64,000 nucleotides of DNA from positions 49,336,079 through 49,400,078 of the forward strand of contig CM049309.1 in the NCBI GenBank assembly GCA_026874595.1, read 5' to 3'. This DNA is from Sipunculus nudus (taxonomy: Eukaryota > Annelida > Sipuncula > Golfingiida > Sipunculidae). The position numbers were made by a program, and so were the translations under genes. Below the pieces are notes generated by a model. That model was not told the DNA's origin. It was given only the letters and a program-made list of their open reading frames with translations, and made no database searches. Positions 1 through 64,000 of this stretch are shown here, one piece after another. Position 1 is the stretch's first letter. Each line of letters begins with the position of its first letter.

Positions 1-84
1 CGAGTAAAAAAAAACATAAAGAAGATGACATGCTCAAAATAAGTTGAAACTTTTGCGTAAATTGCTGGGGTGTTGAGAGTATGT

Positions 85-176
85 TGACGTCATACAGAAC
101 TAACCATGTAAACAAACACACGTGGCACTACATGGTGATTGGACGACACGCGTGGGGGCGTGGTCCTATTTTATAT
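85..176 (+). promoter_or_regulatory. candidate promoter cluster (CRE, inverted CCAAT, GC-rich box, TATA-like)
   Basis: Seen: a perfect CRE palindrome TGACGTCA at 85-92, GATTGG (inverted CCAAT) at 137-142, a G-rich GGGGGCG box around 154-160 and a TATA-like TTTTATAT at 169-176, in that order within 92 bases. The surrounding ~300 bases look less AT-rich than the DNA after them. Spacing would put a plus-strand start near 200-210. I see no coding exon downstream on the plus strand before SGK3, so the gene served, if any, is unknown. These could also be chance sites. Confidence 0.3.
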
Positions 177-3095
177 GTCCTCGTGTTTTTGGGATTTTCA
201 CACTGCGGGAAGTAATACATCCGCAAGCTGAATAAACGTAACTGGTTAGTTGTTTAACTGCGAGGGTGCTTCTTACATCTGGATATATTTACTATAGTGA
301 ATTAAGGGAAATAGTCATTTTCTGTTGTGTGTGTTCGATGGAACTCAAATTCATGATTAAATTAAATGCATAATTAAGATGTTACTATAATCGTGTGACA
401 AAAAGACACGTGATCAAAGTGAAATGATCATTTGGGTGAAATGATTTTCGACTTGCATGAAAACGAAAATCTGTGGTGCCCTCAATGTATATTGTAAATG
501 TGTACTACAAAGTTATGCAGATATGGTGTTTACTTCAACCGCCAGGGCATGGGTAAATATACATTGGAAGCATTATTAAATGTGATATAGGTTTATTTTG
601 AATTTACTGTGTTTTATTAAAAAAAGGTTAAGGAAAACATCTACGCGCACAGAAATATTATTTGTGTGTACATGTACGTGTGTATGCATATTATGTATAT
701 ACTGACCTATAAATGTATGTATATGGACCGTGAGTCTGAAATAAAGCATTTTCGTATCATATACCATTAGATCGAAGTGAATGCGTCCACGGAACTCTGC
801 GTTCACACTTTAATGTTCCCAAGTGCCGATATTCCGGGGATTTAATATTTTATAACGTTTGTTTACCGAAAAAGTAACAAATAAGTATAGAAAGAACAAA
901 AGTTGCTTGTGTTTGTCACTGGCAGGCGAAACGGACACACTAGAGATCCACAGACGAAGTTTATTCACCGGTAGAAGAGCAAAACAAAGAATAAATTCAT
1001 GAGGACTTTAACGACAAGTGTTTATGGACTTTCCGATGTAAAAATACATTTCATACTAAATATATCACGGGATACTTACCTTTCTTACCTTCCACAGATA
1101 CTATGTGCTCAGTTGAACGATTTTGAGGACTTTTTAGATTAAGATGAGGATACTTTTTGATAAGGTTCGTAAAAAATTCACATTCTTCAAGACAGGTCAA
1201 TCATAAGCAATTTGATTGCTTCTGGTCTTTTCAGGGGTAGTCTTAAATTAATATGCATGTGGTTTTTTTAGACAGGTGGTCTTTCAGACAGAATCCATTC
1301 TAGTTTACAAAAACAGGTCAGTAGGCACAGTTACTCTCTCAAAGAATGATGGAAATTTTGAGCGCAAAAGGACTCAACGAAAACAAAGATTCCAAGACCA
1401 AAGCAACACGAGGCAAAGCGCTAAGCAGAACTGTAATTTATGTTGGGTGGTTAGTCTCAGATGTGTAAACTTTGCATATATAGTTTCTTGGTTCCCCTGG
1501 TCAAATAAAAACTAAACTCCTCGGGTGCATCAACCATAAATAGGCTCGAGCATGCCTGGCCCGTTGCATACAAACAAACGTGATGGTATTTCCAAAGTTC
1601 CGGTTTATCTATATACAGATGTAGTAGATTCTGAGTTTTATATTACCAATTTTCAGAACAAATGAAAACAAATGTGGGGACTCAAGTTCTGCGCGGAAGC
1701 TGATGATAAAGAAAAATATCTCGAGACGGTAACCTGAAATGTTGGACGTTAACCAAATATTGTTCCAATGGAAAGACGTGACATGTTATCTCCAATTTCT
1801 CAGTGGTGACAGTCAATCAGATCTACTTGTTACACCAGTCATTAAAGCAATAAACTTTTAACTTTAAAATACGCCTAACGATATATTATTAATAACACAC
1901 ACATACTGGATGAATTGAAAGTGGCTCCGATCATTCAAAAATTTAGTTAATAAAATTAAAAATACGAGTTTAAAGATCAACGAATCAAACTTGTACGTGT
2001 CATTACATTTAAAATCACTGGCTTTTTTATACTTGCGCCAGTTATGTGATAAGTTAGTAAACGCTTCAATATGTGATAAGAGTGTATACTTAAATCAATT
2101 GTTAAAACAACGACTGGATTCCGGGTGCGATAGCTACTAGTTTGCCTATTACGGTCACTGATAAAATATTTTTTTAAGACACTGACATGCTTACAGAATA
2201 ATTAATGTATACCTATTTTATTCCATACTGGTGAAATCAGGTTCATGTTACCTACCAAAGATTTTCAGGTTTCGCGGGGGATTCAGAAGCTGAAGCATTC
2301 TAGATCAAATAAGAATGTTCCTTTTTATTTGAGCAGTAATTTTACATCGATTCCTGATTTAATTATCACAAAGAAAATGTTTTTGGTTTAAATTCTGTTT
2401 CGGTTAGGCATTTAAAATTACTAATATTTATACACACATATATTATTAATAGCAACAAAAAATTGTATTATATGTGTATATGTCATTTTATTTTCATGTG
2501 ATAAAATAATATATGGAGTTCAAATAGAGAACAAGAATAAAGTAAAAATCACACAAAATTTAATGAAAAATGTAAACATCCTAAATTAGTTTCATACCAA
2601 TCATATCATTCTTACTTACAATCTATGAAATCATGGCAACATAGTATGGCAATGTCAATGAACAATTGGTAAATCATACATCTTAAAATATTGCACTTAA
2701 CAAAATAACATAATAAAGACATATTTAGCATACTCAATATCAGTCAACACATGAATATGCTGTGTTGACTGAGAACCCATGATAGGTTCTTACAAAACCC
2801 ACAGTAGGTATGAAATGAAAGGTTACATTAATTCAAACTGTACTCAATAAACCCACAAAAGTATAATGCTCAATGTAGCTATATAAAAAGGAAATATTTG
2901 AGAAAATACTTTTACATTTCATGTTATTCAGCTGTTATTTATAACGCTGCTTCCAGTAATACTGCAATATCACAGGCCCTTGAAATTATATAATAGCAGA
3001 TAAACACACTTTAATATCACTATTAATGGTATTATCTACTATTTTACATTTCAAGGCCTGTAGCAATTACATTACATTTCTATATAATCCCCCTT
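177..3095. other. gene-free stretch, AT-rich
   Basis: No exon or recognisable protein segment is seen on either strand. The only structured piece is around 1235-1310, which shares 'GACAGGTGGTCTTTCAGACA' with the element at 38100-38270 and is probably a fragment of the same MITE family. Confidence 0.5.
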
Positions 3096-3398
3096 CAGCC
3101 AAAAAAAAAAAGGGTATGGTTCTCAGGCACCGCCTGTGTCAATGTTAACCCCCCGCATCAAACATTATTATTTTGATTTTCATCTTTCAAGAAGAAAAAA
3201 TAATATAATTTTGATACAATTTCCTTTGTTATGTAGTGCTTTTAGCAAAAAAAACTTATTTTCATGCTTTTCCCTGATCTTATGACATTTTTATTAAAAC
3301 ATACAAAAAAAGGTCAAAAATAAAATTCCACCCGCCCGCAGTGATTTCTGAAAAAAAATGCCTGAGAACCATACATTTTTATTTTTTTTTGGCCTTAG
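3096..3398. mobile_element. MITE family A, copy 1 (terminal inverted repeats)
   Basis: The left end reads GGCC-like A-run then GTATGGTTCTCAGGCA, and the right end is its reverse complement (TGCCTGAGAACCATAC, then an AT tract and GGCCTTAG). The interior has no coding frame. A second copy in opposite orientation lies at 14611-14960 in an SGK3 intron. Both share internal blocks around 'TTTTCCCTGATC' and the 'CCCGCCCGCA/GGCGGGC' stretch. The superfamily is not assigned. Confidence 0.7.
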
Positions 3399-5609
3399 TC
3401 TCTCTTTACATTTATAATATGTTTGGTATTACAAATTGAAATCTGAGAACTGGCCTGCGAGAATACATGATAAATCAACTTTGTGCTTTCATTAATGACA
3501 ATAAAAATAGATCAAAGGTAAAACTGAAAGCCACTTTAATCCTATGAGCAATCCTGAAAGACTGATACACCTATATGCTGACATTTGGCTCCTATATATA
3601 CATGTAATTATAAAACATCAGCTGTTATATGCACACATACATATTGTTTAAATAAATGTTCATGAATCATATGAGAAGGAAACTTTGTTGTACCACATCT
3701 GAACTGGGTCCCTTTTTATATTTCAATAAAAAATAACACCTTACAAAATATTTATCAAAAATGGAATTTGATGGGTTCTCGAATTTATGAACAATAATTC
3801 GTGCAAATTATTGTGATGTAGAAAATACAGGTACACAGTTTGGTCCCTTATTTACTACACAAGATGTAAATTTAGCATATAATTAATACATACACAGTTT
3901 AACTTTAAACTTAGTTTTCATTTAAAGTGGAGACAGCTTGCCATACGACAGGATATGAATTAATTTCTGCAATATAATGATAAAGTTTCACACAAAAATG
4001 ATATGCTGCAAAAAATCCTTGTATAATTAATATTTCTATATAAATTAAATTTATAACATGGACCCATTATTTAAATAAACACCCTGAATCCATGTCTTGA
4101 AGATTATTCATTAACTATGAATGTGTTAAAAATCCTCTCTTAATAACATTTCAATTTCAATCATAATACACCAAAATATAATACCCTTTCACACATAGAA
4201 ATTTCCTAAATTTTGACTTAGATATATAAATGATAAAGGCTTGCCACATGGCCTAAAAATATGCATAGATGTTTGACATAACTGAATTTATGCCACACAT
4301 TACATTAATACACCATTGGTGAGGTTTGCCTCTTGACCAAGCTTAGGCGCCCTCTGGTGGAGATTTAGCTCCCTAATGTGGGATACTATTTTACACAATC
4401 TTAATTTATTTGTAGCACCTGTTTCAACCAATATTTGCAGGTATATACCAAAATAAATAATGCAACTGTTTTACACTGATGCCTAAATTCAAAAGCATTC
4501 TTTCAAACACATAAACAGTTTTTTAATTACTCAAAAAAAATGTGTAACGTATTAAAATTTTATTGCTCATGTCCAGCATCTTACTAACAAACAGCTATCA
4601 CTCTGAGCAAAATATAAAATAAAACTGCTTGGTTTCTGTGCTATGTTGTACAATTTGCAGGTCTACCACCTGTTCTGTTATAAATTATATACAGTATAAT
4701 ATTACTGTAAGTCAAGATTCTCAAGCATCAGGATAATGGACTAGGGTCAGAGATACCTTGTTTTAATGAAATGGGCAAGAATAGATCAAATGATGCATAA
4801 AATGTGGTGTTTGCATACCTGAAATAAATGACACCATTTTTGTTTGTTTATTGCAAGTATAGCTTAAAGTGATAATGTATACAGGTAGCCTCTTGCAAAC
4901 AGTAAGGTATGACTTGCAAACAGTACTGCTCATATAAATTAAAATATGTGCTTTGTTGGTTGTGTTACACTTAATATGTGATGGATCACAAGTGACTTTT
5001 CTTTTTTCAAAATCCATGAAAACATAAGTAAAGGAATAATATGCCACACATAAGTAAAGAAATAATATGCCACTAAACACATAAGTTACATTGTTTCATG
5101 GTCGCACTGTTCTTGAAGTTTTAATCCTATTTTCTATGTATTTATAGTTGTTGAATGCCTGACAGTGCTGCCATCTTGTTCTTAATTTAGCTCAAATCTA
5201 GCACCCGCTAAAAGTCTGAAAATTAAAACCCTGCTAACAAAACCACTTCCACAGTATTTTGGAATGTATGAACTAAAGTAAATTCTTTAAAATATATGTG
5301 ATGTTGCCCTCCCTTCTTGTAGCTATTCCACATTCTTTAGGGACCCTTGAAAAAAAAAATTCTGTAAATCCCAGATTATTATTGTTCTAACGAATAGATA
5401 TGAGATAAAATGGAATGCAACAGGTTTAGAGGATAATATTGGCTGTTGAAGAAATATGTTGCTTTAATCCCCAGATTGTTCTTTGCTAATTCATGTAAGA
5501 TTATCTGGTTTTTGGTGTTTATTTCTATGCATGAGTGGGTCAGCCTGAGTGGTATTTGACTCTCTCCCCAGATCTAGAATTGTGATGTTTTGCTCTATAC
5601 ATAAGTTGA
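3399..5609. other. AT-rich DNA 3' of SGK3
   Basis: No coding exon is recognised. Part of this is likely SGK3 3'UTR, because the gene is read right to left and stops at 5831. Several TTTATT strings (AATAAA on the minus strand, for example near 4848) could be polyadenylation signals, and the sequence alone does not say which is used. Confidence 0.4.
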
Positions 5610-5830
5610 CCTAGTGTCTGCATGGTTTTTGCCTCCAATTATCCACGAGTGTGTTATCCTGAGACTTGTTTTTTGGTGTTTGATTCTATATATGAATGTG
5701 TTATCCTGAGTCTGGTTTTGTGGTGTATGGTTCTATCAATGAATGTGTTATCCTGAGAGTCTGGTTTTGTGGTGTTTGGTTCTGTCTATGAATGTGTTAT
5801 CCTGAGAGTCTGGTTTTGTGTTGTTTGGTT

Positions 5831-5839
<9 letters not shown>
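5610..5839. repeat. 46-49 bp minisatellite abutting the SGK3 stop codon
   Basis: About four to five copies of a unit containing GAATGTGTTATCCTGAG followed by TCTGGTTTTGTGGTGTTTGG and TTCTATCTAT. The clear copies start near 5645, 5693, 5739 and 5788. The last copy ends in GGTTCTATCCATG, which on the minus strand is the final His-Gly-stop of SGK3 plus the bases after it. The array therefore starts at, and overlaps, the stop codon and occupies the first part of the 3'UTR. Confidence 0.8.
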
Positions 5840-21327
<15,488 letters not shown>

Positions 21328-21388
21328 TCTTTTTTACAACACACACTGGTCCTGTGCATGATGAGCCGTCTTGTTATGTAAAATGTAT
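21328..21388 (-). other. SGK3: SGK3 5'UTR part of the first coding exon, with 3' splice site
   Basis: On the minus strand CATATTTTCAG ends at 21389, a good acceptor 61 bases before the ATG. Upstream non-coding exon(s) and the promoter therefore lie further right, somewhere in the 21.4-44.5 kb region. I could not place them. Confidence 0.55.
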
Positions 21389-22046
21389 CTGAAAATATGT
21401 GGAAAAAATTATCTGATAAAAAAGTTAACTGTTCAGGAAAAATATGTGTACATTTTGTAGGTATAGGTCTGTGATTTTAATTTGCTGCATGTTTACCATG
21501 ACTGCACATATGCATATCCAAGATTCTGGATCCTGCAGTATAAAAAAATTCAGGTTAAACACAACCTTGCCATGAAAAAAAACCTGTATAAAATCAAATA
21601 TAGTGTTTATGACAGGAAAAAGGGGAAAGAAAATAATCTTGGCCAGAAAACAATGATTTATTTAAATGACAAAGAACTATATACTGTATTTCTGAATAAT
21701 AAATGGAACTCCTTTTAAAACTTTACCACCCATCATATAAAACTGTCTCTAAATTAGAGACATTGGACACCGTATCTTTTACTAGAAGAGCTGCACTACC
21801 TGAAGCTGACACATTGCCATAAGTGTAGCCAAGTGGGCTCCAGACATATGTGGCTTGGAAACCAAAAGAAGACATCATTTTTGCTGCTTACCACTGTTAT
21901 CATTATTTAAAATGGAAAACTAACACTTTCAAAGTAGTATGATATATATACATTAGATAAATATCTGATGCATGTGATATAAGTGGAATGTCTCTAGTTA
22001 TCTCAAAGAATCTTCTACTGCTCTTTCATCGCATAGTATAGCATAG
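21389..22046. other. non-coding DNA upstream of SGK3
   Basis: No exon or repeat with defined ends is recognised. An AT-rich 78-codon plus-strand open frame (from 21482) has no recognisable domain and looks like chance. Confidence 0.4.
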
Positions 22047-22314
22047 CAGGGCTCGACATTAAGGGTTAACCACTTGTCCAGGGCAAGTTAAAGTTCCAGA
22101 AAATAGTGGTAGGGCAACTAAAAGTCTACTTGCCCAACTGGGCAAGTGGGTCCAACACATACCTTTATACCCAAAATCCTGAAAAGGGATGTTTGTTTTC
22201 TTGAATACAATCAAGGAATTTTGTAGGGAAAGTAAAAATTCATGATGAGCAAGTAAAAGCTAGATGTTACTTGCCAGTCTGGCAAGTAGTTTCAAAAGTT
22301 AATGTTGAGCCCTG
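22047..22314. mobile_element. MITE family D, hAT-like ends
   Basis: 268 bp bounded by CAGGGCTCGACATTAA and TTAATGTTGAGCCCTG (16 bp, one mismatch as inverted repeats). The inside carries several CTTGCCC / GGGCAAG words in both orientations. CAGGG-type ends are usual for hAT elements, but I see no convincing 8 bp target duplication. Confidence 0.75.
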
Positions 22315-22372
22315 CGTAGGTAGAGAACATGGGAGCTTGGGCTCGTTTCTCCATAGCACAGTTGGTAACACA

Positions 22373-22470
22373 GGGACAAAGACAAAAAGAGAGAGGGAAA
22401 AAGAGAATAAATGACAGAGAAAGAGAGAGATGGGGAATGAAAGAGTGAGAGAGAGAGAATTTAAAACAGA
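22373..22470. repeat. purine-rich GA/GAA tract
   Basis: Almost pure A/G over about 100 bases on the plus strand (AAAGAGAGAGGGAAAAAGAG and similar). It is a low-complexity polypurine stretch with triplex-forming potential. Confidence 0.7.
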
Positions 22471-22984
22471 GAAAAAACAAAACTTGTTGTTGTATCTTTA
22501 AATATTAAAAACACAGTCAGTTTATTTAATATCTGTCTACATGTGACTGAATCAAAAGTACCTGCCCTGAAGATCGGTCTGTTATCTGACCTGGTCATCC
22601 CTATATATCATGCTTATATTACCTGATATGATACAATGATTTACTGCTCTCCTGCCTCCTGTCACTAAGTGCTCTGTATACAAGACATCACAAAACTGCC
22701 CTGGGTGACCTGTAACCAGTCTGTGTCACTGTCAGTGACCAACTTTGTCCTTGACTGATTTTGCCAATGTACTCTGACATAAGATATCAGTTCCCATGTT
22801 ATGGTACCTGATGTACTCAAATCTTTGTATACAATTCATGTTCAGGAAGTTTAATACTTTACCAGCATATGTTGTGATAATGTGTCATGCCCAAACTTCC
22901 TTCTAGTTCTAAATAAATAACAAGTAATCCTCTATTAATAATTTTGTGCATGCATCTTATATAATTATGATACCTTCCTTAGAC

Positions 22985-25860
22985 TGTCATCTATCTAAAA
23001 AATAAAACTGCACTTGTACAAGAGTTGTACCATTATATCTTACTACAATGTAACATCATCATTACAAGAATAGTTACACTATATCTACCTCAATGTAACA
23101 TCATCTATACAAGAGTGATACCACTGTATCTACCTACCATGTAACATCATCTATACAAAAGTGATACCACTTTATCTACCTACCATGTAACATCATCTAT
23201 ACAAGAGTGATACCACTGTATCTACCTACCATGTAACATCATCTATACAAGCATGACACCACTGTATCTAACTACCATGTCACATTATCTATACAAGAAT
23301 GGTACCACTGACTGTATCTAACTACCACATAACATCATCTATACAAGAGTGATACCACTGTATCTACCTACCATGTAACATCATCTATACTAGAGTGATA
23401 CTGGTCTATGTATGCCACAAAATATCATCTATACAAGAGTGATACAACTGTATCTACCTGCAACGTAACATCATCTATACAAGCGTGACACCACTGTATC
23501 TAACAACCACATAACATCATCTTTACAAGAGTGATACCACTGTATCTACCTACCATGTAACATCATCTATAAAACAGTGATACAACTGTATCTACCTACC
23601 ACCTAACATCATCTATACAAGAGTGATACCACTGTATCTACCTACCATGTAACATCATCTATACAAGAGAGATACCACTGTATCTAACAACCACATAACA
23701 TCATCTTTACAAGAGTGATACCACTGTATCTACCTACCATGTAACATCATCTATAAAACAGTGATACCACTGTATCTAACAACCACATAACATCATCTTT
23801 ACAGGAGTGATACCACTGTATCTACTTACCATGTAACATCATCTATAAAACAGTGATACCACTGTATCTACCTACCACCTAACATCATCTATATAAGAGT
23901 GATACCACTGTATCTAACTACCACATAAGATCATCTATACAAGAGTGATACCACTGTATCTACCTACCATGTAACATCATCTATACTAAAGTGATACTGC
24001 TCTATGTATGCCACAAAACATCATCTATACAAGAGTGATACCACTGTATCTACCTGCAACGTAACATCATCTATACAAGCGTGACACCACTGTATCTAAC
24101 TACCATGTAACATCATCTATACAAGAGTGATGCCACTGTATCTAACAACCACATAACATCATCTTTACAAGAGTGATACCACTGTATCTACCTACCATGT
24201 AACATCATCTATAAAACAGTGATACCACTGTATCTACCTACCACCTAACATCATCTATACAAGAGTGATACCAATGTATCTACTTACCATGTAACATCAT
24301 CTATACAAGAGTGATACCGCTATATCTACCTACCATGTAACATCATCTATACTACAGAGATACTGCTCTATATACATGCCACATAACATCATCTATACAA
24401 GAGTGATACCAGTGATATACATGCCACGTAACATCATCTACATAAACCCATAGCAACATCAATACAAGAGTGATACCACTGTATTTACCTATCATGTAAC
24501 ATCAACCATACATGAGTGATACTGCTGTATCTAACTGCAACGTAAAATCATCTATACAAGACTGATACCACTGTATCTAACTGCCATGTAAAATCATCTA
24601 TTCAAGAGTGATACCACTATATATACCTACCATGTAACATCATCAATACAAAAGTGATACCACTGTATCTACCTACCATGTGACATCATCTATACAAGAG
24701 GGATACCACTGTATCTACCTACCATATAACATCATCTATAAAACAGTGATACCACTGTATCTACCTAACACCTAACATCATCTATACAAGAGTGATACCA
24801 CTGTATCTACCTACCATGTAACATCATCTACATAAACCCATAACATCATCTATACAAGAGTGATACCGCTATATCTACCTACCATGTAACATCATCTATA
24901 CTAGAGTGATACTGCTCTATATACATGCCACATAACATCATCTATACAAGTGTGATACCACTGTATCTACCTGCCACGTAACATCATCTACATTTACCCA
25001 TAGCAACATCAATACAAGAGTGATACCGCTATATCTATCTACGATGTAATATCAACCATACAAGAGTGACACTGCTGTATCTAACTGCAATGTAAAATCA
25101 TCAATACAAGAGTGATACCACTGTATCTAACTGCCATGAAACACCATATACATAAAAACCATAGCAACATCTATACAAGACTGATACTACTGTATTTAAT
25201 TGCCATGTAAAATCATCTATTCAAGAGTGATACCACTATATATACCTACCATGTAACATCATCAATACAAGAGTGATACCACTGTATCTAACTGCCATGT
25301 AACACCATATACATAAAAAACCATAGCAACATCTATACAAGATTGATACTACTGTATCTAACTGCCATGTAAAATCATCTATTCAAGAGTGATACCACTA
25401 TATATACCTATCATGTAACATCATCAATACAAGAGTGAAACCACTGTATCTACCTACCATGTAACATCATCTGTACAAGAGCGATACCAATGTTTCTACC
25501 TACCATGTAACATCATCTATGAAACAGTGATACCACTGTATCTACCTACCAACTAACATCATCTATACAAGAGTGATACCAATGTATCTACCTACCATGT
25601 AACATCATCTATACAAGAGTGATACTGCTGTATCTAACTGCAATGTAAAATCATCAATACAAGAGTGATACCACTGTATCTAACTGCCATGAAACACCAT
25701 ATACATAAACCCATAGCAACATCTTTACAAGAGTGATACCGCTGTATCTAACTGCCATGTAAAATCATCTATTCAAGAGTGATACCACTATATCTACCTA
25801 CCATGTAACATCATCCATACAAGAGTGATACCACTGTATCTACCTATCAAGTAAATTCAT
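22985..25860. repeat. 46 bp minisatellite, ~60 copies
   Basis: The unit is about 46 bp: CATCATCTATACAAGAGTGA, then TACCACTGTATCTACCTACC, then ATGTAA (for example 23103 to 23149). Copies diverge at fixed places, with sub-variants 'TCTAACAACCACATAA', 'ATAAAACAGTGA' and 'ACATAAACCCATAGCAACAT' recurring. This suggests higher-order duplication of blocks of several units. Stops are frequent in all frames and there is no coding role. It lies upstream of the SGK3 start codon, probably in a 5' intron or intergenic DNA. Confidence 0.95.
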
Positions 25861-27689
25861 AATACAGCTATGTCTGCCTACATGATAATGTTATCTATAA
25901 TAGAGTACTATAAATTTATCCATATCTTTTTACTGGCATTCTTTAAAAGTACCTGTGTATATGTACATTTTATAATAATTTCCTATCAGATTGATGAAAA
26001 CTAAACCTACCTGACACTTTCTGTACAATATGTTTCACTGGGATATACCTTCATAAAGAATTTGCAGAAGTATGATGTCCGCATGTCTATATCCTGACTG
26101 AATAAATCCTTAAGAAGAGTATTCTAAAACCACAGCAAGATCATCCAGGATGACATCAGAATACTGATAACATCACATCACACTTAACACAATTCCACAA
26201 ACCACAAACATCCAGCCCTAAAAATATCACACTTTTTATAATCCTCATATTATGCTTAGCCACAAATAGGATACCACACACAGAACCGTGTACTAACTTA
26301 ACACTAAAATTAAATTTGATAAATCCAGTACACGGCTGTTTTTAAATATCTGACATGAATAAATGCCTACCTCAAATGACTGTAAGCACATGTACAGTTC
26401 AAGATGTTTTGGCTCAGGTTGCTTATCAGACCTGTACTTTAATACTTGAACCTGCATAGTGCACTGACCCAGTAAAGGTTGTATAATTTGTCATGACCCA
26501 TATAAATGTGTCAGCTATATATGCAGTGTATAACCTTTTTCATGCATCACTATCAAGTTCATATATATTTAGGCAGTCTTTGTAGTCTTTTATGACATGG
26601 GGGTGTTATTTATAAGCCTGTTTTTTAGATTTTCTCTTTATGACTTAATCTACAGATAATAAGACCGTGGAGTGTTCTCAGTGTAAAATGACATAAACAT
26701 ACCCAGTGAAGCTTTGAGGTAATGTAATACTTGTTTATTACACCTTCTGTGACGACACTGACTGTACTTGGTACCCTCCATACCATGGCTGGGCTGACAA
26801 TTACGAACAGTACAGCAACAGTACAAAACAGCTGTCTATAGTGCTGCAAGCTACTCTGCCTTTCAAAAACATAAAAAGTGATAAATTTACTTTAAAAAAT
26901 TCATAGAAAATTGTCATGACTGTCCTCACTTTAGACTCCATAAAAAATTAGGATAATTTATACTTGCAAGAAAAAAATTACATATTGACATTGTCAAAAT
27001 AGGTATGATATTTAACTATGTTAACATCTAATACAATGGAGCCTGAACTTAGGACCATCCCACTATTGTGACAACTTTCAGTTACGACCACTGTTCTTGG
27101 TCCTGAATATTTTATAAAATTTCAATGATGAGTGACTAAAAATTGAGATCACCCCAAATTCAGAGTCACAAGCAGATGGTCCAAATGTTAAAGTATTTCC
27201 TCATATGACCTCAGTACTGCAATGACTAGCTGAGTGTCAATGATGAACAAACAATAGATCAAAGAGGGTATTACTGCTACTTGATTATTTAGCCACCTCT
27301 TGATGTTAATTGCTAAAGACTGCATAATGTGCCTGGGTGTAAGGTCACTATTTCTACTCATAATATACTGTATGATCCTAATTTGTACTACACAATCTGG
27401 TTAATCCTCTCAATGTGCTCATATCTTACATGGCTTAAGGCTTTTGTGCAGTCAGCAAAGATGTACAATTCAATGCTTGCATGATGTTCTGAATTTAGTG
27501 TTAAAAACAATTATGTCTAAGTAATTCCACCCAAGGTGTGATCAAAGAGACATACTTTTTTAATAATATTTTTTTTTTGTTGGAGGTTACCACCTCCTTT
27601 TTTTTAATGCTAGCTTAACTAAGTATATGTACATCTACAGAATTCCATTCCAGCTTTGGACTACATGACAGGGCAGTATCACAGCTTCC
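25861..27689. other. non-coding DNA, nothing assigned
   Basis: No exon is recognised on either strand. A stretch starting near 27028 (GGAGCCTGAACTTAGGACCA) resembles the end of a TIR element, but its partner was not found. Confidence 0.4.
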
Positions 27690-27945
27690 TCATGTTATAT
27701 CCTGGTGTTAACCAGGCCCAGTGGCTACTGCACCTCTGGGCCCTGGGTGTGGAATTTACCCCATTGCCCAAAAGGTGCACTGATTTTTGAGTGAAACACA
27801 GCCCCCTTCCCATTAAGCCAGCAGAGCGCTCACCCTTGGTGGGGGTTGACTGTGAAAATTCTCACCACCATGCCTGAGATTCGGATCTCCCAGCATTGAG
27901 TCCTGTACATGCTCTGCCCCTCAGCCACAGAAGCTGGTAAGAAAC
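27690..27945 (-). mobile_element. tRNA-derived SINE-like element
   Basis: On the minus strand it starts near 27943 with CTTCTGTGGCTGAGGGGCAG (A-box-like) and about 50 bases on has GGGAGATCCGAATCTC (B-box-like). The head resembles a Ser/Leu-type tRNA. It continues into a GC-richer body that ends near 27700. It is not a functional tRNA, since the acceptor stem and cloverleaf do not close. Confidence 0.5.
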
Positions 27946-28140
27946 AGACTTTGAACATATAACACAAAATTCATCTAGATAATTTATATAATTCATGTCA
28001 AACATTTAGCAATAATAAAAACCCTGTCATATCAGAATACAGACATAGGCTGATTGTTCATATTCTGTCCAGATATTCAAATAGTTGCATAAAGACATCA
28101 AGCCAAAGTCTGGATGAAAGAGATGTCTCTTCTCATCTAT

Positions 28141-28619
28141 TTAAAGCTGCCCATTCACCTATTTTTGGAAAAAGAATTTATATGATTTCTGGCTTCCTCT
28201 GTGTATATTTTAATGATCTAAGGATAATTCCGGTTATGAAAAGTTCTTTTTACACCTCCTTGAAGGATGTATGAATTTTTTTATCAACAACTTGTTTGTA
28301 AACACAGCTTTGACAAACAGGAAAAACATGTTACCTAAGGTGATAGTTTGCATATATGCAGAGATTGAAAGGTCACTTGTTGCAAAACGCCATATGCAAA
28401 GCTCTGGCTTATCTGACTTGCCACCAGACGTCCCTAGATGAATTTGATTTTATTATTTTGGCAGGCCCCCACATATTATACCCTGATATAAACACACTTA
28501 TATAAACAAAACGAGCAGACTGTGTGTGGTGATATCCACGTTTTCCAGCCAATTTGATAAAAGCTCCAAGGGATAACCTTTAGTTTATAAAGGTCAGATA
28601 GGTGATTGGGCCACTTTAA
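28141..28619. mobile_element. MITE family B, full-length copy
   Basis: 479 bp with inverted ends TTAAAGCTGCCCATTCACC and (reverse-complemented) TTAAAGTGGCCCAATCACC. The interior holds the family's AAAGCTCTGGCTTATCTGAC block. Three further copies lie at 17690, 36665 and 40264. Confidence 0.75.
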
Positions 28620-28673
28620 TGCATAGTTTACCATCCACAGCTTGCAGCATTACAATGATCTCTCTTTACAGTA

Positions 28674-30035
28674 TAAGACTTGAAGTTGAAGAAGGTGGAC
28701 TTTGACTCAAACCTGAAGGACCCTGACTTGGACTTGAGTGGGCTTGACTGGGACTTACACTTGGACATCACTGCCACTATATCAATAAGTTGCAATTCAG
28801 AGCATAATGTCAGGACCTCTCCTTATTTTTCTGACAACTAACTTTCACTTTCGTGCACCAGGTAGCTTCATTTGTAACAACATCAAGGCCACAGGTGTGG
28901 ACAATCCTCCAGAAATGAAAGCAAAAAAGCACTTTCACTCAGGGTATTTGGCATGGTGTTTTCTTAACTAAATTCCCAGCTGATTTGTTCACCATAGTTT
29001 CTGCCGCCATGGTTTCTGAAAATTAGGCTGATCACAGCTGAAAGTCAGGTGCACACAATCACTGGACATTCACAAGGACACCGAGGTACTCTGTAATAAC
29101 CAAATGTTAATAAGAGTATAATATCAGGTATAGTGCTGGGACCGATTATAATCGATGACTGGTCCAGTTATGCAGGTGATCCGATGATCAAACTTGCATT
29201 ACCATGTTACTTACACAGTTTTTCCACAAGGTAAGGCTTTATAATGACAGAAGGTACACTTTCATAAAATTTATGTGAACAGACTTTAGAACAGCCTGTG
29301 TTTACTAATTAGATTCACACCAAAATTTACTATATACACAAGTAAGGCTAGGCTATAGAGTTTTTGACATATTAACCAATTCATTGGTGAAGTAATGCTC
29401 ACATCTTTGTCTCTTGGCCGACTCAGCAAAAATCTACTTATTTCCATCCGTACCTTTCTGAGTTGCTAGCATCTTATATACAACAAAGAGACAGACATAC
29501 ATATAGACAGTAAAAGATAAAGATTTGTTTTATACAAATAATAGGCTGATACCACTCAGAGAGTCTCATCTGACTTTACACTTTGCCTTCCTGGTCTGTG
29601 GGCCTGTTCATTTTTATTGCTTTTCTTGGCTACCTGGGGAGCATACAACTTAAAACACACCTTTGCATAAAAGAACAATTTAAAATGGAAGTATATTTTT
29701 AAGTTCACACATGCTTTTATTATAATGGTTAATTACATTTATAGCTCCCAGTTGTGAGCAAAGTTGGTATATATAGCCTTATTATTTTGTAATATTTTGT
29801 TAGTGGTTTGCACATGTACAAAAGTCTTTATAAAATGCAACATTTTTTTTTCTATTGGACATGAAATGCACTCCGCCTGATTTCTCAAGTCCTTACCTTC
29901 AAGTCCAGAACCCTCGAGTCTGAGTCTGAGTCCCTAAAAAGTGGACTCGAGTCTGGACTCGAGTCAAAGTCCAGACTTGAGTCCTAAATCACTGGTCTGA
30001 CTCGAAGCTACAACCTTGCAGTCCAAGTCCAACAC
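28674..30035. repeat. GACTCGAGTC-type repeat blocks (two) with unassigned DNA between
   Basis: The blocks at 28674-28770 and 29884-30035 are built from GACTTGA/GACTCGAGTC words in direct and inverted order. The second contains GGACTCGAGTCTGGACTCGA, which folds on itself. They may be the two ends of one ~1.36 kb element or two separate MITE remnants. No gene lies between them. Confidence 0.45.
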
Positions 30036-31619
30036 ATAATTATTAGCGCCATCATGCTCCACAATAATAAATCCTCCACCTCGTCTGGATCTGGATCAAA
30101 CTCCTCCTTTTAATGTATCCCTAATAGCACTTTCTTCTTCCACTAGATGTCAGCACAGATGGCTGTTCCACATCTGAATGTGGATCACTTCCCAAATTTC
30201 AAGTAACCATCTCTGCCATTCCTTAGGACCAAGCTCTCAACAAAATGTCGAGGAAATCCTTCTTTGGCACTCCAGGATAAGTACACACACAAAAAGACAA
30301 ACAGGGACAAAGAGACTGTTGACAGAATTTCTGTCTAACTTCATAATAATTGTTAGTATCCCTGGGCAGGGAAGTAAGGAAATTTATTAACTTAAAAATA
30401 ATGGGAGAAAGAAAGAAATGAAAATTGTAACTATAAAGGATTAATTTATAGGGATGGCTTTGGTAAATGAACTTAAAACTTTGCACTGTGACAGGGGTAT
30501 GTTGGATCATATTCACTTTGTTTTTATATACCAAAGATATGGAGGACTTACAAACATATAAAGTAGGTCTCTTGAACCATCAATGTATTCAATCTATCAC
30601 AGTTGGTGGGGAAAATAGCAATATATCAAGAATATTTATTGTTGTTAAAGATTTTAATGCTGGGATTTAGCAAGTACATCTTACCTTTATTGACTGGATT
30701 CCTTGCTTGCTGGAGAATGTACAAAAATGTAGATTAATGCTGCAAATAATGAAAGCTTACTCCGACATAACAAAACACTGACTATGACTGTTGAACTGGA
30801 GAGGCGCAATGACATGTGATCAAATCAGGCTGTGTCATACAGGCACAGAAGCATATAGCACACACTAATCGATACCAGGTCAGCTTGGGTAAATTAACCA
30901 TGATAACATCACATTATAAAACGATGACTCACCATAAATGTTATATGTCATAATCTGCAAACCTACCTGTTGGCACTTTAGTAAATCCGGTACACCTATA
31001 AAAGGTATCGTTACCAGTATACACCAGATAGAACTTTTTATGCTATATGTTATCACAAATGACCTTTATGAGACAAAGCCAGGTTGCACTAAGCTGATTG
31101 CAGCATATTATACAAGTAGAACCTTGGTGGAGTGCTATTTATACTTGATGATAATGACTTGTGACATACATACACCATGTCGCTGTATGTTACCTTGGGT
31201 TGCAGGCTAAAGTGCACACTTATCAGGTTTAATCTTTAACATTACCACACGTCTCGACTGGATATATTTATATGATTATCTATCTCAATGCAGGATTAAT
31301 TTGTGTTTGTCTATTTGCATCCATCTGATCTATTTCTAAAAACAAGGCCGACAGGCCTAATGTGAACCTGTGCAAAGTTTGGGAGTATGAATGGAGGTTT
31401 ATTTTTAAAATTTAATATTGATCCTTTTAAGTCCTGCATATCTACCTTAGTCATTATGATTTCAGCAAAATGGACATTTCGGACCTGCAAGTTTCAGACT
31501 AGGACATTTTAAAACTTGAATATGGGTAGTCGACAAGCAACTATGTGTATCCGCAGAAATCAGAGTGGGACTGGTGAAATGAGGCATTGATTAAGTGGCA
31601 AGGGGAATAGAGTGAGGTG
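30036..31619. other. non-coding DNA, nothing assigned
   Basis: Several short open frames up to about 100 codons are present. None has a recognisable domain, a good splice context or codon bias. Confidence 0.4.
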
Positions 31620-32780
31620 TGTTGCATATTAGCATGGATGTCTGCAGCTTAAACATGAATGTAGGTGGTGCCACCTGTCATAAAATCAGGAAAATTGTCC
31701 AGGATGTATAAACCTGCAAAATTTCAGGTGGATAAGTCAAGCCACTGCTGAGATATAAGTGATTTTATCCCAAGGCAGATGAACAGATGGACGCTGTGCA
31801 TAAGTGGTTGCATGTGGCGCCTCCAGTTTTGCTTATGATGAAGAGATTTGTTAGATCTATACACATGCAAAATTTTGGCCCAATCCGTCAAATGGTTTCT
31901 GAGATATGAGCTTGGATGTCTGCAGAGTAAACCTGAAAGTAGGTGGCGCCGCCTGTCATAAAATCGAGAAAGCTGTCCAGGATGTATAAACCTGCAAAAT
32001 TTCAGGTAGATAACTCAAACCACTGCTGAGATATGAGTGATTTTATCCCAAGGCAGATAAACAGATGGACGCTTTGCATAAATGGTTGCAGATGGCACCA
32101 CCAGTTTTTCCAATGATGAAGAGCTATGTGAGATCAATACACATGCAAAATTTTGGCTCAATCGGTCAAACGGTTCCCGAGATATGAGCTTGGATGTCTG
32201 CAGAGTAAACCTGAATGTAGGTGGCGCCATCTGTCATAAAATCGAGAAAGCTCTCGAGGATGTATAAACCTGCAAAATTTCGATGGATAAGTCAAACCAC
32301 TGCTGAGATATGAGTGATTTTTACCGAAGGAAGAAGAACAGATGGACACTGTGAATAAATGGTAACAGGTGGCTTCACCAGTTTTGCCTATGATGAAGAG
32401 CTATGTGAGATCTATACACATGCATTGGCCCAATCGGTCAAACGGTTCCCGAGATATGAGCTTAGATGTCAGCAGAGTAAACCTGAATGTAGGTGGCTCC
32501 ACCTGTCATAAAATTGAGAAAGCTGTCCATAATGTATAAACCTGCAAAATTTCAGGTGGATAAGTCAAACCACTGCTGAGATATGAGTGATTTTATCCCA
32601 AGGCAGATGAACAGATGGATGCTGAGCATAAATGGTTGCGGGTAGTGTATGTTATAAAGCTATCAAAGGGCTACATTTGTGCAAAATGTTTAGCCTGATC
32701 GGTTAAATGGTTTCCGAGATATGCAGGTTTATGTGTGGAAACAGACGCACAAATGGACGCTGGGCAGTGAGGAAAGGTCA
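31620..32780. repeat. ~280 bp tandem array, about four copies
   Basis: GCAGAGTAAACCTGAATGTA recurs near 31925, 32203 and 32473 (earlier, diverged near 31645), giving a unit of about 272-281 bp. Within each unit are GGTGGCGCCACCTGTCATAA, CCTGCAAAATTTCAGGTGGA, AGATGGACGCT and CCCGAGATATGAGCTTGGA. The last copy is truncated. Open frames crossing it are repeat sequence. Confidence 0.9.
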
Positions 32781-32906
32781 GAGGTCAACCAAAAATGAGG
32801 GCGTAGCAGTTCACATGTGACCTGATGATAAGCATGATTCGCTTAAAATGAAACAGTTAAAAGATATAGTTCCAATAATCTGGGAATTCTGCATCTAAAC
32901 ATTGTA

Positions 32907-32969
32907 TCTAGACATCTAGACGCTGTGTCTAGATGTCTAGACACATTGTCTAGACCCCCCCCCCCCCCC
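32907..32969. repeat. perfect TCTAGA-rich palindrome followed by a C15 run
   Basis: The arms TCTAGACATCTAGAC (32907-32921) and GTCTAGATGTCTAGA (32927-32941) are perfect inverted repeats around a 5-base spacer. They are followed by one more TCTAGA and 15 consecutive Cs (32955-32969). Confidence 0.9.
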
Positions 32970-33249
32970 GGAGCCAGGTCAGTTGCCATGGTGATGTCAG
33001 GACCCCACCTGTTTGTACTGCATGACCTCTTGACTTGGCTGCTGAAACTCAGAATGTTGTCAAATCTGTTTTCAAATACAGAAAGCCTTTTTTAATTGGC
33101 TACAATGCTTTTTTAAAACTGTATTTACCCAATCTATTCTTATAAAACTGGCAGAACCTTACCATAGAACAATTCTTGTAAAGTTTATCCCAATCAGCTT
33201 AACAGTTTCATCATAAATAAATGTTTAAGCTAGAAGAGTTTAAAATTAC

Positions 33250-33760
33250 ATTTTTGCTTGTAAAAAACACCTCAATGTAGGTGGTGCCACCAATACCTCA
33301 AAAATCAGATATAACATATGTGACAAACATTGGTATAAAATTTGGTGATTATAGCTCTAGCAGTTTCTGAGATTTTAATTTTAGTGTGCTTTTTTGGACA
33401 GATGACTAAGTTCAACCTCATGTAACTCGGCCAAAAATCTCAGAACTGGAACCATTCGAACAAACTTGAGAGATATTGTTCCAGGGATCATTTCTGTGAA
33501 ATATTGGACAATTTGGCTGGACATTTTCAGAAAAGAAGATTTTAAAGCTTTTTTAGCTTTTCCCCTATAAAATCTAAGAAAATGCAGTAAGAAGAAAAAT
33601 AAACAAAATCCAATTTAGTTTTTAGGATGACTGATTATTTGCAAAATTTTGGTGATGCTAGCTCCTGCTGTTTTTGAGATAGCTATGGTTAACGTACAGA
33701 CGACGCACGACATACGACGTCGCACCATCGCATAAGCTCACAGGTTCGCTAAAAAGTTAT
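33250..33760. repeat. bivalve-type dispersed repeat end
   Basis: Includes 'TGTAGGTGGTGCCACC' and a right-hand end GACGACGCACGACATACGAC followed by ATAAGCTCACAGGTTCGCTA. That end resembles the 'GACGACGACGGACGA...AAGCTCACC' termini common in bivalve intergenic DNA (from memory). No coding content. Confidence 0.45.
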
Positions 33761-34045
33761 TCAAATGGATAGATTTCAATGAAATTTTAAAGGAAAGATT
33801 TACATTGAGGGAGAAGTGTTAAGTTTTGAAAAGATTGGAATAAAAATCTCGCCTTTGGTGGGGTATACATTCTCTGAATATTATAATATAATGAAATATG
33901 TTTTTTTAAAATAATCTAATCATATACTAGGTATGTTTAATATACACAAAATATACTGTTATCTCCTTGAATTATATAATGGTATCTTCCTAAAGTTTGT
34001 TCTAAAACTGCTTTCTCCTGTACATAAGTGGTTATAAGCTTTCAT

Positions 34046-34113
34046 TGGGTGCAATCAGTGGCGCAAAACATAGCGCTCTCGCCATCTGGTGGCTGTACCA
34101 TGCAACTTCACAA
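34046..34113. repeat. second copy of the 16985 repeat piece
   Basis: GGTGCAATCAGTGGCGCAAA then CATCTGGTGGCTGTACC parallel the SGK3 intron 4 copy. The plus-strand open frame starting here is not supported as a gene. Confidence 0.5.
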
Positions 34114-34624
34114 ATCCATATATTTCTAGCTTCCAACCTTTGTTTCTTCTGTGTTTTTTCTTTCATGTTTATGCTCACTGATATGAAGCAGCATGCACAA
34201 GATCAGACCTCTGGTCACTCAAGTCTTGTTTTGGTAAAGAGACACACATGGAATGTGTTCACTTACACACAGAACCATAACAAGTATAAAACAGGTGAAT
34301 TGGAGAGTCCCTGTGTGGGGATGGTTTTGCTGGGAAAATTTTGCATAGTGTTGATGGGAATCAATTGTAATTTCATGATTGATCATCAGTAAAATTCAGT
34401 CAACCTCTACCAACCAATAATCAGAATGAGTCAGTTGTGTACTACTAGGAAATTTCTTACCATATACAGACCTATACATCATCTCAACTGATATACAGGC
34501 ATGCATATGTACATAATCACTAATACATTGATAATTCTCCCATGTGTGTGTTTTGTAAGGTTCCTTAGTTATAAAAAAAATGAGTAAACACAGAGTTTTT
34601 TTAGAGACTCTATATATATAACTA

Positions 34625-36446
34625 CCGTTAAAGTCGTTGCAGAAGTCGCATCCTTATTACAAGTCGCACCCTGACTTTAAGGATTCCTCCGGAGAAAAGC
34701 CGTTTTGTTTCAGGAAAAGTCCATAATATAGGTCGCACCCAGACTTCAGAGGCGTCCCAACCACCTGATACTTATTCCTGATATCATTCCTTGTGGTGCA
34801 AGTTTACAACCAAAGTCCCCGTAGTACTAATGTGGTTTATTAACTAGTAAACCATTTAAACATAAAACTAATTGGACAGCTTTAATACAATGCTTATATT
34901 TAAGGAATATCAGGAAAATCATTACATATAAAGTCGGGGTTTGATTGTCAGGTAAGATTTGTACTTTAAAGATCGTCAAAAGTATGGAGGATTCATTACA
35001 CTATGATCAGTTTTCGCACGCGTGACCAGTCTCAAACCGATGCATTGGGCATATTTTTAACTAAAGATTATTGAAGGATGGAAAGAATAATTTAGTTTGA
35101 ATTTATTCATCTAATTTTTTAAATGGGCTCTCAAACTGAATTAAGGAGCCCTTGAATTAATTGTTACAACTTACCATCAAGGCGCGGTACATGCACGGTA
35201 TCATTTAAATCACTGAAATATGTCAGTCAACAAGGGGATAATGAACGCTTTAAAGACCGGTTGGTTAAATAAAAAAATAAACATAATTGAATTTACGGGT
35301 ATTATATTTACTGAGACTAATGATTTTATTCTGTGATAATATCTGGAAAGTCCAATTTCTATCGTTATCATTGAATATATTCAAATGGCTTAGTGTATGG
35401 CAGACTCGGCCGTATTGAATCAAATCCGTCAGAACACCAAACGATGCCGGTTCCCGTGGAATTTAGGTACGTATGTGGCAATTTCAGAAAATAAAATATA
35501 TACTTGTATGGTGTTTTTTATTTCATTGTATTTATTAATGTGTCTTTATTGAAAAAAAATCACGAATACGTCAACGCACGATTGACCGTAATGCATGCGT
35601 GCCGCTATATTGTTGACCGGGCATACGATCGTCATGAGAGAGACACAGGTAAATCACGAAGCAAATCGTATATTTGCAGGTGACGTGAAACGTTATAACA
35701 TTATATAATAACATTATCCAATACGCTTGAAAACCACGAGATGGTGACGGTGATCTGATGGTTCTTAAAATGGGAGTTTATAACTGGTTATCAGTCACGG
35801 AAGGCTTAGTTGACCTGGGGATGTAAAGGTCATTGAACGGGTGACCCGGGGCTTGAACTTCCGCTACACGGCTTCTAGGGATCCTGGTACCAAGCGATCA
35901 ACCTGGCAGGCAATAAAATCCACGTGTATGTAGTGGATCAAGCTTGAATGTGACGCAACTTTACATGAATAAACGGATATGGAACCGCGAGATTTTCATA
36001 ATGGCACGCATACTCATAAAGATTTAACGGAAAGAAAATTTACATCAGAAAGCGGCAGACTGGCATATGCGTCAAATTGACTTATGATATAACAGTACCG
36101 CAGATTAGGAAGTGTCACTTGAATTGCGACTTGTCAGAACGGGTAGGCCTTGAACTGAGCAAATTTCATGTTAATAAAATCAAACTTCCGTCAGTTCACA
36201 AAATATGAGGCAGGTTTTCATTAGAGATGGTTAAAGGTGTAAATTATTGGGGATAGACGTGTCACAAAGCACTGTTTAAAGGTATCGCATATTATCGCTC
36301 AACTGACGTCGTTCCATATACCGGGAAAGCTGACTGAGACGGGATAAGTACGTATTATAAGTCGCACCCCGACTTTTCTAGAAAATTCTTGTTTTTAGAA
36401 TTCAATTTCCTAGTACAAGTCGCGACTTCTGCAACGACTTTTACGG
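34625..36446. mobile_element. 1.8 kb non-autonomous DNA transposon with TA flanks
   Basis: The ends CCGTTAAAGTCGTTGCAGAA and, reverse-complemented, CCGTAAAAGTCGTTGCAGAA continue for five more matching bases (25 bp, one mismatch). Both ends are flanked by TA, as for Tc1/mariner/pogo-like insertion. Subterminal AAGTCGCACCCTGACTT-type words occur twice on the left and once on the right. The interior is richer in CpG than the surroundings and has no open frame of 60 codons, so any transposase is missing. Confidence 0.85.
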
Positions 36447-36664
36447 TATAACTGAAAATGGGATGTTTTGAGCTATGAATGGCTGAGAAATAGCAAATCA
36501 AACTCAAAATATATAAAACTAGTAACTGTTTTATATAATGAAAAATAAAACAAGTTTTTTTTTTAAATCACAAAGCCTTCACATACAATATTGTAGTGAA
36601 TAGTTCTAGCTTTCAAAACTTCCATGTGAAGTAGTCATTGAGCTGAAATTTAGCTAGATTTATT

Positions 36665-36995
36665 CAAGGGGCCTTATCACCTATCTGACCTTTATAAACA
36701 GGGTAATCCCTTAGAGCTTTAAAAAAACAGGACAGAAAATGTGCATATCACCACACATTCCGTTGTTTGTTTATAATATGTGGGGGCCTGCCAAAATAAT
36801 CAAAACAAATTCAACAAGGGCATCTGGCAGCAAGTCATATAAGCCAGAGTTTTGCAAATGGATTTTTGCACAAAGTTACCTTTCTACCTCTGCATATATG
36901 CAACCCACCACCTTAGGTTACATGTTTTCCCTATTTATCAACATTGCTGTGTTTACAAACACAAACACTTTCTGGGGCCCATTCTATAACTGGTG
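36665..36995. mobile_element. MITE family B, right-truncated copy
   Basis: Starts AAGGGGCCTTATCACCTA and CTGACCTTTATAAAC like the other copies, shares ATTCAACAAGGGCATCTGGC and CCAGAGTTTTGCAAATGG, and loses similarity before the right end. The 85-codon open frame inside is repeat sequence. Confidence 0.7.
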
Positions 36996-37159
36996 ACTTC
37001 ATGTCATGAGAAACTGGATGTGTAACTAAAACAATAAACTAGACTTACTAGAGCTCCAAACACTGGACTCTGGAAGAAAGAACCTTTGTTTGATATTAAT
37101 GTATTAAGTGGTCGAGGGGATGGTAATAGCTATCCTCCCAAAACATATCTAATACCCTA

Positions 37160-37810
37160 CAAAAAACAAGGGACCAATGGGTCACGGCGCTCAGCTGAAT
37201 GTGACAGATATAATTGTATCACCATTATTGTATGTAGGTCTGTAAGATTTCATTTTAACAGATGTAAGTTTTTGTATTAACTATGTAGTTGAGCAAAATA
37301 GTAATATAGAAGAGTCAGTATTTCAAATATGTACAAGAATGTGTGTCTAAAATATTGCATTGGAAATGACCAGATGTTGTAAATTGCAAAGGAAGGAATA
37401 TTAAATCTATAGATATACCGACTGTGAAAAGTAAATAAAATGTTTTTACAAGAAAGAAACATGAAATGGTCAAACTTGGGCAAAATTTAAGGTACAATTT
37501 ATATTTTTGCTAATATTTAAAAAAATTTAACAGATTTTGATCTCACTTTTGGTAAACAATTAAATTTGTATTACTTTAATTAAAAGTTGTATTACTGAAA
37601 AAAAGTCCCTAGGTTTAACATTTTTGGTTTTAAGTGACCAAATATCTTCCCTGATATTTTACAAAGTCCATTATGTTTGGGTCCATAACTTTTTTAAATT
37701 ATATAATACAGACTTAATATCTGGCATGTATATAGGAATTATATATGATGAATATTTATGGTATATATGAAGACAACCAACCAGATGAGTGGTTTGGAAA
37801 TTAGGCAGTC
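37160..37810. repeat. inverted copy of the large AGCTCAGCTGA repeat family
   Basis: Begins ACAAGGGACCAATGGGTCAC then GGCGCTCAGCTGA, the reverse complement of the 50650-50690 end. Bases 37470-37810 are the reverse complement of 47650-48130 (for example AAACTTGGGCAAAATTTAAG, AAAAAGTCCCTAGG, GTCCATTATGTTTGGG). It is an internally deleted copy. Confidence 0.75.
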
Positions 37811-38099
37811 CTGAAGAATGAAAATATATTTTCAATAGAAACACAGATGTATTTATTTTTTCTAAAAATATATTTTTTTAAATTTGCAAAATAATAAATA
37901 TCTGAAAATAACACTTGATTCAGGATTGAAAAAGTTGTACATTTGATTCTACATTTGTAAAAGCAGTGTTGCATCACTAATACATTTACCGAGACAAGGC
38001 TTGCATGCACAGGAGTGAATCAATTATAGTTGCCTTTGTTCTGGTGGGCAGACTGACCTGAGATGGTCCAAGACACACATTTATCTTACCTCTGATATA

Positions 38100-38270
38100 T
38101 ATACAGAGAAACCTGTGTAATAAGACCACCTGTCGGACTGACCAACAGTGGTCTTTATTCACAGGTAATCTTATTAATATTAGACAGGTAAGTTATAACC
38201 AATGTGTATACTTTTAGTTCAATCAAGGGTGGTCTTAATAGACAGGTGGTCTTTCAGACAAATTTCACTG
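38100..38270. mobile_element. MITE fragment with AAGACCACCTGTC words
   Basis: Left part AACCTGTGTAATAAGACCAC CTGTC and right part GTCTTAATAGACAGGTGGTC are imperfectly inverted to one another. The right part recurs at about 1265-1310. It is probably a short TIR element. Confidence 0.5.
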
Positions 38271-39346
38271 TCAGGATCTTGATGATATTGGCAGAGACCT
38301 GTGTTATTTTAGTGCTTTCTAATTTGCATATAGTTTTAATGAAAAGCCTCTGTAACATGTCTAGACACGTGGTAGAATCAAGTAGACTTGTTTATAAACA
38401 ATAAAATACATTTTACTGTAATTGTTACAAAGAAGGATCTCTATCTACAGATGATAATGCAGCACACAGTTTAAAAGATAAGGTAAAAAGATAACCTATC
38501 TGTAAACAATCAAACCATGTAATGTCTTCCATTGAGTGTGTAATGCTTTTACAGGGCAAACTAGCTCATCTAGTTGTCAAGATACAAATAAACAGTATTA
38601 AAGTGACAGAAGTGTTTTACAACTCAGCTGATCACACTGGAAAATGTCTTTGTATGTATGTGTGAGTTAACCTGCTTTCAACAAAACAATAAATGGTAGG
38701 ACTTTGACAATGCTTTGCCAATACTAGGAATCTCTCATATGGCAATGAGCTGATTAAAGGTCAACATTGTCAATGTCTCAAAATAACTTACAGGCAGCTG
38801 AGCTAAAAATGAAGGAAAAATATTAGTGGCTAATTGCTACAGCTAAGCCAAGTTTGAGTGAGCCAAGTCAAAAGTGATCTTCAATTTTATTTTGTAAGGT
38901 CACCACACCAGGTGTTATTTTATGATTACACCCATGACTAGCAGTGACAATCCGACTCAGTAGGCAATTGGATAATTTGGCTGGTAAGCCTACTCAAGTT
39001 GTGATACAAGTAATATCAAGAAATGTATCCAGTGGTTTTGAATCAGGTTGCATTCATATTGTGGTAAACTGCAGATAATCTCAATATTTTGCTAAGAATA
39101 ATAAACTAACCCAATAGTATACATGTATGTGAGCTCACACCCCAAACTGAAACACCTTCTCCATGGACACGGGTCATTTCCTGTATTGCTTCAGCCTACC
39201 GCCGGTACCTAATGCACAACGGGTGTCGCTTAATAAATTTTTTCCTGAAAAAGGCCGATACATATTACTTTCCTGAGAATTCCCGTATTTAATTTGGCTC
39301 ATAACCGAAGTTTATTTTATTACTATTATTAGAGGAGGAGGGGTCC
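38271..39346. other. non-coding DNA, nothing assigned
   Basis: AT-rich, without recognisable exon, RNA gene or defined repeat. Confidence 0.4.
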
Positions 39347-39397
39347 GGGGAACCTAGGTTCCCTGTCTGAAGGGGGGTGTGGGGGCGGAGCCCCCAC
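39347..39397. repeat. two adjacent GC-rich palindromes
   Basis: GGGGAACCTAGGTTCCC (39347-39363) and GTGGGGGCGGAGCCCCCAC (39379-39397) would each fold into a strong hairpin. They sit in otherwise AT-rich DNA just before a SINE-like element. The second matches the GC-rich hairpins often seen at the ends of Helitron-like or other MITE families, but no element boundary was found. Confidence 0.6.
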
Positions 39398-39510
39398 CTA
39401 AAGCTTAATTTTTTCTGTTCAAATAGTAAATGGTTTCCCATTTTCCCGATAGATGGTGCTTCAATCGCAGATATCAATGACCAAAAATCGCTCTTGCTGG
39501 TATCTCGTCT

Positions 39511-39735
39511 TCACGGCTCACTTAGTAGCGTGTAGGGCTGCTAGTCTAGAGATTGTAGGTTCGATTCCCGATTTAGGCGACTTCTGCTTGGTAGTTGTTT
39601 ATGTTAGAAGAATTGAGTGTAGGGACATCTACACACTACAGGGAAAAGTAGGAGTTAGAATAAGGAATGAAAGGAGACAGTTTTATTTATATTTCCCTCA
39701 ATAGAAGCGAAGCCAGCGTTCTATAGTGGCTCCCT
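39511..39735 (+). mobile_element. tRNA-derived SINE
   Basis: Head with an A-box-like GGCTCACTTAGTAGCGTG (39515-39532) and a perfect B box GGTTCGATTCC (39558-39568), spaced as in a tRNA. An unrelated body follows to an end reading GCGTTCTATAGTGGCTCCC. Nearly the same end, GCATTCTATAGTGGCTACC, occurs at 45051-45069, suggesting a shared 3' domain. It is not a functional tRNA, because the acceptor stem halves do not pair. Confidence 0.65.
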
Positions 39736-39914
39736 TATATGTACAACTTAAGAGAAGAAAACAAACAAACGGGGACATGAACGTCATCAAGTTATTCCCG
39801 TGAGCATCAGTTGACATAAGGGAGTGTATGTGGGAGTGGCAACTCTAAAACAAACAAGTGAACGATAATAAGAGCAAAGTTATAAGGACAACCGGGCTAT
39901 TTATAGAACTAGCC

Positions 39915-40220
39915 TTACCTATAAGTTTGCAGATAATTTGATGATGGCTTTTTACGAGAAAGACCTGCTTCTTCTTGCACTGTGTATGGTATTGTGTGAT
40001 GTCCGTCTCTTGTTTTTAACTGCGTTTCATGTTTCAGTGACAGTGAATCATTCCATGATTCGTTCCCTGACGTCGAGGCCGAGGGACAACCGAAATTAAT
40101 ATCGGTTACATTGGTAGGTGGCAGCACTGTCCACGCAATACCTGCCAAAAAGTTTGCCGCACAACATCTTGAGATCTGTCTGTCCAGTTTAAACAAAATA
40201 TGTATTTTTTATACCCTTCC
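39915..40220. other. unexplained stretch open in several frames on both strands, with splice-site-like edges
   Basis: Less AT-rich than its flanks. On the minus strand a 93-codon frame from ATG at 40196 runs into TATAG|GTAAGG, a good donor at 39921/39920. A second minus frame (ATGGAAGGGTATAAAAAATA, right after a TTAACCTGCAG acceptor-like site at 40229) is open for 38 codons. On the plus strand a frame after CATGTTTCAG at 40038 is open for about 60 codons. I recognise no domain in any of them. Spliced to the 21388 acceptor, the 93-codon frame would stop before the SGK3 ATG, so it could be an upstream SGK3 5' exon carrying a uORF, or an isolated exon or relic. Confidence 0.3.
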
Positions 40221-40263
40221 ATCTGCAGGTTAAATTTTGTTTTTACAATAAATAATTTATGTT

Positions 40264-40733
40264 TTAAGGGGCCTAATCACATAACTGACCTCTATAAACT
40301 AAAGGTAATAATCCCTTGTCTAGAGCTTTCATAAAAATAGACCAGAAAACGTGGATATCGTCGGATACAGGCTGCTTGTTTTGTTTATATCCACATGTTT
40401 TTAATATGTGGGAGTCCGCCAAAACAATCAGAACAAATTCAACAAGGGCATCTGGCGGCAAGTCAGATAAGCCAGAGCTTTGCAAAGGGCGTTTTGCAAC
40501 CTCCTCATATATGCAACCTACTACCTAATAGCTAGGTTGCATGTTTTTCCCGTTGGTCAACATTGCTGTCTTTACAAACATGTTGTTGAAAAACAAGTTC
40601 ACACATCCTTCACGAAGGCCTTATAAGAATTTTTCACAACCAAAATTACCCTTAGATCATTAATATATCCACTGAGGAAGTCAGAAATCACATAAATTCT
40701 TTTTCAAAAGTATAGGTGATTGGGCAACTTTAA
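40264..40733. mobile_element. MITE family B, full-length copy (opposite to 28141)
   Basis: Begins TTAAGGGGCCTAATCACATA and ends ATAGGTGATTGGGCAACTTT AA; these are inverted relative to each other and equal to the ends of the 28141-28619 copy. The interior shares CAACAAGGGCATCTGGCGGC and AAGCCAGAGCTTTGCAAAG. Confidence 0.75.
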
Positions 40734-42660
40734 AGGCAAAAATTAAAATAGATATATATATAATATATATGTGTAAATGAATGTTTTTGTGAATCAATGA
40801 TTCAAGGAATATCCGAGCAACGTTTTTTACATAATTTAAAAAATTATTTATCTTTGATTCTGCGTATTATGTGTATTTAATCAAATTTAAAATCGTTTCA
40901 ATTTAACGATAGAGACGAGCTAATATTAGACATTGAGTAAATTTGTTTTGGTAGGTGCACTTAGATAATTAATAAATTCTATTATATAAAATATTAAATA
41001 ATATCTAGCTTATATTACATATGATGAAATAAAGATGGAACCTTTCTGTAGACTAATTAACGTATTTTAATGATTCGCATAATCAAAATCTACGAAAATA
41101 CATCATATTTCTTTCATATTCTTAAGCTAACTGAGATATAAAAAATGAGGAACACATTTTATACATTCAGGTGCCGAATGCCCTTGCGGAATCTGGGCCC
41201 CTATACCATCTCTCGCCCAAGGGCCTCCAGTTTAGTGTTTGAATTCTACCATTTTCCCCGCGTAAAGATGTATAGCATTTGTCGCAAGCACATAAGCCTG
41301 AACATTTGTCTTCAGTATGCAATGTGTATGGTCTGTTTTGTGACTGTATCCCGTATATCTATTTACCACTGTGTGGACATCTATATCACATACATGTCTG
41401 CCTGCATTGCATGGTTGAGAAGCGGATGCAGGGGCCGCATTTTACATTTCGTAATAAAAGGAAATGGACAAAATCCAGTGCATATTATGTTCCTTTCATT
41501 ATAAATTCAGGGGAAAATAAATTTACGAGATATATGCCAATATAGATTAAGATGGTTTAATTGACTTATAGTTGATAAATATCAAGCGGATTAAATTAAT
41601 AGTTCGGCGGAGGTTTAAATGTTTGTTCGGGATACAATGGTCACAACACATAAAACAAACTGTTCGCGAATCAATGTTAAAAAATATATACATATAAAAA
41701 ATATTCATACAAAATTCACGAAAACACCATTTTAATCAGACATTTATGGAAGTTTTATGGATTGTTTCTACAATTAATTTTTATCCTCTGTATATCCGAT
41801 TCTTTCTTAAAATATCTTACATCTTTAAAAATCGGCTGGAGTATGCAAATGTTTGTTTTTAAAATCACATCTTCTAAAACATTCTGGACGATCTATCAGT
41901 GACAAATGTGTCCATTCGAACTTAAATTACAACAACAACTGATATAGGCTCATACGGATAGTGTACTCTATATTTGGCTTTAGATATTTAGAATACTGTT
42001 ATTTGTGGATAAGCGGTGGTTCTGCCACTCCATCCGATCAGTCCACACTTCTGCCATGCAGATGTCGTTTCTAGTGTTATGAGTCCTATTCTGCGAAGCC
42101 ACCGACGGAGACGCAGTGGTTTTTTTTAATTTTTATTTATTAATTCTGTTGCGTCGCCGGCCCACCAAAGGGTAAACTGGGATTATAGCACGGAACAATC
42201 TGTTACTCTTAGAAGGGAAATTGCAATAGTTGCTGTGGTTGTAACAGACCAATGTTTACATAGGTTTTATGCTAATTGAAAGGCCTGTAATCTCAAATAA
42301 CCATTCTCCATTGAAAGCATGAAGCACCTGTAACATCAATATTTTATTTATTTGTCCAGAGAGAAATAAAGCATATATACAGCCCGGGTAGCCATCATGT
42401 ATTTGACAACAGTCCTGTATATAATGTATCAAGTCTGTGTTCTATTTTGTACATTTTCTTACACCCGGTGCAAAATAGTGTTGTAAATATAATAGGATCG
42501 TAATGTTTTCCAATGGTCAAATATTCAAAACACATATAGATGTACTGAACATTAATCAATGGAAATGTGTAAAATCACACAGTTCTGTATAGGGTGTTAT
42601 AATCATAGGTAACTGCAGGGCAAATTATGGACTATAGGCCTATATTGCGCCAGTCACTGA
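40734..42660. other. non-coding DNA, nothing assigned
   Basis: Two overlapping plus-strand open frames (119 and 88 codons, 41145-41545) lie in a moderately GC-rich patch. They show no domain, no splice structure and no codon preference that I can see, so I do not call a gene. Confidence 0.4.
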
Positions 42661-42671
42661 AAAGGCAATTG

Positions 42672-42863
42672 AGGGGGGGGGGCATTCTTATGCCGGGGCG
42701 GATTTAGGAAGGAGTGGATTTAGAAAAAGGAGTGATCCAACCCAGGAAGACTAATGATAAAACAAAAAAAGGTTCCCATGTCCGGAAAGGGGGGGGGTCC
42801 AAGCCGCAAACATTGGTCTGAAACCCTTAAAAAGTTGTGGCGGCTGAAAGGGGGGGGGGCGGG
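42672..42863 (+). repeat. three long G runs (G-rich cluster)
   Basis: Runs of 7-10 consecutive Gs near 42672-42682, 42789-42797 and 42850-42859 (the last followed by CGGG) within 200 bases. The plus strand could form G-quadruplexes. The context (ATCCGGCCCC, GGATTTAGG) looks like an old dispersed element. Confidence 0.6.
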
Positions 42864-43470
42864 ATCCGGCCCCAATGGAGTTCCAAGGCGATGATGACCA
42901 GAGCATTGAAATGAAGAACTCTGTCTGGCACATAAGTATATTTCCCGTTTTTATAACTTCAGTCGGTTTATAAGATAATGAACTGACCATGCCTGCAGGT
43001 CAGACACAAAGTATACATGTTCGTCTGCCTCACCCTGGCCGCATATGTTCTTACAATGTGTTTGTGATATTTTGATAAATTCCGTCGCACATATAAAAAA
43101 AACACCAGAAAACTTATAGGAGAAACATAGCAAGTCTACAGGCACATAATTAAGCCCACAAGAAGAGCATTCACGTAAAAAAAAATCTCTTGTTTGCCGC
43201 TGTGATGTATAAGAACTTGAAAACTTCCCCATATAGAGATACCGGTTTATATTTTATCTATGCATGATTACCATAACTCCATCTAGGCCTATATCGTGTC
43301 TGATTTCGATGCCTGTTTAGAGAAATAATGCCAGGGATATCTATGAAATTTTTATGTTATAGTATAAATGTCTGATCTGCACATATTGGGATCTCCTGAT
43401 ATTACTCCATGGGGAGATGTCGCGCCCAGCTACAAAACCGAACCACGGGGCTATGCAAGAAACTTATGCT

Positions 43471-43778
43471 GCGTGTCCACTCATTTGGTACAGATACGGA
43501 TGCGGATGCGTTTTAAATCGCTCATATGGAATTAAGAAGGAATGTGTCCACTTATGCGGTGCGGAGTGCGTGCGGAAATGGATATTTTTTTTTTAACCGG
43601 ACCATGTAGCCGTGAGTACGGACACGCTTGCGGAGACGTGCCATTTTGTAGAGATGGAAGAGAGTGAAAGACCCAAAAACGCACTGATAAACGTACCTAT
43701 TGGACACACACACACACACACAAAATCCACATACGTATCCGCACCGCACACGCACCGCATGCGTACAAGTGAACACAG
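43471..43778. mobile_element. MITE family H, GTCCACT / GGATGCGGATGCG ends
   Basis: Left GCGTGTCCACTCATTTGGTA followed by GGATGCGGATGCG. Right ACCGCATGCGTACAAGTGAA CACAG. They are imperfect inverted repeats around a ~300 bp element rich in GCGGTGCGG-type words, with a (CA)10-like tract inside. No coding content is recognised. Confidence 0.5.
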
Positions 43779-44452
43779 GTAAACAGGTTATTTCCATTAA
43801 TTTATATTATAACAAAACTCAGTAATTTCGCCAGGGCCGGTTGTGAATAATAACCAATAATTAATATCAATTAAAAAGGCATAAATTTATCAGTCTGTTT
43901 CATCTCGTTAACAGAGATATTTTTTACTAGGGATATTGATGGGATGTTACTGTTATTGATATTATTTTAACCATTGTTTTATGTACCGGTTGTGATTTTA
44001 TCTGAATATATTGTATAACGTGAAGATTAAACATATTTATAGAGCCATAAATGGTTTAATTGTATGATTTTTTTTTAAATTTCTTTGTACCAAGGGAACT
44101 TTTTCCGTAGGAGCTGGATTGGGAGGCAGTAAGTTTAAATATATACTTTTGGTAATATAGTTTATATTTATGTTTTATATAAGGGGCCTATAATGATGTG
44201 TTATGTATACATTTTTTTATTTATATAATGCTTGTGGTTATGAGTTGATGTTATGATACGTAATAATGAATGATCTATTTTTTTTATAGTAAATATTTCA
44301 TAACGCCAACACGTGTATTATCTATGCTTTTTCTATAAATGTTTATAACGTTTATAAGGCTGCGGAGCGCCATCGTGTGTTTGTGAAAGAGACCAGCCTA
44401 CCGTTATGTTTCGTTATGCCAAAGTGAGCGCAGGTTGCAAGTCTAAATCGGG
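43779..44452. other. AT-rich DNA upstream of the IFT52 promoter
   Basis: No exon or defined repeat is seen. GC content rises from about 44360 towards the IFT52 start. Confidence 0.4.
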
Positions 44453-44460
44453 CCGGAAGT
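44453..44460 (+). promoter_or_regulatory. IFT52: ETS/GABP-type site in the IFT52 promoter
   Basis: CCGGAAGT, the full ETS consensus, lies 41 bases before the IFT52 ATG in the GC-richer stretch 44370-44500, which has no TATA box. ETS sites near TATA-less starts are typical of housekeeping animal promoters. I looked for an RFX X-box (expected for ciliary genes) and saw no convincing 14-mer in 44350-44500. Confidence 0.5.
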
Positions 44461-44500
44461 TGTCCGCTATCCCGTCAAACACCGGGCACATTCCTTGAAC

Positions 44501-44518
44501 ATGGCGCCGACAGCTGAG
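44501..44518 (+). CDS. IFT52: IFT52 exon 1 (6 codons)
   Basis: ATG GCG CCG ACA GCT GAG (MAPTAE), donor GTGAGT, phase 0. It keeps A at -3 and G at +4. Translation could alternatively begin at the exon 2 ATG (SMDDRS), which aligns with the human N-terminus. Confidence 0.85.
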
Positions 44519-46103
44519 GTGAGTGGCTTGTCAACTTGTCCTAGTTCCCTGCAGTTCAGTTTTTGGCCTGACAAGTGACGTTAATGGCTATCGTTTACTC
44601 CCATGTACCAGCCTACACATCTGTAGAAGAAGTACGTGTGTTAAGAAAAGGCTCAGATCAGATATATAGGTTGTTTACATCCGTAGCTAGGGAAGCCAAG
44701 CCATGCCAATCATGGCACAACTCATTTGACAGAACCATATAGGCATAACTGTCCACACCAATAAAGTGCAATATTGTTATTATAATGTTAATAATATTGG
44801 TAGGCAATATTGGGGCAGTGTTTTGATAGCAAAACTTGGTACTACTATAGAACGCGGGCTTCAGCCCAACAACAACAGGATACTGCTGATTGCATCTTAT
44901 TTTTGGCTATATTTTGCCACTTATTTTTATCTGCAACTAACACCCTCCTCCATTACTGATTACATAAATCCTAAATATAATAAAGTCCGTCCGTACACTC
45001 ATAACCTCATCGAGGCAGTGCGTGATTGAGCCTACATTCGCTCTGAAGCTCGCATTCTATAGTGGCTACCAAAACTTAATAAATAGGTAAAAGTGCAGTA
45101 TAAGTGACCTGCAGCAAACTGGTTTTACTCTTTCTTATTGCTTCCATTGTGAGTGGCATTGATGTTGTCTTATTTTTATGTGAATCTCATAAAACTTGTG
45201 CATGTTGATGGAATCATCAAGTAAGCACCTTTTGGGAGTGCAACAATAAGGAAAGACCATTGGTAAGAAGATAGTCTAAGGCAGGTCACCTATACTACAC
45301 TTTGTACCAATTAATAGTGTATGTCAGTTGTAGAAACGAAGACTTCACAACATCATATTGTTCAAGTACTTTTGCCTTGTTATTGATTGTCAGAAACAAA
45401 CAATGACAATCAATAATATTATACATCAGTCATGTATGATTGGTGTTTTCAATTTTTATTTTATTGAATTATAATTTAATTCAATAAAAATTACAAAGAC
45501 AATACCCACACTATTATGTACTGAGAAAGATGTGGATGAATATATTAACACTTAACAGACTAAAAGTTTCATTGGTCAATCACCCCTAAATAAAAACATA
45601 TATACTAAAGTCCATCCCACCAAGGGGCGACCATTGGTTTTCGGCAATAATATAGATATGCCGATATTTTTGTCCAGTATGTTACAATCACAGAAAATTA
45701 TGTGCATTTCTGCTAAAGATAATAAAAGATATATTAAACCTTGTTTTATGTATGTATACTTTGCAAATTTCCAGATGTTTCCTCATGATGTGTTATCACA
45801 AGATGGCATCAGACGATTTATCTTATATTTGTGGTACCAAGTACTCCCATCACCCAATTAGTGCCTGTCAAAAAGTGTCCTTGACCCTGTCATTTCAGTC
45901 AGTATGTTGTGACAGGAATAGACTTTTTTCTCTAATATTAAATTAATTGTTTCACTCAAATTCTTTGCTTGGTATGGTGTCGTATATCCTGTGAGTAATT
46001 ACAAGATTGCCTGGTTGATTTCCTTACGGTAAAATTTTCAGAATAAATTAACATTGTAATAAATAACACCAAAACTCAATGGGGACCCCTTGGTGGGACC
46101 GGC

Positions 46104-46154
<51 letters not shown>

Positions 46155-49100
46155 ATATTATTAATAATAATAATAATATAGGTTACAGAACTGGTGATAA
46201 CATGACAACAATTCTATATGAATGTGTTCATGCAGTTTATAGTTTTATAGCTTTCTATTAAGTACAAGTGTCATTAATTTTAATCTTATGAGTTCCTTTT
46301 TCAGTCCATGGATGACAGAAGTCAGAAAAACACAATTGTATTCAATGCATCAAAAAGAGAAATATTTACAGTCAACAATGGCTTCAAATCGCTCAACAGA
46401 AGGTTGAGAAATACCTGGAAGATTTTAAGGTTGGTATTTTGTTGCAGAGATTATTTTAATATAAATGATTATATCATTTGCATTGCTTTATTTTGTATAT
46501 AGTTTAGTTGATGAGTCATTGATTTATGAAAATAACTACACATTTGGGTCTTTGGAAGAATAATAAGGACTGCAAAAAAGGATAAAAAGATAAGGCATAT
46601 TTTAATCTTCGCAAAGATGTCCAAATCGGAGAGTCTTTTTCATAGGTTTAATAGGAAACTTTCAAGTCTGTTATCCATTATATTTGAAGAGAGTTGGTTA
46701 TATATCTCAATTTCTATTTGCATTGTCCACTAGAGAACAGGATTCTCCGTTTTCTGAGATATTGATGAAGCAGTTTTCACTTAAGGTCTAATCATCGTCA
46801 AACAACCTTGGTTTAATTTAGCTTTAGAATTCATATTAATAATAATTTTAGACACAGTGATGTATATATATTTAGAATCCTTAGAATATTCTCTATCAGA
46901 TGAGATATATTTAAAAAGTGTAACAGTGTCCACTTTGAAAATTTAAAACTTGAAATGATTTAAAAAATTTGTTTTTTAATTGGATATATCTCAAAATTGG
47001 CATAGGGTATGTATGTGGAAATAGTATCATTTGAAACTACATACAAATATCTCCAGGAGTTTTTTTTGGTTATATATTTATTGTCTTTTTTTCATAATGA
47101 ATTTTAAATTTAAAAAAAAATGTGTGATGTTAACAATACTTATTTCGTTTAAATAACGTATTTCTACTACACTAAAAACGATATAGGAAAAAAAAATGCA
47201 TTTTAGAATACTTGTTGATTTACCTATATGCAAAATTTGAAGACTCTATATTCCATGGTTTTTGAGAAATATCACTCTAAAGACCGTACAGTCTCCTGAA
47301 ATACTGTTTTGAGAAAACGGCCAAAAACTGTTTGGGAAGAGAAATTTCGTTTTGAGTGGAAAACAGGGATATAAGCGCAAGTGACAGTTGTATTTTTTCA
47401 CTAAATTTTCCGATGAGAATCGGTTTCAATATATAAATTATAAAATTTAATAGTTTATTAATGTTAAAAAAAGGATTTTATTAGGCATCATGACCAATTA
47501 CAAATATAATTATTCATTTTTTTTAGCTCAGCTGACTATAAGTCATCTGAGCTATAGTCATGGTCCATTGTCCGTCATCCGTCTGTCTGTGTGTCCGTCC
47601 GTCCGTCTGTCCGTCTGGATGTCTGTCCGTAAGACTGGCACGTTTCGACACCGTTGGACCTACGAATCTTAATTTTGGCATAATGTTAGATGCACCCATA
47701 ATCTCCTACCATGCCAAAACTTGGGTCAATAGGACTTTGTTCCTTTGAGATATTAAGGAAAAACCTCAATTTTTTATTAGAAATCTATTTTCACACTTCA
47801 GGACTGCCTAATATCAAAACCACTCATCTGGTTTTCTTCATATTTACCATAAATATTCCTCTATATAGTTCCTATGTACATGCTAGATATTAAGTCAGTA
47901 TTATATAATTTAAAAAAGTTATGGGCCCAAACATAATGGACTTTGTAAAAAAATCAGGAAGATATTTGGTCACTTAAGACCAAAAGTGTTAAAGGTAGGG
48001 ACTTTTTTTCCAGTAATACAACTTTAATTAATCAAAATTTAATTGTATACCAAAAATTAGATCAAAATCTGTTAAATTTTTTTAAATATTGGCAAAAATA
48101 TAAAGTTGGTACCTTAAATTTTGCCCAACTTTGGCCATGGCACGTTTTTTTCCTGTAAGTACTGTGGATTTAATTTTCACACCATGTATACATAAGGATT
48201 TAATCTGTTAAAATCTGAAATTTGAAAATAAAAGCTGCAAAATTAGGCTAGTTATTGAATTTTTTTGGAGGCTCTTGTTGTATTCCCTTACATTGTCAAG
48301 CAGTCCACTTTGATGACTGTAGGTCATTCAGTGCACATCTCTATGCTCCCCAGGCTGTTGACATAATTTTAGATGTCCCCAAAATCTCCTACCATACCGA
48401 AAAATTTGGGTCATTAGGACTTTGTTCCTCTGAGATATTAAGGAAAAAAAACTCTGTTTTCCATAAAAAAAAGCCATTGTTACACTTCAAGGCTGCCTAA
48501 TATCAAAACCACTGATCTGTTTTTGATCGTATTTAGTATTCACATTCTTTTATACATTTGCTATGAACATACAAAAAATTAGGTCAGTATTGGGTATTGT
48601 TTTGAAGTTATGAGCCAAAACATAATGCAATTTTTTAAAAAATCAGGAAATATATTTACTCACCTAACATGAGAATTGCTGAACCTAGAGACTTTTTTTC
48701 AGGAATATAACTTTATTTAATCAAGATTCAATTGTTACCCAAAATTAGATCTGAATTTTGCAAATTTTTCAAGTTATTAGCATAAATAAAAAATCAATAC
48801 CTTAAATTTTGTCCAACTTTGGCACTGTTGATTTAATTTTCCCAGCTTATATGCATAAGAGATTAAATCTTTTAAAATCTGAACTTTCATAAGAAATTGA
48901 TTGGAATGAATAGCTTTTATTCATGTTTTCATACACCATGTCAAGTGTTGTTTACATCTAGCCCACCTAGTAGTACAGCTTTCACTTGCATTATGTAACC
49001 CACCCCAGGCAGCTTACCTTGGCCCAGCTTGGCCACTACTAGCAGGCTTCCCCTCTGCCCTGCATTCATCCCCCCAGCTGGTGCATAAACTAGATGAATG

Positions 49101-52100
49101 TTATAATTTTTCTGTATTTTATTTTATTCTTGGACATGCTACATTTTAGATTTTGTATTGAACCACCAGAGTTACAATGATTAAAGTGTACATTTAATTG
49201 TGTCCATAAAGGGTTGTATTGCTGTGAAAGTGTGGATGTTCATGAGATAAGTAATTCCTTACTTCAGAAGAGTAAAAACTTCACCAGGTGTGAAATTGGC
49301 TATTAATTCCAGTAATTAATGAAAACTGGGATAGTAATAAGCATAATGATATTGTTTGTCCCTCATTCAACCAACAGTGTGTATACTTTATTTGAAAAGA
49401 TGTTTTATTTTATCAAATTTACTTTTATTTTATTTTAATGAATAAAATTAAGCATGTCCTGAAAACTCCAATGTGCAAAACTTTTTAATAGTGATTCAAG
49501 GAATATTCTTGTAGATGCCATGTTGTGGCATTATTTTCTTTTAAAATCAGTTTAAACATTTATGATTTAAAAATAATAAAATATATGTGTATGCATAATA
49601 TGACCCAATGTTTTTTACTCTGTATATATGTTTGCAACTTTTGCAACAAATTTAATATTTTAACTTATATTTTCAGGTTTTTTAATTAAAAATTTATAAA
49701 CCTGTAAATAAAAAAATGATTCAGATAAAAACTTCTTAATGGAAAAAGTGGATCTGCTTAAAAAAATAGGATTATATATAAACTTAAATGCATTATTCTC
49801 TTGAAAGTGAAATAAAGGTATTAGTCCATTCTGTCCACTTGCCTGTCCATCTGTAAATTTTCGTATGCAACACAGTATCTCAAAACTTTTACTGTTTTTC
49901 TTCATGACAGTCTTGTCAGAGTATTAGTTTGCAATCATATATTTAGAACTTTACTATAACCAAGTAGGAGGGCCCCTTTCCTCTTAGCTTTTCATATTCT
50001 TATATAAATGAAAAACATTACAATAGAATATTTCTACATCCACCTTCGTGCTGCCCTCACTTTTCCCTTCTCCGAACCCCATCCCAAAGTTAGCCATAGT
50101 AAGCAAGAACAAGATGAATCAGATATATTCATACTTTAATATTTTGTATAACTATTCGTCCATAGGTACCTATGTACATGCCAGAAATTATGTCAATATT
50201 GTGTAATATGTAGACATAGTGGGCATCACAATAATGTACCTTGTCAAGACTAAAGAGATATTGTGTCATACAGTCACATATTCATAAATCACTTTCTTCA
50301 GCATAGTTAATCATAACATCATATCTGTCAAATTGAACGCTTGCAGACTACCATACACTTTAGATCCTTCAACAAATAGCCTTATCATCATTCTACTACT
50401 GCTTATTACTGCTGTCATTGCATTCATATTTGCTCAAATATATCACAGTTTTCAACCCCTCCTAAATAAATAAAAAATAAACCACTTTATTTGACTCTAT
50501 TAATCCATCAGTCAGGTAATTTCATTTATCATTTACTCACATATTACATTACATTCCTTTATAATAGCCCAACATGTACATGATATTCATAAGCTTTATC
50601 GACTCGATATAGTATCACAGTTGAGAAACATTTATAGTCCAATCACGATCAGCTGAGCGCCGTGACCCATGGGTCCCTTGTTTTCAAATCTGTTTCCACT
50701 AGGGCTGTATCAGTATATCGATATATCAATAATTATTGATACGCTTCATTGATAGGGTTGCCAATATGGTTTTCTGTATTGTCATATCAATGAAACATAA
50801 TTACAAATATATATACAAGTACAACTATTTATAAAGCTTACGCTACTTCAGTTTCTTATGTTGGCTTTTTAAGACTTAAATAAGATCCATGTATTGTGGT
50901 ATGATTGACTAGATGATGATGTATAAGTACGCTTGTCAGTGCTTCCATGACAAGCCAACGCATGTAAGGGTCGATAGACATTGCAGTCCTCATTAGTGTT
51001 GAAATATTAATTGCATGCTTGTCCCCTTTTTCTGTTCTCAGTAGGGCAGGTATTTCATTTTAGAATCCATTATTTATCTCTGATTGTTTTAAATGTAAGC
51101 GAATTGAGTTCCATTTATAAACCTTGGGGAAAATGAAAAACTAGTTTTCAAGGGGAAATGTGTTTTAAGGGATTTACATTCCCAGAAACATAAGAAACTG
51201 TGTAATTACATGATGATGACATGTAAAATTTAACCTATAATCTTCCCAATAATATGCAAACATTCTGATGAAAGAATTTGGGCAATGACCAAAATGGAGA
51301 TTGAAATTTTAATACCTAATATTTTATACCCTATTAAGTGTATAAGGTTAATGAAAAAGGAGATTTTACATATCTAAATATTACACATTTTATGCCATTT
51401 ATGAAACGAAAGATTGCCTACCAAGCTAAAGTGTACACTGGAGCACTTAGATTTTTAGGTTACATGGGACCCTAATGTTTGAGTGAAACATAAGAATACA
51501 CCAGCTTGAAATGAACATAAATATCATATTTGATACATGTATATATGTACACAAAGATTATATATAAATATTTATACAGGTAATTTTTCTATGGTTACAA
51601 AAAAAACTTGAGCTTATTGGCAATACATATCAGGTATTGCTGAAAGTGTATTGCAGTACATATAATTTATTAATACCTGAATAGGCCGACCAATACCCAG
51701 TCCTGGTTTTCACTATTTTTTTCTGTCTCCACTTTAGCATATATGTTTTACATAAGTATTATTTGGTCTCAGAAGTAATCATATTAACAATACAACATTT
51801 TATTTTTACATAGAAATACATTTTTGTAGCAATTATTGTTTGGCACATTTTTCTTGAAACTTCTAGTGATATGTGCCTTTTCCTTACACATATCTGCATC
51901 ACCCCAGTCAGTTTGGTAGTTTTATAGATCTTTAAGTAAAAAATTTAAACAAATGTAGGTTTTGGGCACTTTTGGTGCCTAAAACCTGCCTTAAACCTGT
52001 TTTAGGCGGGGCAGTTTTAACCAGGTTATAACCTATGGTTAAAACCTTCCTGCCTAAAACTTGCCAACCCTGCCTTACACACATTTTTCAGTAACAAAGA

Positions 52101-55100
52101 AGAAATTACAGAAGAGCGCTTGGCAGTAGCTCGGATATTCATCTTTGGAGGGCCAAGGGAAAAGTTTACTTCTCAAGAGGTATTAACACAGCTTAATTTT
52201 ATTTTAATTCTTATTCATGGTTTGCACAGTATATCCAGCTTTGCAGTAATATTTTAAAGACCTAGAAAATTCCTGCATAGTCATGGTAGAAATTTAACTA
52301 AATAAAGCACATAATTATTTAGTTGTCACTGTTATAGTCTTGGCTGATAATTGGCTGCCTGTAAAAAAATTAATCTAATTTTCTGTACCATCACAATCAT
52401 GTTTAATTTGTAATGGATGTACATTTTTTCATCTTTAATTCCAGTTTGAAGCAATAAAGAAATATATTGAAAATGGTGGGAGTGTTTTAGTGTTGATGGG
52501 AGAGGGTGGAGAGAGCAAATCAAACACAAATATCAACTTCTTATTGGAAGAATATGGTGTCATGGTCAATAATGGTAAGTAGGATACTAAATGTGACACT
52601 TTACGGGGGGTTTCAGGATTATTTCTAAGAATCTAATTTTATTCGTTTCTTTCTGTGAACAGCCTGAAGTTCCTGGTGAAATTTAGGGTTTGAGGGGGTG
52701 TTTAACAGTCCAGTGACTGTTTAGAAATTAATTTTTTTTTCTCTACTGGGTGTCTGACCTGTTGAAAAATGAAATTTAAAATGAGTTATTGAGTCAACAT
52801 TTAAAATTTTAGTTGGAGGTAGTTAAAAATATGATACAGGTAAAGCAATAAAACATTGAGATTTTGTTATGTACTCTAATTTTGGTCTACTTAAAAGTGG
52901 CCCACTAATACAGGGTGTCTAAAATAATATACCTTTTAAAAATTAAAAATATTTTTAAAATGTTAAAATATAAAAATGGATGAAATTTTCAGAAATATGT
53001 ATACTATCAGAAAGAACATTGCACAGGTTTAAAATGTTTACCTTACAGGGTCTAATATGAATTTGAAACAACTTTTGATTTGATTTTATATTAATTAGCA
53101 GGGATGCTACCTTATTACTTAGTTGGCCATACAGTGAGGGTTGACCTGTATTTCTTCTGAACTTAGTATTTTTCCTTTTACAGTAGAGATCCTAATTTTG
53201 TCTTGTCATGTCTGACATTTCTTTGTTGTAGTATATATATAACCTGTATGCATATACCTTTTATTTTCAGACAATGTTGTTAGAACACACTTTTACAAAT
53301 ATTTTCATCCAAAAGAAGTCCTCGTATCAAATGGTGTCCTGAACAGGTAAGTAATCTTTTATCACTTCTCATTTTGTCACTTATATATAGTGCCAATATT
53401 TCAATTAAGTCCAGGTGGTATCTGTCCATTCAGAGAGCTGTTCTTCAGTATATGAATTATAAATCTTTCAAGTAATTTGTTTTAAGAATAATCACTGTGG
53501 AATGAAGAATTAATACAACCTTAATATCTCAGCATTTTAAATTTAATCTGATCATTGAATTTGTGATCACACATGTATATTTAAGTGAGCAGATAAAATT
53601 GTACAATCAGATTTCGGAGCAGGATTAAATCCAAATTAAATAAAAAATTTTAAGCCTGAATTTAGACTTGTACATATTTGTTATATTACAGAGAGATCAG
53701 TCGAGCAGCTGGGAAGCATATACCTGGCCTCGGGGAGGAGGACCAAAACAATGCTCAGTGAGTGCTGTTGTTTGTTTGTTTACATCTGGCCACCCAATTG
53801 GTGAAACTCCTTTGACTGATTATATTATATGCGCATGCCATTAGTCATAATTTTGCATGCCTATTAGTAAATTGTTTCCTCATCTGAATTGTAAGTTTTT
53901 GTCATGCATGAAGGCAAAACTACTTGTCTTTATATCTATAAAAAATAATTTTCATGTAAATTTTATTTAATTTATATATACAGTAAAATCTTGTTGTGTC
54001 AAAGTCGAAGGGACTTACAACAAAGCTTTGCCTTATCAGAAATTTGATACAAGCAGGTTTATTTGAATATTTAAGCAAGCTCCACAAACAAGTTTTACTG
54101 CGAAAATTTATGTATATTTATAATGGACTTAATTTTTCTTACAGTGAATTGATTAATTGTCTTAATTGTAAATAACAAATATTTTGCATGAGCATGGGTA
54201 CTTAGTAAAGCTTGTTGCAGAGCTGAATTTAGAAGAGGTTTACAATTAGTCTCATTTATTATAAATAATGGTAGTTAATACTTCTGTTTCACAGGGCCCT
54301 GACATTTCTGTATCCATATGGGGCCACCCTCAGTGTCATGCGACCAGCAGTGTCTGTACTCTCTACAGGAAGTGTATCATTCCCCCTCAACAGACCCGTG
54401 TGTGCCCTCTACTCAGGGAAGGTAAGTGCAGTTATCTGCAAATAAATAAAATGTATATTAAATACTTAGGAACAAGGCTGTTTGAATGCTTTGAGTTTTT
54501 CAGCCACTTACAATATTAAACAACTTGAGTAGCATACTTCCGTGTTTGCTTAAGTGTTCATATGCCATTACATTTATACTAACAGTAAGTGTCTATATTA
54601 TTTTTATGATATAATATTTATGCAGGGGTAGTAATTATTCCTCTCTGTCTTTCTAAGACAGGCAAAAATTTTCATGGAAAGGCATTTTTCATTTTGTACC
54701 AATTTGTTGAAAAGGTAAAAGTCCCAATGTTTACCACATTATAAATATAGAGCCATAACAGAGCTGAGTATCAGTCTAAACCCCAGCCCCATTATTACTT
54801 TGTAAATTTGTTATCTGACAATTTTTTATGTTACTCAGGCTTGTATTGAATCACAATGTACATAACAAAAAGATTGCAGGGTGTTGCCTTGGGATGCTGC
54901 ATTAAACAACACAGGTTAACTGTTACGCGGAAATGTCAAAACGGAAGTAACTGATTTAAGGTTCAATATGATGATTGGATGCATCTATAGCAGTAAAGCT
55001 AATTTTCCAGTGGAAAGGCAAAACAAGATTTATGTCTTTCCGTTAAAAAGGTGAACATTTTAAAGTATTATGAACAATGTAAAGCATATATCATATTTAC

Positions 55101-58100
55101 AGAATCTTGACTGTACTAAATTTTGTGACAATTTCAGCAAAAAGGAAGAGGGAAGTTGGTAACCATGGGGTCTGTCCACATGTTTAGTGATCAGTACTTG
55201 GACAAGGAGGAAAATGGCAAAATTCTTGTGAGTTGCTTAGTTACCAATATCAATATTACTTGTACAGAAAAAAATAGCAGAATTTTCACGTGTTTGTGTG
55301 GGAAATTAACTCAGTCATTAGACAAAATTTGCTTTCTGCATATAATTGATTTTATTTCTTGATGTAACTTGCCAAAATATTTCTTTCTTTTACTTTTATG
55401 GAATATGTGGTAACTGTACCCATTGTAACTTGTAAACATTTTCATCATTGATACACTCAGAGTATTTCATATCCTGTTGCCATTTTGACCTGTGACCAGT
55501 GAATCTCATTTATATGTATGGATCATTCTTATTCATTGTTTAGATAAAATGAATAAAGGTAGTGCAGGTATTTATGACAGTTATTATTGTGTAATCTCTC
55601 GTGTGCCTTACTGTAAGGTAAGTGTTAAGTTTGCTGTAAAATGTCAGGATTAGTCACACAAAGTTGGCTGAAAGAAAAATTTTCAAAGGCCCAGGTATTT
55701 CTTAGAAAGTATTTTTGGTTGGCTAAAAAATACCAAGATCAAACTAAAAGACAGAGCAAGATTTAAAATTATAGTTTCAAAAGTGTTATAAAAATACCAG
55801 CTGTTTAAGAAAGACTTGGCATCTTAATTGAATGATATAATCAGAACAGATATATTTCTACATATCACATCTGTATATTAAGACAAAAAAAATGTGAAAG
55901 CTAGATAATATATATGCAGAATAGTGTTTATATCTTTTTTTTACATTTTATTTTATTTTTATAACCTGATTTAATCTGAGAATTTTATATTTTTTGTTTC
56001 TCTGTGTCTGCAGGATGTGATATTAAATTTCTTGACCACAGATGAAGTCAGACTTAACCAGATTGATGCTGATGACCCAGAGGTATATATATATATATAT
56101 ATGTATATTTATGTGTGTGTGTGTGTGTACAATCCACTTCCCATTCAAATATAAACATTAGAATTACTGCACAAAATAACAACTTTCTCTGAGTATATAA
56201 TAACACTACACTTATAAAGCAAACAAGAGCTACCATCGACAGATTTATAAAGCAAAATACTGTTAGCTGATGCCTAACTGATTTATTATACTACCAGTAT
56301 TCATAAGGGTTTATCTACTGCTTTAAATGCACTTGTTATAAAAGTGTCCATATAATATTGGAAGGTATGTTTTCTTTAGCAATGTTGTATCTCTGAAACA
56401 CCAGCACAAACAATAATATCTGCAAACTGTTAATCATATAATGACTGAACTTTTATATATATGTTAAGGTATATGTCTACCTTGTGTTGATAATTTTTAT
56501 TATTTTGATTAGGAATAATGATAATACTGGTTATATTAATGGTAATATTGGTTCTGTTAATGGTTATTTTGGTACTATTAATGGGTTTTATGTGTACATG
56601 CAAAATATTTATGGTAATATTGTTACCATAAATGGTAATTTAGTACTATTAATGGTAATATTGGTACTTACGTGTGGATACATCCAGGTATCAGACTACA
56701 ACCAGCAGCCAGACACAGCTTTCCTGGCTGAACAGCTGAAGTCGTGTTTACAAGAGACAGATGAGGTGCCACGTGATGTCACGACACTGTTTGAGAGTTC
56801 CCTGTTCTCACTTGATACAAGCGTCGTACCAAAAGCTATTAAGTGAGTGTGTTGAAAATATAAAACACAATAAGACCTTCTCTGTAAAAGGATATCAATT
56901 CCTGTTTGCAGCTGTTTTATTTTAAAATATTTTTATGTGTACTGCCAATATCATCTTAAAATATTAAACCAAAATATAATTTATCCTGTATTTGTGGAAA
57001 TTTGGACTTTTATACTTTGTGTTTAAATCTGCATGAGTAAGGAACACATGCACACACTTTTTTTTAATAAACTAGACGTGAAACATGACTTACAGTCTCA
57101 CAATGGTTTAATCTTTATGCCTCTCATGTTTTAGGGCATATGAACAATTAGATGTGAAATATGAACTGCAGTCTCACCAGTGGTTTAATCTCTGTTACTG
57201 TTATGTTCCTGGGAATATGAACAGTTATATGTGAAACATGAACTACAGACTCACCAGTTGTTTAATCTGTATGCCTGTTATGTTTCAGGGCATATGAACA
57301 GTTAGATGTGAATCATGAACCACAGTCTAACCTGTTGTTTAATCTGTATGCCTGTTATGTTTCAGGGCATATGAACAGTTAGATGTGAAACATGAACCAG
57401 TCTAACCAGTGGTTTAATCTGTATGCCTGTTATGTTTCAGGGCATATGAACAGTTAGATGTGAAACATGAACCACAGTCTGACCAGTGGTTTAATCTGTA
57501 TGCCTGTTATGTTTCAGGGCATATGAACAGTTAGACATGATGCTTGAACCACAGTCTAACCAGTTGTTTAATCTGTATGCCTGTTATGTTTCAGGGCATA
57601 TGAACAGTTAGATGTGAAGCATGAACCACAGTCTAACCAGTGGTTTAATCTGTATGCCTGTTATGTTCCAGGGCATATGAACAGTTAGATGTGAAACATG
57701 AACCAGTCTAACCAGTGGTTTAATCTGTATGCCTGTTATGTTTCAGGGCATATGAACAGTTAGATGTGAAACATGAACCAGTCTAACCAGTGGTTTAATC
57801 TGTATGCCTGTTATGTTTCAGGGCATATGAACAGTTAGATGTGAAACATGAACCACAGTCTAACCAGTGGTTTAATCTGTATGCCTGTTATGTTTCAGGG
57901 CATATGAACAGTTAGACATGAAGCATGAACCACAGTCTAACCAGTTGTTTAATCTGTATGCCTGTTATGTTTGAGGGCATATGAACAGTTAGATGTGAAG
58001 TATGAACCACAGTCTAACCAGTGGTTTAATCTGTTTGCCTGTTATGTTCCAGGGCATATGAACAGTTAGATGTGAAACATGAACCAGTCTAACCAGTTGT

Positions 58101-61100
58101 TTAATCTGTATGCCTGTTATGTTTCAGGGCATATGAACAGTTAGATGTGAAGCATGAACCACAGTCTAACCAGTTGTTTAATCTGTATGCCTGTTATGTT
58201 TCAGGGCATATGAACAGTTAGATGTGAAGCATGAATCACAGTCTAACCAGTGGTTTAATCTGTATGCCTGTTATGTTCCAGGGCATATGAACAGTTAGAT
58301 GTTAAACATGAACCTCTCAGTCTCACCAGTTGTTTAATCTGTATGCCTGTTATGTTTCAGGGCATATGAACAGTTAGATGTGAAGCATGAACCACAGACT
58401 AACCAGTTGTTTAATCTGTATGCCTGTTATGTTTCAGGGCATATGAACAGTTAGATGTGAAAGATGAACCAGTCTAACCAGTGGTTTAATCTGTATGCCT
58501 GTTATGTTTCAGGGCATATGAACAGTTAGTTGTGAAGCATGAACCACAGTCTAACCAGTTGTTTAATCTGTATGCCTGTTATGTTCCAGGGCATATGAAC
58601 AGTTAGTTGTGAAGCATGAACCACAGTCTAACCAGTTGTTTAATCTGTATGCCTGTTATGTTTCAGAGCATATGAACAGTTAGATGTGAAGCAAGAACCA
58701 CAGTCTAACCAGTTGTTTAATCTGTATGCCTGTTATGTTCCAGGGCATATGAACAGTTAGATGTGAAGCATGAACCACAGTCTAACCAGTTGTTTAATCT
58801 GTATGCCTGTTATGTTTCAGAGCATATGAACAGTTAGTTGTGAAGCTTGAACCACAGTCTAACCAGTTGTTTAATCTGTATGCCTGTTATGTTCCAGGGC
58901 ATATGAACAGTTAGTTGTGAAGCATGAACCACAGTCTAACCAGTGGTTTAATCTGTATGCCTGTTATGTTTCAGAGCATATGAACAGTTAGATGTGAAGC
59001 ATGAACCACAGTCTAACCAGTTGTTTAATCTGTATGCCTGTTATGTTTCAGGGCATATGAACAGTTAGATGTGAAGCATGAACCACAGTCTAACCAGTTG
59101 TTTAATCTGTATGCCTGTTATGTTTCAGAGCATATGAACAGTTAGTTGTGAAGCATGAACCACAGTCTAACCAGTTGTTTAATCTGTATGCCTGTTATGT
59201 TCCAGGGCATATGAACAGTTAGTTGTGAAGCATGAACCACAGTCTAACCAGTTGTTTAATCTGTATGCCTGTTATGTTTCAGAGCATATGAACAGTTAGA
59301 TGTGAAGCAAGAACCACAGTCTAACCAGTTGTTTAATCTGTATGCCTGTTATGTTCCAGGGCATATGAACAGTTAGATGTGAAGCAAGAACTTCAGTCTC
59401 ACCAGTTGTTTAATCTGTATGCCTGTTATGTTTCAGGGCATATGAACAGTTAGACATGAAGCATGAACCACAGTCTAACCAGTGGTTTAATCTGTATGCC
59501 TGTTATGTTTCAGGGCATATGAACTGTTAGACATGAAGCATGAACCACAGTCTAACCAGTTGTTAATCTGTATACCTGTTATGTTTCAGAGCATATGAAC
59601 AGTTAGTCATGAAGCATGAACTACAGTCTCACCAGTTGTTTAATCTGTATGCCTGTTATGTTCCAGGGCATATGAACAGTAAGATGTGAAGCATGAACCA
59701 CAGTCTAACCAGTTGTTTAATCTGTATGCCTGTTATGTTCCAGGGCATATGAACAGTTAGATTTGAAGCATGAACTACAGACTCACCTGTTGTTTAATCT
59801 GTAAGCCTGTTATGTTTCAGGGCATATGAACAGTTAGATGTGAAGCATGAACCACAGTCTAACCAGTTGTTTAATCTGTATGCCTGTTATGTTTCAGGGC
59901 ATATGAACAGTTAGATGTGAAACATGAACCACAGTCTAACCAGTGGTTTAATCTGTATGCCTGTTATGTTTCAGGGCATATGAACAGTAAGACATGAAGC
60001 ATGAACCACAGTCTAACCAGTTGTTTAATCTGTATGCCTGTTATGTTTCAGGGCATATGAACAGTTAGATGTGAAGCATGAACCACAGTCTAACCAGTGG
60101 TTTAATCTGTATGCCTGTTATGTTCCAGGGCATATGAACAGTTAGATGTTAAACATGAACCTCTCAGTCTCACCAGTTGTTTAATCTGTATGCCTGTTAT
60201 GTTTCAGGGCATATGAACAGTTAGATGTGAAGCATGAACCACAGTCTAACCAGTTGTTTAATCTGTATGCCTGTTATGTTTCAGGGCATATGAACAGTTA
60301 GATGTGAAACATGAACCTCTCAGTCTCATCACACCACAGTTTGAAACTCCTCTCCCCCCACTGCAGCCAGCTGTAAGTATAACATATCTTCCTTATAATG
60401 ATTTATACTGTATTCTTTAGTCTGTTTCATGTAACCTCAAGGAAAACAAATACAATCACAAAGTTCTTATGGTCAATTACAGTTATAAAACTTTTGTAAA
60501 TGGTAACAAAATACAAATTCAGATACTTAATGTCTGTTAGATGTTCATTTTGCAATGATTGTTATTTTGTACATGTAAATAGGTGATGAGGATTTAAAGG
60601 GATACACAGATGTAATGGTCACCAAATAATTATAAGGGTTTCAAGAGGTGCCCTATAGTGATCACCTGATTTGTCCATCCATCAGTGATGCTTTCTTTCT
60701 AATACTTTATCTCCAATAGGATGCATGTGATTTTTCTCAAATTTATAGAGATGATTGGTATATATTGGGTTCAAGCTCTATTGCATTACACACCAGTATG
60801 AGTTACAGTATGGCTGCCAGAACAAAATTCTTTATTTTTTTTCGTGGGCAATATCTCAAAGAGAATATGTTTGGGCTTTCCCAGATTCTTAGAGTTGATT
60901 AATATCTATGAGGGCTCTAGCCCTATTGAATGACCGACCCACCCTATATCCAGTATTTCCTTGAGAGCACAATCAGTGAATTTCTTTTGAAGGCAGCTTC
61001 TCAAAGAGACTGATCTTTCCCAAATTTGCAAAGATGAATATTGTCCATAAGGGCTCAAGCCTGATCGAGTTACAGACCTGCCTATTATCCAGTATGGCTG

Positions 61101-62069
61101 TTAAAGCACAATCAGATGTGTGCGTCCAAATTTCAGACTCCTTTAAGCTTTTAAATTCCTTTTGCATGCATTATCTAAATAACCTTTGAGATATTGGTGT
61201 TGATTTTCTAAGATAGGTCCTTTTCAGATTATTTGTGTTAATAAATTTTAGACTAATCTTACATCCAATATGGCCACAGGGCTGCCATTTTGATGAACTG
61301 GTGATTGTAGGGCCCTACTGGAGGACCCTTTAAGTCCCAAACTTCTAGTTTCATCATACATGTATAGTCTCATGCAGTCATTAATATAGCTTCAGATTTT
61401 GAATGTAACATTAAGAAGTAAACTTGGTTGTATATACAGCAAGTTCTAAACAGTGGCAAAAGAGTAAAGCTGCTATGCAACCAACCTAATAGTCTTTTCT
61501 GATTGACTTATATGTGAAAATAAATATGTTTAACCAAGTAAATATGATATAAACACTGATAAAATTTAAAAAATGTTCTGTAGTGCAAATAATGAACTTT
61601 GAAAAGTCTCCATCAATTTGTCAATAAGAAAGTGACCATATTAGCCAATCAGTAGACTTCTCACATTTCAGGTGATAAAATGTTCATAGTCACAAAACAT
61701 TTCATTTGTCATCAACCATTTTGGATTTTGCAGATCAGTTTAAAAGAAAAATTCAAAATGCCAATTTATTTTTCTTTTTAAATGAGATCAGAGGTTAGCA
61801 GTTATCCACAAAATTAAAAAAGACTGGCCTGAGTCTGTATTTTATATGCATTGCATCAACAACAAGTCAACAACAAAATTCTTGTATGTTCATGGGCTTA
61901 TTAAATTTATCTTGTCTTATCTTATAACTGTGGATGACCTTGATTATTTCTTTTGTACAGGTATTCCCACCACAGTTCCGGGAGCTTCCCCCACCAGCGC
62001 TGGACCTGTTTGATCTTGATGAACAGTTCTCATCAGAGAAAGTCAGACTGGCACAGCTCACTAACAAAT
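44501..62069 (+). CDS. IFT52: intraflagellar transport protein 52 (IFT-B1 core), 12 of its coding exons, 3' end outside window
   Basis: Joined exons give 380 residues without a stop (human IFT52 has 437). The N-terminal GIFT domain is clear: TIVFNASKREIFTVNNGFKS, GGPREKFT, GEGGESKSNTNINFLLEEYG, then KYFHPKEVLVSNGVLNREIS, YPYGATLSVMRPAVSVLSTG, GSVHMFSDQYLDKEENGKI and LNQIDADDPEVSDY. After these come CLQETDEVPRDVTTLF and FPPQFRELPPPALDLFDLDE. Known role: IFT52 links IFT88, IFT70 and IFT46 in the IFT-B core that carries cargo along cilia. The C-terminal IFT46-binding part must lie past 64000. All exon phases match. The first ATG (AAC ATG G, strong Kozak) adds seven residues before the Met that aligns with the human start. 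Confidence 0.97.
45051..45069 (+). repeat. SINE 3'-end-like piece
   Basis: GCATTCTATAGTGGCTACC matches the end of the tRNA-SINE at 39511-39735 with two differences. The head of a second element may lie upstream, but no A/B boxes were found. Confidence 0.4.
45380..45492. repeat. two adjacent inverted repeats
   Basis: TTATTGATTGTCA (45380-45392) pairs perfectly with TGACAATCAATAA (45404-45416) across an 11-base loop. About 35 bases on, AATTTTTATTTTATTGAATT (45451-45470) pairs with AATTCAATAAAAATT (45478-45492), which lacks five bases. Both lie in IFT52 intron 1. They may be remnants of TIR elements or stem-loop DNA. Confidence 0.75.
45613..46100. mobile_element. TIR element in IFT52 intron 1
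   Basis: The left end ATCCCACCAAGGGGCGACCA and the right end (reverse-complemented) GTCCCACCAAGGGGTCCCCA are inverted repeats of about 24 bp. The 490 bp interior has only short open frames without recognisable domain. A (TA)n tract directly follows the right end. Confidence 0.65.
46105..46160. repeat. (TA)n microsatellite
   Basis: About 50 bases of nearly pure TA, then an ATT/AATAAT tract to about 46180. It is 145 bases before IFT52 exon 2. Confidence 0.95.
46305..46429 (+). CDS. IFT52: IFT52 exon 2
   Basis: 125 nt after CTTTTTCAG. It encodes SMDDRSQKNTIVFNASKREI then FTVNNGFKSLNRRLRNTWKI L (human 'TILFNAYKKEIFTTNNGYKS'). Donor AAG|GTTGGT, leaving two bases of the next Ser codon. Confidence 0.97.
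46430..47517. other. first part of IFT52 intron 2, AT-rich
   Basis: No exon is seen. It contains long A/T runs and TTGAGAAATATC-type words that look like an old dispersed repeat without defined ends. Confidence 0.4.
47518..50690. mobile_element. large bivalve-type AGCTCAGCTGA repeat, ~3.2 kb, in IFT52 intron 2
   Basis: The left end TTTTAGCTCAGCTGACT faces AAGTCATCTGAGCT (a hairpin) followed by a GTCC/GTCT run (47577-47630). The right end is CAGCTGAGCGCCGTGACCCA then GGGTCCCTTGTT (50650-50685). The inside holds two diverged direct copies of a ~500 bp block (47640-48130 and 48340-48840, both with ATTAGGACTTTGTTCCT-type wording) and part of a third near 50160-50280. The 37160-37810 copy is inverted. 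No coding frame is recognised. Confidence 0.65.
50691..52091. other. last part of IFT52 intron 2
   Basis: No exon is seen. A small symmetric stretch around 51960-52070 repeats AAACCTGCC / GGTTTTAGGC / CCTGCCTAAAAC words in both orientations and looks like a short repeat remnant. Confidence 0.4.
52092..52179 (+). CDS. IFT52: IFT52 exon 3
   Basis: 88 nt. With two bases from exon 2 it encodes SNKEEITEERLAVARIFIFG then GPREKFTSQE (human 'LKDEITSEKL...AGPREKFTAAE'). Acceptor TTTTTCAG, donor GAG|GTATTA. Phase 0 out. Confidence 0.97.
52445..52574 (+). CDS. IFT52: IFT52 exon 4
   Basis: 130 nt encoding FEAIKKYIENGGSVLVMLGE then GGESKSNTNINFLLEEYGVM VNN, nearly identical to human around 'MLGEGGES...NINFLLEEYGIMVNND'. 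Donor AATG|GTAAGT, phase 1 out. Confidence 0.98.
53271..53346 (+). CDS. IFT52: IFT52 exon 5
   Basis: 76 nt encoding DNVVRTHFYKYFHPKEVLVS then NGVLN and two bases of Arg (human 'KYFHPKEALVSSGVLNR'). Acceptor TATTTTCAG, donor CAG|GTAAGT. Confidence 0.98.
53692..53757 (+). CDS. IFT52: IFT52 exon 6
   Basis: 66 nt encoding REISRAAGKHIPGLGEEDQN NA (human 'REISRAAGKAVPGIIDEESSGNNA'). Acceptor TATATTACAG, donor CTCA|GTGAGT, phase 2 out. Confidence 0.97.
53979..54110. repeat. piece of MITE family E
   Basis: TACAGTAAAATCTTGTTGTG then AAAGTCGAAGGGACTT match the ends of the 19105-19288 element (right end reverse-complemented). It lies in IFT52 intron 6. Confidence 0.5.
54295..54421 (+). CDS. IFT52: IFT52 exon 7
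   Basis: 127 nt encoding QALTFLYPYGATLSVMRPAV then SVLSTGSVSFPLNRPVCALY SGK (human 'QALTFVYPFGATLSVMKPAVAVLSTGS'). Acceptor GTTTCACAG, donor AAG|GTAAGT, phase 0 out. Confidence 0.98.
55138..55227 (+). CDS. IFT52: IFT52 exon 8
   Basis: 30 codons: QKGRGKLVTMGSVHMFSDQY then LDKEENGKIL (human 'GGKLAVLGSCHMFSDQYLDKEENSKI'). Acceptor ACAATTTCAG, donor CTT|GTGAGT. The frame remains open past the donor into the intron but loses similarity there. Confidence 0.98.
56014..56082 (+). CDS. IFT52: IFT52 exon 9
   Basis: 23 codons: DVILNFLTTDEVRLNQIDAD then DPE (human 'DVVFQWLTTGDIHLNQIDAEDPE'). Acceptor TGTCTGCAG. The donor GAG|GTATAT is the first dinucleotide of a (TA)n(TG)n microsatellite. Confidence 0.97.
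56083..56128. repeat. IFT52: (TA)n(TG)n microsatellite at the exon 9 donor
   Basis: GTATATATATATATATATAT followed by GTATATTTA and (TG)9. The 5' splice site GT of intron 9 is part of it. Confidence 0.9.
56515..56672. repeat. ATTGGTACTATTAATGG-type degenerate tandem repeat
   Basis: Successive imperfect copies of TTAATGGTAATATTGGTACT, about 21-24 bases each, occupy the 3' part of IFT52 intron 9, ending a few bases before the exon 10 acceptor. The open frame upstream of exon 10 is this repeat read through. Confidence 0.8.
56688..56842 (+). CDS. IFT52: IFT52 exon 10
   Basis: 155 nt: VSDYNQQPDTAFLAEQLKSC then LQETDEVPRDVTTLFESSLF and SLDTSVVPKAI plus AA of the next Lys (human 'ECLQESDEIPRDFTTLFDLS'). 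The acceptor ATACATCCAG has a weak pyrimidine tract. Donor AA|GTGAGT, phase 2 out. Confidence 0.96.
57126..60284 (+). repeat. IFT52: ~77 bp tandem array of exon 11's intron-exon junction, ~41 copies
   Basis: The unit reads GGCATATGAACAGTTAGATG, TGAAACATGAACCACAGTCT, AACCAGTGGTTTAATCTGTA, TGCCTGTTATGTTTCAG, that is 77 bp (some copies 75 or 79). The first ~33 bases equal the start of exon 11, and two copies (near 58310 and 60148) match further (CCTCTCAGTCTCA). The rest is the intron end with CTAAC (branch-like, 35 nt before the AG), a short pyrimidine tract and TTTCAG or TTCCAG. I count starts at 57135, 57211, 57289, 57366 and so on to 60209, then the true exon at 60285. One copy (57976) has TTTGAG in place of the AG acceptor. 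Confidence 0.97.
60285..60372 (+). CDS. IFT52: IFT52 exon 11 (last member of the repeat array)
   Basis: 88 nt. With AA from exon 10 it encodes KAYEQLDVKHEPLSLITPQF then ETPLPPLQPA (human 'EAHEQLNVKHEPLQLIQPQFETPLPTLQPA'). Only this copy continues into the full exon and reaches a donor, GCT|GTAAGT. Acceptor TTATGTTTCAG. If an upstream array acceptor were used, the frame would read through to a TAG in the next unit (AAC AGT TAG). Confidence 0.96.
60600..61330. repeat. diverged dispersed repeat with ~130-160 bp internal periodicity, IFT52 intron 11
   Basis: Three loosely similar blocks carry 'TTTGCAAAGATGAATATTG / TTATAGAGATGATTGGTA / TCTTAGAGTTGATTAATA', 'GGGCTCAAGCCTGAT' and 'CCAGTATGGCTG' near 60745, 60890 and 61030. 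This is probably an old repeat remnant, with no coding content. Confidence 0.5.
61961..62069 (+). CDS. IFT52: IFT52 exon 12
   Basis: 109 nt: VFPPQFRELPPPALDLFDLD then EQFSSEKVRLAQLTNK plus one base of Cys (human 'VFPPSFRELPPPPLELFDLDETFSSEKARLAQITNKC'). Acceptor TTTTGTACAG, donor AAAT|GTAAGT. The next exon is not in the window: no match to 'EEDLEFYVRKCGDILGV' is visible before 64000. Confidence 0.97.
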
Positions 62070-62186
62070 GTAAGTGAATTTGTGGCTCCTAAACAATCAC
62101 TGTGCAGTGTCATATGTTCTATTGCCACTTACAAACTATCACTCAAGTTAAATATTGAAAGGGGAAGAACTGTAATTATGATTGTT

Positions 62187-62450
62187 TATTACCTCTGCCA
62201 AGCAGGGGTTATGTTTTTGCTAGTGTTAGTTTGTCTGTCTGTCTGTGAGCAAAACAGATTTTGCTGAAATTTTTGGATAGCTTGGCAGTGACATCAGGAA
62301 CTATTTATTAAGTTTTTGGGATGATCCGGATCACCATCTGGATCCAGGAAGTTTTTAAGGAAATATGCTGCGTTTCTGACAATGCCATATGGGGGTAATG
62401 AGCTGCCATGGTGGAGGTCAGTGCTCTTTGAGTACAAATTTCCATTTTTT
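62187..62450. mobile_element. 'ACCTCTGCCAAG' MITE-like repeat
   Basis: Starts TTACCTCTGCCAAGCAGGGG followed by TTATGTTTTTG and TTTGTCTGTCTGTCTGTG, and includes GATCCGGATCACCATCTGGA. It ends in GCCATGGTGGAGGTC, roughly the inverse of its start. Repeats of this wording are widespread in marine invertebrate genomes (from memory). Confidence 0.55.
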
Positions 62451-62454
62451 AGCT

Positions 62455-64000
62455 CAGCTGACTGAAAGTCATCTGAGCTATAGCGATCACTCTTTGTCCG
62501 TCGTCCGTCTGTCTGTCTGTCTGTCTGTCCGTTAACCAGGCACAAATCGTAACCACTGGACCTGGAATCTTCTAACTTGACATCCAGGGAGTACCATGAA
62601 AAATCTCCTTGGAAACCTGAAATTAGGTCTCTGTTACCCATAACCTCTGAGCTATGGGGCTCCGAAGTACCCCCCAGAAAAATGGAAAATTTGATACAAA
62701 AGCTCAAGTATCTGAACAACTATTGCATTGATCACCATGATTCTGTGCATGGATATTGATCATGGAATGTTTCATCAGTTTCTGCAGTCTGGTGGCGCCA
62801 CCTATATTTTTTCGATTTTTACGAATTTTTTTCTTTATTTTTGAGACCTCTTGAGATGTGGTCATCTGTTAACAGGGCACAAATTGTAATGACTGGACCT
62901 AGAATCTTCTCTCTTGAAATTCCGGGAGGCCCATGAAAAGTCTCTTTGGAATCTTGAAATTAAGTCTCTGTTACCCATAACCTCTGAGCTATGGGGCTCC
63001 GAAATACCCCCCGGAATAATGGAAAATTTGATACAAAAGCTCAAGTATCTGAACAATTATTATATTGATCACCATGATTCTTTGCATGGATATTGATCAT
63101 GAAATGTTTCATCAGTTTCTGCATTCTGGTGGCGCCACCTGTATTTTTTAGCTCAGCTGACTGTAAGTCATCTGAGCTATAGGGATCACCTTTTGTCCGT
63201 CGTCCGTCCGGGCGTCTGTCCGTTAACAGGGCACAAATCGTAACCGCTAGAACTGGAATCTTCTTACATGACATCCTGGGAGGTCTATGGAAATTCTCCT
63301 TGTAAACCTGAAATTAGGTCACTGTGACCTATATTCTTTGAGCTATGGGGTTCCAAAGTACCCCCCAGAATAATGGAAAATTTGATACAAAAGCTCAAGT
63401 ATCTAAACAACTAATGCATTGATCATCATGATTTTTTGCATGGATATTGATCATGGAGTGTTTCATCAGTTTCTGCAGACTGGTGGCGCCACCTGTATTT
63501 TTTCGATTTTTACCAATATTTTTCTCTATTTTTGAGACCTCTTAAGATGCGGCCATCTGTTAACAGGGCACAAATCGTAACGACTACACCTAGAATCTTC
63601 TCTCTTGACATGCAGAGAGGCCCATAAAAAGTCTCTTTGGAAACCTGAAATTAGGTCTCTATTACCCATAACCTTTGAGCTATGGGGCTCCGAAGTACCC
63701 CCCAGAATAATGGAAAATTTGATACAAAAGCTCAAGTATCTAAACAACTATTGCAGTGATCACCATGATTCTTTGCATGGATATTGATCATGGAATATGT
63801 CATCAGTTTCTGCAGTATGGTGGCGCCACCTGTATTTTTTTTATTTTTACGAATTTTTTTCTCTATTTTTGAGACCTCATAAGATGTGGTCATCTGTTAA
63901 CATGGCACAAATTGTAACAACTGGACCTAGAATCTTCTCTCTTGACATGCTGAGAGGCCCATGAAAAGTCTCCTTAAAAACTTGAAATTAGGTCTCTGTT
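62455..64000. repeat. ~340 bp tandem array of AGCTCAGCTGA-family sequence, runs off the window
   Basis: GAGCTATGGGGCTCCGAAGT and GTTTCATCAGTTTCTGCAG, TGGTGGCGCCACCTGTATTT recur with GAGCT at 62649, 62986, 63340 and 63677, giving a unit of about 337-354 bp. Two units begin with the TTTTAGCTCAGCTGACT...AAGTCATCTGAGCT hairpin and (GTCT)n (62455 and 63147). The similar-looking 60-140-codon open frames on both strands (M-F-R-Y-L-S-F... and the mirrored plus-strand set) are this repeat and not genes. The array lies in IFT52 intron 12. Confidence 0.9.

Follow-up and report, generated by a model that had tools for sequence, protein, structure and literature searches.

A probable mirage minisatellite of about 41 decoy 3' splice sites precedes a conserved exon of IFT52

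Within the window (the whole stretch of DNA that was analysed, 64,000 nucleotides), eleven coding exons of IFT52 could be located by tblastn with a human IFT52 query, and the tenth of them bears a tandem array at its acceptor. All features given below lie on the + strand. The exon preceding the array (56688..56842) ends in ...GCT ATT AA/GTGAGT and was placed by tblastn with the same query, by a PDB match to an Osm-6-like protein and by its splice sites. The array-bearing exon (60285..60372, 88 nt, AYEQLDVKHEPLSLITPQFETPLPPLQPA) was identified by Pfam, PDB, tblastn and reading frames and is the final copy of the array, as the first-pass annotation had proposed. Its acceptor AG (60283..60284) was assigned from the sequence, the unit alignment and the frame check, and its donor GCT/GTAAGT (60373..60378) from the donor matrix. 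The following exon, VFPPQFRELPPPALDLFDLDEQFSSEKVRLAQLTNKC, was located by tblastn at 61961..62071, the end being approximate. The joined exon peptide matched Pfam IFT52_central (E 2.9e-34), which upholds the earlier naming of the gene; the label exon 11 would apply if one further 5' exon exists. A second IFT52 copy, as an alternative haplotype or a retrocopy that might reveal a different array length or the spliced junction, was considered and rejected: only two exons, both of the window, match IFT52_central in the assembly, where a missing match need not mean absence.

Tandem Repeats Finder called the array with a 77-bp period at 57073-60317 of the window (42.2 copies, 93% matches), and its score of 5481 is the highest among the 34 rows for the window (runner-up, 1898). 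Counting of anchored units gave 42 units, namely 41 decoys (u1 to u41, 57135..60284) and the true exon, confirming the earlier description of about 41 repeats of a 77-bp unit made of intron end and exon start. In each decoy, 40-44 nt copied from the start of the IFT52 exon come first and about 35 nt from the end of the intron come next, and most decoys end in AG; 31 are 77 bp long, five 75, two 79, two 76 and one 78. The exon-derived part encodes AYEQLDVKHEPLSL, which is close to human IFT52 in tblastn, indicating that the repeats descend from the exon and not the reverse. A partial, diverged and older copy forms the 5' edge (57073..57134; alignment score 71 vs a shuffle maximum of 34, 0/300 shuffles). 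The array reported earlier is therefore real and starts at 57073, about 50 bp upstream of the 57126 given for it. Upstream of 57073, decayed copies were sought in three stretches and none was significant, the scores being reached by 23, 91 and 229 of 300 shuffles.

The homologous AG is kept in 40/41 decoys and CAG in 38/41, in agreement with the claim that nearly all acceptors are intact. The exceptions are u1 (TAG), u12 (GAG) and u2, the sole decoy whose AG is lost, at 57209..57210 in the unit alignment. One decoy matches the true acceptor region across 137 nt, and the genuine site can therefore not be told apart by its local sequence. When the last unit and the exon were compared with the whole assembly, at least 41 matches were found, a lower bound because very common words were skipped, and all of them lie within the IFT52 array.

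Misassembly is a general hazard of tandem arrays, and the copy number might in principle be invented or inflated. However, there are 30 distinct sequences among the 41 units, including two unlike edge copies, the array of 3.2 kb is below the usual long-read size and sits in a 97.5 Mb contig, and other loci have like arrays of different sequence. An artefact is thus very improbable, and the unit number in the animal is probably about 41 decoys, as read from one assembly.

Reading-frame analysis showed that splicing into any of the 41 decoys would run into a premature stop, which lies 71-3152 nt upstream of the true donor. This part of the earlier claim held throughout, whereas AAC AGT TAG, which had been named as the stop, serves 24 decoys and the other 17 stop elsewhere. 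The decoys are not coding; 39/41 lack at least 2 nt present in the exon. Use of the acceptor of u41 (60208..60284), the decoy nearest to the true exon by the reading-frame check, would give a 165-nt exon with its stop 71 nt ahead of the donor, and exons from u40 and u39 to the true donor would measure 244 and 321 nt. The 333 GTs in the array were scored with a consensus matrix: the best two scored 1.5 and the rest 0.3 or less, vs 2.0 for the true donor. Both are donor-like ACA/GTAAGA sites, in u34 (59679..59684) and u38 (59987..59992).

Three ways in which the units themselves might be spliced were considered. A cluster of mutually exclusive exons was rejected, since the units are not complete exons with donors of their own, the best two of 333 GTs scoring 1.5 vs 2.0. 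Recursive splicing (ratchet) sites, in which an acceptor is directly followed by a donor (AG/GT), were also rejected: after the acceptor, 35 decoys start with GG, six with AG and none of the 41 with GT. Tiny in-frame cassette exons running from an acceptor to TCT/GTATGC, which is present 37 times in the array, would measure 57 nt (hand-counted), a multiple of three that keeps the frame, and would allow repeat-bearing IFT52 isoforms. Such isoforms are nevertheless hardly to be expected, as TCT/GTATGC scores -3.1 as a donor on the consensus matrix vs 2.0 for the true donor, an intron of only 20 nt would remain between adjacent units, 10/41 units are not 77 bp long, and u34 and u38 carry an exon-frame TAA.

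The first-pass annotation had tentatively attributed selection of the last acceptor to its being the sole one followed by a donor. This explanation is incomplete, because u39 to u41 give exons of 165-321 nt and u34 and u38 carry donor-like sites. Exon definition accepts 165-, 244- and 321-nt exons, and a preference for the donor-nearest acceptor is therefore needed too.

Comparison of the units showed a homogenised core and a diverged 5' edge, as in mirage minisatellites. Core units differ by means of 4.0-5.0 at lags 1-17 and core neighbours by 4.8, and the edge units u1 and u2 differ from the core by means of 14.2 and 8.6. The 3' edge of the array is the exon, and free divergence is possible only at the 5' edge. 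Multi-unit blocks were copied as wholes: u15-u17 resemble u39-u41 with 2 differences, and an exact 257-bp repeat is found at 58514/59130. Among the 39 core decoys, single-copy changes fell in 8 of 45 exon-side vs 5 of 32 intron-side columns (Fisher p=1.0). This small, weak test with few changes gave no hint that selection either preserves or destroys the decoy sites; no sign of a decoy function was found either.

These observations are best explained by a neutral minisatellite that arose from a junction duplication and has been tolerated since the exon-proximal site is chosen and errors are degraded, an account that we consider highly probable. It would have started with a tandem duplication of the intron end together with ~44 nt from the start of the IFT52 exon; on the intron side, copies would then have been multiplied and homogenised by repeated unequal exchange or slippage. 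The true exon, whose conservation is observed, would be held in the outermost position by selection on the protein. The spliceosome would pair the true donor with the nearest acceptor; with the 88-nt exon defined between these two sites, the exon-proximal copy would win. Transcripts spliced into a decoy would carry one of the premature stops in a context suited to nonsense-mediated decay. Regular IFT52 splicing is most likely kept, judging from the conserved exon.

In favour of this account, PMC9225289 reports exclusive use of the exon-proximal donor where identical donors competed in exon-defined minigenes. Against it, competing acceptors in the human data of that paper lean upstream, a lean that exon definition significantly lessens. 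As further counterpoints, that minigene test concerned donors, not acceptors, and an intron-proximity rule would favour u1 and u3, which lie 292 and 446 nt from the preceding donor, within the range of other IFT52 introns. Exon size does not bar the last decoys either, and two decoys have donor-like sites. Lancelet mirages, for their part, are described as leaving splicing undisturbed (PMC3087553, PMC3902484).

The same stops could instead act as a functional brake, in which some transcripts splice into the array, meet a stop and are degraded, so that array length tunes the IFT52 level (decoy-site or poison-exon control). Acceptors intact in 40/41 decoys and premature stops from all 41 are compatible with such control, and the donor-like sites, if paired with the u33 and u37 acceptors, could make 89-nt cryptic exons. 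Single-copy changes, however, are no different between the acceptor side and the remainder of the unit in the small test above, and the presence of like arrays in motor-protein genes, and at donors as well, points to a general by-product. A brake is accordingly unlikely compared with neutral tolerance of the array.

To place the array in its genome, 166 motor-protein exon loci (myosin, kinesin, dynein) were run through Tandem Repeats Finder and 160 were used for counts; six 3-kb loci (L011-L016) were left out, and 0/6 had an array flagged over the exon. Junction-spanning arrays were found at 8/160 sampled exons, five at donors and three at acceptors, by manual reading (L036, L046, L044 and five others), and arrays at or close to an exon edge that were judged by eye to be without the junction were not counted (L065, L073, L074, L081, L097, L134, L135, L143). 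This array class is common at the sampled exons of this genome, and the IFT52 array has the largest copy number met here, several others running past the cut pieces. Around the 160 sampled exon matches, array coverage is 3.5-5.4% of intronic positions at a distance of 21-380 nt, 3% up to 20 nt from the match edge, 0.3-0.9% at a depth of 21-60 nt in the match and 30/13,857 positions deeper in exons, where edges are those of profile matches rather than splice sites, and some pieces overlap, so that a few positions are counted twice. Arrays thus seem to arise regardless of splice sites and to be removed chiefly from exon interiors.

Innexins are a protostome trait, and 22 innexin matches were found in the genome, of which 15 reach at least 264 bits; the host is therefore probably no lancelet. 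A mollusc or an animal related to molluscs is the probable host. The best myosin matches were 3i5f (squid) and 2ec6 (scallop), only 1-3 bits above vertebrate ones. Mollusc haemocyanin, sought as a host marker, had no match here, and none in the control genomes either. Ten long stop-free COX1 matches in the assembly are bacterial in type and lie on small contigs, and one short fragment lies on C5.

A bolder reading, less likely than not, is that runs of splice-site copies are genome-wide and ongoing in this non-lancelet lineage, affecting several percent of exons and, if the sample is representative, thousands of genes. They would be tolerated through a strict exon-proximal rule and would continually supply cryptic exons, longer introns and perhaps new introns, while array length quietly shifted transcript output. 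Minigenes in which two sites compete are a common means of studying how the spliceosome selects among several good ones. IFT52 offers ~40 near-identical acceptors in one gene, with further donor and acceptor arrays in other genes, and RNA reads of the species could directly separate exon-side from intron-side proximity as the deciding rule. Junction duplications have been proposed to seed new introns (PMC3087553), and if the sampled frequency holds, the genome would be a large natural test of this outside lancelets.

Expansion of a junction unit to this extent had been called unusual earlier; that such expansion is unusual as such is not supported: the kind has a name ('mirage'), lancelet cases are published, and 8/160 other sampled exons here show it. 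In a literature search on this topic, no paper among the matches listed names IFT52. Mirage minisatellites are described in the lancelet genes for Adh3, the globins BflGb6 and BflGb9, troponin C and PGBD5 (PMC3087553, PMC3902484; Canestro et al. 2002 as cited there). As in lancelets, the IFT52 unit crosses the intron-exon boundary in tandem, many copies carry an AG or GT, the authentic exon stands at one end, and the core is homogenised with the cluster boundaries left out; acceptor-side and donor-side forms both occur, as in this genome. With its boundary-spanning unit, a splice dinucleotide in most copies and a homogenised core, the IFT52 array is most probably a mirage minisatellite. It differs in scale from BflGb6, whose two haplotypes carry 6 and 3 repeat units, and from PGBD5, in which 108 bp are triplicated, vs 41 decoys here; lancelet mirage splicing was confirmed by RT-PCR, whereas the IFT52 array is known from sequence. 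The 'mirage' cases found in the literature are all from lancelets, unlike, probably, the present host, although the host does not really define the kind.

Human examples are more distant. CBS 844ins68 is a one-copy case of this kind (PMC2630376), but it is a single extra copy and a human polymorphism with no array; its site is called a donor in that text and a 3' splice site in the title of Romano 2002 cited there. The CBS 31-bp VNTR c.1444_1467+7, with 16-21 copies (PMC2630376), runs by its coordinates from exon into intron and differs in its donor side, human host and shorter unit. Internal tandem repeats of human segmental duplications are minisatellites that alter exon-intron boundaries, as in IFT52, but average a 30-bp unit x4 and are tied to novel introns and alternative transcripts (PMC2812944). 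At ~41 copies, the IFT52 array exceeds any junction-array case found described in these sources.

A tandem array with a period of 77, 42.2 copies and 93% matches was detected by TRF at 57073–60317 of the window. Anchoring on the exon start gave 42 units, namely 41 decoys (u1–u41, numbered 5′ to 3′, with u41 nearest the exon) and the true exon at 60285–60372, confirming the tandem decoy array reported before the true IFT52 exon by the first-pass annotation; its start lies ~50 bp earlier than had been proposed, at a diverged partial copy. This single copy forms the 5′ edge of the array and its score was reached by 0 of 300 shuffles, and shuffle-tested alignment found no significant further copies upstream of it. 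Each decoy consists of the first 40–44 nt of the exon followed by ~35 nt of intron end. The AG was retained in 40 of the 41 decoys (u2 being without it) and CAG in 38. The array-bearing intron is 3442 nt long (56843–60284) and would measure about 0.25–0.3 kb without the array. Profile search with the joined exons matched Pfam IFT52_central (2.9e-34), and the joined exons also matched an Osm-6-like protein in PDB; with a human IFT52 sequence as query, eleven coding exons were located in the window, the exon that ends the array being the tenth.

Each acceptor in turn was joined to the preceding exon, and the reading frame was followed through the true donor into the exon beyond. Only the true acceptor stays in the IFT52 frame, and a premature stop was computed for all 41 decoys, including the AG-less u2, at 71 to 3152 nt 5′ of the donor. 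The AAC AGT TAG stop expected for any earlier acceptor holds for 24 of the 41, with the others stopping elsewhere. By the usual 50–55 nt rule, the products of all 41 decoys are predicted NMD targets.

The true acceptor region is shared exactly with u15 from 113 nt upstream to 24 nt downstream, and with u37 from 93 nt upstream to 33 nt downstream. Decoys and true site are hardly distinguishable locally: given these identities, the acceptor, pyrimidine tract and branch region hold no mark separating the real site from u15 and u37, so the deciding information must lie in position, or in the downstream exon body and donor. The earlier proposal, that the true acceptor is chosen because it alone is followed by a donor, is incomplete. 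Exons running from u41, u40 and u39 to the true donor would be 165, 244 and 321 nt, which are normal exon sizes, and donor presence alone therefore cannot exclude these decoys. Among the 333 GTs in the array, scored with a consensus matrix, the best two (in u34 and u38) reach 1.5 and none of the others exceeds 0.3, compared with 2.0 at the true donor. A selection rule beyond donor presence is thus needed. PMC9225289 proposes that exon definition favours the site nearest across the exon, and in its minigenes with identical donors the nearest-across-exon donor was used exclusively. The same paper reports that human acceptors overall lean upstream and that exon definition reduces this lean, no more, which counts against a clean choice in the IFT52 array. 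The last decoys are predicted to receive some leakage.

The exon-derived part of the unit is conserved as protein (AYEQLDVKHEPLSL), indicating that the true exon was the source of the repeats. The exon's CCTCTCAGTC is retained in u16 and u40, both of 79 bp, and the other 39 units lack at least 2 nt there. Copying in blocks was evident from the similarity of u15–u17 to u39–u41, and an exact 257-bp repeat occurs inside the array at 58514 and 59130. The 41 units comprise 30 distinct sequences, with u1 and u2 at the 5′ edge most diverged from the core. Single-copy changes among the 39 core decoys numbered 8 in 45 columns on the exon side (alignment columns 2–48) and 5 in 32 on the intron side (columns 49–80), and this small test gave no sign of selection keeping or erasing decoy acceptors.

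Minisatellites are abundant across the window as a whole, including a large array at 23017–25860, in which a unit of 46 bp is repeated 57.9 times as far as 25700 and sub-arrays of longer period occur, and a 337-bp tandem repeat of 2.3 copies at 63222–63997, which runs to the window end 3′ of the last IFT52 exon found.

Junction-spanning arrays elsewhere in the assembly (1.43 Gb in 153 contigs) were called by TRF and reading by eye in a background sample of 160 exon matches to Pfam models, with ~380–500 bp of flank per side (myosin head, 40 of 75 listed; kinesin, 60 of 74; dynein DHC_N2, 60 of 66). Grouping of adjacent matches yielded 69 clusters, each treated as one gene. Arrays spanning a splice junction were present at 8 of the 160 (95% interval, 2.2–9.6%, for three conserved families only), in 8 different clusters, five on the donor side and three on the acceptor side. 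On the donor side, piece L036 carries a 36-bp unit in at least 14.6 copies, with GGTCAGT 15 times; L044 a 30-bp unit in at least 15.1 copies, whose 16 junction-like places include one within the exon and show CAGGTRA in 12 cases; L046 an 83-bp unit (1.9 copies); L129 a 92-bp unit (2.9 copies); and L169 a 37-bp unit (8.7 copies) with full AACAGGGTAAG at only 3 of 8 places, so that most of its copies miss part of the site. On the acceptor side, L102 carries a 60-bp unit (4.2 copies), L106 a 72-bp unit (at least 5.9 copies) and L120 two adjoining arrays of 58–59 bp (4.6 and 2.2 copies). The numbers for L036, L044 and L106 are lower bounds because the arrays reach or nearly reach the piece ends.

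Coverage by arrays around the 160 matches stood at 3.5–5.4% of positions at intron depths of 21–380 nt and at 3% where the match edge was no more than 20 nt away. It was 0.3–0.9% at 21–60 nt inside the match and 30 of 13,857 positions deeper in exons; this coverage showed no excess at junctions. On the most economical interpretation, arrays can form at any site, those inside exons are eliminated, and those at junctions persist since splicing copes with them.

In a muscle-type myosin gene (G000:C2:44848559-44854198, minus strand, G000 being the assembly), several adjacent matches align to one section of the head, in most of them near profile positions 90–153, an arrangement suggestive of clustered alternative exons. 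Nine COX1 matches with stop-free frames of 577–578 aa were found on eight contigs (C60, C61, C62, C66, C72, C74, C75 and C89; pieces L005–L007 were cut from three of them), and the 112-kb contig C123, source of piece L010, has a stretch with genes resembling a bacterial cbb3-type oxidase operon. These contigs represent bacterial genomes assembled along with that of the animal; they apparently come from several related strains, which may be symbionts.

The IFT52 array has the same type of structure as the lancelet mirages, minisatellites whose unit spans an intron–exon boundary. These have been reported in Adh3 and the globins BflGb6 and BflGb9 (PMC3087553) and in troponin C and PGBD5 (PMC3902484), with regular splicing seemingly undisturbed; the former gives 6 and 3 units for BflGb6 in two haplotypes and proposes mirages as a source of new introns. 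A limited literature search, which does not prove absence, found no mirage outside lancelets or of the size of the IFT52 array. Human exon-boundary repeats are on record (e.g., PMC2812944), and human CBS 844ins68 (PMC2630376) is a one-copy version of such a structure in which the distal site is used. As for the host of the IFT52 array, the assembly contains 22 innexin matches, 15 of them scoring at least 264 bits, and innexins are a protostome trait; for one myosin exon, the top-ranking solved structures were 3i5f and 2ec6 (squid and scallop), which led the vertebrate myosins by only 1–3 bits. The host is therefore likely to be a mollusc or close to the molluscs, and unlikely to be a lancelet. 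The IFT52 array is thus a mirage minisatellite, an extreme case of a known kind; what is new is its size and its probable host group, outside lancelets, together with junction-spanning arrays at about one sampled exon in twenty of this genome.
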